Shown piece after piece: positions 1 to 64,000 of a stretch of 64,000 nt of DNA. The stretch comes from Candidatus Eremiobacterota bacterium (lineage in GTDB: Bacteria; Vulcanimicrobiota; CADAWZ01; Ess09-12). The notes below the pieces were generated by a model. That model saw nothing but the letters and a program-made list of their open reading frames with translations, made no database searches and had not been told where the DNA came from. Position 1 is the stretch's first letter. Each line of letters starts with the position of its first letter. The stretch covers positions 1-64,000 of the forward strand of contig JAVHLM010000001.1 of assembly GCA_031082125.1 (NCBI GenBank), read 5' to 3'. A program made the position numbers and the translations under genes.

Positions 1-53
1 AATCCCTGATCGGGATCGTCTGGAATGAGTGATCGAATTGGCTGGAATACACA
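1..53. mobile_element. two tandem direct repeats, possible IS21-type element end
   Basis: Two units of the form TGATCG-N6/7-CTGGAAT follow one another with a 23-bp period (first unit at 7, second at 30). IS21-family elements commonly end in such multiple short repeats with a CTGGAAT core. No transposase lies inside the window, so the element would have to sit to the left. The family assignment is from memory of repeat style and remains tentative. Confidence 0.3.
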
Positions 54-105
54 GCTGAAGAGGTGGCGCCGCAGTGAGCCATTTTCCCAGGCAATGGGGA
101 GCCGA

Positions 106-444
106 TTAGAGGCCCAGAATCTCCTTCAGGCTGCTTTTCACCGAGTGGAAATCTTCAGGGGTGATACTGCCCAGCTTTCGCCTTACCATATCCTGCTTTA
201 TGGTGCGGATAACGGCAGTGACGACCGATGGATGGAGGAGACCGGCTTTTTTCCATTCATTGAGCACCGTATCGCCTGCGAGAACCCGTACGGTATTGCT
301 TGTGACCGCAGCCATGATAAGCTCCCTGCGCCCTTTGTGATAGTTTTCGGTGCTCAATACCATTGCGGGCCTCTGCTTGGTCTCTTCCTTCTCTGCAAAT
401 GCAAAGCTTACCAGTATGATATCACCGGGTTTAAAGGCTGTCAT
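106..444 (-). CDS. PemK/MazF-family toxin (endoribonuclease)
   Basis: A 112-aa protein with the N-terminal signature of PemK/MazF toxins: FKPGDIILVSFAF, then KQRPAMVLS, which carries the conserved Arg-Pro of the fold. Known family members are ribosome-dependent or free mRNA interferases neutralised by a partner antitoxin. I place the start at the Met before TAFKPGD because AGGA lies 10 nt upstream and this gives the usual family length; a longer start 36 nt upstream would add residues unlike the family. It overlaps the upstream antitoxin gene by 14 nt, the typical coupled arrangement of type II modules. The RNA target cannot be read from the sequence. Confidence 0.85.
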   Translation of the reverse strand: MTAFKPGDIILVSFAFAEKEETKQRPAMVLSTENYHKGRRELIMAAVTSNTVRVLAGDTVLNEWKKAGLLHPSVVTAVIRTIKQDMVRRKLGSITPEDFHSVKSSLKEILGL

Positions 445-676
445 AGGCGGAATCCTTTTCGTTATCCCATAATTCCGCAAGAACAGGGTCGCCCTTGGCG
501 GTCATCATGCGGAAGATCTCCAGCTCAAGATCCGACTGCAGCCTCTTTTCCACTGCTTTGAGCACGTAAGCGCTCACGCTCTCATCATTAAGAGCGGCGC
601 ACATCTTTATCTTTCTGTGCTCTTCAGGGTTGATATCTATGCTGAGCCTCATTCGCCGTGTTTCTGTTGTTGCCAT
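431..676 (-). CDS. ribbon-helix-helix antitoxin of the PemK/MazF module
   Basis: An 81-aa protein whose N-terminal part (RRMRLSIDINPEEHRKIK, then a helix with SVSAYVLKAVEKRL) looks like a ribbon-helix-helix DNA-binding domain. The acidic C-terminal tail (ELWDNEKDSAYDSL) would be the toxin-binding arm. The start is fixed by AAGGAG 8 nt upstream of the ATG; the longer reading frame has no such site. The gene is first in the pair and its stop lies inside the toxin gene. As in other modules of this class it probably represses its own promoter through the palindrome just upstream. Confidence 0.82.
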   Translation of the reverse strand: MATTETRRMRLSIDINPEEHRKIKMCAALNDESVSAYVLKAVEKRLQSDLELEIFRMMTAKGDPVLAELWDNEKDSAYDSL

Positions 677-700
677 ATCTTCATCTCCTTCTTCAGTGTA

Positions 701-728
701 CCACAAAAACACAAATGTGTCAATGTGG
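701..728. promoter_or_regulatory. 28-bp imperfect palindrome, likely antitoxin operator
   Basis: Nested inverted repeats share one centre at 714.5: inner arms ACACA/TGTGT (709-713 and 716-720) and outer arms CCACA/TGTGG (701-705 and 724-728). Ten of fourteen positions pair. The site begins 24 nt upstream of the antitoxin start codon, where ribbon-helix-helix antitoxins usually bind for autoregulation. Operator function is inference. Confidence 0.55.
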
Positions 729-786
729 CAACATGCCCCCCTTCCTTCATGGAATCTTCACTGCCCCTTTATCGTCCCTCAATCTT

Positions 787-1353
787 TCAAGTGATATAAG
801 GGCTCTTGGCACCATAACTCGTCACGAGCACGTCCTTCTTCGCCCTGGTCGCAGCCACATGGAGCAGGGCTCTTTCGCAGTACTCGGGCTCCTGATCGGA
901 GCAGAACATCTCGTCTTCCGCTAACTTGAGCAGTATGATGTCTTTATTGACAGATGCCACTATCACATAATCAAATTCCAGGCCTTTCACGCGGTGCATC
1001 GTGGCGAGTCTTATCCCCTGGGACCTTGTGTCCTCAGACTGGCTCCGCTTGATGAGATACGTGGGGATATTCTTTTCTTTCAAAGCGCTTTCATACTGCT
1101 TCAGGAGCGTGTTGGTCCTGACCACAAGGCATGCATGTCTTAAATCAATTCCCTCGCTCTGCATATATCCCAGGTATTTTGTAATGAAGGCGACCTCTTC
1201 CTCAAAGGACTTGAAGTGCCTTACTTTCGGCGGAGATCCGTGAAGGAGGGACTTATAACCCTTCTGATCGTCGAGGCCGCCATCAAGATCATCGATGCTT
1301 ATGCCTTCAAGGATGCTTACGGCGACGGCGCTCGGATAAAAGAAAAAAACAGG
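787..1353 (-). pseudogene. 3' remnant of a UvrD/Rep-type DNA helicase
   Basis: The minus strand is open across the whole stretch and encodes only the C-terminal part of a superfamily 1 helicase. Visible are a segment like ILEGISIDDLDGG followed by SLLHGSPPKV, then helicase motif V-like ATMHRVKGLEFDYVIVAS and motif VI-like LLHVAATRAKKDVLVTSYG, and an intact natural stop. The ATPase N-terminal half (Walker A and B) is missing. An in-frame stop precedes the homologous part and the match ends near 1325-1335. The remainder was probably lost in a rearrangement whose breakpoint joins the YtxH-like remnant on the other strand. The internal Met at 1164 is not a real start. Confidence 0.75.
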
Positions 1354-1474
1354 TCAGCTCATCGAGTCGGGAATGCAGAAAGCCTCAGAAATCAAGGATG
1401 CGGTCCTCGAGAAGGCGCAGAGCGTCAAAAAGGCAGTCACCTCTTTTTACCGCGGCAGACGTTCCTTCTCCTGA
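1340..1474 (+). pseudogene. possible C-terminal remnant of a YtxH-type protein
   Basis: In this frame, directly after an in-frame TAA at 1337, about 44 codons read KKKTGQLIESGMQKASE, then a helix with VLEKAQSVKKAV, ending in TGA. The alternating K/E/A helix with a TG(x)LIE(x)G start is typical of the C-terminal half of YtxH domain envelope or stress proteins. No start codon or ribosome site precedes it, and its last 38 nt overlap the 3' end of the SUFU gene. It is a fragment at best, and the resemblance is from pattern memory only. Confidence 0.35.
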
Positions 1475-2159
1475 CATCGAGCACATGGCCGATCCGCCCG
1501 GCGGCGAACCGGTCAAGCAGCGCGTCAACGCCATGCCTGAGCTTGAATTTCATCTCCTCACGGTAGAGGGGCATCATCTCGTAGAAGTACACGGTTTTTC
1601 CGGGATTCACCTTCATGGCGAAGAAGGGCTCATATTCAATGGGAGGACCCATGATAAGAAAGCCGCAGAGCTTCGTGTCGGAGGCGAAAGGCTCAGGCGG
1701 ATCCCCGTTGGGCACGGTGTGTCCCCATCCCAGCCAGGTTTCGTGCTCGTGAGGAAACCTTGCCAGCATTTTCATCCACCGGACAGGCCAGTAAAGCTCT
1801 TCCCTCTTCATGACCTCCATTGTGAGGGGCCACGAGGGAGGAAGGAAGAGCATGAGCTCGGCGAACCGGCATTCCCAGGCTTCTGTCGGCGTCACCATCG
1901 CCTTCTCGCTCATGCCGGTCGTAATAAGAATATTGAAGTCCCTCTGAGGGGTCGGCTTCACGTGATGAATGTCGATATGCACGATATCGGAAGCGATCTC
2001 ATGAAAGACCTGATGGATAGGCCCCAGGTGCCTCTCAATATGATCCGCAACCTGCTCAATGTGCTCCCTGTTCCCCCGCTCCCTCGGGAGAGGGTTCTGG
2101 ATCACGATGTCATTGAGCTGGCGCTCCGCAGCTCTGTCGAGTGATTCATGTTCTTCCAT
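1437..2159 (-). CDS. suppressor of fused (SUFU) domain protein
   Basis: A 240-aa protein matching the bacterial SUFU-domain family: AWECRFAELMLFLPPSWPL, WPVRWMKMLARFPHE, TWLGWGHTVPNGDPPEPF, then LYREEMKFKLRHGVDALLDRF, and a C-terminal VRRRNVC. The animal homologue is a Hedgehog-pathway regulator. Bacterial members have no settled function and are often found near polymorphic-toxin immunity genes, so an immunity-like role is possible but not shown here. The start is set by AAAGGAG 7-8 nt upstream; the upstream Met would add 14 residues without a site. It stands alone between remnants. Confidence 0.85.
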   Translation of the reverse strand: MEEHESLDRAAERQLNDIVIQNPLPRERGNREHIEQVADHIERHLGPIHQVFHEIASDIVHIDIHHVKPTPQRDFNILITTGMSEKAMVTPTEAWECRFAELMLFLPPSWPLTMEVMKREELYWPVRWMKMLARFPHEHETWLGWGHTVPNGDPPEPFASDTKLCGFLIMGPPIEYEPFFAMKVNPGKTVYFYEMMPLYREEMKFKLRHGVDALLDRFAAGRIGHVLDVRRRNVCRGKKR

Positions 2160-2531
2160 GGCTTCTCCTTTCTCCCCCTGGCAGCCATTGCCTCTTTTCA
2201 CCGCGTGCCCGGGGAATCCTGCACTTACTTTACCACGGGCTTATGACACATGGGTGTCAGTGCACCTGGCAGACATCCCCAGGAAGATCCGGTCCTTCCC
2301 TCAAAGGTTACCCTCCGTGAAAAGATACCCCTGCTGCGAAAATTAAAAAACATCATCCCGCGGGGGATATCCATCAACTGGCGCAGTCGTATGATGGCAG
2401 AATTCTTCACATGGCAGACTTTTCCCGGCCTTGGGCGGAGAAATCTCAAAATACCGCTCTTTGTACACTGGAAGAGCATCCTGTGATGGGCTCTAAACTC
2501 AATGGTTACAGGCTTTTTAACAGCAACGCTT
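2160..2531. other. non-coding stretch between SUFU and HNH genes
   Basis: About 370 bases with no open frame that looks coding. It holds the SUFU ribosome-binding site at its left end and a small hairpin (TGACAC/GTGTCA, 2244-2249 and 2254-2259, 4-nt loop). The remainder shows nothing I can name. Confidence 0.5.
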
Positions 2532-2560
2532 TTGACATGCATAATATTATCAAGTATAAT
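2532..2560 (+). promoter_or_regulatory. perfect sigma-70-type promoter for the HNH gene
   Basis: TTGACA (2532-2537), a 17-nt spacer and TATAAT (2555-2560), an exact match to the housekeeping consensus. Transcription would begin near 2567, giving a leader of about 50 nt that carries GGAGG 5 nt before the GTG start at 2616. Confidence 0.8.
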
Positions 2561-2615
2561 TGAATAAGGAGATACACAAGTTTCCCTTTAAAATAATTAT
2601 TGAAAGGAGGTTATT

Positions 2616-4970
2616 GTGAATACCGGCGTGATCCGCGAGTATCCCGGCTATGAGGCTACCATGGAGGGCGGGCAGGTCTTCAAAGCTGTCCACGGCCTCC
2701 CGCTGGTCACGTACGGCGCCGACGAGGTGCTCTCACGCTCGAACTGCAGGCACATATTCCGCGATCTCACCGCGGAGGTCCTGGACTGGAACCTCTGGTG
2801 CCTCTCCCATGCCGGGGCCAGGCTCGATCTTCTCTTCGGGGAGGTCCTTCTCTCCCTCGACGGGAGGCTCGAGAAGCTCGGCTATGTGAGAGTGTCCGAC
2901 TTTGTGCGAGAAGAGCTGGGCATCTCATCCAGGAGCGGCTATGAGCTGATGCGGAATGCGAAGGCCCTTCAGAAACTCCCCCTCATCAGGGAGGCTCTCG
3001 AGAAGGGGCTTCTGCGCAAGAGCGCGCTGCGGCATCTTTTCCAGGTCGTCACAAGTGAGACCGAGGCGGAGTGGCTCTCAAAAGCCATGAGCCTCACTGT
3101 GAGAGAAATCGAGGAGGAGGTGAAGAGGTTTAAATCTGGAGCCGGTGAGGCCGGAACCATTGGTATTTCTGGTGATGCCGGAGGAATCTCCCAAGAGATC
3201 AGCGGTATCATGACATTTGTCGCCAAGGATGACGATGAAGAGGAAACAGGGAGCCTCGCCGTAAGCGCGCGGGTTCCTTTTCCCGTTGCCGCGAAGTGGG
3301 ACCGGGCCCTTGAGGTCTTCCGAAGGATGGAAGAGGCAGAGCTCCCTTCGGAGTCATTCGTGGAGGCTCTTCTCGCCGAGTTCGCCGCTTCGGCGCCGCT
3401 TGAGGGCATCGGAAGCCTGGGCCTGGAGGCACAGGAGCCTGAGGCTCAGGAGGCCGCGGGAGCTTCTCTCTGCCGTCAGCAGGGGAATAGCTCCCAGGTC
3501 CGTGAGGCCTCCCAGGGCGCCTGCGCCACCCTCGGTGATGGAGCACACTCTCACGATGGCCCTGATGCTTCCGGCTCCAGGGAGACCGGCGCCGATCCCG
3601 CCTTCGGGGAGAAGGCACTTCTCCTTAGCGCCCTGGCGGGTGCTATAGCTTCCCTCGATAATGAGGCCCCCTTCGGCGAGCGGGACAGAGAGCTTGCACG
3701 GCAGGTCCACAAGGACCTCGAAGAGGTGTCGCATCTGTGGGAGTTCCTCCCCTGGAAGCCCGTCACGGTGGAGCTTCCTTCGGAATTCCAGGCTCCCGCA
3801 GGCCACAGGCCCGATGTCGATACCGCTGTCACTCCCGATGGGTCCCTGGTGCGTCCTGCCGCCGATCCCTTCGAAACCATTGCACGGCTCAGGGAGATGG
3901 CAATGCTGCGCCATTCCCTCTCCTTCTACCAGGGGCGCCTCCTTCGGACTCTCAACAATTTCGGCCTCTACAAGGACATGCTCTTCCTCAGCCTGGGCCA
4001 CTACTCCAGGGAACGCCTCGGGATGTCCCGCAGCACTGCCTATTCCCTCATCAAACAGGAAAGGAGCTATCTGGAGTATCCCGATATGCTGGACCTTATA
4101 CAGGCGGGGAAGCTCACGCCAGAGCAGGCGCGGTATCTCGCCAGGGTATTCATTGAGGGGACCCGCGTCCAGGGGGCGTGGCTCTCCTACGCCCAGGAGG
4201 TCCCGGTGGCCACCCTCATGCAGGCTGTCGAGGGATTCCTTCGTTTTGCGAAGAGGGCTGTCCATAAAAAGTGGGATATCAATCCCGAGGCCTTCGAGGT
4301 GGCCGTCACGGGGAGGTCCGTCAAGAGGACAATCCAGGCAGGTTCAATTGCCTCTGAACCCAGTGGGGATAAGGGTTCTGATGCCGCAGTCCAGATGTGC
4401 ACACACGAAGGTGGTGTCCCCCTCAGACTCACTCCCGTCACCTGGCAGGTCACCGGGGCCCCCGGGGAGTTTCCTGAGCTCTCCGAGATCCTCTCGGTGC
4501 TCTCCGGGGAACCCTCAAAAGAAGGGACCTTCGGGTCGAACCCCCAGGAGAGGGGCGCCCTCATCCGCTTCTTCATCAAAAAAGATCTCGTCCTTCTCTG
4601 GAACCATGCCGTGAGGCTCTGGGCCGCCGGCAGGCCAGAAACGGCCGTCGATGCCAGTCAGCAGCTTACCCTCTTCGTGGAGGCGCTCCTTGATACTTTC
4701 CTTGCCGCCTGGGACCTCCCGGAAAAACGGGACATCCACCACCGCACCCTTGCCCGGGATAATTACCAGTGCCAGGCCCCCGGCTGCCGCTCAAGGCGCA
4801 ATCTCCACGCCCACCACATCAAATACCGCTCCCAGGGCGGCCCCACGACTGAGGGCAACCTCACTACCCTCTGCAGAACCCACCACCTCAGGTGCCTCCA
4901 CGAGGGGTACCTCATCATCAGGGGCACTGCGCCCCATGGCCTTACCTTCATCTTTCCCCGCGGCAGGTGA
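2616..4970 (+). CDS. large HNH endonuclease with a duplicated N-terminal module
   Basis: A 784-aa protein starting at GTG behind AAAGGAGG. The C-terminal 84 residues form a zinc-bound HNH nuclease: Cys719 and Cys724 (CQAPGC), HAHH at 731-734, Asn748, and CRTHH at 753-757. The long N-terminal part holds two related helical modules, about 50-170 and 425-545. Each contains a line such as LGISSRSGYELMRNAKAL or LGMSRSTAYSLIKQERSY followed by a segment on entry (KGLLRKSALRHL, AGKLTPEQARYL), resembling the helical region of DUF222/HNH-type proteins of other bacteria. Between them is a variable Ala/Glu/Gly-rich linker. These proteins are thought to be DNA nucleases of mobile or selfish character, but their biological target is unknown. 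Confidence 0.8.
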   Translation: MNTGVIREYPGYEATMEGGQVFKAVHGLPLVTYGADEVLSRSNCRHIFRDLTAEVLDWNLWCLSHAGARLDLLFGEVLLSLDGRLEKLGYVRVSDFVREELGISSRSGYELMRNAKALQKLPLIREALEKGLLRKSALRHLFQVVTSETEAEWLSKAMSLTVREIEEEVKRFKSGAGEAGTIGISGDAGGISQEISGIMTFVAKDDDEEETGSLAVSARVPFPVAAKWDRALEVFRRMEEAELPSESFVEALLAEFAASAPLEGIGSLGLEAQEPEAQEAAGASLCRQQGNSSQVREASQGACATLGDGAHSHDGPDASGSRETGADPAFGEKALLLSALAGAIASLDNEAPFGERDRELARQVHKDLEEVSHLWEFLPWKPVTVELPSEFQAPAGHRPDVDTAVTPDGSLVRPAADPFETIARLREMAMLRHSLSFYQGRLLRTLNNFGLYKDMLFLSLGHYSRERLGMSRSTAYSLIKQERSYLEYPDMLDLIQAGKLTPEQARYLARVFIEGTRVQGAWLSYAQEVPVATLMQAVEGFLRFAKRAVHKKWDINPEAFEVAVTGRSVKRTIQAGSIASEPSGDKGSDAAVQMCTHEGGVPLRLTPVTWQVTGAPGEFPELSEILSVLSGEPSKEGTFGSNPQERGALIRFFIKKDLVLLWNHAVRLWAAGRPETAVDASQQLTLFVEALLDTFLAAWDLPEKRDIHHRTLARDNYQCQAPGCRSRRNLHAHHIKYRSQGGPTTEGNLTTLCRTHHLRCLHEGYLIIRGTAPHGLTFIFPRGR

Positions 4971-5004
4971 GGTCTTAATTTATACCAGGAGGGCAGGAGC
5001 TGCC

Positions 5005-5075
5005 ATGGAATTCTGCGACCTCTCCTGAACGCTGAAGAAGTGCCTCGTCACCAAGAACGCTTCCTGCAGGGATAA
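5005..5075 (+). pseudogene. internally deleted copy of the small Cys-rich gene
   Basis: The start region, including the GGAGC(T/C)GCC spacer, ATG and first six codons (MEFCDL), is nearly identical to the intact gene at 6364. Here the frame stops after seven codons at 5026. The sequence then resumes with the homologue of the 3' half (TLKK.LVTKNA.CRD). About 80 nt of the middle are missing relative to the intact copy. Confidence 0.75.
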
Positions 5076-5108
5076 CCTTGACCTGCACATCACAATCAAC
5101 CACGTTGA

Positions 5109-5162
5109 CTTATTTCAAATTTTCGCTTAAACTTGAAATAAGAAATAGTATATCTCAAGTTT
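5109..5162. promoter_or_regulatory. nested inverted repeats upstream of fic
   Basis: A perfect 10-bp inverted repeat (CTTATTTCAA at 5109-5118, TTGAAATAAG at 5133-5142) overlaps a second 8-bp one (AAACTTGA at 5129-5136, TCAAGTTT at 5155-5162) that reaches the fic start. The shared central half-site TTGAA suggests one regulator binding several half-sites, possibly the Fic protein's own C-terminal winged helix. Regulation is inference. Confidence 0.5.
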
Positions 5163-5166
5163 GAGC

Positions 5167-6318
5167 ATGGGCATGAAAAAACCATTATTTCACGCCGGAA
5201 CTTACAAGTCACACTTCATACAGAAAGACTATGCCTATAAGAGCTTCATGCCTTCAAAAATAAACAAGCCTTTTGAGTGGAATGACCGAAAAATCATGAT
5301 GCTCATGGAAGAAGCGGTGAGACTGCTTGGGGAGCTCAACGCCTATTCTCAGCTCGTGCCCGATGTGAACTTTTTTATCCAGATGCACATTATAAAAGAG
5401 GCAACGAAATCAAGCAGAATAGAGGGCACTCAGACAAAAATTGATGAGGTTTTACTGCCGGAAATGGAGATACCCCCGGAAAAGCGCAATGACTGGGAAG
5501 AGGTTCAGAATTATATTCGCGCGATACATTACGCCATCGGGCAACTTGAGAAGCGTCCCATGAGCATGAGGCTTCTTCAGGATACTCATAGAGTCTTGCT
5601 CTCAGGAGTCCGAGGGCATGAGAGGCTTCCCGGAGAGGTAAGGAGAAGCCAGAATTGGATAGGCGGATCAAGTATTCAGGATGCCAGTTTCATCCCCCCT
5701 CATCATGAGGATCTCCCCGAGCTTCTGACTGACCTTGAGATGTTCTGGAATGACACTTCACTGGAAATACCCGATGTGATAAGGCTGGCACTGAGTCACT
5801 ACCAGTTCGAGACTATTCATCCCTTTCTTGATGGCAACGGAGGAATTGGCAGGCTGCTCATTACTTTACAGCTTATTGCATATAATATTCTATTGAAGCC
5901 CACGCTGTATCTGTCTGATTTCTTTGAAAAAAACCGCGGCTCATATTATGACTCACTGACGATGGTCAGAATCTCCAATGACATAGAGCAATGGATAAGG
6001 TTTTTTCTGAAAGGTATAAGCAATACAGCTCAAAACAGCAAGGAGACTTTTCGTAAGATAATTGATTTGCGCCGGATATACGAGCAGAACCTTCTCACTT
6101 TTGGCCGGCAGGGTAAACTGGGACATGAGCTGCTGCTGCACCTCTTCTCGCAGCCGGTGGTAAGCATCAAGCAGGTTGCGGATAAACTGGATATTTCCTT
6201 CAATACTGCGAGTTCCCTGGTAAGGAGATTTAATGATACCACCATGTTAAAAGAGATAACCCGGTTCTCCAGGAACAGATTATTTATCCTGTGGGAATAT
6301 GTGAAGATATTCACATAA
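5167..6318 (+). CDS. Fic-family protein with inhibitory motif and C-terminal winged helix
   Basis: A 383-aa stand-alone Fic protein. It has a Fic N-terminal domain, then the inhibitory helix motif S82-S-R-I-E86-G87 (class II, self-inhibited) and the catalytic loop at 218, [12 protein letters not shown]. It ends in a helix-turn-helix region ([23 protein letters not shown]). Fic enzymes mostly transfer AMP from ATP onto Ser/Thr/Tyr of target proteins. The loop has Gly where the usual GNGR motif has its first Arg; that residue contacts ATP phosphates, so activity or chemistry may differ. TTG 6 nt upstream and ATG 6 nt downstream are other possible starts; no good ribosome site is visible. Confidence 0.88.
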
Positions 6319-6363
6319 AGAAATAATTCCCAGAGAGCACACACCACAAAGTAAGGAGCCGCC

Positions 6364-6558
6364 ATGGAATTCTGCGACCTCTACTGCGCCCACGCTAAAG
6401 TGCCCGAGGAGAACGGCATTGACGGATCGGGGAGCTGCCGCACTTTTATCGCCCTCTACTGCACCCTGAAGAAGCGCCTCGTCACCAAAAATGCGCCCTG
6501 CAGGGATAAGGCGGAGCGCGGAAAAGAACAACGGGACGTGGAAAGCGGGCAGGCCTAG
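6364..6558 (+). CDS. small Cys-rich protein of unknown function
   Basis: A 64-aa protein with Cys4, Cys8, Cys25, Cys33 and Cys46 plus His10, and a charged tail. The spacing suggests metal binding (zinc or iron) or disulfides. The start has AAGGAG 5 nt upstream. I recognise no named family, although the pattern SGSCRTF...YC...L(V)xKNAPC looks conserved rather than random, because the deleted copy at 5005 preserves both ends. The last 4 nt overlap the 3' end of the converging J-domain gene. Confidence 0.6.
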   Translation: MEFCDLYCAHAKVPEENGIDGSGSCRTFIALYCTLKKRLVTKNAPCRDKAERGKEQRDVESGQA

Positions 6559-8072
6559 CCGAAGATCTTCTGCCACCAGGGCCTGTCCATTCCCGCTATG
6601 GTGACGATGTACTCCCAGAGCTTTTTCTGCGACCCGTAAAGCACGGGGTACACTTTTGCGATGAGCCCTATGCCCTGTTTTATGGCACCGGGCGATTCGC
6701 GGGCCACTATCTCGATGGAGTGCTTCATGTTGACTTCATGCTCCCCTGTGTACTTGCCGTCCACGTCCAGGATCATATCATGGGAGAGGGCGCAGATATA
6801 GCGCAGAATCCTGGGAATGGAGCTGTCCCTCGATGCCTTCTGGGCCTCCTGGATGACGGGGTAAAGGGCCTTCGTGATGTCAATCACGTTGTCAATGAGA
6901 TCCCTGTTGCGGCGGTAAAAGGTCGGGCATTCCGTCTTGATCTTCTCGGCGTAATGAAAGAGCCTCTCAGGGTCCATCCTCTCAAGGGTCTTCATAAGAT
7001 CCCTCCACTGCGACTCAAGCAGGGGCCTCTCTTCTTCCTTGGATGTGGAGAGCTGCAGCTCCAGGGCGAAGAAATACTTGAGGAAATCCTCTCCCTCGGG
7101 GATCTGCCGAAACTCCGATTCCAGGTCCACGACATCGCCATAATGGCTCACAAGGGCTCCGTAGGCATCCTCACCGGGATCGAAGCGCACCGAGGCCCTG
7201 GCAACCTCCAGGGCTGCACTGAAGCCGTAGGCGCTTGCAAGATCAATGGCAAGGCGCCCGAATTTCCAGGCCACATAAGATCGCAGCTCCGTTTCATCAC
7301 TCACAAGGCCCTCTATCCTTGCCACCGTCCTGTTGACCTGCTCCAGGTTATTCCTGCTCAGGTGGATGATGCAGAGAAAAAAGAGCGCATCAAAATCCTG
7401 GAAGTCCGGCTTCCCTGTGACAGCCGCAGCCCTCTCCGCGAGAGCCACCGCAGTGTCATAGTCCTTTTTGGCCAGCAGAATCTCGGCCATGCCAAGGAAG
7501 AACTCCGAGTTGAGAGGCTCGGACTCCGCAGCCCGCCTGTAGAATCCCAGGGCCTCCTCAAAAAGCTTATCCGCCAGAAGAAGGTTCTCCGGCTTCTCCT
7601 TATCGTCAAGTAGGTCATAGGCCCAGTGGTGGCGGACCCTGGCCGCATTATGGAGGTAAAAGGGGAGAGGCTTCTCACCCATCACCAGCATGTCGAGCTG
7701 CTGGACAGCCTTCTCATATTCCTTCATCTGGAAATGGCAGTAGGCGAGCATATCCCTGGCCTGATCAAGCTCGGGGGCAAGGATAAGGATATGGCGGTAA
7801 CGCGAACAGGCGGCCTGGTAGTTTCCCTCGTCGAGACAGCGCACCGCCTCCTCGAAACTCTGGAGAATCTCCGTGCCGAAGCGCTCCATGGAGTCGTAAT
7901 TGGAGCGCGCCTGGGCATTGGAGAGAATCTCGTAGGCATGCCTTATCTTCTTGAAGCCATCAGGGTCCTTCTCAGGGGGGTGCTTTCTCACCGAGGCATA
8001 GTAGGCGTACTTTATCTCCTCGGGCGTTGCACCGCCTGTGATTCCAAGAATCCTGTAAAGGTCGTGCTCCAT
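6555..8072 (-). CDS. J-domain/TPR co-chaperone-like protein with degenerate HPD motif
   Basis: A 505-aa protein beginning with a J domain (MEHDLYRILGITGGATPEEIK, then FKKIRHAYEILS). The diagnostic HPD tripeptide, needed to stimulate Hsp70 ATPase in classical J proteins, reads HPP (RKHPPEKDPDGF). The rest is mainly TPR-like helices from about 70 to 320 (for example ALGFYRRAAESEPLNSEFFLG), then a helical C-terminal domain. It follows the Hsp70-like gene by 15 nt and has GGAG 8 nt before the ATG. The pair probably forms a dedicated chaperone unit, but with the altered motif the mode of coupling is uncertain. Confidence 0.8.
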   Translation of the reverse strand: MEHDLYRILGITGGATPEEIKYAYYASVRKHPPEKDPDGFKKIRHAYEILSNAQARSNYDSMERFGTEILQSFEEAVRCLDEGNYQAACSRYRHILILAPELDQARDMLAYCHFQMKEYEKAVQQLDMLVMGEKPLPFYLHNAARVRHHWAYDLLDDKEKPENLLLADKLFEEALGFYRRAAESEPLNSEFFLGMAEILLAKKDYDTAVALAERAAAVTGKPDFQDFDALFFLCIIHLSRNNLEQVNRTVARIEGLVSDETELRSYVAWKFGRLAIDLASAYGFSAALEVARASVRFDPGEDAYGALVSHYGDVVDLESEFRQIPEGEDFLKYFFALELQLSTSKEEERPLLESQWRDLMKTLERMDPERLFHYAEKIKTECPTFYRRNRDLIDNVIDITKALYPVIQEAQKASRDSSIPRILRYICALSHDMILDVDGKYTGEHEVNMKHSIEIVARESPGAIKQGIGLIAKVYPVLYGSQKKLWEYIVTIAGMDRPWWQKIFG

Positions 8073-8087
8073 AGCATCTCCGCTCTG

Positions 8088-9830
8088 CTATTCAAAGTCA
8101 AAAAGCACATCTATAAGCTCGTCGCCTGCCTTCTCGATCCTGCTCGCATCGGTGCCTGCAAGGGCCGCCTTGAGCTCCTCGATTGCCGCGGCCACCCTTT
8201 TCCTGCCATCTTCATCAAGCCTGCCGAGGACCTTCTCTGCCTGCATGAGAATCGGCTCATAATCACGGGCCATGGGGCTCCGCCTCCAGAGCTCATCGAC
8301 GCGGCTCCTGGCCTCGTCCCTGTCACTCAGCGCAAGACGGCGCGATGCGTCATTAAAGGAGACGACCTCCACCTCATTCCCCGTAGTGGGGATCAAGGCG
8401 TGCAGCTTTACCATACCGTTGATGTCGTATGAAAACTCCACTTCCACGGGGTGAGGGGCACCGCTCGTCGAGAGGGGAATATCCTTGATGGTGGCGGAAA
8501 GGCCCGTGGCGAGGGCTTCCTCTATAGTGGAGGCGAGACCCTCGTGATCCTGGTAGATGGTGAGAGTCACCTCCTGCTGCTTCTCATGGATAAGGCTGTA
8601 AGTCCTCTTTACCGAGAAAGGGATCGTCGTGTTGGGATCTATGAGGGCATCATAGAGATTGGTCACGAAATGGCGGCCCACCCAGCCTGCTACGGCAACG
8701 CCAAGGCCGAAGGGGCATACGTCAGTGAGGATAATGCCCTCGTCGGAAGGGATCTGCCCCTCGGCAAGGGCCGCCTGAATGGCAGCACCCTGGGCCACGG
8801 CCAGGTCGGGATCGATGCCTGAGAGAGGCTCCTTCCCGAAAAGCTCTGCCACGAGGTTCCTGACCGCGGGGATATAAGTGGTTCCCCCCACAAGGATGAT
8901 GCTGTCAACGGCTTCACGCCTTATTTTCTTCAAGGTGAGAGCCCTGCTGACGCAGGAGCGGGCGCGCTCAATGAGGGGGTGAACGGCGCTCTCGAACTCC
9001 CGGCGGGTCACCTCGTACTCCAGCTCCACGGGCTTTCCCGCCACGACCGCGAAGTTGGGGCACCGTGCCACGACGGCCTCACTGGCGGTAAGGCATATTT
9101 TCACCCTTTCCGCCTCGGTTCTGAGGGCTGCCATGGACTGGAGGCTTTTTTCCGCCGAGGGATAGTCCCTCTCAAAGCGGGCCAGGATAAGCTTCACAAG
9201 GCTCTCGTCAAACTCTTTCCCTCCGAGCTGCGGGTCGCCGTAGCTCGCCTTCACATCCAGCACGCCTGCCACCATCTCCAGCACGGTGATATCCAGGGTT
9301 CCGCCGCCGAAATCAAAAACCACCACCTGCCCCTCATGGGTGATATTTCTGATGCCGAAGGCGAGGGCCGCGGCGGTGGGCTCGTTGATGAGCCTGATGA
9401 CCTCAAGGCCGGAGAGCTCCGCGGCATCCTTTGTAGCCTGCCGGGCGGCATCGTCAAAGTTGGCAGGGACCGAGAGGACCACCCTGCTTATGGGCATGCC
9501 GAGGGCCTCCTCGGCATTCCTGCGCAGATGCTTGAGTATCAGGGCCGCTATCTCCTGGGGACGGTAGGAAGCCTCTCCCAGGGCCACAAGCTTGTCAGTG
9601 CCCATGAGCCGCTTGATTTCCCTTATTCCCTTGCCCGGAACGTCAATATAAGTGGCTGCCTGGTCTCCCACCAGGAGCTGGAGACGCCTGTCGATGGCGA
9701 CTATGGAAGGGATTATGGGGCTCCTCTTCATGGCGGCGCGGTCAAGCAGCACCTTGGGCTCGCCATCGATGAAACAGGCTATCTCTGACGTGGAGGTTCC
9801 GAAATCAATTCCTACGGGCGGGTGCGCCAT
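8088..9830 (-). CDS. Hsp70-family (DnaK-like) chaperone, short form
   Basis: A 580-aa protein with the full actin-like ATPase: phosphate-1 GIDFGTSTSEI near the start, phosphate-2 FDFGGGTLDIT, and adenosine motif ILVGGTTYIPAVRNLV. A beta-type substrate domain beginning LTDVCPFGLGVAV follows, with only a short helical tail. It is about 60 residues shorter than housekeeping DnaK and lacks the usual EEVD-like or disordered end. Together with the adjacent degenerate J-protein and no grpE, this points to a specialised HscC-like Hsp70, not the main DnaK. The ATG at 9830 is preferred because AAGGAG lies 8 nt before it; GTG at 9839 overlaps that site. Confidence 0.88.
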   Translation of the reverse strand: MAHPPVGIDFGTSTSEIACFIDGEPKVLLDRAAMKRSPIIPSIVAIDRRLQLLVGDQAATYIDVPGKGIREIKRLMGTDKLVALGEASYRPQEIAALILKHLRRNAEEALGMPISRVVLSVPANFDDAARQATKDAAELSGLEVIRLINEPTAAALAFGIRNITHEGQVVVFDFGGGTLDITVLEMVAGVLDVKASYGDPQLGGKEFDESLVKLILARFERDYPSAEKSLQSMAALRTEAERVKICLTASEAVVARCPNFAVVAGKPVELEYEVTRREFESAVHPLIERARSCVSRALTLKKIRREAVDSIILVGGTTYIPAVRNLVAELFGKEPLSGIDPDLAVAQGAAIQAALAEGQIPSDEGIILTDVCPFGLGVAVAGWVGRHFVTNLYDALIDPNTTIPFSVKRTYSLIHEKQQEVTLTIYQDHEGLASTIEEALATGLSATIKDIPLSTSGAPHPVEVEFSYDINGMVKLHALIPTTGNEVEVVSFNDASRRLALSDRDEARSRVDELWRRSPMARDYEPILMQAEKVLGRLDEDGRKRVAAAIEELKAALAGTDASRIEKAGDELIDVLFDFE

Positions 9831-9927
9831 GGCCACCACTCCTTCTCATTCCTGGAATGACAGGTGCACAGAAGTGCCCCTTGTAATTCCTTTTCTGCCC
9901 GGCAAGTTCCTTTTCCACCCCTGGTCA

Positions 9928-11718
9928 TCACGGGGTGTATCCCCTGTTCCTGAGATTTTCCTCCATCATGCGCACAATGGTTTTCTTGTGCCGGTAAAGA
10001 TCGCTCACGTTCCTGCAGTAATAGCGGTAAATCTTTGCCCCGTCAGAAGGATTGCCGCACATGCCGAAGGCCCAGTCGAGAACCTGCGGGTTCTTTTCAT
10101 CACGGTACCTTTCAGGGGAGAGATCGACGTTTTTTGCCCCCGGGGGGAGAGCATCGAAATCCTCTTTCCTGACGAGCACGATGGCATTCTTGTGAAAGTA
10201 CAGGGGCCGCCATTGAGGGGACTGCAGGAAGGCGAGAAGGACCTTCTGCTTGGTCCGGTGGACAAGGGCGGTCCTGAAAGGGTATTTTCGCTGCAGGGCT
10301 TCAAGCGCCCCTGCAGAGGGATTGGAGGCAAAGCGCTCAGCCTCCCCAAAAAACTGCAGGTCATAGGGAGCGCCCCGCGGATCAAGAAAGACTTTATAGG
10401 AAGGGTAAAGAGCCCACAGCAGGTATCCCCCCGACAGGTAATCATTGTAAAGGGGGGCTGGAAGGCCCCAGGTGCTGATGAAGCGGGCCTCCTCCTCGGG
10501 AACGAAGTCGTGGCCGGGGCTTCCCTGCCAGTCGGTATGGAGTGCCGAAGTGAGGGTGTCATAGCCCATGAAAGCGGCAAAACAGAGAAATATCGCCAGC
10601 GCCCAGGGCATGAAGCCCTGGATACTCACCTTGCTCTCACTCAAGAGGCACACCGTCGAAAAGAACCATACGAAGGGGTAATAGACCACGGCCCGCGCCA
10701 CCTGGAGCCCGAAAACAAAGAACACCGCGTTCATCAGAGTCAGGGAAAGGTCAAGGTATTTCTTCTGCCTGTAGGCCATCAGGGCGGCAGCCCCGTGGAG
10801 GGCGCCCATGATCACCATCGATATGGGGGTAAGCCTTATAAGAGGGTTTGCCAGGTCCGAGCCTGTGAAAATATAGCGCCAGAGACTCCGGTACTCCTTG
10901 ATGGTGAATCCTTCGACAGGCTCATAAGTGCCCGTCCCGCTGAGACTCTGGAAGAGGTCAAAATGGTAACGTATGCCCTCTGGATTTATCAGTGTCACGG
11001 CATAGGACGCAAGCACCGAGAGAGCGAGCCCTCTCAGCCGGCCGGCATCGCCTTTTTTCCTTGCGAAGAAGTCAAGGGCCTCGCCGGCAAGCGCCAGGGT
11101 GATGAAGAGGAGGCCGACGATAAACCCTCCATGGACATTAGTCCACAAAAGAATAACGAGGGGAAACAGCCAGAAGAGAGACCGCCCGGTAAGCCTTCCG
11201 GCAAAATAGAGAAAGGCTGTCGCGACGAAAAGAAGGTTGCTGAAGCGCTCGGGCCTTATATAGGTGCCGTTGAGCTTATAGGCAGCGGCGATGAGCACGA
11301 AGGCCATGATGCAGGCAAGATCGAGGCGTCGGCCGGACAGTCTCACGATTGCGAGGAGCAGCAGAAACATTGCAAGATATACCAGCCATTTTGCCGCCAT
11401 AAGCCCCATGATGCCCCAGAAAACATAAATAAAATAGAACAGGGAGCTCCCGAGCCAGGAGCCGCACACCCAGGGGCGAGGGGCAGGTGTCCAGGAATAG
11501 GCGGAGTGATCTATCTGGAAGGTGCCCTGGGTAACAAAATGCTGGCCGTAGCGGAGATGCCACCACATGTCGTAATCGCCCTGGAGAGTGGGGTACCACG
11601 GGACCACGGCCAGCACAAGAATGACGGCACAGAACCAAAGGACAGCGGGGCTCTCTATAAAAGCCCATCGTGAGGCGCGCTGCTGTTTTTTTCCTTTGGG
11701 CTTTTTCGCCAAGCACAC
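9928..11718 (-). CDS. polytopic membrane protein, GT-C glycosyltransferase-like
   Basis: A 596-aa protein: a short basic N-terminus, about ten to eleven hydrophobic segments up to residue ~400, then a soluble C-terminal domain. After the first membrane helix comes a loop with acidic and aromatic residues (QGDYDMWWHLRYGQ), and later W-x-N-VHGGF. This is the layout of GT-C-fold lipid-linked sugar transferases and of related uncharacterised families. No donor or acceptor can be named. It starts at GTG with AAAGGA very close; a TTG two codons later is better spaced. It lies upstream of and in the same direction as the Hsp70 gene (97-nt gap), so co-transcription is possible. Confidence 0.6.
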   Translation of the reverse strand: MCLAKKPKGKKQQRASRWAFIESPAVLWFCAVILVLAVVPWYPTLQGDYDMWWHLRYGQHFVTQGTFQIDHSAYSWTPAPRPWVCGSWLGSSLFYFIYVFWGIMGLMAAKWLVYLAMFLLLLAIVRLSGRRLDLACIMAFVLIAAAYKLNGTYIRPERFSNLLFVATAFLYFAGRLTGRSLFWLFPLVILLWTNVHGGFIVGLLFITLALAGEALDFFARKKGDAGRLRGLALSVLASYAVTLINPEGIRYHFDLFQSLSGTGTYEPVEGFTIKEYRSLWRYIFTGSDLANPLIRLTPISMVIMGALHGAAALMAYRQKKYLDLSLTLMNAVFFVFGLQVARAVVYYPFVWFFSTVCLLSESKVSIQGFMPWALAIFLCFAAFMGYDTLTSALHTDWQGSPGHDFVPEEEARFISTWGLPAPLYNDYLSGGYLLWALYPSYKVFLDPRGAPYDLQFFGEAERFASNPSAGALEALQRKYPFRTALVHRTKQKVLLAFLQSPQWRPLYFHKNAIVLVRKEDFDALPPGAKNVDLSPERYRDEKNPQVLDWAFGMCGNPSDGAKIYRYYCRNVSDLYRHKKTIVRMMEENLRNRGYTP

Positions 11719-11805
11719 ACTTCCTTTACCAGATGATTCGCGCCGCCATCATTCCCCTGTTCCGGCCGTTATCCCTGCACCGGTTCCTCGGGACCGGGGA
11801 CCGCT

Positions 11806-12474
11806 CTACTTCTGACGGGCCTTCTGGAGGCTCTTCTGGAGAGATTTAAGAAGATTGTCTGTCAGGTCGCTCACGCACTGCTCAATGAGCTTCTTCTTGA
11901 GAGTATTGAAAGGGCCGGAGCCTTCCATGGACCTGCTGCGCTCGCTGTTTGACTGGATCATGGGCTGATCGACGACAACATCATCGGCATTCCTGTCATA
12001 AACTCCAACGCGGGCATTTCCCTGCACGCTCAGGATATACTGGATTACCACGCCGCTCTGGACAGTTCTGAGGTTCTGTTCGAATTTGTATGTCCCCCAT
12101 AAGACCAGTGGTGCGTTATAGGCGTCTGCAAGCGCTTTTGCCTCGTCCCTGCTAAGGTCTCCATCCATCGGGATACCCTTGACTCTGCTGTCATCAGCTT
12201 TTACCAAAACCACGTCCAGGTCTGATGCCTCTGACTCGGCGTGCTTTTCAATAAGGGCCCTTATATCGCTCTCGGTGAGGGGATCATAATCTCCCGAGAG
12301 CACGAGAGGCACCGTCAGTAAGACTATTTTAGAGGGCTTCTGCGGATCAATTCCGCTCTGTGCCGGATCATCACCGGCCCAGGAGCAGATTCCAGCCCCA
12401 AAGAGCATTATGGCTGTCACAAGAAAAGGCACGGCAAAAAAAAGCTTATGGCTCACCCTCTTCGTAGATTTCAT
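11806..12474 (-). CDS. exported protein of unknown function
   Basis: A 222-aa protein with a clear signal peptide (basic MKSTKRVSHK, hydrophobic core, likely cleavage after CSWAG). The mature part alternates strands and helices and includes IVLLTVPLVLSGDY, then VLWGTYKFEQN, similar in feel to CsgG/LpoB-like envelope proteins that begin with a stress- or flagellum-assembly-type Rossmann core. I cannot assign it. The start was chosen at this Met because GAGGAG lies 8 nt upstream and the signal peptide begins here; the longer frame adds 40 unlikely residues. It is divergent from the radical SAM gene. Confidence 0.6.
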   Translation of the reverse strand: MKSTKRVSHKLFFAVPFLVTAIMLFGAGICSWAGDDPAQSGIDPQKPSKIVLLTVPLVLSGDYDPLTESDIRALIEKHAESEASDLDVVLVKADDSRVKGIPMDGDLSRDEAKALADAYNAPLVLWGTYKFEQNLRTVQSGVVIQYILSVQGNARVGVYDRNADDVVVDQPMIQSNSERSRSMEGSGPFNTLKKKLIEQCVSDLTDNLLKSLQKSLQKARQK

Positions 12475-12582
12475 TTCAAGGCTCCTCTCATATGGGATAA
12501 CAGGCATATTCACTATTCTTTGCCGGTCCCAAAAGCCCTTCAAAGAAAGGAGACCGGGTATCTGATGGCATATTAAGGAGCT

Positions 12583-14088
12583 ATGGCACATCATAAGACT
12601 TCAGGAAAAGTGCTCCTCTGCTCCATGCCCTTTTCAGCCTCCTCACATGGCTTAGGCGCCCGCTATGAGCACCAGGGCCTCTGCAGCCTCTCGGCCCATC
12701 TCCGCCACCGGAGTTTTTCCGCAGAGATAATTGACTGCAATTTTACCGGGTGCAGCGCCGGTGAAGCCATTGAGGCAATAGCACAGGGTAATCCTCTTAT
12801 TGCAGGCTTTTCAGTATTCTCCACCAATTACAGGGAGACGGTGAAAGGGGCGGCAATCTTGAGAGAAAAAGGCTTCGGCGGCCACATCACCTTGGGAGGC
12901 CATTTCCCCACCTTCAGTTATGAGCAGGTCCTGCGGGATAACCCTGCAATAGACTCGGTAATCACCGGAGAAGGCGAGAAACCGCTTGTTGAGCTTGCAG
13001 AAGCCCTCCGGGAAGGCAGGGTCTGGGGTGCCATAAGGGGTATCGCATCAAGGCGGGGAGATTCAGTGGCATGGAACGGGCCTGCCCCCCTGGAAGACCC
13101 CCTCGATTTTCCCTTTCCCCTCGACCGCTCGGCCTATCTCCCCCGCCTCAAGGGGCAGAACTTCGCCACGGTCATTTCAAGCAGGGGCTGCACAGGCCTG
13201 TGTACCTTCTGCAGCGTGAAAAGCTTTTATTCCCTCTGCAGAGGAAAGAAATGGAGGAGCCGCTCGGCCCTTGATGTCGTCGGGGAGCTTGAATACCTCA
13301 ACAGGGAGCATGGGATATCGAGCTTCGCCTTTTTTGATGACAATTTCATCGGCCCAGGCAGGGAAGGGAGAAAAAGAGCATCAGACATAGCATCCCTGAT
13401 AATCTCGAGAGACCTTGAGCTTGTCTTTTCTCTGGAGTGCAGGCCCGACTCGGTAGATGCCGATCTTTTCAAAGCCCTCAGGGAGGCGGGACTGGTCAAA
13501 GTGAGCCTGGGCGTGGAATCATTCGTGCCCAGGCAGCAGGCTCTTTACGGGAAAAAGCATGATGGCGCCGCCACCGCCCGTTCCATTGAAGTGCTCAAGA
13601 GCCTGGGAGTGCACCTTGCCATCTATCTCATCCCCTTCGATCCTTTTGTGACCTCCCCGGAGCTTGCAATGAACCTTACCGAGGCTTCCCATGTCGGTGC
13701 CGAGCATTTTCCTTCCTTCTCAAGGTTTCTCCAGGTCTTTCCCGGGATTCCCCTTTACAGGAGCCTTGAGTCCCATATACTTCCCTCAGACCGTCTTCTG
13801 CTCAGGACACCCTATAATGAATACTGGCTTGGGTATCACTTCAAGGCACCTTTCATCGACGCCATCCTTTCAGCGTTTCTAAGATGCGAGGAGACCGCCT
13901 CCTTTATGCTTGGCCGCTATGCAAAAATCCACGATGACAGCGAAACCTTCCTTAAGTACAGGGAGATCAGGAGGTATATGCTGACGAAGTTCCTGGAGGT
14001 TGCGAGGAAAGGTGAGGAATCACAGGGCTCCATCACTTCGATGGCCCACGGCCTGGAAATTGAGACTGCAGGCATTCTCGGCCTGTGA
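12583..14088 (+). CDS. B12-binding-domain radical SAM protein
   Basis: A 501-aa protein in two parts. Residues 1-150 form a cobalamin-binding-type Rossmann domain (KVLLCSMPF, GFSVFSTNY, HITLGGHFPTF, VITGEGE), although the DxHxxG cobalamin ligand is not obvious. Residues 190-430 are a radical SAM barrel with the cluster motif Cys203-x3-Cys207-x2-Cys210 (GCTGLCTFC). The family includes methyltransferases and ring-forming enzymes in lipid, cofactor and natural-product pathways; the substrate is not readable here. The ATG follows AAGGAG by only 2 nt, unusually close, but the reading frame and the KVLLCSMPF start support it. Confidence 0.82.
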   Translation: MAHHKTSGKVLLCSMPFSASSHGLGARYEHQGLCSLSAHLRHRSFSAEIIDCNFTGCSAGEAIEAIAQGNPLIAGFSVFSTNYRETVKGAAILREKGFGGHITLGGHFPTFSYEQVLRDNPAIDSVITGEGEKPLVELAEALREGRVWGAIRGIASRRGDSVAWNGPAPLEDPLDFPFPLDRSAYLPRLKGQNFATVISSRGCTGLCTFCSVKSFYSLCRGKKWRSRSALDVVGELEYLNREHGISSFAFFDDNFIGPGREGRKRASDIASLIISRDLELVFSLECRPDSVDADLFKALREAGLVKVSLGVESFVPRQQALYGKKHDGAATARSIEVLKSLGVHLAIYLIPFDPFVTSPELAMNLTEASHVGAEHFPSFSRFLQVFPGIPLYRSLESHILPSDRLLLRTPYNEYWLGYHFKAPFIDAILSAFLRCEETASFMLGRYAKIHDDSETFLKYREIRRYMLTKFLEVARKGEESQGSITSMAHGLEIETAGILGL

Positions 14089-14093
14089 GGATA

Positions 14094-15461
14094 TCACTGC
14101 GCTGTTCTTCCCAGGGCATGCGGGACGGGGCTGACTGCACCCTGAAGGGTCGTACCCCTTGTCTCCCTGGCAAAAATGAGCGCGAAAAGTCCCAGCACAT
14201 AGATAAATGCAATAGCGCTCGCCGCCTTGGCGTATGAGCCTGTCATGGCGATCAGGTAACCGGTGAGAAAGGGACCTGCTGCCGAGAGCACACGGCCGGC
14301 ATTGAAGCAGAAACCGGACCCCGTCGTTCTCATGTAGGTCGGAAAAAGCTCGGGGAAGTAGATGGGAAAGCCGCTGAAAATGCCGTTGTTGAAGAAGCCC
14401 AGCAGGGGCAGCATCAGTATGATGAAGGTGATGTTTCTGCTTGCCAGGAAAGTGAAGGGAAGCATGAGGGCGCTTCCCAGCAGCATGATGAAGAAGGCTC
14501 CCTTTCTTCCCAGGCGGTCCGCCATGGGGGCAAAGGCAAGGTAGCCGATAAAGGCTCCCACATTGAGGCTCATCACCCCGATGCTCACAAGATCGTTCAC
14601 TTTGTAATCAGAGAGCGAGAGGGGCGCCAAGGTGTCCCTGATGATGGAGGGAGTCCAGTTCGTCGCTCCCCAGAGGCCGAAGGCCGCCACCATGGCAAGA
14701 AGGGTGCCTACAATGGTGTCGCGGCGGATCCATGGCTCGAAAAGCTGCAGGAAGGTAAAACGCTTCAGGTGCGAGAGGCTGCTTCCGGGGGACCCTCTTT
14801 CCTGGGCTTCTACCCTTTTCTCCTTCACATCCTCCCAGCACTCGGGCTCTTCCACCCTGAGCCTTATGAAGAGGGCCACCAGGGCCGGCGTCATACCCAC
14901 GAGAAAGATTATTCTCCAGCTCTGCACGCCGATACTGAAGTTGATGAAGGCAGCGAGAAAATACCCGATAGCCCATGCCGACTGCATGACCGAGGCAGCC
15001 CTGGCCCTGTCCTTGTCAGGCCAGGCCTCGGCCACGAGGGTGGCGCCGGCAGCCCACTCACCGCCGATCCCGAGCCCGCAGATAAAACGGTATATTCCAA
15101 GCTCCCACCATGTCCGTGAGATGGCTGCAAGGCCCGTAAAAGCGGCATATATGAGGATAGTGATGATCATGACCTTCGCTCTCCCGAAGTAATCGGCCAT
15201 GATCCCGAAAAAAATTCCCCCCAGGGCCCACCCGATGATGAAGACCGAAAAAATTATACCGCCGTAAATTCCTATCTCGCCCTTGGTGGCCGTGGGACCG
15301 AGAAGCTCGGCAAGGGCTGGTGTCTGCACAATGGTATATATTGTGGCATTCATGGAGTCAAAAACCCACCCCAGGAGCGCTACGCTGAGGACAAGCCTCT
15401 GGTAGGGAGTGGCATCGTGCCACCATGCCAGGGCCCCGCCTTCATTCTGCAGCCTCTTCAT
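14094..15461 (-). CDS. MFS transporter, sugar/aromatic-acid symporter type
   Basis: A 455-aa transporter with twelve predicted membrane helices. It shows the MFS loop 2-3 motif (GIMADYFGRAKVM), the helix 4-5 stretch RFICGLGIGGEW, and the matching loop after helix 8 (APMADRLGRKGAFF). The GIGGEWAAG segment with an early D(S)MN in helix 1 is typical of the metabolite-proton symporter/AAHS-like branch, which imports organic or aromatic acids. The substrate is unknown. It converges on the radical SAM gene, with 5 nt between stops. Confidence 0.82.
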   Translation of the reverse strand: MKRLQNEGGALAWWHDATPYQRLVLSVALLGWVFDSMNATIYTIVQTPALAELLGPTATKGEIGIYGGIIFSVFIIGWALGGIFFGIMADYFGRAKVMIITILIYAAFTGLAAISRTWWELGIYRFICGLGIGGEWAAGATLVAEAWPDKDRARAASVMQSAWAIGYFLAAFINFSIGVQSWRIIFLVGMTPALVALFIRLRVEEPECWEDVKEKRVEAQERGSPGSSLSHLKRFTFLQLFEPWIRRDTIVGTLLAMVAAFGLWGATNWTPSIIRDTLAPLSLSDYKVNDLVSIGVMSLNVGAFIGYLAFAPMADRLGRKGAFFIMLLGSALMLPFTFLASRNITFIILMLPLLGFFNNGIFSGFPIYFPELFPTYMRTTGSGFCFNAGRVLSAAGPFLTGYLIAMTGSYAKAASAIAFIYVLGLFALIFARETRGTTLQGAVSPVPHALGRTAQ

Positions 15462-15707
15462 GCCTCACCTCGTAAGCTTTCCTGCCTTTGAATCATATCC
15501 GCCCGAATCCAGGTCAGCTTCACCTTACAGTCTTTCCATGTGCCTGGTGACCTGCTCATCATGGACTATTCCATGAAGGGCTCCTATTCCTCCGTGCGGA
15601 AAAAATGCTCCCAGCAAAATGAAACATTTCTCCGTCTTTCTCTGAAGAAAAACAGAATGTCTCTTTGGGGACCGCCGCCGGGTCCTGCCTGCAGCAGGAG
15701 GGTGAGC

Positions 15708-16100
15708 CTAATGGAAGAGATGGCCAATCCGGTGGTGGAGGTGAAGAGAATAGGCCGCCGCTATGAGGGCAATCTCCACGGCGAAGCAGGCAAGCCATGC
15801 CCTCATGGCAAGAGCCCATTCTGTGTCATAGACTGATTTGATGAAGAACATGACGACTGGTATCCCAAGCAGAAATATAAGGGGTCCTATGAGCCAATGG
15901 GCCCAGAACAGAAGCATGTGGAGAAGGGCTCTAAGAGGAAACAAGGCAAGGGAGACTAAGACCGTAGTGACGAGCCCCTTGGTGAAGGACCGGTTGCTTA
16001 TGCCGGCGAAACGGGCTCCCAGCATGATTATGCAAGTGCTGAAGAGAATACCGACGGCGAAACAGACCACCCAGAGCACCGAAGCCATGATGAAACCCAT
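15708..16100 (-). CDS. small four-helix membrane protein
   Basis: A 130-aa protein with four hydrophobic stretches (MASVLWVVCFAVGILFS, LVTTVLVSLALFPL, LIGPLIFLLGIPVVMFF, AWLACFAVEIALIAAAY) and a His-rich tail (LHLHHRIGHLFH). The start is placed at the Met preceded by a G-rich ribosome site 7 nt upstream; the longer frame adds 65 hydrophilic residues with no support. No family recognised. The His-rich tail could bind metal, which is only a suggestion. Confidence 0.6.
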   Translation of the reverse strand: MGFIMASVLWVVCFAVGILFSTCIIMLGARFAGISNRSFTKGLVTTVLVSLALFPLRALLHMLLFWAHWLIGPLIFLLGIPVVMFFIKSVYDTEWALAMRAWLACFAVEIALIAAAYSLHLHHRIGHLFH

Positions 16101-16245
16101 GAATGCACCCCCCTCGTTTTCGTTATTCAGGGATTCAGAACGGGAAGCATCAGCATTATAATTATAAACAATTTCCGCAGCGATGTAAAGGAAATCCCGG
16201 CTTTCCGCCCCGGTGGAGAGATTTTCCCCGATAGCGCGGCATTCA

Positions 16246-16274
16246 TTGTTCTCCTCTCTTCCATGTGTTATAAT
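16246..16274 (+). promoter_or_regulatory. likely promoter of the kinase-TPR gene
   Basis: TTGTTC, 17-nt spacer, TATAAT (16269-16274). The -10 is perfect and the -35 matches three of six positions. The leader to the start at 16391 would be about 110 nt. Confidence 0.5.
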
Positions 16275-16390
16275 GGTAAATATACTGACGCACATTATAA
16301 AATTTGTATTCCCACTGATAAATTCAGCATTACTATGATGTCGTCCGTTATGTTGCTGAGCATAAAGTCACTGAAAGTCATATCTTCCGC

Positions 16391-19300
16391 ATGGATACAG
16401 GGATTAAAAGAGATACCCTCAAACCTCTCAGGATTTCCGGCTGTTACGGCAGCAAGGATGACCTTGAGCTCCAGTATCTCCAGGGTTCTTCCAGGTACCC
16501 CTGGGAGGATATTGTCTTTGCCGCGGCAGTAAAGGTCAAAAAAGATGAAGAGGTCCCCTTCCTCGTGCTGCTTGCAAAGGATTCCGACCTGCTCTTCTAT
16601 ATTGACGGAGGCAAGCTGAACCCCAGAGAGTTCAGGTTCCAGGACGAATCAGCCAAAACAGCGGGCGGTCCTGACCTTTTTGTGCGTACCGCCACCGATA
16701 TGGATAAGAACTTCAGGGAGCTTGCTGAAAAAATCTGCAAGCGCCTCACCAGCGCTCACCTTGACAGGCCCCTCATAGGAGGTATCAAGGGCGGGACCTA
16801 TTTTCTGCCTGTATGCGGATCAATCAAGGAGGTCGTCGATTACTGCCTTAATGCCCTCAACACCATGTCTGACAAGGATGCCCTCGGCGCCGATGCCCTC
16901 AAGATCTCCGACGAGGCCCTCAAGAAAACCTCCGGCCCCTCGGCGAAGAGGGAAGAGTGGAAAAAAGGTGATGTCATAGAGAACCACTACATCATCACCG
17001 AAGTGCTCCGGGGTGGCATGGGCGTCGTGTATATCATATTTGACCCCGCAACAGTGCGCTATTACGCCCTCAAGACATTCCAGGAGAAATTCCTCTGGAA
17101 TGAAAAGATCATCGGGCAGTTCATCAGGGAGGCTGAAATCTGGGTCAAGCTCGACAGGCATCCCAATCTTGTCAATGCAGAGCTTGTAAAGCAGATTGAG
17201 GGCAAGCCCTACATCTTCCTTGAATACATCCAGGGATCCGACCTCGAGCAGCTCATGAGCTCCAGGCGCATTCCCATCAAGGTCTGCATAGAGCTTGCCA
17301 TACAGTTCTGCTGCGGGATGGACTATGCCTTCAAGAAACTGGGTCTCATCCACCGCGACATCAAGCCGTCAAACTGCCTGATCACCAGGGAAGGCATCCT
17401 GAAGATCACTGATTTCGGCCTGGGGAAGATCTTTGACGAGATGCCGGCCGGGGAAGGCGGGAAGGCTGCCGCTTCGGCCGCGCAGCCTGCGCTTACGGAT
17501 TCTGCCGATCAGGGCAAGACAAAGCTCTCATCCACTGATGCCGTGGCGGGAACGCTCCCCTACATGGCACCGGAGCTCTTCAGCGACATGAAGTTTGCGG
17601 GGCAGAAGACAGACATCTATTCTTTCGGCCTTCTCTTTTACGGCATGCTCACCGGCATAAACCCCATGGATGGCGCTACGGCAAAGGAAGTGGTAGCCAA
17701 CCATATCACCAGGATCCCCCCGAACCCCAGGGAGCTTAATCCCCAGATACCGCAGCCCCTGGCAGACATCGTCCTCAAGTGCATCGAGAAGGATCCCGCC
17801 AGTCGCTTTGACAGTTTTTACGATATTGCGGCAGCTCTCAACAGGCTTTACCAGGCAGCTCTTGGCGCTCCTTACCAGCTCAAGGTGAAAGATGATGGCT
17901 TTTCAGAGACTGACTGGGTGAACAAGGGCATATCCCTCGCTTCACTGGGAAGGCACACCGAAGCAATCCTCACCTTCGACAGGGCCCTGCAGCAGAACAG
18001 CCAGTCAATAAATGCCCTTCTGCAGAAGGGGACATCCCTCATGGAGCTCAACAGGCTTTCTGACGCCATTGCGCACTTTGACAGGGTAAGGACCCTCAAG
18101 CAGGATACCTGGCAGGCCTGGTTCAAGAAGGGCGAGGCCCAGATGAAGATGGGTGAGTTCAACAAGGCTCTCTCCAATTTCGAGATAGCCCTCAAGCTCA
18201 CCGATGACCCCACGGAAATTCTTGCCAAGAAGGGAAAGGCCCTCACAAGGCTTGGAAAGTTCAATGAGGCCCTCACCTGCCTGGATGCAGCCCTCGGCAA
18301 GAAGCCCAAGGACGAGACCATCTGGAGCGACAGGGGCCTTCTTCTCATGCATATGGGACTTTTTGAAGAGGCTTCCAGGAGCTTTGTCAAGGCCCTCGAG
18401 ATAAACCCCCGCATGGAGGAGCCCTGGAAGCTCAGAGGAGATACCCTGTACCGCCTCGGCTATTACTCTGAAGCGCTTAATTCCTATCAGAAATACCTCT
18501 CCTTTGATGATAAGTCAATCAAGACAAGGGTCCAGCTTGCCAACTGCTACAGGGAGATGGGAAACTACCGCCGGGCCCTGATGTCGTACAACGCCGCCCA
18601 GTCAATCGATCAAAAGAACCCCCTCGTATACCAGGAAAAGGCCCTCCTGCTCATGCAGCACAACCGCTGGGACGAGGCGCTTGAATGCCTCATCGAGGGT
18701 GATCAGTATGTCAAGGACAGCCGCGAGATGACCCTCCTGAAGGCAAGGGTCCTCCTTGAGCTCGGCTACTTTGAGCTTTCCCTCAAGCTCATCAATGACT
18801 CGGACTTCCTCAACAAGGAAGAGCTGGAAGTGAAGCTCCTTATCGAGTCTGCCAACACCTGGATCGCCTCCAAGGAGCAGGTGATCAGCAAGATATACAG
18901 CTATAATGATCTCAACCAGGACGAGGTGTTCAAGAACATTGGAAACACCCTTGCCATGTTCATCAGCCCTCACTATGCCATTGACCAGCTCCTGCAGTAT
19001 ATCGAGGAGAAAGGTGATGCCCATCTCTTCGTGATTCTCGCCACTCTCTACTTCCTCTCGGGCAACCTCGATGAGGCGAGGGAGATGGCAGGAAAGGCCC
19101 TTGAAGCCGAGCCGGGCCTCCAGGAGGCCATGGACATCCGAAAGAAAATCGAGGAGCACCTCTCAGCGGGAGGCTCGGGAAAGGAGAAAAAGAAGGGGCT
19201 CCTTGAGGGCATCCTCTCCAAAGAAAAGAAGGATGAGGGGAGCGCCCTGGACTGGCTGAAAAGAGCCTACCGGCAGATAAAGAAAAATGACCACAACGAG

Positions 19301-21172
19301 GCACTCTCCGCGCTCGGGCAGACCCTCAAGGCAAATCCCGACCTCCATGTATGCTGGTACCTCATGGCAAAAAGCAAGGAATACCAGAAGGATTTCATGA
19401 AAGCCAAGGAATACTCGGACAGGTTCATCCAGTCCTTCAGGTCTTCAGGAGGATATTTCCGCGACAAGGTGAAAGCCTCGACAATCCAGGACACCGATAT
19501 CGTGCTGCTGGAGAACTACCATGAAAAATTGATTGGCGCCTATCCCTTCGATGTCCATACGTGGCCCCCTTACGTAAAGCACCTTGCCCTCACCTCCCAG
19601 GACGACAAAGCGAGGCTCCTCTCGACCCATCTGCTGGAACACTTCGACGAGCGTAATTTCGCTTCTGGTGACCAGCTCAAAGCCTGGTGCCTTCTCGGAA
19701 TCCTGAACCTCCTCCTTGGCAGGCTCAAGCTGGCGCGGCGCTATTTCATGCAGGCTCTCAAGGAAAACGAGGGCCACGAGATGACCCTCCTCGGCCTGGC
19801 AAAGCTTCTGGAGATCCAGGGTGAGATGGCCCAGGCGCGCCAGATCTATCAGAAAATCATGGATAAAGGGCCGTCCACCATGCTGTTCTATCAGCTCTGC
19901 AACCATTACCTCCTCGAAGGGGAGCATGAAAAGGCCGACGAGCACCTCAGGAAGGCAATGGAACTGAGCGGCAATGCCATTATTGTGCTCTGCAAAGAGG
20001 CGGAAATTAATATCAGGGCAAAGAAATTCACCGAGTTCTCTTACGCTTTTGAGAAAATAAGCTCCGTCAACAAGCATCACTCCCACCTCAAGATGCTCAA
20101 GATAATCGCGTCAATGGAATCGGACAAGCCCGATGAAGCCGTGGCGGAGCTTGAGACCATCTACAACTTCGAGCCCAATAACATTCCCTTTGTCAAGCAG
20201 CTCGGCCTCCTTACCGTGATGAGGGACCTCCCCCAGAAAGCCAGGGACATCGGTGAGGCATCTCTCCGCTATTTTCCCCATGACGCCGACGGGTACCTCA
20301 CGAGGGGATTTGCCTATTTCCGCCTTGAAGACTACCAGAAAGCCCTCCAGGACTTTCTCCGTTACGCCTCCTTCAGGCCCAATGAGAAACGGTCCTTCAT
20401 GCTCCTCGGGGCGGTGAACTACCATCTGGATAACGTCCAGGGTGCTGCCGAGTGCTTCGCCATAGCGATACGCCTCGAGAAGCGCTTCATTCCGGCGTGG
20501 ATAAACCTTGGAGTGATGGAGCTGAAGCAGAACAGGTTCCCCCAGGCGATGGAGTTCTTTGAAGGGGCGCTCCGCATCGACTCCGAGAGCTTCCAGGCAT
20601 GGTTTTACCGGGCATACTGCAGGCTCAAGACCTCCATGTTTGACGAGGCTCTGAAAAGCGCTGAGAGGGCCCTCTATTTCTCCCCGGAGCACCGCGATGC
20701 CTGGTCCCTCAAGGCCATCATCGAGTTCAGGATGGGCTCTTTCGCCGCGGCCTCCCAGAGCTTTTCCAAGGCCCTGGGCATAGAGGAGAAGGACGAAGTG
20801 AACTGGTACAACTTCGCCATCTCAAGCCTTCTTGCCAACAACCAGAAAGACGCCGCCAAGGGCTTTGAGAGGGCCCTGGGTATAAAGCCTGATTTCTTTG
20901 AGGCCCTGATAGGAAAGATCTTTCTGTGCCATTATACCGGTGATGCCGACGGGGAGCAGAAGTATCTTGCCGAAGCCCAGAACAGCCATGGCGAGAGGCT
21001 TGAGAAGTGGCTCAGCGAATCCAAAGCGGCAGGCGATCCCCTCAAGACCCTCCTGCCCATCGAGTCCATCCCCGTCAATTTTAACCTGGCGGTGAGCCGT
21101 TCCCCCTACTTTTTTGAACCGGTGACGGTCTTTCACCTCGTTGATCCCGAAAAGGCCTTCACGGAGCAGTAA
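16391..21172 (+). CDS. Ser/Thr protein kinase with giant TPR array
   Basis: A 1593-aa cytoplasmic-looking protein with no membrane helix. Residues 1-190 form an unidentified N-terminal domain. Residues ~193-486 are a Hanks-type kinase with a Gly loop (LRGGMGVVY), ALKTF Lys, catalytic loop HRDIKPSNCL (~320), DFGLGK (~334), and an activation segment enlarged by an Ala/Ser-rich insert of roughly 40 residues before GTLPYMAPEL. From ~505 to ~1540 tandem TPR units follow (for example EALTCLDAALGKKPKDETIW), interrupted by a Lys/Glu linker near 935. TPRs usually act as docking scaffolds, so the kinase probably phosphorylates or assembles partners bound there. No ribosome site is evident before the ATG; upstream alternatives are not better. 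Confidence 0.85.
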   Translation: MDTGIKRDTLKPLRISGCYGSKDDLELQYLQGSSRYPWEDIVFAAAVKVKKDEEVPFLVLLAKDSDLLFYIDGGKLNPREFRFQDESAKTAGGPDLFVRTATDMDKNFRELAEKICKRLTSAHLDRPLIGGIKGGTYFLPVCGSIKEVVDYCLNALNTMSDKDALGADALKISDEALKKTSGPSAKREEWKKGDVIENHYIITEVLRGGMGVVYIIFDPATVRYYALKTFQEKFLWNEKIIGQFIREAEIWVKLDRHPNLVNAELVKQIEGKPYIFLEYIQGSDLEQLMSSRRIPIKVCIELAIQFCCGMDYAFKKLGLIHRDIKPSNCLITREGILKITDFGLGKIFDEMPAGEGGKAAASAAQPALTDSADQGKTKLSSTDAVAGTLPYMAPELFSDMKFAGQKTDIYSFGLLFYGMLTGINPMDGATAKEVVANHITRIPPNPRELNPQIPQPLADIVLKCIEKDPASRFDSFYDIAAALNRLYQAALGAPYQLKVKDDGFSETDWVNKGISLASLGRHTEAILTFDRALQQNSQSINALLQKGTSLMELNRLSDAIAHFDRVRTLKQDTWQAWFKKGEAQMKMGEFNKALSNFEIALKLTDDPTEILAKKGKALTRLGKFNEALTCLDAALGKKPKDETIWSDRGLLLMHMGLFEEASRSFVKALEINPRMEEPWKLRGDTLYRLGYYSEALNSYQKYLSFDDKSIKTRVQLANCYREMGNYRRALMSYNAAQSIDQKNPLVYQEKALLLMQHNRWDEALECLIEGDQYVKDSREMTLLKARVLLELGYFELSLKLINDSDFLNKEELEVKLLIESANTWIASKEQVISKIYSYNDLNQDEVFKNIGNTLAMFISPHYAIDQLLQYIEEKGDAHLFVILATLYFLSGNLDEAREMAGKALEAEPGLQEAMDIRKKIEEHLSAGGSGKEKKKGLLEGILSKEKKDEGSALDWLKRAYRQIKKNDHNEALSALGQTLKANPDLHVCWYLMAKSKEYQKDFMKAKEYSDRFIQSFRSSGGYFRDKVKASTIQDTDIVLLENYHEKLIGAYPFDVHTWPPYVKHLALTSQDDKARLLSTHLLEHFDERNFASGDQLKAWCLLGILNLLLGRLKLARRYFMQALKENEGHEMTLLGLAKLLEIQGEMAQARQIYQKIMDKGPSTMLFYQLCNHYLLEGEHEKADEHLRKAMELSGNAIIVLCKEAEINIRAKKFTEFSYAFEKISSVNKHHSHLKMLKIIASMESDKPDEAVAELETIYNFEPNNIPFVKQLGLLTVMRDLPQKARDIGEASLRYFPHDADGYLTRGFAYFRLEDYQKALQDFLRYASFRPNEKRSFMLLGAVNYHLDNVQGAAECFAIAIRLEKRFIPAWINLGVMELKQNRFPQAMEFFEGALRIDSESFQAWFYRAYCRLKTSMFDEALKSAERALYFSPEHRDAWSLKAIIEFRMGSFAAASQSFSKALGIEEKDEVNWYNFAISSLLANNQKDAAKGFERALGIKPDFFEALIGKIFLCHYTGDADGEQKYLAEAQNSHGERLEKWLSESKAAGDPLKTLLPIESIPVNFNLAVSRSPYFFEPVTVFHLVDPEKAFTEQ

Positions 21173-21214
21173 AACCCTCGATACAAAAATTAATGACCTG
21201 TTAACAAATTGTGC

Positions 21215-21243
21215 TTTAAACTGGGTGTTCCATGGACTATAAT
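21215..21243 (+). promoter_or_regulatory. possible promoter of the phosphatase gene
   Basis: TTTAAA, 17-nt spacer, TATAAT (21238-21243). The -10 is perfect and the -35 half-matching. It would serve the nucleotidase-NAGPA pair with a leader of about 70 nt. Confidence 0.4.
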
Positions 21244-21318
21244 AAAGGTAAGCCACTCCCCTGAGGGCACTGCCCGGCTATGGGGGAGTGGAAAATAAAC
21301 GAGAATGAGCGTGATACC

Positions 21319-22893
21319 ATGAATATTCCCGAAATACCAGCTTCCGCCCACCCTTCCCGCCCCGCTGCAGGCGAGGTCCGGCAGGCCCTGAAAGAGGAGC
21401 CTCTCCCTTCCGACTCTTTTGAAGCCGCCTCCGGGGGGCCTGAGGTCAAGCTTACTATTCTCCATACCAATGACTGCCATGGCTATGTTGACGAGCACAA
21501 GCCCGAAGGAGACGAGGCCATTACCGGCGGTATTGCCAGGACAGCCAGCGAGATAAAAAAGAAAAGGGCGGAAAACCCCGAGGGGACCATTACCCTCGAC
21601 GGCGGGGATTTCTTTGACGGCGGCTTTTACAGCAAGTACACGGACGGCAAGATAGTGAGCAATGCGTATCATGAAATCAAGCCCGACGCCATTGCCCTGG
21701 GTAACCATGACCTGAGCTGGGGCTCAAAAAAATTCGCTTCCCTGGCGAAAGAAATCGGTTCCCCTGTCGTGGCGGCAAATCTTACCGATCTCACCGAGGA
21801 GAAAAGCCTCAGAGCAGTGAAGCCTTACGTGCTTGTTGAGAGAAAAGGTCTGAAAATCGGAATTGTCGGCATCACTTCAAAAATGACTGCGAACAGCTCG
21901 CCGGAAAAGGGGAGCGTGAAGATAGAAGAGCCCCTTCCCTCCATCGAAAAATATGTCACCATGCTCAAAAATGACGAGAAGGCCGACATGGTGGTGCTCC
22001 TCTCCCACCTTGGCTATGACAAGGACAGGGAAGTCGCAGAATCCGTCAAGGGCATTGACGTCATCGTGGGCTCGCACTCCCACACGGCTATGGAAAAAGG
22101 GGAAAAGGTGAAGGATACCCTCATCGTGCAGGCTGGCGGCGAAGGTGATTACCTGGGAGAGGTGGAGCTTGTCTTCAACAGGGAAAAGGGCACCATGGTC
22201 TCCTGCGATGCCCGCCTCATGCCTATCACTTCTAAAATTGAAGCCGATCCCCAGGTGGAAAAGATTCTTGCTCCCTACATGGAAAAGTTCCGGCCCCTGA
22301 AGGAAAAAGTGCTGGCCCACACCGATGAGGATCTTGCAATGTACGACGAGCGCGTGCTCCCCACAAACCTTACGAATCTTTTCGTGGATGCCCAGAAAAA
22401 AGATGCAGACCTTGCCCTTTCAAGCATGTTCTCCCTCAGGGGCGGCATACCGAAAGGCCCCATCACCCTTGGGGATCTCTTCGAGGTCTATCCCTTCGAC
22501 AACGAGCTTATCCAGGTAAAAACAAACGGCGCCGGTGTGCTTGGCTACCTGGAAACGGCCTTCCGTGACGGTTACAAGGGAAATTACACCCTCTTCTCGG
22601 GCCTGACGCTTCAATATGACCGGAGCCTGCCCGAAGGGGAGCGCATCACCACCGTAAATTACGAAGGCAGGGATTATCCCCGGAAAGACTTTGAAAAGCT
22701 CACCCTCAGGGTGAACATGGATAATTACACCCACCGGAAATCCTGGTTCAAGACAGGCACGATCCTCAAGAAATACGGGAAGGTCTTTGATGTGCTGAAA
22801 GACTACCTTCAGGAGAACAAGTCCTTCAAGAACATCTCGGCGGAAGTCCGCTACCACCCGGTGAAAGACTCACCCGGCAGCAATGGCGGCTAA
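21319..22893 (+). CDS. 5'-nucleotidase/UshA-type metallophosphatase
   Basis: About 524 aa with the calcineurin-like metal-binding motifs in order: TILHTNDCHGY, LDGGDFFDGG, ALGNHDLSWG, VVLLSHLGYDKD and VGSHSHTAM. A C-terminal 5'-nucleotidase domain follows (DLALSSMFSLRGGIPKGPITLGDLFEVYPFDN). The family removes 5'-phosphates from nucleotides or related esters, usually in the periplasm. Here the N-terminus is hydrophilic and Pro/Ala/Glu-rich with no signal peptide from either possible Met (21280 or 21319), so a cytoplasmic location or unusual export must be considered. The last 11 nt overlap the NAGPA-type gene, suggesting coupled expression. Confidence 0.85.
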   Translation: MNIPEIPASAHPSRPAAGEVRQALKEEPLPSDSFEAASGGPEVKLTILHTNDCHGYVDEHKPEGDEAITGGIARTASEIKKKRAENPEGTITLDGGDFFDGGFYSKYTDGKIVSNAYHEIKPDAIALGNHDLSWGSKKFASLAKEIGSPVVAANLTDLTEEKSLRAVKPYVLVERKGLKIGIVGITSKMTANSSPEKGSVKIEEPLPSIEKYVTMLKNDEKADMVVLLSHLGYDKDREVAESVKGIDVIVGSHSHTAMEKGEKVKDTLIVQAGGEGDYLGEVELVFNREKGTMVSCDARLMPITSKIEADPQVEKILAPYMEKFRPLKEKVLAHTDEDLAMYDERVLPTNLTNLFVDAQKKDADLALSSMFSLRGGIPKGPITLGDLFEVYPFDNELIQVKTNGAGVLGYLETAFRDGYKGNYTLFSGLTLQYDRSLPEGERITTVNYEGRDYPRKDFEKLTLRVNMDNYTHRKSWFKTGTILKKYGKVFDVLKDYLQENKSFKNISAEVRYHPVKDSPGSNGG

Positions 22894-24355
22894 CTCTCCC
22901 ATGGAGCCCCCCCGCTCTTTCAGCGCTATGCAGAGGCTGCCCGTGGTGCTGGCCCTTTTTATCGCGGGCTTACTCACCTTGAAGACCGGAGTCTGTACCG
23001 TGCATTGCGCCGACGCGGTGCAATTCCTTCGGAAAAAAGTGCCTGTGGGAGGCTCTTTCCGTGAAGCCAATGTTCTTGAGGTGAAGCTCTCTGATGCCAC
23101 GGTGAAGGTGGGCCTTGCCGATGATCTCGTGGGGCACACCGAGGAGCTTAAAAGCATCGCAGAGCGCCATAAGGCCGTCGCCGCCATTAACGGCACCTTC
23201 TTTGAGGCATACACCAGCAATCCTATAAAGAATCCCAACCATACCATCATCCATGAGGGCACCATTGTCCACGTGGGTAAAGTAGGCACACTCTGCGGCT
23301 TTACCTCATCAAATGAGATGAAAATGGAGAGGGTGAAGTTCACCATTGAGGGCTCGATAAACGGGAGCTATTCCTACCCCAATGGGTGGTTTGCCTACTG
23401 GCTCAACAGGTATCCCACGGCAGACACCATCACTATATTTACTCCCAGGTGGGGCTCATCGACGGGCCTCAGTGACGGAGTGCAGGTTGTCGTGTCCGGC
23501 GGCGTGGTGAAAAAAGTGGCCCAGGGAGGCTCACAGCTCATCCCCCGCGACGGATTCGTCATCTATTACAAGAACCTGTACCATATTCTCCATCAGAAAT
23601 TCACGCCGGGCGACCGCGTGGAGTACCGGATATCCCGCAAGGACAGGATGCCCCTGAGCGGGTGGGAGAAAGTCCGGGAGGCCCTCGAGGTGGGACCTCT
23701 TCTGCTGAGAAACGGCACCGTGTGCCCCGACCCTGCAGGCGAAGGCTTCTCAGATCCCAAGATTCTCACATTGTCGTGCCAGCGGAGCGCCATGGGGGTG
23801 ACCTCTGACGGGCGCCTTCTCCTTGTCACGACGGCGGGAACCATAAGGGAGCTCGCAAAAGTCATGAAGGAGCTTGGATGCACCGATGCCATCAACCTGG
23901 ACGGGGGAGCATCAAGCTCGCTCTGGTACAAAGGCACCTATATCACCCCGCCGGGGAGAAATATCAGCAATGCCCTTCTTGTCTTTGAAGAAAAGCCCCT
24001 TGCATTCACTCCGCCAACTCCCCCGGGCCCTTCCGCCACTGCCCCGATGCCTTCCGCCACTGCCCCGATGCCTTCCGCCACTGCCCCGCCGATGTCTGTC
24101 TCCCCCACCGCGGCATCGACGGGACCGACGGCTTTCACCTATTCTCCACCGCCATCACCCTCCCGGAGCGTCCCTCAAAGGATCCGCAATGAGCTTGACT
24201 TCTCCGATCCTCTGGTAATCATGCTGATTATTGTCATTGTGGCTGCCGTTACTGCAGCAGCGCTTTTTATAGCAAGAGGCCGGGGGCGCCGCAGTAAAGA
24301 GGGAGATGCCGGCGGGCAGGACGACGAGCCACCTTCTGACGGCTTCAGTTTCTGA
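22883..24355 (+). CDS. NAGPA-type phosphodiester glycosidase family, membrane-anchored
   Basis: 490 aa: an N-terminal signal segment (LPVVLALFIAGLLTL), a phosphodiester-glycosidase (NAGPA/DUF2233) domain with AAINGTFFEA, RSAMGVTSDGRLLLVTT and the hallmark INLDGGASSSLW. Then come a Pro/Ala/Ser linker with three PSATAP(M) repeats, a C-terminal membrane helix (LVIMLIIVIVAAVTAAALFI) and a basic tail. The eukaryotic homologue uncovers mannose-6-phosphate; bacterial homologues act on exopolysaccharide or wall phosphodiesters. The topology puts the catalytic domain outside the cytoplasm. Several Met codons (22883, 22901, 22928) could start it; all keep the signal. The gene overlaps the phosphatase and ends shortly before a strong terminator. 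Confidence 0.85.
   Translation: MAANSPMEPPRSFSAMQRLPVVLALFIAGLLTLKTGVCTVHCADAVQFLRKKVPVGGSFREANVLEVKLSDATVKVGLADDLVGHTEELKSIAERHKAVAAINGTFFEAYTSNPIKNPNHTIIHEGTIVHVGKVGTLCGFTSSNEMKMERVKFTIEGSINGSYSYPNGWFAYWLNRYPTADTITIFTPRWGSSTGLSDGVQVVVSGGVVKKVAQGGSQLIPRDGFVIYYKNLYHILHQKFTPGDRVEYRISRKDRMPLSGWEKVREALEVGPLLLRNGTVCPDPAGEGFSDPKILTLSCQRSAMGVTSDGRLLLVTTAGTIRELAKVMKELGCTDAINLDGGASSSLWYKGTYITPPGRNISNALLVFEEKPLAFTPPTPPGPSATAPMPSATAPMPSATAPPMSVSPTAASTGPTAFTYSPPPSPSRSVPQRIRNELDFSDPLVIMLIIVIVAAVTAAALFIARGRGRRSKEGDAGGQDDEPPSDGFSF
24029..24088 (+). repeat. 21-bp tandem repeat in the Pro-rich linker
   Basis: Units at 24029-24049 and 24050-24070 are identical, and a partial third follows (18 nt). Each encodes PSATAPM. 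The length is a multiple of three, so copy-number change would alter only linker length. Confidence 0.85.
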
Positions 24356-24432
24356 CCCGGGCCCCATACTTTCCATCGGCATCAGTTTCCAAGTGCTCTT
24401 TCCCGGGAAAAATCGCGGGGCGTCACTGAAAC

Positions 24433-24468
24433 AAAAGGCCCTCATTTCACATATGATGAGAGCCTTTT
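24433..24468 (+). terminator. rho-independent terminator after the NAGPA gene
   Basis: A 13-bp stem (AAAAGGCCCTCAT with ATGAGAGCCTTTT, one G-T pair) and a 10-nt loop, ending in a T-rich 3' arm. It lies 78 nt past the stop codon. Confidence 0.75.
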
Positions 24469-24609
24469 CTCTTTCAGAACTGAATCAGGAGCTCAGGGAG
24501 AGACCTGCCCGTTTTTACGCTCCATGCGACATGACCCCATATCTCACGGTTTATACACCCTTCCAGGCAGGCCTCCGCCTGAGCTCTCAGCTCATTGCCC
24601 GGGGCCTGT

Positions 24610-24795
24610 TCAATGAGATCGGGCTCGGCGCCCCGGTAAAGGCCTCACGGTGCAAAACTGCAGCTGAGGTCCCGACTTTTCAAAAATAGCCCGTGCAATC
24701 TGCTTCTGTGCTTTCATCCCGTCAAAGTGCCAGAAAAGAGGGATCCAGATGATGCAGAGTATGTTCACCAGAAGGAGCGATATGACTGTATCCAT
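24610..24795 (-). CDS. small single-pass membrane protein
   Basis: About 61 aa: an N-terminal helix MDTVISLLLVNILCIIWIPLF, then a basic cytoplasmic part (MKAQKQIARAIFEK). A G-rich ribosome site (AAGGGAG) lies about 8-10 nt before this ATG; the longer frame has none. No family recognised. It is plausible as a real small gene because of the hydrophobic start and site, but no homology can be checked here. Confidence 0.45.
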   Translation of the reverse strand: MDTVISLLLVNILCIIWIPLFWHFDGMKAQKQIARAIFEKSGPQLQFCTVRPLPGRRARSH

Positions 24796-24898
24796 TTTTG
24801 AGTCTCCCTTCCTGACATGTTCGGCCTTGTTTTCTCCAAGGTCATCTGCTGTCAATCGGTTTCATTGATATTACATGGGTACGCCTTATTTTATTCCC

Positions 24899-24910
24899 CC
24901 AACCGGTTGG
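24899..24910. promoter_or_regulatory. perfect 12-bp palindrome, possible operator
   Basis: CCAACCGGTTGG followed by an AT-rich run, about 155 bp upstream of the decarboxylase. This form is like operators of TetR-type regulators, but no such regulator gene is nearby. Apart from this and the small gene above, I see nothing else between 24469 and 25064. Confidence 0.35.
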
Positions 24911-25064
24911 TTAATAAAATATTTTTACAGGCGGGCAGCGTGCCGCCGGCTCCCGCGGGAAGGGAAAAGGGAGCACCGCAAGGAATGTTCCTGTGGTTCC
25001 TTTTTAACCCATAAGAGAGGCAGGCCCAGGTACCATTCACCGGCGGCCCTGTGAGGTATGGCCC

Positions 25065-27338
25065 ATGAAGTGGACAGAAGACTACTCCATTCTCATCATA
25101 GATGATCAGCTGAGGGCCCCGACCACCGAGGGCGAGATTCTCCGTGCCATCGTCAGGGAAATCGAGAAGATGGGCGTCACGGTCCTCCAGGCGACAACCA
25201 TCGAGGACGGGCGCTGGCATTTCATCGCCGAGCCGGGCATATGCTGCATCCTCCTTGACTGGGACATCGGCGACGAGGGCGCCGGGAGCTTTATCAGCTT
25301 CGTGCGCGGGAGAAACGGCGCCATACCCCTTTTCATCTTCACGGAAAAGCTCACCGTCAAGGACATACCCCTCGCCGTCATCTCCAGAATCAGCGGCTAT
25401 ATCTGGAAGATGGAGGACACTGCCGATTTTATTGCCGGCCGCATTGACATTGCCATCCAGGAATACTACGACTCCCTGCTGCCCCCTTTTTTCAAGGGCC
25501 TCGCCAGATATGTGAAGGAATGCCGCTACTCATGGCACACTCCCGGCCACATGGGAGGCGTGGCATTCCTCAAGTCGCCGTCAGGAAAGATTTTTTTTGA
25601 CTTTCTCGGGGAGAACGCCTTCAGGAGCGACCTTTCCATATCGGTGCCGGAACTGGGATCACTCCTCGAGCATACGGAAGCCGTGGGAAAAGCCGAAGAG
25701 CACGCCGCCCGTGTTTTCGGCGCAGACAGGACCTTCTTCGTGACAAACGGGAATTCCACATCCAACAAGATAGTCATGCATGCCTGTCTCACCGCCGGTG
25801 ATGTCGTGCTCATCGACCGCAACTGCCACAAGTCAGTCATGCATGGCGTCATCATGACAGGTGCCATCCCCCTTTATCTCATGCCCACCAGGAACGCCTA
25901 CGGGATAATCGGGCCCATTCACCCCGGGGAGTTCGCCGGGAAGGCCATGGAAAAAAAGCTGAAGACAAGCCCTCTCATTACCAAAGAGCGTAGCGTCACC
26001 CACACGGTCATCACCAACTCAACCTACGACGGCATCTGCTACCATGCCGACCAGATAAAGCGGAAGCTTGATGGCCTCACTGAATCCCTTCACTTTGACG
26101 AGGCATGGTTCGGTTATGCAAAATTCCATCCCCTCTACCATGGGAGGTTCGGGATGCACGATACGGCGAGAAGCGACGGCAGCCCCGCCGTTTTTGCCAC
26201 GCAGTCAACGCACAAGGTCCTCGCCTCGCTCTCGCAGGCATCAATGATCCATGTGAGGCACGGGAAAGCTCCCGTCGATTTTGACCGTTTCAACGAAGCC
26301 TTTATGATGCACACCTCCACGTCGCCCCAGTACCTCGTCATCGCCTCTCTTGACGTGGCCTCGCGCATGATGGAGGACCAGGGCGGCAGGATCCTTATCG
26401 AGGAGACCCTTGAGGAAGCCATCATCTTCAGGAAAAAAATGCTCCTCCTCAAGGATGAGATAGCCCGGGAGCATGGATGGTGGTTTGACCTGTGGCAGCC
26501 TTCCTCGGTCAAAACCCGCGGCGGCGCGGTGAAAAGGCTCGAGGAGATCGATGAAAAAGAGCTCATCAGGGAGAGCCGTTACTGGGATGCAGGACCCGGC
26601 GATGACTGGCACGGCTTCGGCGGAATGGAGAACGGGTATGCCATGCTCGATCCCATCAAGGTGACAGTCATCACCCCCGGCATTGACCATAAGGGGACCC
26701 TTGCGAAAAAGGGAGGGATCCCTGCCGCCCTCGTAAGCCGCTTCCTGAGGAGCAGGGGCATCGTCGTAGAGAAGACAGGCCACTATTCTTTCCTTATCCT
26801 TTACACCATAGGGATCACCAAGGGAAAATCAGGGACTCTTCTCTCGAAGCTCCTTGAGTTCAAGAGGCTCTATGACGGCAATGCCCCCCTTTCCGAGGTC
26901 TTCCCCGACCTCGTGGAAGCTCACCCTGACTTTTACAGAGGCCTGGGGCTTGCCGATCTCTGCGAGAGAATGCATCACCACCTCAAGGAAGGGAAAATAA
27001 CGGCCATCATGAGGGATGTCTATGACTCCCTCCCCCCGCAGGTGATGCTTCCTGTCAAAGCTTACGAGCACCTCGTGAAAGGCCGCGTGGAGAAAGTGCC
27101 CCTCGGGGATCTGGAAGGCCGGGTCTCAGCCGTGATGGCAGTCCCCTACCCTCCCGGTATTCCCGTCATCATGCCGGGAGAGCAGTTCGGCGGGCAGGCA
27201 CGGCAGATTATCCCCTTCCTGGCCTCATGCGAGGAGTTTGACAACAGCTTCCCAGGCTTTGAAAACGAGGTCCACGGCGTCACTGTCGAGGAGCACATGG
27301 GGAAAAAGCGTTACCTGCTGCCCTGCGTGAAGCGCTGA
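25065..27338 (+). CDS. Orn/Lys/Arg decarboxylase with receiver-like N-terminal domain
   Basis: A 757-aa PLP enzyme. Residues 1-130 form the flavodoxin/receiver-like wing domain found in biodegradative amino acid decarboxylases (ILIIDDQLR, CCILLDWDIGDE, ISGYIWKMED). The catalytic domain follows with SWHTPGHMGG, GENAFRSDLSISVPELGSLLEH, VTNGNSTSN, LHFDEAWFGYAKFHP and the PLP lysine K384 in FATQSTHKVL. The C-terminal domain is complete (FENEVHGVTVEE). It converts arginine, lysine or ornithine to the polyamine precursor plus CO2, consuming a proton; the arginine-type AdiA/SpeA-like branch is my preference but not certain. GAGG lies 8 nt before the ATG. A remnant of a second copy sits at 27978-28104. 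Confidence 0.88.
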   Translation: MKWTEDYSILIIDDQLRAPTTEGEILRAIVREIEKMGVTVLQATTIEDGRWHFIAEPGICCILLDWDIGDEGAGSFISFVRGRNGAIPLFIFTEKLTVKDIPLAVISRISGYIWKMEDTADFIAGRIDIAIQEYYDSLLPPFFKGLARYVKECRYSWHTPGHMGGVAFLKSPSGKIFFDFLGENAFRSDLSISVPELGSLLEHTEAVGKAEEHAARVFGADRTFFVTNGNSTSNKIVMHACLTAGDVVLIDRNCHKSVMHGVIMTGAIPLYLMPTRNAYGIIGPIHPGEFAGKAMEKKLKTSPLITKERSVTHTVITNSTYDGICYHADQIKRKLDGLTESLHFDEAWFGYAKFHPLYHGRFGMHDTARSDGSPAVFATQSTHKVLASLSQASMIHVRHGKAPVDFDRFNEAFMMHTSTSPQYLVIASLDVASRMMEDQGGRILIEETLEEAIIFRKKMLLLKDEIAREHGWWFDLWQPSSVKTRGGAVKRLEEIDEKELIRESRYWDAGPGDDWHGFGGMENGYAMLDPIKVTVITPGIDHKGTLAKKGGIPAALVSRFLRSRGIVVEKTGHYSFLILYTIGITKGKSGTLLSKLLEFKRLYDGNAPLSEVFPDLVEAHPDFYRGLGLADLCERMHHHLKEGKITAIMRDVYDSLPPQVMLPVKAYEHLVKGRVEKVPLGDLEGRVSAVMAVPYPPGIPVIMPGEQFGGQARQIIPFLASCEEFDNSFPGFENEVHGVTVEEHMGKKRYLLPCVKR

Positions 27339-27471
27339 GAAGGAGAGGTGACCTCTCTCCCGCAGCACTTACCATGCTCCATCTTCATTCCGCCATCCTT
27401 TCAGCAGATACATTAAGGCCTCCCGCCGGGTTCAGCAGAGATTCTCATTGTGCTGCCCTGTGACGGCGCGG

Positions 27472-27882
27472 TTATTCTTTCGCCCCGCAGGATCGCAGAA
27501 GGTCGGCAACATCCATATGATTTCCCTTGAGAGCGCAGGTTAAAGGTGTGCCGTGCGGTGATGAAGCATTCACCTCTGCTCCCTGCGAGATGAGATAATC
27601 CACCATATCTATGTATCCCTCAGCAGCCGCATAATGGATCAGTCTCCAGTATTTTCGCCTGTCTGAGGCGTTTATGCACTCCGGGTGCTGTGCAAGAAGC
27701 GCTTTGAGATCATCAATGTTGCCATATTCTATCGCCCTGACCGCGTCATGAAAGAAAGCAATCCTTTTTGTTTCATAGAGCTCGGCATAGAATGAGCCTA
27801 TGATTCCGGCGATAATCAACAAGGCAAAAAAACCGTATATGGGCTGCTGCAGCACGATTTTTATCAAGTCATCCAGACTCAT
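27472..27882 (-). CDS. membrane-anchored ankyrin-repeat protein
   Basis: About 136 aa: a short N-terminus, one membrane helix (YGFFALLIIAGIIGSFYAELY), then roughly three ankyrin units (HDAVRAIEYGNIDDLKALLAQHPE, LIHYAAAEGYIDMVDYLISQGAEVN, TPLTCALKGNHMDVADLLRSCG). Ankyrin repeats are protein-binding scaffolds; no catalytic part is present. The start was chosen at the second candidate; the first is a GTG 24 nt upstream with AAGG directly adjacent. It converges on the decarboxylase. Confidence 0.7.
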   Translation of the reverse strand: MSLDDLIKIVLQQPIYGFFALLIIAGIIGSFYAELYETKRIAFFHDAVRAIEYGNIDDLKALLAQHPECINASDRRKYWRLIHYAAAEGYIDMVDYLISQGAEVNASSPHGTPLTCALKGNHMDVADLLRSCGAKE

Positions 27883-27977
27883 TGAAGCATGTCCCCCCGG
27901 GTGCACCCTTCAGCCTTGAGTCAATTGTAACAAAAAGGAATCCACAAGGCAAGGAGGCTGACAGGAGGTGGGGCTCC

Positions 27978-28104
27978 ATGAGCATCGGCGGAGACACCAT
28001 CTCCGGCCTCCTGGGAGAAATTCGACAAGGCCTTCCCGTGCTTCGAAAATGAAGTCCACGGCGTCACTGTCGAGGTACACAGGAGGAAAAAGCGTTACCT
28101 GTGA
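27978..28104 (+). pseudogene. decayed duplicate of the decarboxylase 3' end
   Basis: The frame reading FDKAFPCFENEVHGVTVE, then KKRYL and a stop, is nearly the same as the end of the intact decarboxylase (FDNSFPGFENEVHGVTVE, KKRYLLP). Weaker similarity, with indels and no continuous frame, reaches back to about 27978. It lacks any start and is not expressed as an enzyme. Confidence 0.8.
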
Positions 28105-28147
28105 CCGGGAAGGATCTTTTCTCCGCGATGACAAAGAAGGCACTGTC

Positions 28148-28327
28148 ATGGTCTGGCAGGATCTCTTTTTTGACAGGATTTTCACCCGGGCTGAGCTCTC
28201 GGATGCCCTGGCCTCCCTCTTCGCGATAAGGCAGGGGGAGCTCCACATCAGGGGAGAAGGCTCGCCTGAGCCACTCATGATTGATATTGAAGCCTGTGAC
28301 AGCTCCGAGAATATGGAGCTTGAGTGA
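28148..28327 (+). CDS. short unknown ORF, possibly a gene fragment
   Basis: 59 aa (MVWQDLFFDRIFTRAELSDAL, then an acidic end), with a weak AAGG about 7 nt upstream. Just after its stop a second frame reads VTVTPFEALPEEESLRS for 28 codons. The two may be pieces of one frameshifted gene. The rest of 28330-28490 looks like decayed coding DNA, and I cannot name the family. Confidence 0.3.
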   Translation: MVWQDLFFDRIFTRAELSDALASLFAIRQGELHIRGEGSPEPLMIDIEACDSSENMELE

Positions 28328-28489
28328 CGGTGACGCCTTTTGAAGCCCTTCCGGAGGAAGAGTCCCTGCGAAGCACTGCCTGCAACACCCCCCATGAAGA
28401 GGTTCAATAAGCTGTTTATCAATCTGTGCATTGTGCGCAGCACCTTCTCATCGACCGGGAGAATTCCCCCGGGCTCCTGATTCCAGCAG

Positions 28490-29386
28490 TCACTCCTTTG
28501 ACTGCTCGGAGGAATCTGGCTTCTTCTTTTTCGGGAACAGGACCCCCCTTAATATCCCGAGCCCCCTGAAGAACAGCAGGGCAAGCACAAAAAATGGAAT
28601 GAGAATGACAAGAAAGATTACGACATCCGCAAGGAATTTCACCAGGTATTTCAGCGTCGTGAAAGCGCTTTCCGCGGTCTTTCCGAAGTTCCAGAAGGAG
28701 CGCGGCGCTTCAATGCGGCTCTGCGTCAGAGAAATGTTGACGGTGGCCATGTCCGCGCTGCTCTTGAGAAACTTGAGCCTTCCCTCAAGGGCTTCAATAT
28801 CACCGCGGACTCGGCCGAGCTCACGCCTTACCTTGAGCATGTCGTCAACGGACTGCGCCGCCTTGAACATCTCCTGGTATTTCGCCTCTTCAAGCTTCAT
28901 GTTCGTGAAGCGGGCCGAGCTGTCAACATATTCCTCCGTGACATCCTGGCCTGTCTTCTGCTGGGAGAGCATCTCTCCCACCTGTGAGACCTTGTCCACA
29001 AAGGGAGTGAGGCTGCCCGACGGAACTCTTACCGCCATGCGCGCCGTCCTGTACTTTTCGTCTCCCCTGCTCACCGAGGAGGAGACAAGATATCCTTTTG
29101 ACTCCTTCACCATGGCATCAAGGGTTTTGAAAGCCGCATCGACATCTTTTACTTCCAGGGAGAGCTCGACGGTATAGACGATCATCCGCCCGCCGGCCTC
29201 TTCGCGGCCCTCTCCCGCTTTCTGCTTATCCATTTCCCGGGCCTGCTCATCCTGAACGGAAACGGCCGTTTTTTTCTCGGACTGCAAGGGCGGCGCCGGC
29301 GCGCCGGGCTGGTATTCTTTCGACTGGGAACAGCCGGCGAGGAGAGTCACCAGCACAAGAAGAGCAATGATAATTGTCTTGTTCAC
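28490..29386 (-). CDS. DUF4349-type lipoprotein
   Basis: 298 aa starting at GTG with AAAGGAG 9 nt upstream. It has a lipoprotein signal ending LLAGC, with lipidated Cys19, then a DUF4349 domain (VYTVELSLEVKDVDAAFKTLDAMV, GRVRGDIEALEGRLKFLKSSADMATVNI). Near the C-terminus are a long coiled segment and two adjacent hydrophobic stretches (YLVKFLADVVIFLVILIPFFVLALLFF), then a basic tail. The family is of unknown function in the envelope. Confidence 0.85.
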   Translation of the reverse strand: MNKTIIIALLVLVTLLAGCSQSKEYQPGAPAPPLQSEKKTAVSVQDEQAREMDKQKAGEGREEAGGRMIVYTVELSLEVKDVDAAFKTLDAMVKESKGYLVSSSVSRGDEKYRTARMAVRVPSGSLTPFVDKVSQVGEMLSQQKTGQDVTEEYVDSSARFTNMKLEEAKYQEMFKAAQSVDDMLKVRRELGRVRGDIEALEGRLKFLKSSADMATVNISLTQSRIEAPRSFWNFGKTAESAFTTLKYLVKFLADVVIFLVILIPFFVLALLFFRGLGILRGVLFPKKKKPDSSEQSKE

Positions 29387-29470
29387 AGAATCTCACTCCT
29401 TTCGCGGTCAGAAAATATGCCCCGGCATCGGTTAAGGACACCGGCCGGGGAAGCTTCGCTCAGGCGATCC

Positions 29471-30916
29471 CTAGCCCAGCATTTTCAAAGCGTTCCTCCT
29501 GGCTACGGCCATCACGGTGGCCTGAGGGTTCACCCCCGTGGCGTCGGGGAGAATGCTCGCGTCGTTGAGCCAGATGTTCTGATAGCCATGGAGCTTTCCG
29601 AAAGAGTCTACGACGCAGCGGCTCCTGTCTTCTCCCATGGGGCATGAGCTGAAGATATGGATGGTCGAGACCGTCATTTTTGCGTGGGGAAGGCCCTGCC
29701 TGAGAAGTTCCAGGTCCTCGAGCTTCCTGAAGGGCCGCATGCCAAGGACAGGGCTCAGGATCTCCAGGGCGCCCACCGTGAAAAGAAGCTTGCCCAGAAG
29801 GTAAAGACCCTCTCCCAGCTGTTTCAGATCTTTCTCATTGAGAGGATATGACACAAAGGCCTCGTTGAATCCCGGCACATTCTTCACCGAGCCCCTCGCA
29901 TTCCCTTTGACCAGCACATAAAAAAGGGTCATGGTGCGCCATTCCCTGAGTCTGCCCATGCGGTCCTCCACGTCTTCACCCATCCACATCGCAAGGTGAG
30001 GAAGGGTGCTCACCGAGCAGCCAAGGGTCATCGCGGGCTTGAACTCCACGACCTGCTGCACCGGCACCCCGTATGAGGCGCACTCGTTGATCTCTTCATT
30101 GAAGCGGGCGGGCATTCTCACCATGGGGTGAAGCACAAAGGACTTTCCCACGAGGCCTCCGATGCCGCTCCTCTGGAGGAGCACCGGAGTCTGCGAAGGC
30201 CCCCCGCAGACCACCACGTTCTTGAAATCGATACGCACTTTCTCCCTTCGGCCGTCACCGCTCTTCTCTATTCCCACTGCCGAGACGGCCCGGTTTCCCG
30301 ACATTATGAGCTTTTCTATCCAGAGGTCGGCCTCAAGACGGCACCCTGAAGCCAGGGCCTTCGGGACCATCGTCTCGGTGATGGACTGGCGGATGCCGGT
30401 ATTTTCAAGGCCCGCATTCTCAGGGTAACGCCAGAAGCGCTTCACCTCGTCGGAGGCCCACCCCAGGGCGGCGGCGCCTTCCTTGATCCTTCGCGATGCC
30501 GCATCCAGGCCGTAGGGAATCGGCGAGACGGTAAAATCCTTGTCAATCTCCCTGAAGTGGGGCTCCAGGGCTCCGTAGGAGAATTCTTCTATTTTGAAGT
30601 CTTTCCGCCACTCTTCAATGGTGCATTCCATGGGAAGGTGGCAGAGGGCGGCGTTAATCTCGCTTCCTCCGCCCACGCAGCGGCCCTCGATATAAGTGAC
30701 CTTCGTCTTGCCGAAGGAAGGGGTGAGGCCGCTGTTGCGGTATTTCTGATCCATCTCGAGAAGGGAATAGGCCTCTGCCGAGTCAAGGCGGTAATTGCCC
30801 CCTTCCTCGGCCATCAGCACGTCCCGGCCTCCCCCGGCGAGGAGGGCAGCCGTCGTGGCACCGCCCGGGCCCGAGCCGACGACCAGGTATTCACACTCCA
30901 TCCTCTTTTCACTCAT
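29471..30916 (-). CDS. GMC-family FAD-dependent oxidoreductase
   Basis: 481 aa with the FAD-binding GSGPGG at 14-19 and the second flavin region (YIEGRCVGGGSEINAALCH). The C-terminal GMC end reads HIFSSCPMG, WLNDASILPDATGVNPQATVMAVA. These enzymes oxidise alcohols, sterols or sugars. The ATG overlaps the upstream gene's stop by 4 nt (ATGA), a translational coupling sign; an alternative Met 24 nt upstream is inside that gene. The substrate is not readable. It shares an operon with the small protein at 30913. Confidence 0.85.
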   Translation of the reverse strand: MSEKRMECEYLVVGSGPGGATTAALLAGGGRDVLMAEEGGNYRLDSAEAYSLLEMDQKYRNSGLTPSFGKTKVTYIEGRCVGGGSEINAALCHLPMECTIEEWRKDFKIEEFSYGALEPHFREIDKDFTVSPIPYGLDAASRRIKEGAAALGWASDEVKRFWRYPENAGLENTGIRQSITETMVPKALASGCRLEADLWIEKLIMSGNRAVSAVGIEKSGDGRREKVRIDFKNVVVCGGPSQTPVLLQRSGIGGLVGKSFVLHPMVRMPARFNEEINECASYGVPVQQVVEFKPAMTLGCSVSTLPHLAMWMGEDVEDRMGRLREWRTMTLFYVLVKGNARGSVKNVPGFNEAFVSYPLNEKDLKQLGEGLYLLGKLLFTVGALEILSPVLGMRPFRKLEDLELLRQGLPHAKMTVSTIHIFSSCPMGEDRSRCVVDSFGKLHGYQNIWLNDASILPDATGVNPQATVMAVARRNALKMLG

Positions 30917-31326
30917 GCTGAAGCCACGCTCTTCCCGCATCCTCTGTGCTCCTCGAGATAGGAGAAATAGACAAAGGTGCTCATCTTTTCATAAAAATCA
31001 ACGAAGTTTCCGAAAAAGCTCACAGGAAAGCTCCGCCATTTCCTTATCTGCCTGGTGCGCCGGGCCAGGGACTGGCTGTGGAATGGCTTCACAGCGAAGA
31101 AAAAGCCTGCCGCGTCAAAGAATACCGTGGCCATCATCATGGGATAGCCAAGGAAATGGGGCATCATGACAAGCCTTTTCATAATGATAGCTGCGGTGGC
31201 ATCAAGTGTTTCGCTGTCCGGCGGTGACTCCTCGCCCGTCAATCCTGTCACCACTGTTGCGACAAGCGAAGAGACAGCCCTGGAAAGGCCCGGCACCCTG
31301 TAGGAAAAAACCGGGTCACTGCTCAT
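30913..31326 (-). CDS. small partner protein of the GMC oxidoreductase
   Basis: 137 aa with no cofactor motif. It contains MMPHFLGYPMMMATVFFDAAGFFFAVKPF, then a tail of aromatic residues (RKWRSFPVSFFGNFVDFYEKMSTFVYFSY). Position and overlap with the FAD enzyme resemble the small subunits that accompany GMC dehydrogenases, but I cannot place it in the gluconate-dehydrogenase subunit 3 family with confidence. AGGTGAG lies 5-6 nt before the ATG. Confidence 0.6.
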   Translation of the reverse strand: MSSDPVFSYRVPGLSRAVSSLVATVVTGLTGEESPPDSETLDATAAIIMKRLVMMPHFLGYPMMMATVFFDAAGFFFAVKPFHSQSLARRTRQIRKWRSFPVSFFGNFVDFYEKMSTFVYFSYLEEHRGCGKSVASA

Positions 31327-31465
31327 AATGACTCACCTGGCTCTCTTTCATTCGTCAGTCTCTCCCTGTAATGACGCAAATTGCACTCCCGGGTATATTA
31401 TACGCCAGCGGCACCATTTCCTACCGGGAAGCTTCCTGGCACGTCATTGAAAGGCCCGTTCAGCA

Positions 31466-33151
31466 CTATGCCTCGCACCTGAAGAGGACTTCCGTCTCGG
31501 TGCGCTTCTCGAGGGCCCTGTCAAGGAGGGTCCTGTTGTCAAGCATGATCCATTCCAGGATGGAAACGGGAAGGCTCCCGTAAGAGAGGAGCCTGTCGTG
31601 AAACTCCCCCAGCCTGAAAGTGTCGCCATCCTTGTCGCGGCAGCGCCCAAGGAGCCCCATGAGCTGGTACTTCCCGGTGGTGTAAGTTATTTTCTGCAGA
31701 GGCCTCGTGGCCGCCCCGGCGGCCTCTCCCTCGGCAGCCTCCCTGTCGAGGCCTCCCGCCGCGGCGAAGTGCTCTACGGCCTCATCAAGGCTCCAGGTGC
31801 CCGTGTGAAGGTTTACATCGACCTCTATCCGTGCCGCCCTGTACCTCGACAGGCGGAGCACCTGACCCTCGCCTGCCGAGTGATGCTCATAAAGCCCTGT
31901 CCTCATCAGCATCTCCTCGGTATAGAGGGCCCACCCCTCGACAAAGACACCGTCGTGGTGATGCTTCCTTATCTCATTTGCTTGTGCGTAGGCCCGCGAT
32001 ATCTGGAGAAAATGGCCGGGAATCCCCTCGTGGGCCAGGATGGGCCTGGGCTCCTCGATGGCGGCCCTTATGTAAAAGTTGGGAGAGTCGGGGGAATAGG
32101 AGGGAATGAAGTAAAAGCCCGAGGTATCGCTGTCATAGAGGCCGGGCGGGTTCATGAATCCTCCCGGCGACGTGGGCCTGAAGGGGGCGGGAAGCTCCCT
32201 TATGTAAAAGGACCCCAGGGACTCGGGAAGGGTGACAAGCCTTTTCTTCTTCAGGTGCTCGATAATCTCTCCCTGGCGGCTCTCATAGACCTTCAGAAAC
32301 TCCTGCTGCGTGGCGGGAATCCTGGGGCTCCTCGATGGATCAGGGTTGGCTTTCCCCGGGTCGTCGAGCCACGACTCAAGGGCCCGGGCCCTCACGAGCT
32401 CGGCCTTCGCAAGGCTTATGAGCTCGTCAGCATCGTAGGGCAGAAGGAGGGAATGGGAGAGGAGAAAGTTGTAATTGTCCCTTCCCATGGGCTTGAATTC
32501 CTGGGCGCCGGGAAGGGGCCCTTCCAGCCATTCGCCAAAGTCCTTGAGGGCCTCAAGGGCCTTGTCCCTTTTTTCCTCGAGGTTCCTGCGCTCCTCGGCG
32601 GGCAGGTCGCAGGCTATAGCCATGAGGCTCTCGGTGAAAAGGGGCTTAAGAGCCCTGGCCGAAGACGCGGCAAGCTTCATGAAGAGCTTCACAGGCTTTG
32701 TAAGGTTCTTCTTCGCCTGCTCAATGAGCTCGGGCATGGCCGCCATACGCTTCGCGGCAGCCTTCGCGCGGACCGCCGCAGGGGCGTAGTCCTTTTTCAG
32801 CAGGGAAAAAATGGCATTGGAGCACTCGTTGACATAGACCTGCGGGTTTGTTGAGGACTCATCGAGGAGTATATCATGGTAATAGGCCCCTTCCACCTGC
32901 GCCCTGAAGAGGAGCCAGTCGATATAGTCATCCTTCTCCCAGCCCTCAGGCTTGATGGAGAGCACATCGTCAAGGGTTGCCTCCAGATAGGAGCGCTGCC
33001 TCGAGAGAGCGCCGGGGGAATAGTTTGTAAGCCTGTCATCCCAGGTATGGAGGCCAAGGTATGACGACGAAACGGGGAATGTCTCAGCCTGCCAGAGGTA
33101 ATAATCCTTTGCGATGATCTGCAGGGTCTGCGGTGTGCTGTCAATAGACAT
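31466..33151 (-). CDS. DUF885-family metallopeptidase
   Basis: A 561-aa protein of the DUF885 family, all helical apart from loops. It carries the zinc-binding HEGIPGHF near 375-382 (the family version of HExxH) and the downstream zinc ligand region EGWALYTEEM. Members are soluble peptidases or carboxypeptidase-like enzymes; no signal peptide is present, so the cytoplasm is likely. The gene follows the D-aminoacylase by 49 nt in the same direction and has GGAGGAAGGA before its ATG, consistent with an operon that degrades acylated or modified amino acids. Confidence 0.82.
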   Translation of the reverse strand: MSIDSTPQTLQIIAKDYYLWQAETFPVSSSYLGLHTWDDRLTNYSPGALSRQRSYLEATLDDVLSIKPEGWEKDDYIDWLLFRAQVEGAYYHDILLDESSTNPQVYVNECSNAIFSLLKKDYAPAAVRAKAAAKRMAAMPELIEQAKKNLTKPVKLFMKLAASSARALKPLFTESLMAIACDLPAEERRNLEEKRDKALEALKDFGEWLEGPLPGAQEFKPMGRDNYNFLLSHSLLLPYDADELISLAKAELVRARALESWLDDPGKANPDPSRSPRIPATQQEFLKVYESRQGEIIEHLKKKRLVTLPESLGSFYIRELPAPFRPTSPGGFMNPPGLYDSDTSGFYFIPSYSPDSPNFYIRAAIEEPRPILAHEGIPGHFLQISRAYAQANEIRKHHHDGVFVEGWALYTEEMLMRTGLYEHHSAGEGQVLRLSRYRAARIEVDVNLHTGTWSLDEAVEHFAAAGGLDREAAEGEAAGAATRPLQKITYTTGKYQLMGLLGRCRDKDGDTFRLGEFHDRLLSYGSLPVSILEWIMLDNRTLLDRALEKRTETEVLFRCEA

Positions 33152-33200
33152 TTTTCTATCCTTCCTCCAATAAGATTCAGCCCGCGCGGGATGGCGCTCC

Positions 33201-34817
33201 CTAGCCTCTTTTACGCAGCATCCTTCCCGGCTTCTCCCCCGTCGGTCTCCCCTTTGATGCCGCTATCTTTCCGTTGACGATGACTGCCTCGATGCCCTCG
33301 GGGAAAAGCCTGGGCTCCTTTATTGCGGCTCTTTCCCTCACTTCATCGAGACGGAAGATGGCAATGTCGGCAAAATATCCTTTCGAAAGCCTGCCCCTTC
33401 CCTTGAGGCCGAACTTCTCCGCAGGCCTGGAGGTCATATGCCTCACCGCTTCAGGGAGGGTGAGGACCTGCCTCCGGCACACGAAATCCTCAAGGACCCT
33501 GGCAAAGGTCCCGTAGGTTCTCGGGTGGGGCTTTCCACCGTAAAGGCCGTCACTTCCCCACATATGAAGAGGGTGACGTGCTATCTCGTCAACATTCTCC
33601 TGGTTCATGCCATTGACAAGCATCGCTGCCGATCCTCCCTCGTCCTGGAGGAGTTTCAGGATGACATCGACAGGACTTTCTCCAGAGGCCTCGGCAATAT
33701 CACCCAGAGGCATGCCCTCGTAGCGCTCGTTGAGACCGGAGCTCCCGCCGGAAAACAGTATTGCCTTCCAGAGGCCGTCAAAGCCCAGCGCAGTGGCATA
33801 ATTCTCCGTGCCCGGCGACTCGTTCATGATCTCGCGCTTTATGCGTTCCCTCACGGCGCTGTCGGCAAGGAGACTCACGAGGTCCGCTCCGTCGCTCAGA
33901 ATACCGGGCGGGAGCAGGGCGGCAAGGATGGTGCTTCCATAGGTGTAGGGGTAACTGTCAAAGGAGACATCCACTCCCTCCTCACGGGCATGCTCAATGA
34001 CCATGAGGGCTTTCTCGGCCTTGTGCCAGTTGTGGGCGCCGTATGCCTTGAGGTGGGATATCTCAATGGACACGCCTGACTCTCTTGCGATGGTAAGGGC
34101 TTCCTCAATCGACTCGATGAGGAAATTGGCCTCGCTCCTGATATGTATGGAGAAGACGCCGCCGCGGCGGGCTACAGCCTTGCAAAGCGCCGTGAGCTCA
34201 TCTGTCTTCGCGTAAAACGCCGGGGGATAGGCCAGGCCCGTGGAGAGCCCCGCAGCTCCTGCATCCATCGCTTCCTCAACGCCGGCACGCATCGCATCGA
34301 GGTGCTCCCCCGAGGGAGGTGCATTCTCAAGACCCATCACCTTTCTCCTGAGGGAGCCATGGGCTGTCAGTGACGCAACGTTTACTGCCGTGCCCTGCTC
34401 CTCGAGAGCGTCCATGTATTCTGGAAGGGACGTGCCGATGAAAGGGACCTCGTAGTTTCCCAGGACACCCTCGAGATATTCCCTCAGGGCCTTCGAGTCG
34501 GCGGCGCGGGCAGGCACGAGGGAAAGACCGCAGTTCCCTACCACCTCGGTGGTCACTCCCTGCATGAGCTTGGGGAGGGAGAGGCCGTCGGAGAGAAGGT
34601 GAAGATCGGCGTGAGAGTGCACATCAATGAATCCCGGCGCCACGACGCAGCCTTCGGCGTCTATCTCAACACCCGCAGCAGCGCCTCCCAGGCTCCCGAC
34701 TGCCTCGATGCAATCGCCCCCCACGGCAATATCGGCCTTAAAGGGAGGCGTCCCGTCACCGTCGCATACGGTGCCATTTCTGATAAGAAGACTGAACACC
34801 TCTGCACCCCTGTTCAT
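33201..34817 (-). CDS. N-acyl-D-amino-acid deacylase (D-aminoacylase) family
   Basis: A 538-aa amidohydrolase: DVHSHADLH metal site after the N-terminal beta domain, GNCGLSL (Cys metal ligand), SIHIRSEAN, EISHLKAYG, WGSDGLYGGKPHPRTYGTFARVL, and the returning beta domain near the end (GRGRLSKGYFADIAIFRLDEV). The family removes acyl groups from N-acyl-D-amino acids. No ribosome site is clear at this ATG; a GTG six codons later is possible. The neighbours are a peptidase downstream and a divergent C45 amidase. Confidence 0.85.
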   Translation of the reverse strand: MNRGAEVFSLLIRNGTVCDGDGTPPFKADIAVGGDCIEAVGSLGGAAAGVEIDAEGCVVAPGFIDVHSHADLHLLSDGLSLPKLMQGVTTEVVGNCGLSLVPARAADSKALREYLEGVLGNYEVPFIGTSLPEYMDALEEQGTAVNVASLTAHGSLRRKVMGLENAPPSGEHLDAMRAGVEEAMDAGAAGLSTGLAYPPAFYAKTDELTALCKAVARRGGVFSIHIRSEANFLIESIEEALTIARESGVSIEISHLKAYGAHNWHKAEKALMVIEHAREEGVDVSFDSYPYTYGSTILAALLPPGILSDGADLVSLLADSAVRERIKREIMNESPGTENYATALGFDGLWKAILFSGGSSGLNERYEGMPLGDIAEASGESPVDVILKLLQDEGGSAAMLVNGMNQENVDEIARHPLHMWGSDGLYGGKPHPRTYGTFARVLEDFVCRRQVLTLPEAVRHMTSRPAEKFGLKGRGRLSKGYFADIAIFRLDEVRERAAIKEPRLFPEGIEAVIVNGKIAASKGRPTGEKPGRMLRKRG

Positions 34818-34947
34818 TCATGATAGTGGTATAAGTCTTCTCTTCTTCTGCTCCCGTACCCTCTCCGGGGAAGGAGGATGAGGCCCCGGGCAGAAAGAAC
34901 TTCACATCGACGGGTCCCTCGGGGAGAGAGGCCGGGAAGGAGTCACG

Positions 34948-36186
34948 ATGCTCACGAGAAGAGAGTTTTTAATGAAAGGCCTGGGAAGTGCCGTGCTCAT
35001 CCCGGGGCTCATAGCGGGCGGGTCGCCCCTTTCAGGAGCTTTTGCCCTTGCGGGAGACCCTGCACCCTCCCATACCCCTCCCACCGAAACAAGCTTCGCC
35101 TGCCTCACCACTTCGGGAAAACCTTATGATATTGGCCTTTCTGTCGGAAGGACCTTTGCAGGGGAGATAGGAATGGGGCTTGAGCGGAGGCAGAAATGGC
35201 TGATAAGGCTCAGAGACTATGCTGAAGGCCCCGGGAAAAAGAACTATGAGACGATGCTCGGAGCCTCGAAGGAGCATGCCTCGCAGGTCATAGAAGAGCT
35301 GAAGGGGTGGGCCTGGGGAAGCGGCGTCGGCTTTGACGATCTCTTCACCGTGAACTGCAATCCTGAGCTGGATGCCTTCATGGAGCGGGACACCGCTGTT
35401 CCCCCCGGGGGCTGCTCAACGGTGGTGGTCTGCGATGAAAAGCGCCTCCTCGTAGTCCACAACGAAGATCACAACTTCAATTATGCCGACCTGATGTTCG
35501 TGATGAAGGCGGCCCCTGAGAGCGGCAATGATTTCCTCTGCCTCTCCTACCCCGATTTCATGGAAGGGAACGCCCCGGCAGTCAACAGGCACGGCATCGT
35601 GCTCACGACGAACTACATAGGCTCACGGGAGGTCAAGGCGGGAATTCCCCGCTATTTCATCCACCGCATGGTGATGGAATCAAAGACAATAGATGAAGCC
35701 CTCAATGCAGCGCAGAATCCCCTGCGGGCTTTCGCGAGCCATCATATCGTCGCTTCCCTGAAGGAGAAAAAGGCTTTTTCCATTGAGCTCACGCCCTCTC
35801 ACGCACAGATAAGAGAGATCAAGGGGCTTTATATCCATACCAACCACCTCATCCTTGACAAAATGAAGGATCTCCCCCAGTTTGACAAGTATGTGAAGCT
35901 TTCCTCGATACCTCGCTACAAGTACCTTTCGAAGACCCTCGGCGCGGTGAAAGACCCCGGGGACATTACCCCTGAGCTTGTAGTGAAGGCAATGTCCTCC
36001 CATGAGGGAAGACCTTTCAGCGTCTGCCGTCATCATGAGGGGGAAGCAGAGGGAGCCACCGTGGCCTGCGCCGTCTTCTCGTCGGAGCACCATGGAGGCG
36101 ATAAGCCCTACGGGATGAAGCTTTACAAGAACAACCCCTGCATGGGCAGGGCAACAGACTACAAACTCAAGGCGCAGAAAAGCTGA
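34948..36186 (+). CDS. Tat-exported C45-family amidase/acyltransferase
   Basis: 412 aa. The N-terminus is a twin-arginine signal (TRREFLMKG, then a hydrophobic stretch to about residue 35). The body matches the C45 acyl-CoA:6-APA acyltransferase/isopenicillin N acyltransferase-like family: GGCSTVVV with likely catalytic Cys156, VVHNEDHN, GIVLTTNYIG. In the classic family this Cys becomes the N-terminal nucleophile after self-cleavage, and the enzyme hydrolyses or transfers amides. Export of a folded hydrolase fits the Tat route. AAGGAG lies 6 nt before the ATG. It is divergent from the D-aminoacylase with 130 nt between starts. Confidence 0.82.
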   Translation: MLTRREFLMKGLGSAVLIPGLIAGGSPLSGAFALAGDPAPSHTPPTETSFACLTTSGKPYDIGLSVGRTFAGEIGMGLERRQKWLIRLRDYAEGPGKKNYETMLGASKEHASQVIEELKGWAWGSGVGFDDLFTVNCNPELDAFMERDTAVPPGGCSTVVVCDEKRLLVVHNEDHNFNYADLMFVMKAAPESGNDFLCLSYPDFMEGNAPAVNRHGIVLTTNYIGSREVKAGIPRYFIHRMVMESKTIDEALNAAQNPLRAFASHHIVASLKEKKAFSIELTPSHAQIREIKGLYIHTNHLILDKMKDLPQFDKYVKLSSIPRYKYLSKTLGAVKDPGDITPELVVKAMSSHEGRPFSVCRHHEGEAEGATVACAVFSSEHHGGDKPYGMKLYKNNPCMGRATDYKLKAQKS

Positions 36187-36191
36187 GAGAT

Positions 36192-38219
36192 TCATCGGAT
36201 GGCAAAGACACCGGCCATGAGCAGCAGGTGATGGACCAGTCCCACGAAGAGGACCGAGAAGGCCAGCACTGCCCCCAGTATGGCAACTGTCCACCGCAGG
36301 CCCAGCTCCCTCTGGATCACGGCAATCGTCGCGAGGCATGGAAGATAGAGGGTGTTGAAGAGCGTAAAGGTGAAAAGCTGCTCCCTGGTCATAATATGGA
36401 GGAGATTGTCAATGGAATGCCCTTCCTGGGCCACGGCAAGGGTCACCAGGAATTGCAGCGCAAGCTCCTTGCGGAGTATGGCAAAAAGAAGGGTGAGGCC
36501 CGCAAAGGGAGGCAGCCCGAGCCACCCCTCGATGACGGGTGAGAGGGGCCGCGAGAGCTTCCAGATAAAACCGGTCTCATAAAGCCAGCCCAGCACCATG
36601 CTTCCGGCTACGACAATAGGCGTGGCAATCCACACGAAATCGGCAAAGCGCACCCATGTCTTTTTGACGACCGTGCCCATGTGGGGGTACCTGAGGGGAA
36701 AGACCTCCATGACAAAGCCTTCCGATTCACCGCTCGTGTAGCGGTGCATGAGCATCCCTGCCCCCACCACGATGGCGCCGTCAATGAAAAATATCAAGAG
36801 CGCCCATCCCCACCCCAGGAACCTTGACACCGCGCCGATTATCACGGCAGTCCTGGCGCTGCACGATATGAGGACTATCAGAATGATCGCGATGACCCTC
36901 TCCCTTTTCGACGTCAGGATCCTTGTGCCGATTACGGCGGGCACGTTGCATCCTATGGCTGCAGCCAGGGGGATGAAAGCCCTCCCATGGAGGCCCACGG
37001 CATGGAGGAACCTGTCCACGAGGAATGCCGCAGCGTTCAGATAACCGGTATCTTCAAGGAAAGAGAGAAGGAAATAGAAGATCAGCACATAGGGGATCCC
37101 CACGCTCACCGCGGCAAGAAGGCCGTCGTCAAAGCCCCACCTGAGTATCTTTGCCCACAGGGAGGCATGGGCGATCCCGGTAATGACGGCATTGATGGGG
37201 GGAGAGAGCCACGCTGACCAGAGGGTGGTAAGGCCGTCAGAAAGGGTGTTCCCGCCCTCAAAAAGGATGAAGACGATAAGGCCGAACACGGCGAAGAGAA
37301 GAGGGAAGCCCATGACAGGGTCCGTGGAGAGCTTCCAGAGCATGTTGGCTTTCTTTTTCTTCTGCCTCGCCTGTACCGATGAAGCGATCTCCCCCGCGAT
37401 GCCATGGCGCTCCCTTATTATCCAGAGAGAGGCGTTCTCGCCATGGATGTCCTGGATCTTTCTCCAGGCATTTCCCAGCAGCAAGAAGACCTCCTCTCTT
37501 CCCGGCATGCTCTCAAGGAACTCCAGGAACTGCAGATCCCCTTCAAGAAGGAGAAGGGCGCAGGCCTTGTACGAGAGGGGATAGGGAAACCCTATATGAA
37601 GCCTCTCAAGGGCGGCGGCAATACTGTCTATCTCATGCTCAATATCGGTTCCATAATTATGGCGCCGCATGCAGGTTTCCACGGTGCATTCCGGCTTGAG
37701 GGCTTCATGCATGAGCTCCTCGATCCCCTGGCCGTATACTGCCGAAGTGGCAATCACCTTCACTCCCGTGTACTTCTCCAGCTTCTTTATGTCGGTCTGA
37801 AGACCGCTCTTCTCGGCCACATCGGAGAGGTTGAGGGCGGCAATGACAGGGAAGCCCATATCAACAAGCTGCAGCAGCATGTAGAGATTGCGGGCAAGAT
37901 TGGTGGAATCCAGCACCATGATGACCGCGTCGAACCTGTTTTCCAGCAGGGTCTGGCGCGCCACGTACTGGTCATCGGAGATACATCCGAGAGAATAGAT
38001 GCCGGGAAGGTCAATAATGCCTGCAGAGACATCGCCTATGCGGGTGCTTCCCAGGTTGAGCTCCACGGTTTTTCCAGGGTAATTGGCGGTCATCACGCCA
38101 AGGCCCGTGAGATGGTTGAAGATCGTGGATTTTCCCACGTTGGGATTTCCTGCAAGGGCCACCAGGCAGCTTGTCTTCTCCCTGAGGGCGCTGATTTCTT
38201 TAAGAGTATTGTCAGTCAA
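36192..38219 (-). CDS. feoB: ferrous iron transporter FeoB
   Basis: 675 aa: a G-protein domain with G1 GNPNVGKS (24-31), IDLPGIYSL (G3) and NLSD (G4), then the gate-forming membrane domain with NVPAVIGTRIL and many helices to the end. FeoB moves Fe2+ into the cytoplasm. It is somewhat shorter than E. coli FeoB (773 aa). The start is TTG, with GGTGGAA a few nt upstream. It is the second gene after the DtxR-type regulator (54-nt gap), and there is no separate feoA; the SH3-like FeoA domain is fused to the regulator. It converges on the C45 gene. Confidence 0.93.
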   Translation of the reverse strand: MTDNTLKEISALREKTSCLVALAGNPNVGKSTIFNHLTGLGVMTANYPGKTVELNLGSTRIGDVSAGIIDLPGIYSLGCISDDQYVARQTLLENRFDAVIMVLDSTNLARNLYMLLQLVDMGFPVIAALNLSDVAEKSGLQTDIKKLEKYTGVKVIATSAVYGQGIEELMHEALKPECTVETCMRRHNYGTDIEHEIDSIAAALERLHIGFPYPLSYKACALLLLEGDLQFLEFLESMPGREEVFLLLGNAWRKIQDIHGENASLWIIRERHGIAGEIASSVQARQKKKKANMLWKLSTDPVMGFPLLFAVFGLIVFILFEGGNTLSDGLTTLWSAWLSPPINAVITGIAHASLWAKILRWGFDDGLLAAVSVGIPYVLIFYFLLSFLEDTGYLNAAAFLVDRFLHAVGLHGRAFIPLAAAIGCNVPAVIGTRILTSKRERVIAIILIVLISCSARTAVIIGAVSRFLGWGWALLIFFIDGAIVVGAGMLMHRYTSGESEGFVMEVFPLRYPHMGTVVKKTWVRFADFVWIATPIVVAGSMVLGWLYETGFIWKLSRPLSPVIEGWLGLPPFAGLTLLFAILRKELALQFLVTLAVAQEGHSIDNLLHIMTREQLFTFTLFNTLYLPCLATIAVIQRELGLRWTVAILGAVLAFSVLFVGLVHHLLLMAGVFAIR

Positions 38220-38273
38220 TGTATTCCACCGGAGGCAGAAGCGGTGCTTCTCCCGCTATCCTTTGCCGTGTTT

Positions 38274-38945
38274 TCAGGCGCCTGCCTTTTCTTCAATCTT
38301 CCTTACCCAGATGTTGTCGGCTATCTCTTTTCCCAGGGCATAGCATGCCCCTCCTATCTTCACAAGGAAAGCACCGTTAAAAGGCGCCACCTGGTCTATG
38401 TGAATCCTTGCATGGGGTATAAGGCCCAGCGTGGCGAGGTACTGGAGGAGGCCCGGCGAGTGCTCGGCCACTTTCATGACCTCCGCTGAATCATCGGAGG
38501 AGAGCTCCGAGAGCTTCAGGTGCTTTTCCTGCTTTATGATTCCATGCCTGTCAGGGATGGGATGGCCATGAGGGCAATAGGCCGGGTGCTTAAGGAACTC
38601 CTCGAGGGCATCGGCCACACGGTCGGACAGGATGTGCTCAAACCTGCAGGCGTCTTCATGGACCTCATCCCAGGGGATGCCGAGGACGTCCACAAGAAAC
38701 TTCTCCGCGAGCCGGTGCTTCCTTATGATGTCGATGGCCCGCATGTTCCCCTCTGTGGTCAGGGTGATTTCTTTTTTCCTGTCCTGGCTTGCAAGGCCCT
38801 CCTTGATGAGCTTCCTCACCTTTTCACATACCGCTCCAGGTGAAAGCCTGAGGTCTGTGGCAAGCCTCTTCAGCGTCGCCGGAGTGCCTTCATTGCCCAG
38901 CTTGTAAAGGGATTCAACATATTCATCGGTGCTCTCTGATTTCAT
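38274..38945 (-). CDS. DtxR-family iron-dependent repressor with FeoA-like domain
   Basis: 223 aa: a winged helix (1-65), a dimerisation/metal domain with HEDACRFEHILSD (Cys100, Glu103, His104 match the primary iron site of DtxR/IdeR; MntR proteins lack this Cys) and KHPAYCPHGHPIPD, then a C-terminal FeoA/SH3-like domain. It is expected to bind DNA with Fe2+ and repress its own operon with feoB. The promoter and palindromic operator upstream fit this. GAGG lies 8 nt before the ATG. Confidence 0.9.
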   Translation of the reverse strand: MKSESTDEYVESLYKLGNEGTPATLKRLATDLRLSPGAVCEKVRKLIKEGLASQDRKKEITLTTEGNMRAIDIIRKHRLAEKFLVDVLGIPWDEVHEDACRFEHILSDRVADALEEFLKHPAYCPHGHPIPDRHGIIKQEKHLKLSELSSDDSAEVMKVAEHSPGLLQYLATLGLIPHARIHIDQVAPFNGAFLVKIGGACYALGKEIADNIWVRKIEEKAGA

Positions 38946-38966
38946 TTTACATGCCTCAAATATTTT

Positions 38967-38980
38967 TTAGGTTTCCCTAA
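38967..38980. promoter_or_regulatory. DtxR-type operator
   Basis: TTAGG-TTTC-CCTAA, a perfect inverted repeat of the TTAGG half-site used by DtxR/IdeR proteins. It lies directly downstream of the -10 box, over the expected transcription start, 21 nt before the regulator's start codon. Repression by blocking RNA polymerase would follow. Confidence 0.75.
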
Positions 38981-38984
38981 TGGA

Positions 38985-39013
38985 ATTATACTGCATGGTG
39001 AAAAAATTGGCAA
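38985..39013 (-). promoter_or_regulatory. promoter of the regulator-feoB operon
   Basis: On the minus strand: TTGCCA (five of six), 17-nt spacer, TATAAT (perfect). The operator begins within 5 nt of the -10 box. Confidence 0.78.
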
Positions 39014-39138
39014 GAACCCCGGGAATGGCGAATCCATCGGAATAGCCATGATCCGGTAAGGAATTGAGCAGAACTGGCGGGAAAACATGAGCCGGTGAAG
39101 CGAGGGGATTTTCATGCTTTATTGAATAGAGTGAAGGT

Positions 39139-41043
39139 ATGAGGAACCTTGGCATTGCCTTCAAGCTCTCCTTCTCCATTCTCCTCTTCACTTCCCTTAT
39201 TGTGATGGGGATATTCATAATCAGCTTCATCTACTCGTGGATCCTTCTGCAGATGGAACTCATAGATGTCGCAAAATACAGCACATCAGCATGTCTCTAT
39301 AAAATGGAGTCCGAGCTTCTTCCCATCGAGAGAACGACCCAGAGCCTCGCTTCTTTTCTTGAGCACTCCCGCCCTGACAGCCCTCAGGTCAGGGACCTCC
39401 TGAAAACCGCTGCCGGGAGCTCAGGGGCGATTACGGGCTTTGCCGTCGCATCAGGGAACGGCAGAGCAGGTGCGGGCAGCTTTGTCAGTTACGGCAAAGA
39501 CCGGTCCCGCTTCGCCGAAAGCAAAGAGAGCCCTGAAAAGCTCTCCCGGGAGGAATGGTACAGGATGCCCCGGGAGCGGGGCACACCCTCCTGGAGCGAG
39601 CCCTACGGCTCCCCCGGGGGCAGAGCCGTCATGGCCACCTATTCGGTGCCTTTTTACCTCACCATGAAAGGCACAAGGCAGTTCGAGGGAGTCGCTGCCG
39701 CCGAAGTTTCACTCGCCCCTCTCCAGGAGATTATTTCCTCCATGAAGGCAGGAGGCAACAGCTACAGTTTTCTCATTTCAGGCAAAGGCACATTCATTTT
39801 CCATCCCGATGAGAGGCTGGCGATGAAAGAGTCGCTGTTCTCCCTTCCCGAGGAGCTCTCATCTCCAGAGCTGAGCGATCTTGGAAGAGATATGCTCAGG
39901 GAGGCCTCTGAAAAACCCCGGGGCTTTTTTGATTCTCACACAAAGCAATACGCAAGCCTTATGTATGCCCCCCTGGGCTCCACGGGATGGTCCCTGGGCA
40001 TGGTGTTCAATAACAGGGAGCTTATGAGCAGGATCCTTGAGCTGGCCCGGAAAGTATTCACACTGTTCTTTGCAGGATGCGCTCTACTGCTCGTGGTGAC
40101 CATTCTCGTAGCCCGCACCATCACAAAGCCTCTCCGCGTGCTTGCCCAGAGGACCGGTGAGGTTGCCAGGGGGAACCTGGACTTTGAGCTTGTTCCCCTT
40201 GCCTCCAAGGACGAGGTGGGCCAGCTCACCGATCGCTTTATCTCCATGCGCGACAGCCTCAAGAATTACATAAAAGAGCTTACCGAGACCACGGCGGCCA
40301 AGGAGAGGATGGAAAGCGAGCTCAAGGTGGCCCACGAGATCCAGATGGGCATGCTTCCCAAAAAATTCCCCCCTTTCCCCGAGAGGCCGGAATGTGACAT
40401 TTACGCCTTCATGAAGCCTGCCAGGGCCGTGGGCGGAGACTTTTTTGACTTTTTCTTCATCGACGGGAGCCACCTTCTTATGGTAATAGGCGACGTGGCG
40501 GGAAAGGGAGTCCCCGCTGCGCTCCTCATGGCCAAGGTGTGCACTTTCATAAGGACCATTGCCTATGAATGCCGCGATCCCCAGGTCATCCTCGACAGGG
40601 TGAACAAGGAAATCTCCATTGACAACGATTCATGCATGTTTGTCACGATCTTCTGCGCCCTGCTGGATGTAAGAAGCGGGGAAATGATCTATTCAAACGG
40701 CGGCCATAACAAGCCCCTTCTGGTCAGGGAATCCGGCGAGGTGGGCTTCCTCGGGGGAGCAGGCTGCGAGGCCGTGGGAATTGATGAAGACGCCGCTTTC
40801 AGGAATGAGGCCATTACCTTCAAGAGGAATGACCGGCTTGTATTGTACACTGACGGCGTGACAGAGGCTTTCAATGTGTCGGCAGAGCTCTATTCCAATG
40901 ACAGGCTTTGCAAGATTGTAAAGGACCACTTCAGCGCAGGTTCAATGTATCTTGTCCAGGCTGTCGCGCAGGATGTGCAGGCCTTTGCGGGAAAGGCGGA
41001 ACAGTCTGATGACATCACCGTCATGGTGCTCCAGTATAACTGA
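39139..41043 (+). CDS. membrane receptor with SpoIIE/RsbU-type phosphatase
   Basis: A 634-aa protein: membrane helix (7-37), an extracytoplasmic sensor domain of dCache type (about 38-305), a second helix (about 306-330), HAMP, and a PP2C-like SpoIIE phosphatase. The phosphatase part shows GGDFFDFF, IGDVAGKGVPAALLMAK, NGGHNKPLL, YTDGVTEA and SDDITVMVL, which carry the metal-binding acids. Such receptors dephosphorylate an anti-sigma antagonist and thereby release a sigma factor; no antagonist or anti-sigma gene lies next to it. The ligand is unknown. GTGAAGG is only 1-2 nt from the ATG. Confidence 0.88.
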   Translation: MRNLGIAFKLSFSILLFTSLIVMGIFIISFIYSWILLQMELIDVAKYSTSACLYKMESELLPIERTTQSLASFLEHSRPDSPQVRDLLKTAAGSSGAITGFAVASGNGRAGAGSFVSYGKDRSRFAESKESPEKLSREEWYRMPRERGTPSWSEPYGSPGGRAVMATYSVPFYLTMKGTRQFEGVAAAEVSLAPLQEIISSMKAGGNSYSFLISGKGTFIFHPDERLAMKESLFSLPEELSSPELSDLGRDMLREASEKPRGFFDSHTKQYASLMYAPLGSTGWSLGMVFNNRELMSRILELARKVFTLFFAGCALLLVVTILVARTITKPLRVLAQRTGEVARGNLDFELVPLASKDEVGQLTDRFISMRDSLKNYIKELTETTAAKERMESELKVAHEIQMGMLPKKFPPFPERPECDIYAFMKPARAVGGDFFDFFFIDGSHLLMVIGDVAGKGVPAALLMAKVCTFIRTIAYECRDPQVILDRVNKEISIDNDSCMFVTIFCALLDVRSGEMIYSNGGHNKPLLVRESGEVGFLGGAGCEAVGIDEDAAFRNEAITFKRNDRLVLYTDGVTEAFNVSAELYSNDRLCKIVKDHFSAGSMYLVQAVAQDVQAFAGKAEQSDDITVMVLQYN

Positions 41044-41098
41044 GCCTTACCCCGCCCTCCCGGCACCTTGAGAGTCGCCTGATTGTCCCCCATGATTC

Positions 41099-41127
41099 TT
41101 GCTCCTCAGAGAGCTTTCTGGTATAAT
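41099..41127 (+). promoter_or_regulatory. likely promoter of the membrane protein gene
   Basis: TTGCTC, 17-nt spacer, TATAAT (41122-41127); the -10 is perfect and the -35 matches three of six. Leader about 60 nt to the start at 41193. Confidence 0.45.
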
Positions 41128-41192
41128 TCTTTATATGCCGGAGGGGAAATATCACAGCCTCTCCTTGGTCAGCACAGGTGAGGAGGCTCTCG

Positions 41193-42188
41193 ATGGCGGA
41201 GGGTGAAAGGGTAAAGAAACGTCACCAGGTGGCACTTTTTGCCATAGGCACCCTGCTTCTCTTTGTGGTGGCAATGCTCCCCTTTATCCTCTCGAGCGCC
41301 TTTGAGGACATCCTGGGCTCTCCTCAGGGCCATATATTCACCATACCTTCTACTGAGGCAGCAGCCGAATCGCCCGAGCACTTCCACGTGCGCATCGACA
41401 TCGCTTCCATTGACGAGCTCGAGCAGGTCCTGATTCTGCGGGTCTCCATCAGGCGGGATTTCCTCAAGAAGCCAGAATGGAACGGGAGGGTCGTGCTTTT
41501 TTCCATTCTCAACATTTCGGCGCAGGGCGACCTTCCCCCCTCTGCTTATGCGGACTTCCCCAGCAACGAGTTCTGCTCTTCACAGACCATACAGCTCCCC
41601 GTCCGCGGGCAGCCTTTGCGCTATCCTTTCGATTCCTATGACTTCGATCTTGGCATACTGATGCAGGGTGTTTACCCCGACGGAACAATTGAAACGGCAA
41701 CGGCCGACCAGGTAAAGGGCCGTGTCTACGTGCAGCTCAGCGAGCACCTGGCGCGCCTGAGCATGAAAAAGCCCCTCGATATCGATCCTCAGAAGGTCAG
41801 CGGCCCAAGCGAGCGCTGCAGATACCTTTACGTGGAGAGAATATCGCTCCACCGCCCCCTCTACCTCAAGGTCCTCTCGGTGCTCCTCGTGCTCCTCGTG
41901 GCTGCGGCGGCCTCCTATGCCGTGTTCATGAGACCCCTCAGTGAATTGATCGTGAACTCCGGCGCCCTTGTGCTGGGCGTGTGGGGCATCAGGTCCATTC
42001 TCGTATCGGGAGCCACCTATTTCGTTACGGCAGTGGACCTTGCGCTGATGGCTGTCATCCTTTTTCTCCTTGTAGCCATCAGCGTGCGGACCTTCCAGTT
42101 CTTCAAGGAGAAGTGCGGGGTGAGCCTGCCATGGTGGGAGAGCAAAAGGGAGTGCCTGCCGCCTTCGGGGGAACATGAAGAGCTGTAA
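41193..42188 (+). CDS. DUF4436-like membrane protein
   Basis: 331 aa: an N-terminal helix (VALFAIGTLLLFVVAMLPFIL), a beta-rich extracytoplasmic domain of roughly 190 residues containing RYPFDSYDFDLGI, then three helices in the C-terminal half. The YPFDSY line and layout resemble the DUF4436 family, of unknown function; the match is a recollection, not a search. GGAGG lies 6 nt before this ATG, so the longer frame (15 nt upstream) is rejected. Confidence 0.6.
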   Translation: MAEGERVKKRHQVALFAIGTLLLFVVAMLPFILSSAFEDILGSPQGHIFTIPSTEAAAESPEHFHVRIDIASIDELEQVLILRVSIRRDFLKKPEWNGRVVLFSILNISAQGDLPPSAYADFPSNEFCSSQTIQLPVRGQPLRYPFDSYDFDLGILMQGVYPDGTIETATADQVKGRVYVQLSEHLARLSMKKPLDIDPQKVSGPSERCRYLYVERISLHRPLYLKVLSVLLVLLVAAAASYAVFMRPLSELIVNSGALVLGVWGIRSILVSGATYFVTAVDLALMAVILFLLVAISVRTFQFFKEKCGVSLPWWESKRECLPPSGEHEEL

Positions 42189-42354
42189 TAATATGACGGC
42201 CCTTCTCAGGCCTGAAGCACCTGAAAGGAGACCTGAAGCCAGATAAAAGGTGCTCACGTCACCCCCGGCGAATTTTCCATGCTCGGCTGGTTTCCAGGAG
42301 CGGCACTCTGACAGGCCGGCCATTCAGCACTAATCGCGCCAGGAGGAGAACCCT

Positions 42355-47386
<5,032 letters not shown>

Positions 47387-47411
47387 ATGGCATTTAATTT
47401 TCTCTGTCGCC

Positions 47412-47440
47412 TTCTTATCACCTTCAAGGTATGCTATAAT
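47412..47440 (+). promoter_or_regulatory. possible promoter of the aminotransferase gene
   Basis: TTCTTA, 17-nt spacer, TATAAT (47435-47440). Perfect -10, weak -35; leader of about 25 nt. Confidence 0.4.
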
Positions 47441-47470
47441 CTAGATCAGGATTTCCAGGGAGCACTCACC

Positions 47471-48625
47471 ATGGCCGTCAATGAAATCGCCCTCATCAGC
47501 AGGATCAGGAAGCTTTTCCCCGTGGCAGGGAAAAGCCTCTATCTCAACCATGCCGCCGTTTCCCCCTATTCCACAAGAGTGGCGAAGGAAATGAAGAATT
47601 TTATCAGGGCGCGGACCTTCAGCGACAACGTGGACCTTTACCCGTCACTGATGGAAAAGGTGGAAGCAGCACGCTTGCAGATAGCGCAGCTCATCGGGGC
47701 GCCTCCCGACCTGGTTGCCCTTGTGAAAAATACCTCGGAAGGCCTTAACATACTGGCAGAGAGCCTCCCTCTCAAAGCCGGTGACAGGGTCCTCCTCTTT
47801 GAAAGGGAATTTCCCGCCAATATCTATCCCTTTCTTAACCTGAAGCGCCGGGGTATTGAAATTGACTTTGCAAGGGAAAAAGGGAACTGCTTCACCATCG
47901 AGGAGGTGGAAAGGGCACTCACTCCCCGCACGCGCCTCCTTTCAGTAAGCCATGTGGAATTCCTCACTGGCTTCAGGCACGACCTTGCCGCCATGGGCAG
48001 GCTCCTGAGGGAGAGGGGCATCGTCTTCTGCGTGGATGCCATTCAGAGCGCCGGTGCCGTGCCGATAAATGTGGAGAAGATGCACATTGACTTCATTTCC
48101 TGCGGCGGCCAGAAGTGGCTTATGGGCCCTATGGGGACGGGATTCATTTACATGAGCGCCCCCCTTCTCGAGGGGCTTGATCCTGTTTTTGCCGGGTGGC
48201 TTGCCGTTGAGAACTCATGGGACTTTTTCGGCTACCAGCTCAAGTGGCTTCCCTCGGCCCGGCGCTACGAGGGGGGAACGCAGAATTTCATCGGCGCCCT
48301 GGGCCTGCTCCGATCCGTGGAGCTTCTGAACAGCGTGGGAGAAGAGCTGAGGGAGAAGAGGATTCTTGAAAACACGGGGAGGCTCATTTCCGGCCTCAAG
48401 GAGCGGGGCATTGAGGTCATCACCCCGGAGGAACTTCACAGGAGAGCCGGTATAGTCACTTTCCGCGTCGAAAAACCTGAGCACATTTTCCAGGAGCTCA
48501 CAAAACACAAAGTGTACATTGCACTCCGCGAGGGCCTGCTTCGAGTCTCGCCCCATTTCTACAATACGCTCGAGGAGATGGACCGCTTCATTGAATCACT
48601 TGACTGCTGCCTCGCCTCCCTTTAG
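47471..48625 (+). CDS. class V aminotransferase (cysteine desulfurase-like fold)
   Basis: 384 aa of the class V PLP family: YLNHAAVSPYSTRVAKEM, KNTSEGLNILAESL, SVSHVEFLTGFRHDL, FCVDAIQSAGAVPIN, and the PLP lysine Lys215 in CGGQKWLMGPMG, with VRVSPHFYNT-like GLLRVSPHFYNTLEEMDRF at the end. The family covers cysteine desulfurases, serine-glyoxylate aminotransferases, kynureninase and isopenicillin N epimerase-like enzymes. There is no obvious mobile-loop catalytic Cys, so I would not call it a desulfurase. GGGAG upstream supports this start over the frame beginning at 47387. It converges on the nitrilase with 3 nt between stops. Confidence 0.82.
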   Translation: MAVNEIALISRIRKLFPVAGKSLYLNHAAVSPYSTRVAKEMKNFIRARTFSDNVDLYPSLMEKVEAARLQIAQLIGAPPDLVALVKNTSEGLNILAESLPLKAGDRVLLFEREFPANIYPFLNLKRRGIEIDFAREKGNCFTIEEVERALTPRTRLLSVSHVEFLTGFRHDLAAMGRLLRERGIVFCVDAIQSAGAVPINVEKMHIDFISCGGQKWLMGPMGTGFIYMSAPLLEGLDPVFAGWLAVENSWDFFGYQLKWLPSARRYEGGTQNFIGALGLLRSVELLNSVGEELREKRILENTGRLISGLKERGIEVITPEELHRRAGIVTFRVEKPEHIFQELTKHKVYIALREGLLRVSPHFYNTLEEMDRFIESLDCCLASL

Positions 48626-48628
48626 CCC

Positions 48629-49486
48629 TCAGTAAAAGCGGCGCTGCTCGCTGGCATCCGAGGCCCCCTCGTAGATCTTCCTGCGCATATGGCGGAGAAG
48701 GGGAAGCTCCCGTCTCACCTTGTAAACGCGCTCAATATCTATCTCACAGATCACGAGAGTCTCTTCCGCCCCTGCCTCCGTGAGGACCGATCCCCAGGGG
48801 TCAACGGCCATTGAGTGGCCGTAATACTTATAGGATGACTTTCCTCCTGCCGCGGGAGAGGCAGCCAGCACATAGACCTGGTTGTCCACGGCCCTCGCCC
48901 TCATAAGGATCTCCCAGTGGGCAGGCCCCGTAGTGCTGTTGAAGGCTGCAGGGAAGACAAGGATCTCGGCGCCTCTCATCACCATCGCTCTCGAAAACTC
49001 GGGAAAGCGCACATCATAGCATATGGCCACGCCGAGGGTGGCGAAATCGGTGCGCACCACGGTGATCTCATTTCCCGCGCTGATGGTGTCTGATTCCTTG
49101 AAGGTGATGCCCCCTTTTATGTCCACGTCAAAGAGGTGGACCTTCCTGTGCCTCCCAAGGAGCATTCCCCTCTCGTCAAAGATGAAACTGGCGTTATAGA
49201 GGCTCCCTTTGCCGTCTGTCTCGGGGATGGACCCTCCCACAAGGACTACCCTTTCATCTGAAGCGGCGCCGGAGAGCGCTTCCAGCGTCTCACCGCCGGG
49301 GTAGCTCTCGGCAAAAGAGTGGAAAAGCTCGGGCTCGAGGGGACAGTTGAACAGCTCGGGAAGCACCACCAGGGAGCATCCCTCTTCTGCGGCCTCCCTC
49401 ACCATATGAATGGCCTTGCTGATATTTGCCTGCTTTTCGCCGGCTATCCTGATCTGGCATAACCCGATTTTCAGGGGACTCCCCAT
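48629..49486 (-). CDS. carbon-nitrogen hydrolase, omega-amidase (Nit2)-like
   Basis: 285 aa with the Glu-Lys-Cys triad of nitrilases: Glu44 in VVLPELF, Lys115 in HRKVHLFD, and Cys156 in AICYDVRFPE. The HLFDVDI-(x)-GGITFKESDT stretch is as in Nit2-type omega-amidases, which hydrolyse alpha-ketoglutaramate or ketosuccinamate. Start at the second Met because AAGGAGG lies just upstream. Omega-amidases often act after glutamine or asparagine transaminases, so the adjacent aminotransferase could supply substrate. Confidence 0.88.
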   Translation of the reverse strand: MGSPLKIGLCQIRIAGEKQANISKAIHMVREAAEEGCSLVVLPELFNCPLEPELFHSFAESYPGGETLEALSGAASDERVVLVGGSIPETDGKGSLYNASFIFDERGMLLGRHRKVHLFDVDIKGGITFKESDTISAGNEITVVRTDFATLGVAICYDVRFPEFSRAMVMRGAEILVFPAAFNSTTGPAHWEILMRARAVDNQVYVLAASPAAGGKSSYKYYGHSMAVDPWGSVLTEAGAEETLVICEIDIERVYKVRRELPLLRHMRRKIYEGASDASEQRRFY

Positions 49487-49664
49487 GGTTCCTCCTTGCT
49501 GCTCCATTGTCTTATGCTATAGATTTGAGAAAAACCTTGAAAGACCTTCAGGGATATTCTCCCTCAAGGGTGAAAAAGGGAAAGAATCGGCCAGGAAAGA
49601 AACCTTGTCAAGAGATGACCGGCCCTCTGCGCCACAGCGGTCACAGGGAAGGAGCATTGCACAA

Positions 49665-50666
49665 ATGGCCGACCACAGGGAAGAGATCACCGTAAGGGAT
49701 GCCGTTGCAGGCGACCTGGAAGCAATCATCTCCCTTTACTGCAGAAAGGAGTACTTCCCCTCACCGGTAAGGGCCCATGCCGAAGAGGAGCACAGGGCTT
49801 ATGCGGTGAGAATGATGAGGGAGCGGGGACATTTCCTTGGCAATGATCCCGATCTCAGGGTCTTCATGGCCATTTCAGGGGGAGAGCCCGCAGGCTATCT
49901 CATGGTGCTGCTGAACCTTGTTGAGACAATCACAGGAGAGCGGCAGGCCCTGCTCTACGATTATGCCTTCTCTGATGCCGGAAGAGGCCGTGATATGATG
50001 GAGCTTCTCTACGGCAGGGCCCTGGAGGTGATAAAAGAGCGGGGTGTTCCCTATGCCATCGTTGAGGTTGCCCCTGCCGACAGGAAAGGCCTGGAGCTCT
50101 TCGAGTCCATGGGCTTCAGGATGGAAATGCACCGGATCATCAAGAAAGCGGAGCGCCTTGTCATCACGGTGCCCGATCCCGACCCCTTCGTGGTACGAAA
50201 GGCCGTGCAGGGCGACCTTATGTTCGTCATACTTCTCAACCAGAGCTGCGGCTCCTTCACAATTCCCCCCGGCCGGGACATGCCCCGCGGCGAGATCATG
50301 GTCCGCTACATGAAGGCTTACATGGAGCTGAAACTCGATGAGAATGACCTCTTTACCGCCTTCATCATAGAGGACAGGGCCGCGGAAAAGCCCATAGGCT
50401 ATCTGATGTACAAGCTGAATGCCTGCGACTCAATGACGGGAGACCGGATAGGCTATATCTACGACCTGGCCATCGACCCCGCCTACTGGGGAAAGAGGGC
50501 CACCCAGAGAATCATGCGGGAAGGCGAGCGCTCACTGGCAGAAAGGGATATCACCTACCTCGTGGGAGATATTTCCCATGACAACCAGAGGGCTCTCAAG
50601 ACCGCCGTAAAGAGCCTGCATTTCACCGAGGAAAGCGTCAGGTGGGCCGCCAGGGTCCCCATGTGA
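49665..50666 (+). CDS. tandem GNAT acetyltransferase
   Basis: 334 aa with two GNAT domains, at about 6-155 and 170-330. In the first: TVRDAVAGDLEAIISLY, VAPADRKGLELFESMGFRMEM. In the second: VVRKAVQGDLMFVILLNQS, IYDLAIDPAYWGKRATQRIMREGE. GNATs acetylate amines with acetyl-CoA; the target is unknown. Only the second domain has a recognisable acetyl-CoA loop. The start at 49665 has AAGGAG about 10 nt upstream; the frame further up overlaps the nitrilase gene and does not look coding. Confidence 0.75.
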   Translation: MADHREEITVRDAVAGDLEAIISLYCRKEYFPSPVRAHAEEEHRAYAVRMMRERGHFLGNDPDLRVFMAISGGEPAGYLMVLLNLVETITGERQALLYDYAFSDAGRGRDMMELLYGRALEVIKERGVPYAIVEVAPADRKGLELFESMGFRMEMHRIIKKAERLVITVPDPDPFVVRKAVQGDLMFVILLNQSCGSFTIPPGRDMPRGEIMVRYMKAYMELKLDENDLFTAFIIEDRAAEKPIGYLMYKLNACDSMTGDRIGYIYDLAIDPAYWGKRATQRIMREGERSLAERDITYLVGDISHDNQRALKTAVKSLHFTEESVRWAARVPM

Positions 50667-50729
50667 ACATGCTGGAATAAAAAGTTTACAAAAAAGTGCT
50701 TATTTTTACAAAATAGCAATAAAGAGGTC

Positions 50730-50758
50730 TTTACCGGGAGAGAAATCCATGTGATAAT
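50730..50758 (+). promoter_or_regulatory. likely promoter of the glycine-rich peptide gene
   Basis: TTTACC, 17-nt spacer, GATAAT (50753-50758), four and five of six matches. Leader of about 32 nt carrying AAGGAGG. Confidence 0.45.
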
Positions 50759-50796
50759 GAAAGTAAAGCAGAATGACTACAAGGAGGTCAATTATC

Positions 50797-50991
50797 ATGG
50801 GATCAATAGGCGGAATTGGCGGCGGTGGCGGCGGCGGCGGCCCCATGGAGATGCTTAAAGGTATCGGCGAGATGCTTATGAAACCGATAGAGAAACTGAA
50901 GAACATGATGGGCGGCGGCGGACAGGGCGGCGGCTCAGGGATGCTCTCGGGCCTCACCGACATGCTCAAGGGCGGTGGAGGAGGACTTTAA
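50797..50991 (+). CDS. glycine-rich small peptide
   Basis: 64 aa, rich in Gly and Met, no Cys. A run of eight Gly (from about residue 7) precedes an amphipathic helix (PMEMLKGIGEMLMKPIEKLK), then Gly-rich linker, a second short helix (MLSGLTDMLK) and a Gly-rich end. AAGGAGG lies 11 nt before the ATG. It stands alone between its own promoter and a strong terminator, so it is a deliberate small gene and not noise. Function unknown: it could be a self-assembling, membrane-active or secreted peptide. Confidence 0.7.
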   Translation: MGSIGGIGGGGGGGGPMEMLKGIGEMLMKPIEKLKNMMGGGGQGGGSGMLSGLTDMLKGGGGGL

Positions 50992-51019
50992 AGGAAATAC
51001 TCCCTCAGGTGCTGAATAC

Positions 51020-51049
51020 AAACCCCGGGTACCCCGGGGTTTGTTTTTT
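51020..51049 (+). terminator. rho-independent terminator after the glycine-rich gene
   Basis: A 9-bp GC-rich stem (AAACCCC...GGGGTTT with GG/CC extension) around a short GTAC-type loop, followed by a run of six T. Confidence 0.85.
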
Positions 51050-51118
51050 ATATGAGCAGTCCTGCGACTCCCGGGGAATTACAGGATTGCCAGATTTTTC
51101 AAAGAGAGAGGTGGCACT

Positions 51119-51694
51119 ATGGCGGAAGAGGAACAGGGCTCCTTCTGGGACAAGATAAAGAATATCAGGGAAATTACGTGCAAGGCCTGCGGCCACAAGA
51201 ATCCCCAGGACCACACAATGTGCGAGGAGTGCGGCAAGAAGCTTCCTCTCGATGATGACGCCCTCGCCATCAATGCCGTGGCGGGCGAGGTCCGCACCCC
51301 GGGGAAAATGGGAAAAATCCCCATTGAAGAGGCAAAGACCCTCAATGTGCTGAGGGACATCTGCGAGAAGATACAGTCAGGCACCATTCCTCTCGAGGAA
51401 TTCAAGAAAACCCATGCCAAGATTCAGAATATCGCCTCAATCGGTGTGGCCCTCTGGGACACCGAGGCCGGCAAGCACCTCGTGGGGAAGCTTGAAGGCG
51501 AGGAAAAGGAGCTTGCTGACAAGCAGCACCAGGAGTTCAGGAACTTCAATGAAGGCGTCGCGAGGATAGGGAACTACCTCAAGTCCAATGACCTCAAGGA
51601 TGTCGCCGAAGGCTTCAAAATGGCCGAAAAAGCCATGGTCACGCTGGACCAGATCCAGGACAGGCAGCTGGAGATTGTCAATTCCAAGTCATAG
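51119..51694 (+). CDS. zinc-ribbon protein of unknown function
   Basis: 191 aa with an N-terminal zinc ribbon (CKACGHKNPQDHTMCEECGKK), a short linker, then a helical, highly charged body (IQSGTIPLEEFKKTHAKIQN, GEEKELADKQHQEFRNF) likely to form a coiled coil. GAGAGG about 8 nt before the ATG. I do not recognise a named family. The OsmC gene follows after 11 nt, so the two are probably co-transcribed. Confidence 0.7.
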   Translation: MAEEEQGSFWDKIKNIREITCKACGHKNPQDHTMCEECGKKLPLDDDALAINAVAGEVRTPGKMGKIPIEEAKTLNVLRDICEKIQSGTIPLEEFKKTHAKIQNIASIGVALWDTEAGKHLVGKLEGEEKELADKQHQEFRNFNEGVARIGNYLKSNDLKDVAEGFKMAEKAMVTLDQIQDRQLEIVNSKS

Positions 51695-51705
51695 GGGAGG
51701 AGCTC

Positions 51706-52125
51706 ATGGCCGTCGAGGTGGATATCTTTTACGAGGGCGACCTTCACTGCAGGGCCGTCCATCTTCCTTCAGGGTCATCTTTTATGACCGACGCCCCGGT
51801 GGACAATGGAGGCAAGGGAGAGCTCTTCTCTCCCACCGATCTGGTAGGCACTGCCCTTGGCTCATGCATCCTCACCATTATGGGCCTTGTTGCCCAGCGC
51901 AACAGCCTGGACATAAGGGGAGCGAAGGTCCATGTGAAAAAGGAGATGGCTGCAGCGCCCGTAAGGCGTATAGGCTCTCTCCATGCCACGGTGACAATCC
52001 CCCGCGGATCAGCCCTTTCGCCTGCAGCGCGTACAAAGCTGGAGCAGACGGCAAAGGCATGCCCTGTAAGGCAGAGCCTCCACCCCGACGTGGAGCTTCA
52101 CATTGACATTGTGTATGCCGATTGA
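51706..52125 (+). CDS. OsmC/Ohr-family protein
   Basis: 139 aa of the OsmC/YhfA type: FSPTDLVGTALGSCILT with Cys54, and the second Cys119 in KACPVRQSLHPDVEL. The two cysteines together reduce organic hydroperoxides in characterised members, using lipoyl or other thiols. Directly downstream of the zinc-ribbon gene and abutting the end of the opposing radical SAM gene (1 nt between stops). Confidence 0.88.
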   Translation: MAVEVDIFYEGDLHCRAVHLPSGSSFMTDAPVDNGGKGELFSPTDLVGTALGSCILTIMGLVAQRNSLDIRGAKVHVKKEMAAAPVRRIGSLHATVTIPRGSALSPAARTKLEQTAKACPVRQSLHPDVELHIDIVYAD

Positions 52126-52126
52126 T

Positions 52127-53182
52127 TCAGGACAGGCTTTCGGAAGCTTTCCCAATGCGGGCGGCCAGGCTTTGATGGCTTAACTCATCATAAAAAAAAC
52201 GGGGATAGAGCTCGGCGCCCCGGTATCCCCCGTTATACAGGTGGATTCTCAGGTCAATACAGAGGTGGCATGCCGAGACATATCCGCCCGCTATGGGCTC
52301 ATACCCCTGTGAGAGCCCATGACGGTAAAGCCCCTCAAGCCCCTCCCTCACAATAAGCTCCAGCACCGGGTAGAGAGCAAGGTCGATGCCTTCACCGTAA
52401 AGCTTTTCAAGCTGGAAGGCAGCACCCTCTCCAAGGGAAAGCCCCGCACAGAATCCCGGGAGGTAGGCCCCCCTGTAATCCACATGCACATGGACTGGCG
52501 ACTTGAGGGCTTCGCCGCAGGGATGCCGGAAAAAATGCTCCGCCCTGAAAGTGGGCAGGTACCGGGCAAAAAAGTAGGCTGCCCTCCCTGAAGGATGAAG
52601 GTAAATGAGGGACTCAAGCTGCAGGCGGATCTCCTGCGGCGAAAAGGCGCCGAAGTACTCCTCAAGCGGCACGGGGCGTTCTGGATCGACACGCCGGAGG
52701 AACGGGAAATAGCCGGGATGCCAGGGGAAAATCCCCTCGTATCCGAAAACCTTGATGATGGAGTGAAAGATCCTCTCCACCTCGTGAGCGCTTATAAACT
52801 CATTGTGAAAGGGGCTTATGCTCAGCAGCAGCATGGGGATGCCCATGGCCTTAAGCCTTTGAAGCCTTCCTTCGGTGTCAATCCTCAACGGGAAGCCATT
52901 GGTCTCGAGATACTCGAGGACAAGCCTTGTCTTGTTGAGAGCTTTCACGGCATATTCAACCATATGCTCATTCAGAAGGGGCTCACCGCCCCCGATGTGC
53001 ACCCCCGCCTCTCCCAGGGCAAGGGATGCCTCTGATATTATAGTGGAAAGGGCTTCATTGCTGATCTCATCTTCTCTCTGGGGTGACGAGCAATAAAGGC
53101 AGTGCCGGCAGGAAAACGGGCAGCGGTAAGTAGTGATAAGGCCGATGGTATCAGCCCGGTAAGGCTTAAAAAAGAAAGCCAT
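52127..53182 (-). CDS. radical SAM protein with Cys-rich C-terminal part
   Basis: 351 aa. The [4Fe-4S]-SAM motif is Cys21-x3-Cys25-x2-Cys28 (TYRCPFSCRHC), then GGGEPLL, a Ser/Thr-rich barrel (LLLSISPFHNEF) and later cysteines in HPCGEAL, GFCAG and CHLC that could bind an auxiliary cluster as in SPASM/twitch proteins. The C-terminal cysteines are fewer than a classical SPASM domain. Substrate unknown; peptide-modifying and cofactor roles both occur in this superfamily. It converges on the OsmC gene and is divergent from the MFS gene. Confidence 0.8.
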   Translation of the reverse strand: MAFFFKPYRADTIGLITTYRCPFSCRHCLYCSSPQREDEISNEALSTIISEASLALGEAGVHIGGGEPLLNEHMVEYAVKALNKTRLVLEYLETNGFPLRIDTEGRLQRLKAMGIPMLLLSISPFHNEFISAHEVERIFHSIIKVFGYEGIFPWHPGYFPFLRRVDPERPVPLEEYFGAFSPQEIRLQLESLIYLHPSGRAAYFFARYLPTFRAEHFFRHPCGEALKSPVHVHVDYRGAYLPGFCAGLSLGEGAAFQLEKLYGEGIDLALYPVLELIVREGLEGLYRHGLSQGYEPIAGGYVSACHLCIDLRIHLYNGGYRGAELYPRFFYDELSHQSLAARIGKASESLS

Positions 53183-53229
53183 CTTTACGCTCCATATTGT
53201 GTTTTTTAAACACCATCATCTGCGCGTGA

Positions 53230-53248
53230 TTTAACATTCTTTTAACAT
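53230..53248 (+). repeat. direct repeat TTTAACAT with 11-bp period
   Basis: Two exact copies at 53230-53237 and 53241-53248, 20 nt upstream of the -35 box of the MFS gene. The 11-bp period puts both copies on one helix face, as for binding sites of OmpR/PhoB-type response regulators. Regulation is inference. Confidence 0.5.
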
Positions 53249-53267
53249 GTGATGGTGCTCAAGGCTC

Positions 53268-53295
53268 TTTACAAAATTTTTTATTTTACTATAAT
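53268..53295 (+). promoter_or_regulatory. promoter of the MFS gene, probably leaderless
   Basis: TTTACA (five of six), 16-nt spacer, TATAAT (perfect). Transcription would begin at about 53302, only 3 nt before the ATG at 53305. Confidence 0.6.
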
Positions 53296-53304
53296 AGGTT
53301 CGTC

Positions 53305-54591
53305 ATGGGAAATATAGTGCCTCTCGTGAAAAACTGGATACTGTTCAGAAACAGGACCCTCTTCATCTTCTGGGTGGGGCAGCTCACGTCGCGCATCGGC
53401 TCCTTCATAAGCTACGTGGCCCTCCTGCTCCTGGTAAGGGAGCTCACGGGAAAGAACACGACGATGGCAATCACGGGGATCTGCCAGGCCCTCCCGGGCC
53501 TCATCGTGGGCCTGTGGGCGGGAGCCATCACCGACCGCGTCGGCAAGGTGCGGATCATGATCCTCACCGACGTGCTCAGGGGCCTTGGCTGCTTCATCAT
53601 CCCTCTCTGCATATATTTTCACTGCCTCCAGGCCTGGCACCTCTACCTCGTGGCGGTCCTCATCTCCCTTGGCACGGCATTTTTCCAGCCTGCCGAGATG
53701 GCCATCATACCGGACTTCGTGAAGCGCGAGGATCTCAACAGCGCCAACGCCGTAGCAAGAACAACCATACAGATTGGCGGCATCATAGGCCCGGCTCTTG
53801 GCGCTCTCCTTATCACGCAGTGGGGCGCCTGGACCGCCTTCATCGCCGACGGCATCACCTTTTTCATCTCGGCCTTCTGCATCATGCTCATGAGAGTGAG
53901 TCAGGAGAAGGAAAAATGCGAATCCTCTGATAACCTCATGGAGGACGTAAAGGAAGGTATCAAGCTCATATGGCAGAACTCGCCCCTCAAGGCCATTCTG
54001 CTCTGCTGCATCGCCGTCAATTTCACTTACTATCCCCTTCCCATACTTCTTCCTGAGATCTCCGAGCGGAAGTTCCTGGATCTCACCTTCTTCAACAAGA
54101 CTCAGATCTTCGGGGCTTTCATCATGACCCTCACGGCAGGAAAGCTCCTTGCATCAATCATGATAAATTCTTTCAACCGGTTCAGGCACTTGAAATTCTT
54201 TCTTTACTATTCAAATATTGCAATTGCCCTCGCGGTGCTCACCGTCGGCGTGAGCAGGTTTCTCTCCCTCTCTTTCCTCGCAATGGCCGCCATCGGCTTC
54301 TGCGGCACCATCACCGAGGTCCGTATCGTGTCCTATATCCAGTCAAGCTTCCCCGAAAACATCCTGGGCAGGATCTTCGGCATTATCCTCACGGTGGCTT
54401 TCGGCACCATTCCCCTTTCCATCTTCGCGGGGGGATGGATTGCCGACATCGTGGGATCGGCCTGGGTTCTTCTGGGCCTTGGCGCAGGGCTTGTCTTTAC
54501 CTCGCTTGTCATTTACTTCACAGGGATGCTCGAGGGGAAGAACGACGTGGTCTCGGACAGCACCACGCTGGTCTTCGTCAACAAGTACTAG
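53305..54591 (+). CDS. MFS efflux-type transporter
   Basis: 428 aa, twelve helices, with the motif GAITDRVGKVRIMILTDVLRG after helix 2 and GALLITQWGAW. It resembles the macrolide-efflux/enterobactin-exporter (EntS-like) branch of MFS, in which each half has a short cytoplasmic loop. Likely exports a small molecule or drug by proton exchange. There is no ribosome site before the ATG, consistent with a leaderless message. The ettA gene follows in the same direction after 92 nt. Confidence 0.85.
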   Translation: MGNIVPLVKNWILFRNRTLFIFWVGQLTSRIGSFISYVALLLLVRELTGKNTTMAITGICQALPGLIVGLWAGAITDRVGKVRIMILTDVLRGLGCFIIPLCIYFHCLQAWHLYLVAVLISLGTAFFQPAEMAIIPDFVKREDLNSANAVARTTIQIGGIIGPALGALLITQWGAWTAFIADGITFFISAFCIMLMRVSQEKEKCESSDNLMEDVKEGIKLIWQNSPLKAILLCCIAVNFTYYPLPILLPEISERKFLDLTFFNKTQIFGAFIMTLTAGKLLASIMINSFNRFRHLKFFLYYSNIAIALAVLTVGVSRFLSLSFLAMAAIGFCGTITEVRIVSYIQSSFPENILGRIFGIILTVAFGTIPLSIFAGGWIADIVGSAWVLLGLGAGLVFTSLVIYFTGMLEGKNDVVSDSTTLVFVNKY

Positions 54592-54683
54592 TCCCCACAT
54601 TACCGGCAGATGCCCTGGAGGAGAGAGGGAAAGGGCAAAGAATCTCTTATGGAGCAGGCCTTTTCGAGGAAGGAGCACGACTA

Positions 54684-56369
54684 ATGAGCAACGAGCCCTA
54701 TAAAGTCATATTCTCAATGGTGAGAGTGAACAAGTTCTACGACAAGAAGCCCGTCATAAGGGACATTTCTCTTTCCTTTTTCTACGGCGCCAAGATAGGG
54801 GTGCTGGGCCTCAACGGGGCCGGCAAGAGCACCCTGCTGCGAATCATCGCCGGCGTCGATACCGAGTATAACGGCGAAGTGACCTTTTCGCCGGGATATT
54901 CGGTGGGATTCCTCCCCCAGGAGCCCGGGCTTGACGACTCCCTCACTATCCGCCAGGTCGTCGAGGAGGGCCTCAAGGAAACTGCCGATGCCGTGAAAGA
55001 GTATGAGCGGATAAGTGATCGCCTGGGCGAAGACATAAGTGACGACGAGATGAACAGCCTCATTGAAAAGCAGGGCCAGCTCCAGGAGAAAATAGAAGCC
55101 CTCGACGGGTGGAACCTGGATTCTCGCCTGGAGCAGGCCATGGATGCCCTGGGCTGCCCCCCCGGCGACACACCCGTAAAAGTCCTCTCGGGCGGAGAGC
55201 GCAGGCGCGTGGCCCTCTGCAGGCTCCTGCTCACAAAACCCGACATTCTGCTTCTTGACGAGCCTACAAACCACCTTGACGCCGAGTCAGTGGGCTGGCT
55301 TGAGCGCCACCTGCAGGAATACGAGGGCACCATCATTGCCGTCACCCATGACCGCTATTTCCTGGACAACGTGGCGGGATGGATCCTGGAGCTCGACAGG
55401 GGTCACGGTATCCCATGGAAAGGGAATTACTCCTCGTGGCTTGAGCAGAAGGAGAACCGCCTTCGTGTTGAGGACAAGGCGGAGAGCGACCGGAAAAAGA
55501 CCCTCCAGAGAGAGCTTGAGTGGATCAGGATGTCCCCCAGGGCCCGGCAGGCAAAATCGAGGGCCCGTATCAGCGCCTATGAAAAGCTGCTGGGAGAGGA
55601 CAGTGAAAAGCGAAGCCGGGACCTGGAGATCTTTATCCCCAACGGTCCCCGCCTCGGCAACGTGGTGATTGAGTGCAGCGACGTGAGCAAGGGCTTTGAT
55701 GAAAGGCTCCTCATGGAGCATGTGACCTTTTCCCTTCCCCCCGGGGGTATCATAGGAATAATTGGAGTCAACGGCGCGGGGAAAACGACTCTCTTCAAGA
55801 TGTTCATGGGCATCGAAAAGCCTGACTCGGGAACCATAAGGATCGGTGAGACGGTAAAGCTTGCCTATGTTGACCAGACCCGCGATGAGCTCGAGCCGGA
55901 CAAGACCATATGGGAATGCATCTCTGACGGAAAAGAATTGATTGACCTGGGGAAACAGCAGGTGAATTCAAGGGCCTATGTGGCGCGTTTCAACTTCACA
56001 GGCCAGGACCAGCAGAAAAAGGTGGGCATGCTCTCAGGCGGAGAGCGCAACAGGGTGCACCTTGCGCGGCTCCTGAAATCGGGCGCCAACGTCATCCTCC
56101 TCGATGAGCCCACTAATGACCTGGATGTGAACACTCTGAGAGCCCTTGAGGAGGCCCTGGAAAACTTCGCCGGATGCGCCGTCGTGATAAGCCATGACCG
56201 CTGGTTCCTGGACAGGGTGGCCACCCATATCCTGGCCTTCGAGGGCGACAGCCAGGCCTACTGGTTTGACGGCAACTTTTCCGATTACGAGGAAAAAAAG
56301 ATTGCCCGCCTTGGGGCCGCTGCGGCGGAGCATCACCGGATCAAGTACAAGAGGCTCACGAGAAACTAG
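54684..56369 (+). CDS. ettA: ABC-F translational throttle protein EttA
   Basis: 561 aa, the normal EttA length. Two ABC modules: Walker A GLNGAGKST and GVNGAGKTT, signatures LSGGERRR and LSGGERNR, Walker B LLLDEPTNHLD and LLDEPTNDLD, joined by the charged linker (RELEWIRMSPRARQAKSRAR). EttA gates the ribosome E site by sensing the ATP/ADP ratio. The start is at the Met preceded by AAGGAG 8 nt upstream; the longer frame overlaps the MFS end and is not homologous. No membrane domains, as expected of ABC-F proteins. Confidence 0.92.
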   Translation: MSNEPYKVIFSMVRVNKFYDKKPVIRDISLSFFYGAKIGVLGLNGAGKSTLLRIIAGVDTEYNGEVTFSPGYSVGFLPQEPGLDDSLTIRQVVEEGLKETADAVKEYERISDRLGEDISDDEMNSLIEKQGQLQEKIEALDGWNLDSRLEQAMDALGCPPGDTPVKVLSGGERRRVALCRLLLTKPDILLLDEPTNHLDAESVGWLERHLQEYEGTIIAVTHDRYFLDNVAGWILELDRGHGIPWKGNYSSWLEQKENRLRVEDKAESDRKKTLQRELEWIRMSPRARQAKSRARISAYEKLLGEDSEKRSRDLEIFIPNGPRLGNVVIECSDVSKGFDERLLMEHVTFSLPPGGIIGIIGVNGAGKTTLFKMFMGIEKPDSGTIRIGETVKLAYVDQTRDELEPDKTIWECISDGKELIDLGKQQVNSRAYVARFNFTGQDQQKKVGMLSGGERNRVHLARLLKSGANVILLDEPTNDLDVNTLRALEEALENFAGCAVVISHDRWFLDRVATHILAFEGDSQAYWFDGNFSDYEEKKIARLGAAAAEHHRIKYKRLTRN

Positions 56370-56373
56370 CAAG

Positions 56374-56385
56374 TAATGATCATTA
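56374..56385. promoter_or_regulatory. perfect 12-bp palindrome between ettA and vWA gene
   Basis: TAATGATCATTA. It sits just after the ettA stop codon and 22 nt before the next start. Function unknown; too AT-rich to be a good terminator. Confidence 0.3.
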
Positions 56386-56407
56386 GTCAGACGCGGGGGG
56401 GACTTCC

Positions 56408-57655
56408 ATGGACAAGGCCTTGCTGAAAAAAATCCATTTTTCGCTGATAATTCTGATTTCAAGCCTCCTCCTTCTCCCGGCGGGCTGCGTAAAGAAGCCG
56501 GCCGGCGCTCCTGGCGGAGGGGGACCTGCCTACGAGGGATACAGCGTTCTCGTCAGGCCCTCGCCTTCACCGGCAAGCATTGCGATCGCCCCACCGACGC
56601 CTTCTCCGGGAGGCCTCACGAAGCCCACGAAATCCCCCAGTATCGTGGCGATAAGACCCTCACCGAAGCCCACCACCTTTGGAGGCGCCGTCATTTCCAC
56701 CGTCACCGAGCAGACCTTCAAGACCGGGGCAAAGCACGTGGATCTGGTATTCTGCCTCGACACGAGCAGCAGCATGGAGATGCTCATTGCCCAGGCCAAG
56801 CAGAAGCTCATGGACATCGCCAGGGAGATAAAGGGCCTCAAGCAGAAGCCTACGCTCCGCATAGCGCTCCTCTCTTACGGGACACCCTCATACGGCTCCG
56901 ATTCCGGCTGGGTAAGGCTTGAATCTGATTTCACCACCGATCTGGACACCATTTATGACAAGCTCGCCAACCTGCGCTGCAACGGCGGTGCCGAGTACGT
57001 GGCGAGGGTGCTCCATTATTCGATTACCGAGCTCTCGTGGAGCACCAGGAAAGAAACGCTGCGCACCATCTTTGTCGCAGGGAACGAGAGCGTGCAGCAG
57101 GATCCCTTCATCAGCATCCCCCAGGTCTGCGAGGATGCCAGGGAGAAGAAAGTGCTCATCAACACCATATACTGCGATACCGAGAGGGGACGATTCGCCG
57201 CCGAATGGGAGGAAACGGCAAAGGCCGGCCAAGGAAAATTCGTGGCCCTTGATTTCAAGGCGGGCACCCCCGTGTCGTTCCCTACGCCGATAATCCTGAG
57301 CCCCCTGAAGGTGACTTTCAATGCCACCCCTGTGGTCTCCGTCACCATTCCAAGGCTTTCAAGGAAGCCCGGCACCGTTCCCTACCCCACCCTGGAGCCT
57401 TTCAACAGGAAGCCGGTGAAGAAGGGGGCACTCGTTGCCTTTGAAGGGCAGATTATGGGTGTCATAAACAAAAACAGCCTCCTGCTCCAGGAGGCGGGCT
57501 CGGGAGGGACGCAGAACAGGTTTTTCATCACGTCACCCTCGACGAAATATACGCCTTCCTCGTGGCGGCCCGCATCGGGCGACAAGGTCCTGGTCTATTA
57601 TGACCCCCAACTGCCCGACAAGGCAAAGGAGCTTGAAAAGGCAAAGGGACGGTGA
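56408..57655 (+). CDS. vWA-domain lipoprotein
   Basis: 415 aa. A lipoprotein signal ends LPAGC (Cys27), followed by a Pro/Ser/Lys linker to about 100, then a von Willebrand A domain starting VDLVFCLDTSSSM, whose DxSxS forms the metal site (MIDAS). The C-terminal 100 residues form a small beta domain (ALVAFEGQIMGVINKNSLLLQ). vWA proteins bind ligands or partners at the cell surface. It is preceded by a G-rich ribosome site and follows ettA after 38 nt, so co-transcription is possible though unrelated in function. Confidence 0.85.
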   Translation: MDKALLKKIHFSLIILISSLLLLPAGCVKKPAGAPGGGGPAYEGYSVLVRPSPSPASIAIAPPTPSPGGLTKPTKSPSIVAIRPSPKPTTFGGAVISTVTEQTFKTGAKHVDLVFCLDTSSSMEMLIAQAKQKLMDIAREIKGLKQKPTLRIALLSYGTPSYGSDSGWVRLESDFTTDLDTIYDKLANLRCNGGAEYVARVLHYSITELSWSTRKETLRTIFVAGNESVQQDPFISIPQVCEDAREKKVLINTIYCDTERGRFAAEWEETAKAGQGKFVALDFKAGTPVSFPTPIILSPLKVTFNATPVVSVTIPRLSRKPGTVPYPTLEPFNRKPVKKGALVAFEGQIMGVINKNSLLLQEAGSGGTQNRFFITSPSTKYTPSSWRPASGDKVLVYYDPQLPDKAKELEKAKGR

Positions 57656-57667
57656 AACCCGTCCCTT
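57644..57667 (+). terminator. hairpin at the vWA gene stop, possible terminator
   Basis: A 9-bp stem (AAGGGACGG/CCGTCCCTT) with a 6-nt loop that contains the stop codon. The following tract is only weakly T-rich, so termination may be partial. Confidence 0.4.
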
Positions 57668-57695
57668 GAGAATCCTTTTCGCTGAGGCAGTGCTT

Positions 57696-57932
57696 TTAGC
57701 CCCCCATGCTCTTTTGCGTCTCCTTTGAGAGATCGACCCCGTCGCTCGCCGAGCGCTTGAAAGCCGCTGCGGTCCTTGATTCGCTTGCCTTCTGGGCCGA
57801 CTCGTTGGCCACCGCAAAGCCTTCCTTGTTCGCCTTGTTGATCCCCTGCAACCCTTCAAAGCGGACTTTCCGGGCCTCCATCTCCATCTTGATGATCTGC
57901 TCTATCTCTTTTCCACCCTCTTCTTCAGCCAT
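57696..57932 (-). CDS. small hydrophilic helical protein of unknown function
   Basis: 78 aa, charged and Ala/Ser/Glu-rich (EIEQIIKMEMEARKVRFEG, AQKASESRTAAAFKRSAS). No Cys, no signal, predicted mainly helical. GGAGGTG 5-6 nt before the ATG strongly supports the start. No family recognised. Confidence 0.6.
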   Translation of the reverse strand: MAEEEGGKEIEQIIKMEMEARKVRFEGLQGINKANKEGFAVANESAQKASESRTAAAFKRSASDGVDLSKETQKSMGG

Positions 57933-58017
57933 ATGTCACCTCCGGAGAATGTATTTTCCCCTCCATTCTCTCTTTTCATTATAGGGCAGGAAAAAGCTGA
58001 AGTCAATTAACCTTTTG

Positions 58018-60009
58018 TTAACTGAGAGGCGAGATTAAGCTCATTTTCCATGAAAAGTTAACATTTGGTGCGCATTTCCTGAAGCTTGCAAAAAGGCAGT
58101 CCGGGTCATACTGCTTTTCTCTCCCGATAAACTCGAAGCCGCAGTCTTCGGCGAGCTGCTTCAGAGAGCGCTCATTGGGGATTATCGAATGCTCGCCCGC
58201 ATAGGAAGTATTCACGCCGTCCCAGTGGGTCGATAAATTGTTCTTTCTCCACACGTCGCCATCGTAAGACTGCAGCGAGAATACCCCTGCCTCCCCGAGA
58301 AGAGCGTGAACCTGGCTGAAAATTTCCCGGGGCTCGTGGAAACGCTCGAAAACCTTGTTCATCCATACGAGGGTGAATTCCTTATCGGCTTCAAAGTGCT
58401 CAAAGGGCTGCCGGTGGAGTTTTCCCGCGAGGCGGGGGTATCTCTTTTCACTCTCCTCTATGGCGGCCCGGGAGGGATCGATCCCTTCGACTCCCCACCC
58501 CTGGCGCCGAAGCTCATCAAGCGTATGAGCCGTGCCGCAGCCCACGTCGAGCGCAAGGGCGCCGGCCTTGAAAAAATTCCTGTGGAGAATCCTGGCCACG
58601 TACCGCTGCCCGCTCTCGTTGATCCTTTCATGGTATTTGTCAAAATAGCCCAGAGTATAGAGAGGCTCCTCTGCCTCACCATCGGTGTAAATCACCGTGC
58701 AGTTAAGGCATTCGTAATAGCAGAGCCATTTTTTCCTTGAGATGAATCTCCTCCCGGTCCCCCCGCACACCGGGCAGTCCCGGCTTGCCAAGGGCTTGAA
58801 AGGCGTGGTGCCTTTCTGGAAGTCTCCCTCCATGACCTTGATGAACTCGCCGTAAAGCTCATCGGCAGTCACCTTGTCCGCGCAGAGAGAATAGCCTTCC
58901 TGGTTACGTTTTCTGCATATATCCACTCCATGCTGAAAGCACGGCCCGCAGGGTGCATCTATCTGCATGCACCTGGTTTTCTTATAATATCTCGTACTGA
59001 GATCGCCATCGGTTGAGAAGAATACCCCCAGGGAAGGCCTGTCAAAGCCTGCCGCCACGTGGAGCCCCCAGGAATCAGGGCCTATGAAGGCTTCTGCCCG
59101 GGAGATGATCGAGGCAACAGTCCTCCCTCCCACCTTTTCATTATCTATGAAGAAGAGGCCGGGAAAGCCGCTTTCGGCTCTCCGCCCCTTGCAGGGCATT
59201 CCGCATCTGCACTTGACGATGGCACTGCTGATTCCTTCAGGGAGGTCTATAAAGCTCCTTCTGCCGCACCTGCCGCACTTCACTGCCCCCCTCCGGCCCA
59301 GGCCGGTGTAGCCGAATAGAATGACCTTATGCCCTTCACCTGCCAGTCTCTTTGCAAGGTCAAACAGAGTTTCGGGCGGAAAGGTGCGGATTTTCGGGGT
59401 GGTATCATACTCAATAACTATATACTGTTCATTTTTTCTGAAACCCCACGACAAGAGAAGCTCATCGGCAGATCTTGATTCATTCAAGCGGAGAAAGATT
59501 TCAGGCCTTTTCTCGTGATCATCCAGCTCGATCCCTGCCCATCCCGCCATGAGATCGTAGATATTATTGAGCTCGCTCCCGCGGTATACTGACTCGATGC
59601 CGTCATATTTCAGCACGTCGTCGAACTCGTCCACAAAACGATAGCCTGCCTTGTTCTTCTGCACGGTGATTTTCGATATCCAGGGGTTGGCTTCAAGAAG
59701 CCCTGCTCCTTTTTTACTTGTATCCACCACCTGCATCACAACGGGATGTTGATTCGCATACGCCCGCAGCACCGGCGTAAGAAAGAGCATGTCATAAAGG
59801 GTGCCATGGTAAATATGAAGCACTTTTCTCACGGTACCCAGCTTCGCATGGCTTCTGCCCCACCATGGAGGCGTGATGTCCTTCCAGCCGCGCATGGTGA
59901 GGAAATGCCACCAGAATTGTTTCCAGACAATCATTTTTCCGTTAAATACCGTGTGGCCGTAAAGCTCCCCGTTTTCCACAGTTCCGGCCGGCGCCTTCAA
60001 TAGAAACAT
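58018..60009 (-). CDS. GT9-type glycosyltransferase fused to a SAM methyltransferase
   Basis: 663 aa. The N-terminal ~390 residues resemble family 9 glycosyltransferases (heptosyltransferase): HIYHGTLYDMLFLTPVLRA, IVIEYDTTPKIRTFPPETLFDLAKRL, and a donor site SRAEAFIGPDSWGLHVAAGF. An inserted Cys-rich element (KCGRCGRRSF...KCRCGMPCKGR) sits between the two halves of this domain. A second zinc ribbon follows (CPVCGGTG...CLNC), then a class I methyltransferase (LALDVGCGTAHTLDEL, GIDPSRAAIEES) to the end. Such a protein could build and methylate a surface glycan. No ribosome site is evident before the ATG. Family membership is by motif; substrate unknown. Confidence 0.78.
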   Translation of the reverse strand: MFLLKAPAGTVENGELYGHTVFNGKMIVWKQFWWHFLTMRGWKDITPPWWGRSHAKLGTVRKVLHIYHGTLYDMLFLTPVLRAYANQHPVVMQVVDTSKKGAGLLEANPWISKITVQKNKAGYRFVDEFDDVLKYDGIESVYRGSELNNIYDLMAGWAGIELDDHEKRPEIFLRLNESRSADELLLSWGFRKNEQYIVIEYDTTPKIRTFPPETLFDLAKRLAGEGHKVILFGYTGLGRRGAVKCGRCGRRSFIDLPEGISSAIVKCRCGMPCKGRRAESGFPGLFFIDNEKVGGRTVASIISRAEAFIGPDSWGLHVAAGFDRPSLGVFFSTDGDLSTRYYKKTRCMQIDAPCGPCFQHGVDICRKRNQEGYSLCADKVTADELYGEFIKVMEGDFQKGTTPFKPLASRDCPVCGGTGRRFISRKKWLCYYECLNCTVIYTDGEAEEPLYTLGYFDKYHERINESGQRYVARILHRNFFKAGALALDVGCGTAHTLDELRRQGWGVEGIDPSRAAIEESEKRYPRLAGKLHRQPFEHFEADKEFTLVWMNKVFERFHEPREIFSQVHALLGEAGVFSLQSYDGDVWRKNNLSTHWDGVNTSYAGEHSIIPNERSLKQLAEDCGFEFIGREKQYDPDCLFASFRKCAPNVNFSWKMSLISPLS

Positions 60010-60131
60010 TTTTTCTCTAACCCGTCCTTCAGCCTGAATCGGGCCTGCCCACCGGCGGTGAGACCCGGAGCGCAGTATTTCCCTTGTTCCGTAATATTTC
60101 TCTCAATAATCCTCCTTACCTTCAGCTCCTT

Positions 60132-60186
60132 CTTCATCAAGTCTTCACGGAGACTTCACCGTGCCTTCACAGTGAAACCTTATAAT
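60132..60186 (+). promoter_or_regulatory. PHO-box-like repeats upstream of a TATAAT box
   Basis: CTTCAT at 60132 and CTTCAC at 60143, 60154 and 60165 recur every 11 bp. The last ends 10 nt before TATAAT (60181-60186), and there is no normal -35. This is the layout of promoters activated by OmpR/PhoB-type response regulators, where direct repeats replace the -35. It would drive the C10 peptidase gene with a leader of about 200 nt. The rest of 60010-60131 shows nothing further. Confidence 0.6.
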
Positions 60187-60389
60187 AAAACCGGGGAGCA
60201 GGGAGAAATTGAGGAGGAGCCGGTCTTATTGACATCAGAATCGCTTTCCAGGAAAGGAGGAAGGAAAAGAGGAGCATAATAGCGCACTAATACTTATTCC
60301 GGGTATGGCGGTGAGATGATTTCTGCCTCATGGCTTGCCGTCTGGTCTATGTACTTGTCTTGCATATCATCAAAAAGGAGCTTGGTTCC

Positions 60390-62222
60390 ATGCCCACAAA
60401 GAAAATCAACGCAGTAAAAGCTTCCATGTTCGTGACTATAATGCTTCTGTGCGCCCTGTGCCTGAATTCCGGTTGCTGCAGCGGCGGCCAGAACAGCGTA
60501 GCGCCCCTTTCATGGTCGGGTTCGGGAGAAGGCACGGCGGGAGGAAACGTCGTCAAGGGCGCAGTCGTTGACTGCGACTCCCTCGAACCCCTCAGTAACG
60601 CGAGCGTCTCCATAGGCACCCTGAAGACCACCACGGATGCCCAGGGGAACTATACCCTCACAGGGGTTCCCGCGGGACAGCAGACTATAGAGGCGACATG
60701 CAGGGAATACAGTGATGACCGCGAGCAGGTAATGGTGAGCGAAGGACAGGAAGCCACTCAGGACATCACCATGGAAACCGCCATAGACGATTGGCTGGAG
60801 CAGGACCAGGCATATAACTGGCAGGTTGAAGCGGTACAGGCCGATGGAACGCTTGTGCCCGGACCGGTCTGGAGCTTTTCCACCGGGGCGGCGAGGAGCG
60901 TGCGACCTCTCTCGGTACCCCAGGGAATCGACGGGGATACTGCAAGGAAAGTGGCGGAGACCTTCCTGGCCTCACACGGACCGAAATACTGCGCCATCAT
61001 ATCAGTGGAGCCCATTTCAGGGATTGGAGGAGTAACGCTCGCCTATGCTTTCCGGCTCAGCCCCGCGGGCTATGTCATAGTCCCTGCATGCAGCGCCGAC
61101 GTGCTGCCTCCCGTGCTGGCCTATTCATTTACTTCGCCATTCTCCACGCACAGCGCTTCTTCACTTGCGCTGGTGAAAATGATCCGCTCCGACATCACAT
61201 TGAGGCTCTCGGCTCTTCAGCAGAAAGCCACGATCCCCCCGTCGCTAAGCCAGAAAAACAGGGCACTCTGGGAAAGCTCCCTGTCGGGGAAATGGGCGGC
61301 AGAAACCGGGCGGGCAGTTTACGGCCCCCTCCTCACCGATCCCACCTGGGGCCAGAGGTCCCCTTACAACAAGCTCTGTCCCATGGATCCGGAAACTGAA
61401 GTCCAGTGCATTACCGGGTGCGTGGCGACTGCTTACAGCCAGGTCCTCAATTACTGGAAGGTGCCCACTGCAATCACTTTCACCGCCGCTGACAACTATA
61501 CGACAAAAACCAGAGAAATTGCCATAACCGCTTCCTCGGCGAGTTTCTCGGGCCTCAACTACAACAATGGAACGCCCGACGGCGATACCAAGGCGAAGCT
61601 CTGTTTCGCCTTGGGCGTGGCTGCAAAGATGAACTACACGAGCAAAAACTCAACAGCCTACACGCTTCAGGTGGGCAAGACCATGACCAGGTTCGGCTAC
61701 AATGAGCCGAAAACCATAAGCTTCGGAGTAAATGACACCCTGGATACCTCATACCTCGTCAACGATCTCAAGGCTTCAACAGGCCACCCCGTGGTGATGG
61801 CCATAAGCGAGGTCAACGACCAGGGTAATTTCTCGGGAGGGCACTGCATTGTCTGCGACGGCTATAACGACTCCACCGGGACCTTCCATCTCAACATGGG
61901 ATGGAACAGCAGCCAGGACGGGTGGTACTCGCTCCCGGGCGGGATGCCCTCCGATTACACGAACGTGAAAGGGTACGTGTACAATATGACTCCGGCGTCA
62001 AAAGGCACGGCGGCTCAGAAGGCCGCCCGCGCGGTGACGCCTGAGAATCCTTACCCCGAGAACGGGGAAACCCGCGTGGCCGTCGATGACGAGCTGCTCT
62101 GGGACGAATGCGACAATGCAGTCTCATACCACTGTTATTTGTGGAAATCGGGGAGCCAGAAGCCTGCCGTCCCCACTTTCAGCAACCTTCCCTGTGGCGC
62201 GGCAAGCCCTGCTAATCTCTAG
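60390..62222 (+). CDS. C10-family (streptopain) cysteine peptidase, lipoprotein-like
   Basis: 610 aa. An N-terminal signal with Cys-rich end (LCLNSGCCSGG) fits lipidation or export. A carboxypeptidase-regulatory-like beta domain follows (VVKGAVVDCDSLEPLSNASV...TTDAQGNYTLTGVPAG), then a fragment of a fibronectin-like domain (YNWQVEAVQADG...PVWSFSTG). The peptidase carries catalytic Cys344 in TGCVATAYSQ and His485 in GGHCIVCDGY, as in SpeB. The N-terminal half of a fibronectin-like domain ends the protein (PENPYPENGETRVAVDDELLW) with an abrupt stop. It is probably secreted or surface-anchored. AAGGAG lies about 10 nt before this Met; the frame from 60330 adds 20 residues without support. Confidence 0.82.
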   Translation: MPTKKINAVKASMFVTIMLLCALCLNSGCCSGGQNSVAPLSWSGSGEGTAGGNVVKGAVVDCDSLEPLSNASVSIGTLKTTTDAQGNYTLTGVPAGQQTIEATCREYSDDREQVMVSEGQEATQDITMETAIDDWLEQDQAYNWQVEAVQADGTLVPGPVWSFSTGAARSVRPLSVPQGIDGDTARKVAETFLASHGPKYCAIISVEPISGIGGVTLAYAFRLSPAGYVIVPACSADVLPPVLAYSFTSPFSTHSASSLALVKMIRSDITLRLSALQQKATIPPSLSQKNRALWESSLSGKWAAETGRAVYGPLLTDPTWGQRSPYNKLCPMDPETEVQCITGCVATAYSQVLNYWKVPTAITFTAADNYTTKTREIAITASSASFSGLNYNNGTPDGDTKAKLCFALGVAAKMNYTSKNSTAYTLQVGKTMTRFGYNEPKTISFGVNDTLDTSYLVNDLKASTGHPVVMAISEVNDQGNFSGGHCIVCDGYNDSTGTFHLNMGWNSSQDGWYSLPGGMPSDYTNVKGYVYNMTPASKGTAAQKAARAVTPENPYPENGETRVAVDDELLWDECDNAVSYHCYLWKSGSQKPAVPTFSNLPCGAASPANL

Positions 62223-62293
62223 ACAGGCAGGAACAGGCCCCTCTCTGGCAAAATTCATCTATGTCGATAGAATGACAAAAGGAGGCGAAAAAC

Positions 62294-62935
62294 TTGAATA
62301 CCAGCAACACAAGACCCTCGGCAGGCGCCTGCCTTATGATCTGCATCTTATGCCTGCTGCTCTTGAGTTTCGCTCTGCCTGGATGCACACAAAAAGCCGG
62401 GCCGGCCGGTGAGGGAACAGAAACCACGGCTTCTTCTTCAAGCTCCCCGTCAGGCTCCTCATCAAGCTTACCGTCAAGCTCCTCATCAAGCTCCTCATCA
62501 AGCTCCTCATCAACCGGGCCTGCAAGAACCTTTAAGATAATTCCCGGCAAGAGCTTTGGCAGCATAGCCCTGGATTCCCCGCTAAAGGATACGCAGAAAA
62601 TCTGGGGCCAGGGTGAAAAGACTGCTTCGGCAGGCCCCCAGCTTTATGTCTACAGGAGTCTTGGAATGTCTCTCAGGGTAAGCGGCAGTACCATAAGATC
62701 TATACAGGTAAACAAAGATAGATACCTTGATACTGCTTATGCCACCGATAAAGGTATCCAGGTAGGCAGTCCCGCAGGAAAAGTCATCGAGCAGTATGGG
62801 AAAGATTACGAGCGCCTTGACTCAACCGACACTTCGTGCAAGTACCATCTCCATTATCAGAAACTGGGCATTCATTTCGCCGTCGGCAATGATGAAAAAG
62901 TGACCATGATTACCATCAGCGCCCCTTTAAAATAA
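62294..62935 (+). CDS. lipoprotein with serine-rich linker
   Basis: 213 aa starting at TTG with AAAGGAGG about 8 nt upstream. A lipoprotein signal ends FALPGC, then a Ser-rich linker of ~40 residues encoded by imperfect 12-bp DNA repeats (62454-62511), then a folded beta domain (RTFKIIPGKSFGSIALDSPL, YRSLGMSLRVSGSTIRSIQV). The unit recurs in KGIQVGSPAGKVIEQYG, as in small calcium- or surface-type domains of unknown role. The gene lies 71 nt after the peptidase gene in the same direction. Confidence 0.72.
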   Translation: MNTSNTRPSAGACLMICILCLLLLSFALPGCTQKAGPAGEGTETTASSSSSPSGSSSSLPSSSSSSSSSSSSSTGPARTFKIIPGKSFGSIALDSPLKDTQKIWGQGEKTASAGPQLYVYRSLGMSLRVSGSTIRSIQVNKDRYLDTAYATDKGIQVGSPAGKVIEQYGKDYERLDSTDTSCKYHLHYQKLGIHFAVGNDEKVTMITISAPLK

Positions 62936-62957
62936 CTCTTATGGCACTTCTGCTCCT

Positions 62958-64000
62958 TCAATTCTGATAAATGACGGGATGAGCACCTTTTTTCGCGCCC
63001 GCCCTCTGGTTTTCCAGGGCGTTCTTTTTCATGAATGAGCAGTAATCATAGAGCTCATGCGGTGCTTCAAGGTTCTGAAGAGCGATATTCTCGTGCCTGG
63101 AAATAATGGCGGACAGGCTTCCGCACAATAAAATGGCTTTATCATAAGCTCTCATGGCCGAAGGCCAATCTCCCTGCTCATAGAATACATTTCCCATGTT
63201 GACATAGGGCTTCATGTAACCAGGCTCCCTCTCAACTGCTCTTGAGTACATTTCTACAGCCCTGTCATAATGGCCCTCCTCACGGAAGATATTGCCCATG
63301 TGATAGAAAGCCGGGGGATCATCGGGCATGAAGTAAAGCGCGAAATCCAAATGTGCCTTTTCACCCTCTTTATCATGCATGTCACGGCAAAGATTGGCAA
63401 GATTGATCCGTATCTTCACATCAAAAGGATTAATCGCCAGCGCTTTTTCAAAGCTCTCGAGAGCCTGCTTAAAGTCTCCTGCCTGATGGCAGATAATCCC
63501 CTTGTTGTTGAGAGCCGCCGTATAGCGGGGATAGTGCCCGAGCACATGGTTCCAGAGGGTCAGGCCGTCTTTATAAATCCCGCACCTCACATGGCTTGAG
63601 ATGGCAAATACAACGATCACTATGACGAGGGATGAAGTGAAAAGAGCCCTGCGCATGCCTGTTTTCTGCAGATGATAAAGTGATGACAGACCTACACCCG
63701 CGATGAGGAAAATGCCCAGAGAAGGAATATAGGCATGGCGAAGGGCCAACAGCGAGGTAGCATTTAACGGCAGAATCCTCAGGTGAGGGAAGATATTCAC
63801 AAGAAAGAAAACGACACCGAACAGCACGTGATGATAATGCAGGGGTGAGTGCCTCTTCAGCCTTCTCAGATAAGGAAGTATGCCCAAGACTATGACGAGG
63901 AGAATCAGCGGGGAGAGCCACGCCGCCAGAGGAAGCGCCTGAAACACTTCCGGGGAGAGCGGATAAATCTCGTGAAGATGAAAAGGCACCATGATAATCC
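62958..64000 (-). CDS. membrane TPR protein, TMTC-like (5' end outside window)
   Basis: The frame runs open to the window's right edge, so the Met at 63992 may be internal. Visible are about four membrane helices (LILLVIVLGILPYL, VLFGVVFFLVNIFP, IFLIAGVGLSSLYHL, SSLVIVIVVFAISS) and then TPR units from about 155 (AALNNKGIICHQAGDFKQALESFEKALAINP; FYHMGNIFREEGHYDRAVEMYSRAVE). The layout, with an AYIPSLGIFLI-type line before the TPRs, is that of bacterial TMTC/DUF1736-like proteins, proposed glycosyltransferases of the GT-C class. The N-terminal part with the catalytic loop is not in the window. Confidence 0.72.
   Translation of the reverse strand, partial: IIMVPFHLHEIYPLSPEVFQALPLAAWLSPLILLVIVLGILPYLRRLKRHSPLHYHHVLFGVVFFLVNIFPHLRILPLNATSLLALRHAYIPSLGIFLIAGVGLSSLYHLQKTGMRRALFTSSLVIVIVVFAISSHVRCGIYKDGLTLWNHVLGHYPRYTAALNNKGIICHQAGDFKQALESFEKALAINPFDVKIRINLANLCRDMHDKEGEKAHLDFALYFMPDDPPAFYHMGNIFREEGHYDRAVEMYSRAVEREPGYMKPYVNMGNVFYEQGDWPSAMRAYDKAILLCGSLSAIISRHENIALQNLEAPHELYDYCSFMKKNALENQRAGAKKGAHPVIYQN

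Follow-up and report, generated by a model that had tools for sequence, protein, structure and literature searches.

The promoter region in the window

The window, by which we mean the whole 64,000-nucleotide stretch of DNA analysed, carries near its end a set of four CTTCA(C/T) repeats, lying between a divergent gene and the gene for an exported C10 peptidase. The features of this region are as follows.

58018–60009, minus strand: divergent gene upstream of the array; the repeats and −10 element are directed away from it
60132–60137, plus strand: repeat unit 1, CTTCAT (read from the sequence; repeat search; genome pattern search)
60143–60148, plus strand: repeat unit 2, CTTCAC (same three sources)
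60154–60159, plus strand: repeat unit 3, CTTCAC (same three sources)
60165–60170, plus strand: repeat unit 4, CTTCAC, 10 nt before the −10 element (sequence, repeat search, spacing test)
60181–60186, plus strand: −10 element TATAAT (sequence; unique best hexamer at the conserved spacing)
60375–60380, plus strand: AAGGAG, probable ribosome-binding site of the C10 peptidase gene (read from the sequence)
60390–62222, plus strand: exported protein (signal recognized by eye) with CarboxypepD_reg, Spi-inhibitor and Peptidase_C10 domains (PF01640, E 3.9e-36)

Both the sequence itself and the repeat search bear out the geometry of the original prediction, namely, units starting at 60132, 60143, 60154 and 60165 in 11-bp steps, followed after 10 nt by TATAAT at 60181–60186. 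Its statement that a normal −35 element is lacking was also correct: a sigma-70 consensus scan of positions 59900–60500 returned no −35/−10 pair. The pentamer TTCAC is found at 60144, 60155 and 60166, such that the TTCACN6TTCAC core of the cre/blr tag (see below) is present in the window; an extra CTTCAG at 60120 does not keep the phase of the array, being off by one base. From the base composition of the window, 7e-8 perfect four-unit CTTCA arrays of period 11 would be expected per 64 kb. A three-unit CTTCA pattern with up to two mismatches gave three matches in the window, two of which are registers of the 60132 array; the mean in shuffled sequences was 0.22, and none of 100 shuffles reached three. 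No Rfam model matched the window at the gathering threshold.

A degenerate array is also seen at positions 745–800 of the window, where CTTCAT, CTTCAC, CTTTAT and CTCAA follow one another at 11-bp steps and precede TATAAG, one base off the usual spacing; it is possibly a decayed or weak site.

Recurrence in the genome

The genome searched was that from which the window derives (7,431,043 bases, 69 contigs, 97.59% complete). Genome-wide, the four-unit pattern gave 26 rows when up to three mismatches were allowed, as against one for a reversed-pattern control; the same pattern with TANNNT at the spacing of the window gave 38 rows against one, and three TTCAY units with TATAAT gave 28 against none. 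These row counts contain register-shifted duplicates, and the 38 also contain a second, TTCAG-type set; about 14 promoters of one layout are found (controls: 0–1). The check proposed with the original prediction, that other such arrays be sought in the same genome and prove to form a regulon, was thus strongly positive. The set of promoters is the following.

First part of the set: C1:60132 (window), C2:43149, C2:306344, C2:367904, C13:23523, C17:49918, C20:85749
Second part of the set: C22:38037, C22:41144, C22:49474, C30:3228, C33:27176, C34:26623, C41:47319

Rows at C51:5768, C4:140889, C1:148648 and C43:8532, together with other weaker ones, were excluded by judgement.

To guard against circularity, the distance to the −10 element was tested on arrays that had been found without one, TATAAT-like hexamers being scored at gaps of 0–30 nt. 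The 13 rows with 0–2 mismatches reduce to 12 distinct arrays after removal of one register shift (C51 included), and in all 12 the best hexamer lies at the spacing seen in the window, nine times uniquely and three times in a tie; the chance of this, estimated from random places of the window, is 0.082 per array. A further 13 rows have three mismatches; three register shifts and C33:22531, the sequence of which is identical to that of C1:476795, were left out, and nine were tested. Two of these, C2:306361 and C17:49917, have a tied best hexamer at the expected position and look real, both being already known from the search that included the −10 element; C30:72810 has a weak unique match (4/6), C11:51733 gives a meaningless tie (2/6), and the remaining five have no best hexamer there. 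A spacing count of 14/14 for the final set includes two rows picked in knowledge of the −10 search, and was not used as a test.

All 14 promoters share the TTC of units 1–4 and the TA...T of the −10 element, and none has, at 15–19 nt from the −10 element, a TTGACA-like hexamer with more than three of six matches. Beyond the core, the units alternate in pairs: G occupies position 8 in units 1 and 3 of 11/14 and 8/14 promoters, and in units 2 and 4 of 6/14 and 3/14, respectively, whereas A occupies position 7 in 0/14, 6/14, 1/14 and 12/14 for units 1, 2, 3 and 4, respectively. This two-unit alternation would fit binding by two dimers.

The loci were also compared with one another (plus strand, from 700 nt upstream to 900 nt downstream, E 1e-3). 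Likeness among the 14 is short and mostly limited to the array and the first peptide codons, with two exceptions: a single 34-nt match in the downstream coding sequence between the window and the C34 locus, and the pair at C2:43k and C20:85k, which are 72% alike over 333 columns, starting at the array. When 11 array loci were passed through ARAGORN, four proved to have tRNA genes no more than about 360 bases from the array or peptide: L056:5903–5987 (Tyr), L061:5201–5282 (Tyr), L064:5416–5488 (Trp) and L060:4530–4781 (Met/Glu/Val). Both Tyr cases are the related C2:43k/C20:85k pair. This proximity is a possible sign of insertion beside tRNA genes; a search for flanking repeats at the two tRNA-linked copies L056 and L061 gave none.

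A second set of 11-bp arrays, having a TTTTTCAG-type unit, often follows a TTAACA-like sequence and mostly has no good −10 element. Its members are at C28:21685, C8:32981, C8:34426, C25:32880, C37:42913, C65:2790, C65:4687 and C4:140889 (loci L058, L067, L072, L073 and L074). The proteins behind them are of low complexity and, by eye, seemingly related, the one on C28 having a Glucosaminidase domain; just before the C28 array is the gene of another OmpR-type regulator (Trans_reg_C at C28:21385–21615).

Genes behind the arrays

Seven of the 14 arrays lead genes for small peptides of 32–36 residues, each preceded by a ribosome-binding site and starting (six with ATG, one with GTG) 33–42 nt after the −10 element. 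The N-terminus common to all seven is [MV]I[TQ].[VM][FY].G, and the alignment has as its invariant positions M1 (V in the GTG-started peptide), I2, G8 and two cysteines, a third cysteine being present in one peptide. The N-terminus is conserved and the C-terminus varies, which is the arrangement of several short precursors, each with a conserved leader and a variable core. A profile built from the seven recovers the same seven from the genome (E 1.7e-16 to 5.5e-12); its next best match has an E value of 1.57, so that no further member of the family was detected there and all seven lie behind arrays. At E 0.1, NCBIfam has no model that matches any of the peptides, and no Pfam cut-off is reached, the one DUF7563 match (E 0.056) being at chance level. 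The seven look like precursors of a modified, exported peptide, and since half of the approximately 14 arrays stand before such cysteine-containing peptide genes, the motif probably marks one peptide-making programme and not a phosphate response. At two other places, L060 (after C17:49971) and L066 (C30), a good ribosome-binding site follows the array as far downstream as is usual for the peptide genes, with no peptide frame behind it; peptide genes may have decayed here.

Four arrays lead exported proteins (signals recognized by eye), namely, those of the window, C30, C33 and C34. The ATG of the C10 peptidase gene is 203 nt after the −10 element of the window, and the gene on C30 starts 251 nt after its own; the product of the latter is a lipoprotein-like protein of 622 residues with a CarboxypepD_reg domain, which is also present in the C10 peptidase. 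The C33 and C34 arrays lead two small Gly/Tyr-rich exported proteins. No convincing close product was seen behind two of the 14 arrays (C17 and C22:49474), a sulfatase gene on C17 starting 211 nt beyond the −10 element (Sulfatase, 231.5 bits; weak type I phosphodiesterase, 27.3 bits). The C10 peptidase looks like a peripheral member of a regulon that has the small-peptide family as its core. Control specific to C10 peptidases was considered and rejected, as the other two of the three C10 peptidase genes in the genome lack a three-unit array over the 400 nt upstream of their open frames.

A probable maturation and export locus

Three of the 14 arrays lie within 11.5 kb of one another on contig C22, the first, at 38037, leading one of the peptides and the last being that at 49474. 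The middle one separates a regulator gene from an operon.

C22 40416–41126: OmpR-type response regulator gene
C22 41144–41197: array, first unit TTCG
C22 41250–43025: ABC exporter gene (PF00005, PF00664)
C22 43040–44455: radical SAM/SPASM gene
C22 about 49584–52916, minus strand: Hxs locus (L055:17587–19158 and L281:350–2517)

The regulator gene ends 17 nt before the array, which leads the operon of exporter and SPASM enzyme; a candidate maturase and exporter thus stand behind the same promoter as the peptides (the C22:41144–41197 array), and would share their control. The five best NCBIfam models of the SPASM enzyme are all peptide maturases: CcpM, RumMC, TIGR04148, lachnocin and PapB. The first of these, the Cys-rich peptide radical SAM maturase CcpM (TIGR04068), is matched with 224.5 bits against a cut-off of 500, and, more generally, for the SPASM enzyme, the exporter and the C22 regulator alike, none of the 25 NCBIfam models listed is matched above its cut-off. 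The enzyme carries the sequence CNLRCKYC, which we take to be the CX3CX2C motif of radical SAM enzymes. A further difference from the CcpM system is that none of the seven peptides matches a precursor model in NCBIfam.

The array at C22:49474 leads into the end of a convergent radical SAM gene, hxsC (TIGR03977, 322.4 bits, cut-off 267.9), upstream of which, on its own strand, is hxsB (TIGR03978, 543.4 bits, cut-off 370). Two further proteins of the locus stay below their cut-offs, one HxsD-like (41 bits against 50) and one with repeats of the His-Xaa-Ser type (26.9 bits against 55). Peptide-modification loci of this kind are known. A search of the 11.6 kb from C22:50400 onwards (L281) for three-unit arrays, with one mismatch allowed, found none. 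Two peptide maturase loci are therefore found side by side on C22, and the presence of HxsB and HxsC beside the last array means that the pairing of the SPASM enzyme with the peptides is not the sole possibility.

Likely identity of the regulator

There are 12 Trans_reg_C matches in the genome, nine of them of the response-regulator type. The C22 regulator is 35–41% identical to CreB, PhoB and BaeR of Escherichia coli (about 35% for CreB), and its best solved relative is BaeR; it scores 192.2 bits with the PhoB equivalog model (cut-off 296.2) and 205.7 bits with the CreB model (cut-off 273), which argues against orthology with PhoB and with CreB/BlrA. Its recognition helix, FDRTIDAHIKNIRHK, resembles that of CreB, YDRTVDTHIKTLRAK. 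Two other regulators are comparable in this respect: the recognition helices read IDMHIKNLRRK in L051, VDVHVKNIRKK in L047 and IDAHIKNIRHK in the C22 protein, and the DNA-binding parts of L051 and the C22 regulator score 0.368 and 0.364, respectively, against CreB. Since L051 and L047 are about as similar to CreB as is the C22 protein, it is position and not sequence that makes the latter the favourite; on this basis, we infer that the C22 regulator is most likely the one that acts, presumably by direct binding, at the arrays.

Comparison with known systems

The closest match to the array is the cre/blr tag, TTCACN6TTCAC, which is described as bound by CreB in E. coli and by BlrA in Aeromonas (PMC4689548, PMC3660660), and in which both the core and the 11-bp period are identical to those seen here. 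It differs in having two units as against four, in the genes that lie behind it, and in its regulator, of which the C22 protein is not an ortholog as judged by the CreB model. Upstream of E. coli creD we read TTCAC-11-TTCAC-10-TTCAA, then 10 nt and CATAGT, and upstream of phoB, TTCAT-11-GTCAT, then 10 nt and CATAAT (both −10 elements picked by eye); the order of repeat core, 10 nt and −10-like hexamer is that of the array promoter. PHO boxes are presented in PMC4415409 as two 11-nt direct-repeat units, which in Streptomyces coelicolor PhoP have the form GTTCACC, and a passage in PMC4971064 states that the E. coli pho box replaces the −35 region. The PHO box is thus like the array in placing 11-nt direct-repeat units beside a −10 element and unlike it in its core, CTGTCAT, and in its gene content. 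Taken together, the layout shared with creD and phoB and the replacement of the −35 region by the PHO box suggest that the array works like a promoter of the PhoB class.

Two further systems offer partial parallels. In the CssR system, an OmpR-type regulator has exported proteases among its targets. The CssR box of the Bacillus subtilis secretion stress response, given as TTTTCACA in PMC6749698, has the TTCAC core in common with the array; in contrast, no HtrA-type gene was seen behind the 14 arrays. Prochlorosins are described as having precursor genes scattered over the genome and served by one maturase (PMC10783134), and the peptide system here would resemble them in combining dispersed small precursor genes with one modification enzyme, albeit a radical SAM/SPASM protein and not a lanthipeptide enzyme; the portion of PMC10783134 that describes them makes no mention of a shared response-regulator promoter. 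Among open-licence papers, we recognized none that describes the present regulon.

Distribution in other genomes

A public collection of 84,980 genomes contains at least 119 stretches with four TTCAY units followed after 10 nt by TANNNT, where about 0.1 would be expected by our own arithmetic for an even base composition. Among the 84 array instances read in the matches listed, 39 have at least five of the six bases of TATAAT; the 84 come from 80 loci, three of them overlapping in one locus, and some are plain tandem repeats. The genes behind these arrays, among the matches listed, are diverse, many of them encoding exported proteins by eye. The number of stretches and the diversity of the genes indicate that the promoter type is widespread.

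In some related genomes the layout precedes what is seemingly the same gene: an Na/Pi cotransporter in Planctomycetota (confirmed for L129; L162 and L175 by eye) and an MMPL transporter in Bacillales (confirmed for L122; L136 and L141 by eye). This suggests conserved regulons of other response regulators.

The peptides have a much narrower distribution. In a search of 149 genomes of the phylum, including the organism's own, no full-length peptide was found in the others, the one marginal partial match having an E value of 0.009; the same 149 genomes yielded one distant relative of the SPASM enzyme (28% identity). Of 58 relatives' genomes, again including its own, 19 have a match to the pattern; none of the 58 besides its own belongs to the same genus or family. 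On both strands of 27 loci from relatives (L075–L101), there are 29 instances of the pattern, none of them with a peptide having the N-terminus of the family in the next 100 nt downstream.

A proposed peptide regulon and its alternatives

Our preferred reading, to which we assign a probability of roughly two in three, is that the arrays define a dispersed regulon of RiPP-like peptides under a four-repeat promoter of an OmpR-family regulator, which also includes exported proteins such as the C10 peptidase. The phosphorylated regulator would bind the four repeats in head-to-tail fashion, one dimer probably occupying units 1–2 and a second units 3–4, and would recruit RNA polymerase of the sigma-70 type to a promoter that has a −10 element only. 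The outcome would be co-induction of the seven precursor peptides, the maturase, the exporter and a few exported proteins. Most likely, the C22 SPASM enzyme would then cross-link the precursors and the ABC exporter would secrete the product, constituting a RiPP system with dispersed precursors, while the C10 peptidase of the window and the three other exported proteins would be switched on together with the peptides.

We consider it negligibly probable that the array of the window is functionless and arose by chance or slippage: slippage could generate a single array, but the recurrence, the fixed distance to the −10 element and the placement before one peptide family speak against it. The phosphate control suggested for the C10 peptidase in the original prediction fares little better, although the OmpR/PhoB-type architecture proposed alongside it is upheld by the tandem direct repeats of about 11 bp, which abut a −10 element without a −35. 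Were the arrays PHO boxes of a PhoB ortholog, the peptidase would be phosphate-controlled, and there are indeed points in favour of this: the closeness of the GTTCACC core, as reported for S. coelicolor (PMC4415409), to CTTCAC, the presence elsewhere in the genome of a regulator (L043) that is 45% identical to E. coli PhoB, and the occurrence in Planctomycetota of the same promoter layout before the Na/Pi-cotransporter gene (PF02690 for L129). However, PhoU (PF01895) has no match in this 97.6%-complete genome, as compared with matches in 13 of 14 control genomes; the 13 kb surrounding the one PBP_like_2 (PstS-type) gene that was found are free of three-unit arrays; and no phosphate gene was recognized behind the 14 arrays, the nearest candidate being the C17 sulfatase. 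Thus, neither recognizable phosphate genes behind the arrays, nor PhoU, nor a PhoB ortholog in the C22 regulator were found, and after the tests with PhoU, the PstS-type family and the PhoB model, we rejected a PHO regulon as very improbable.

The remaining alternatives leave the regulon in place and concern its parts. It is possible, albeit on balance unlikely, that the regulator is another OmpR-type protein, such as L051 or L047, with recognition helices about as CreB/BaeR-like as that of the C22 protein, and that the latter is a mere neighbour; the 17-nt distance between its gene and an array, and the clustering of three of the 14 arrays within 11.5 kb, argue for the C22 protein itself. A similar weight, perhaps a shade greater, attaches to the possibility that the C22 SPASM enzyme does not act on the peptides, which would either function unmodified, for example on membranes, or be modified by another maturase. 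By eye, the C-terminal halves of the peptides seem hydrophobic; known precursor models match none of the seven, and the His-Xaa-Ser maturase set is close to the SPASM operon. On the other hand, the peptides have the conserved N-terminus, variable C-terminus and two invariant cysteines described above, they share a promoter with an exporter and with a SPASM enzyme that is best matched by models of peptide maturases, and they do not, by eye, contain His-Xaa-Ser repeats.

Implications

Returning to the preferred reading, that of a RiPP-like peptide regulon, one extension of it is a self-reinforcing programme, in which the exported, SPASM-modified peptides would be the signal or stress that activates the C22 regulator, and the C10 protease would trim them. 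We regard this as a speculative and rather improbable elaboration; if true, it would amount to a genome-wide combinatorial peptide signal or weapon, with seven scattered precursors, their maturase and their exporter on one four-unit promoter.

For the interpretation of other genomes, a TTCAC array alone is not evidence of phosphate control. The promoter motif is, moreover, a handle on peptide genes that match no family: the seven genes of 32–36 codons were found only through it. The 14 promoters also provide a list on which the number of repeat units needed by a response regulator can be tested. Overall, the motif connects, within one genome, scattered candidate precursors with a maturase and an exporter encoded far from them.
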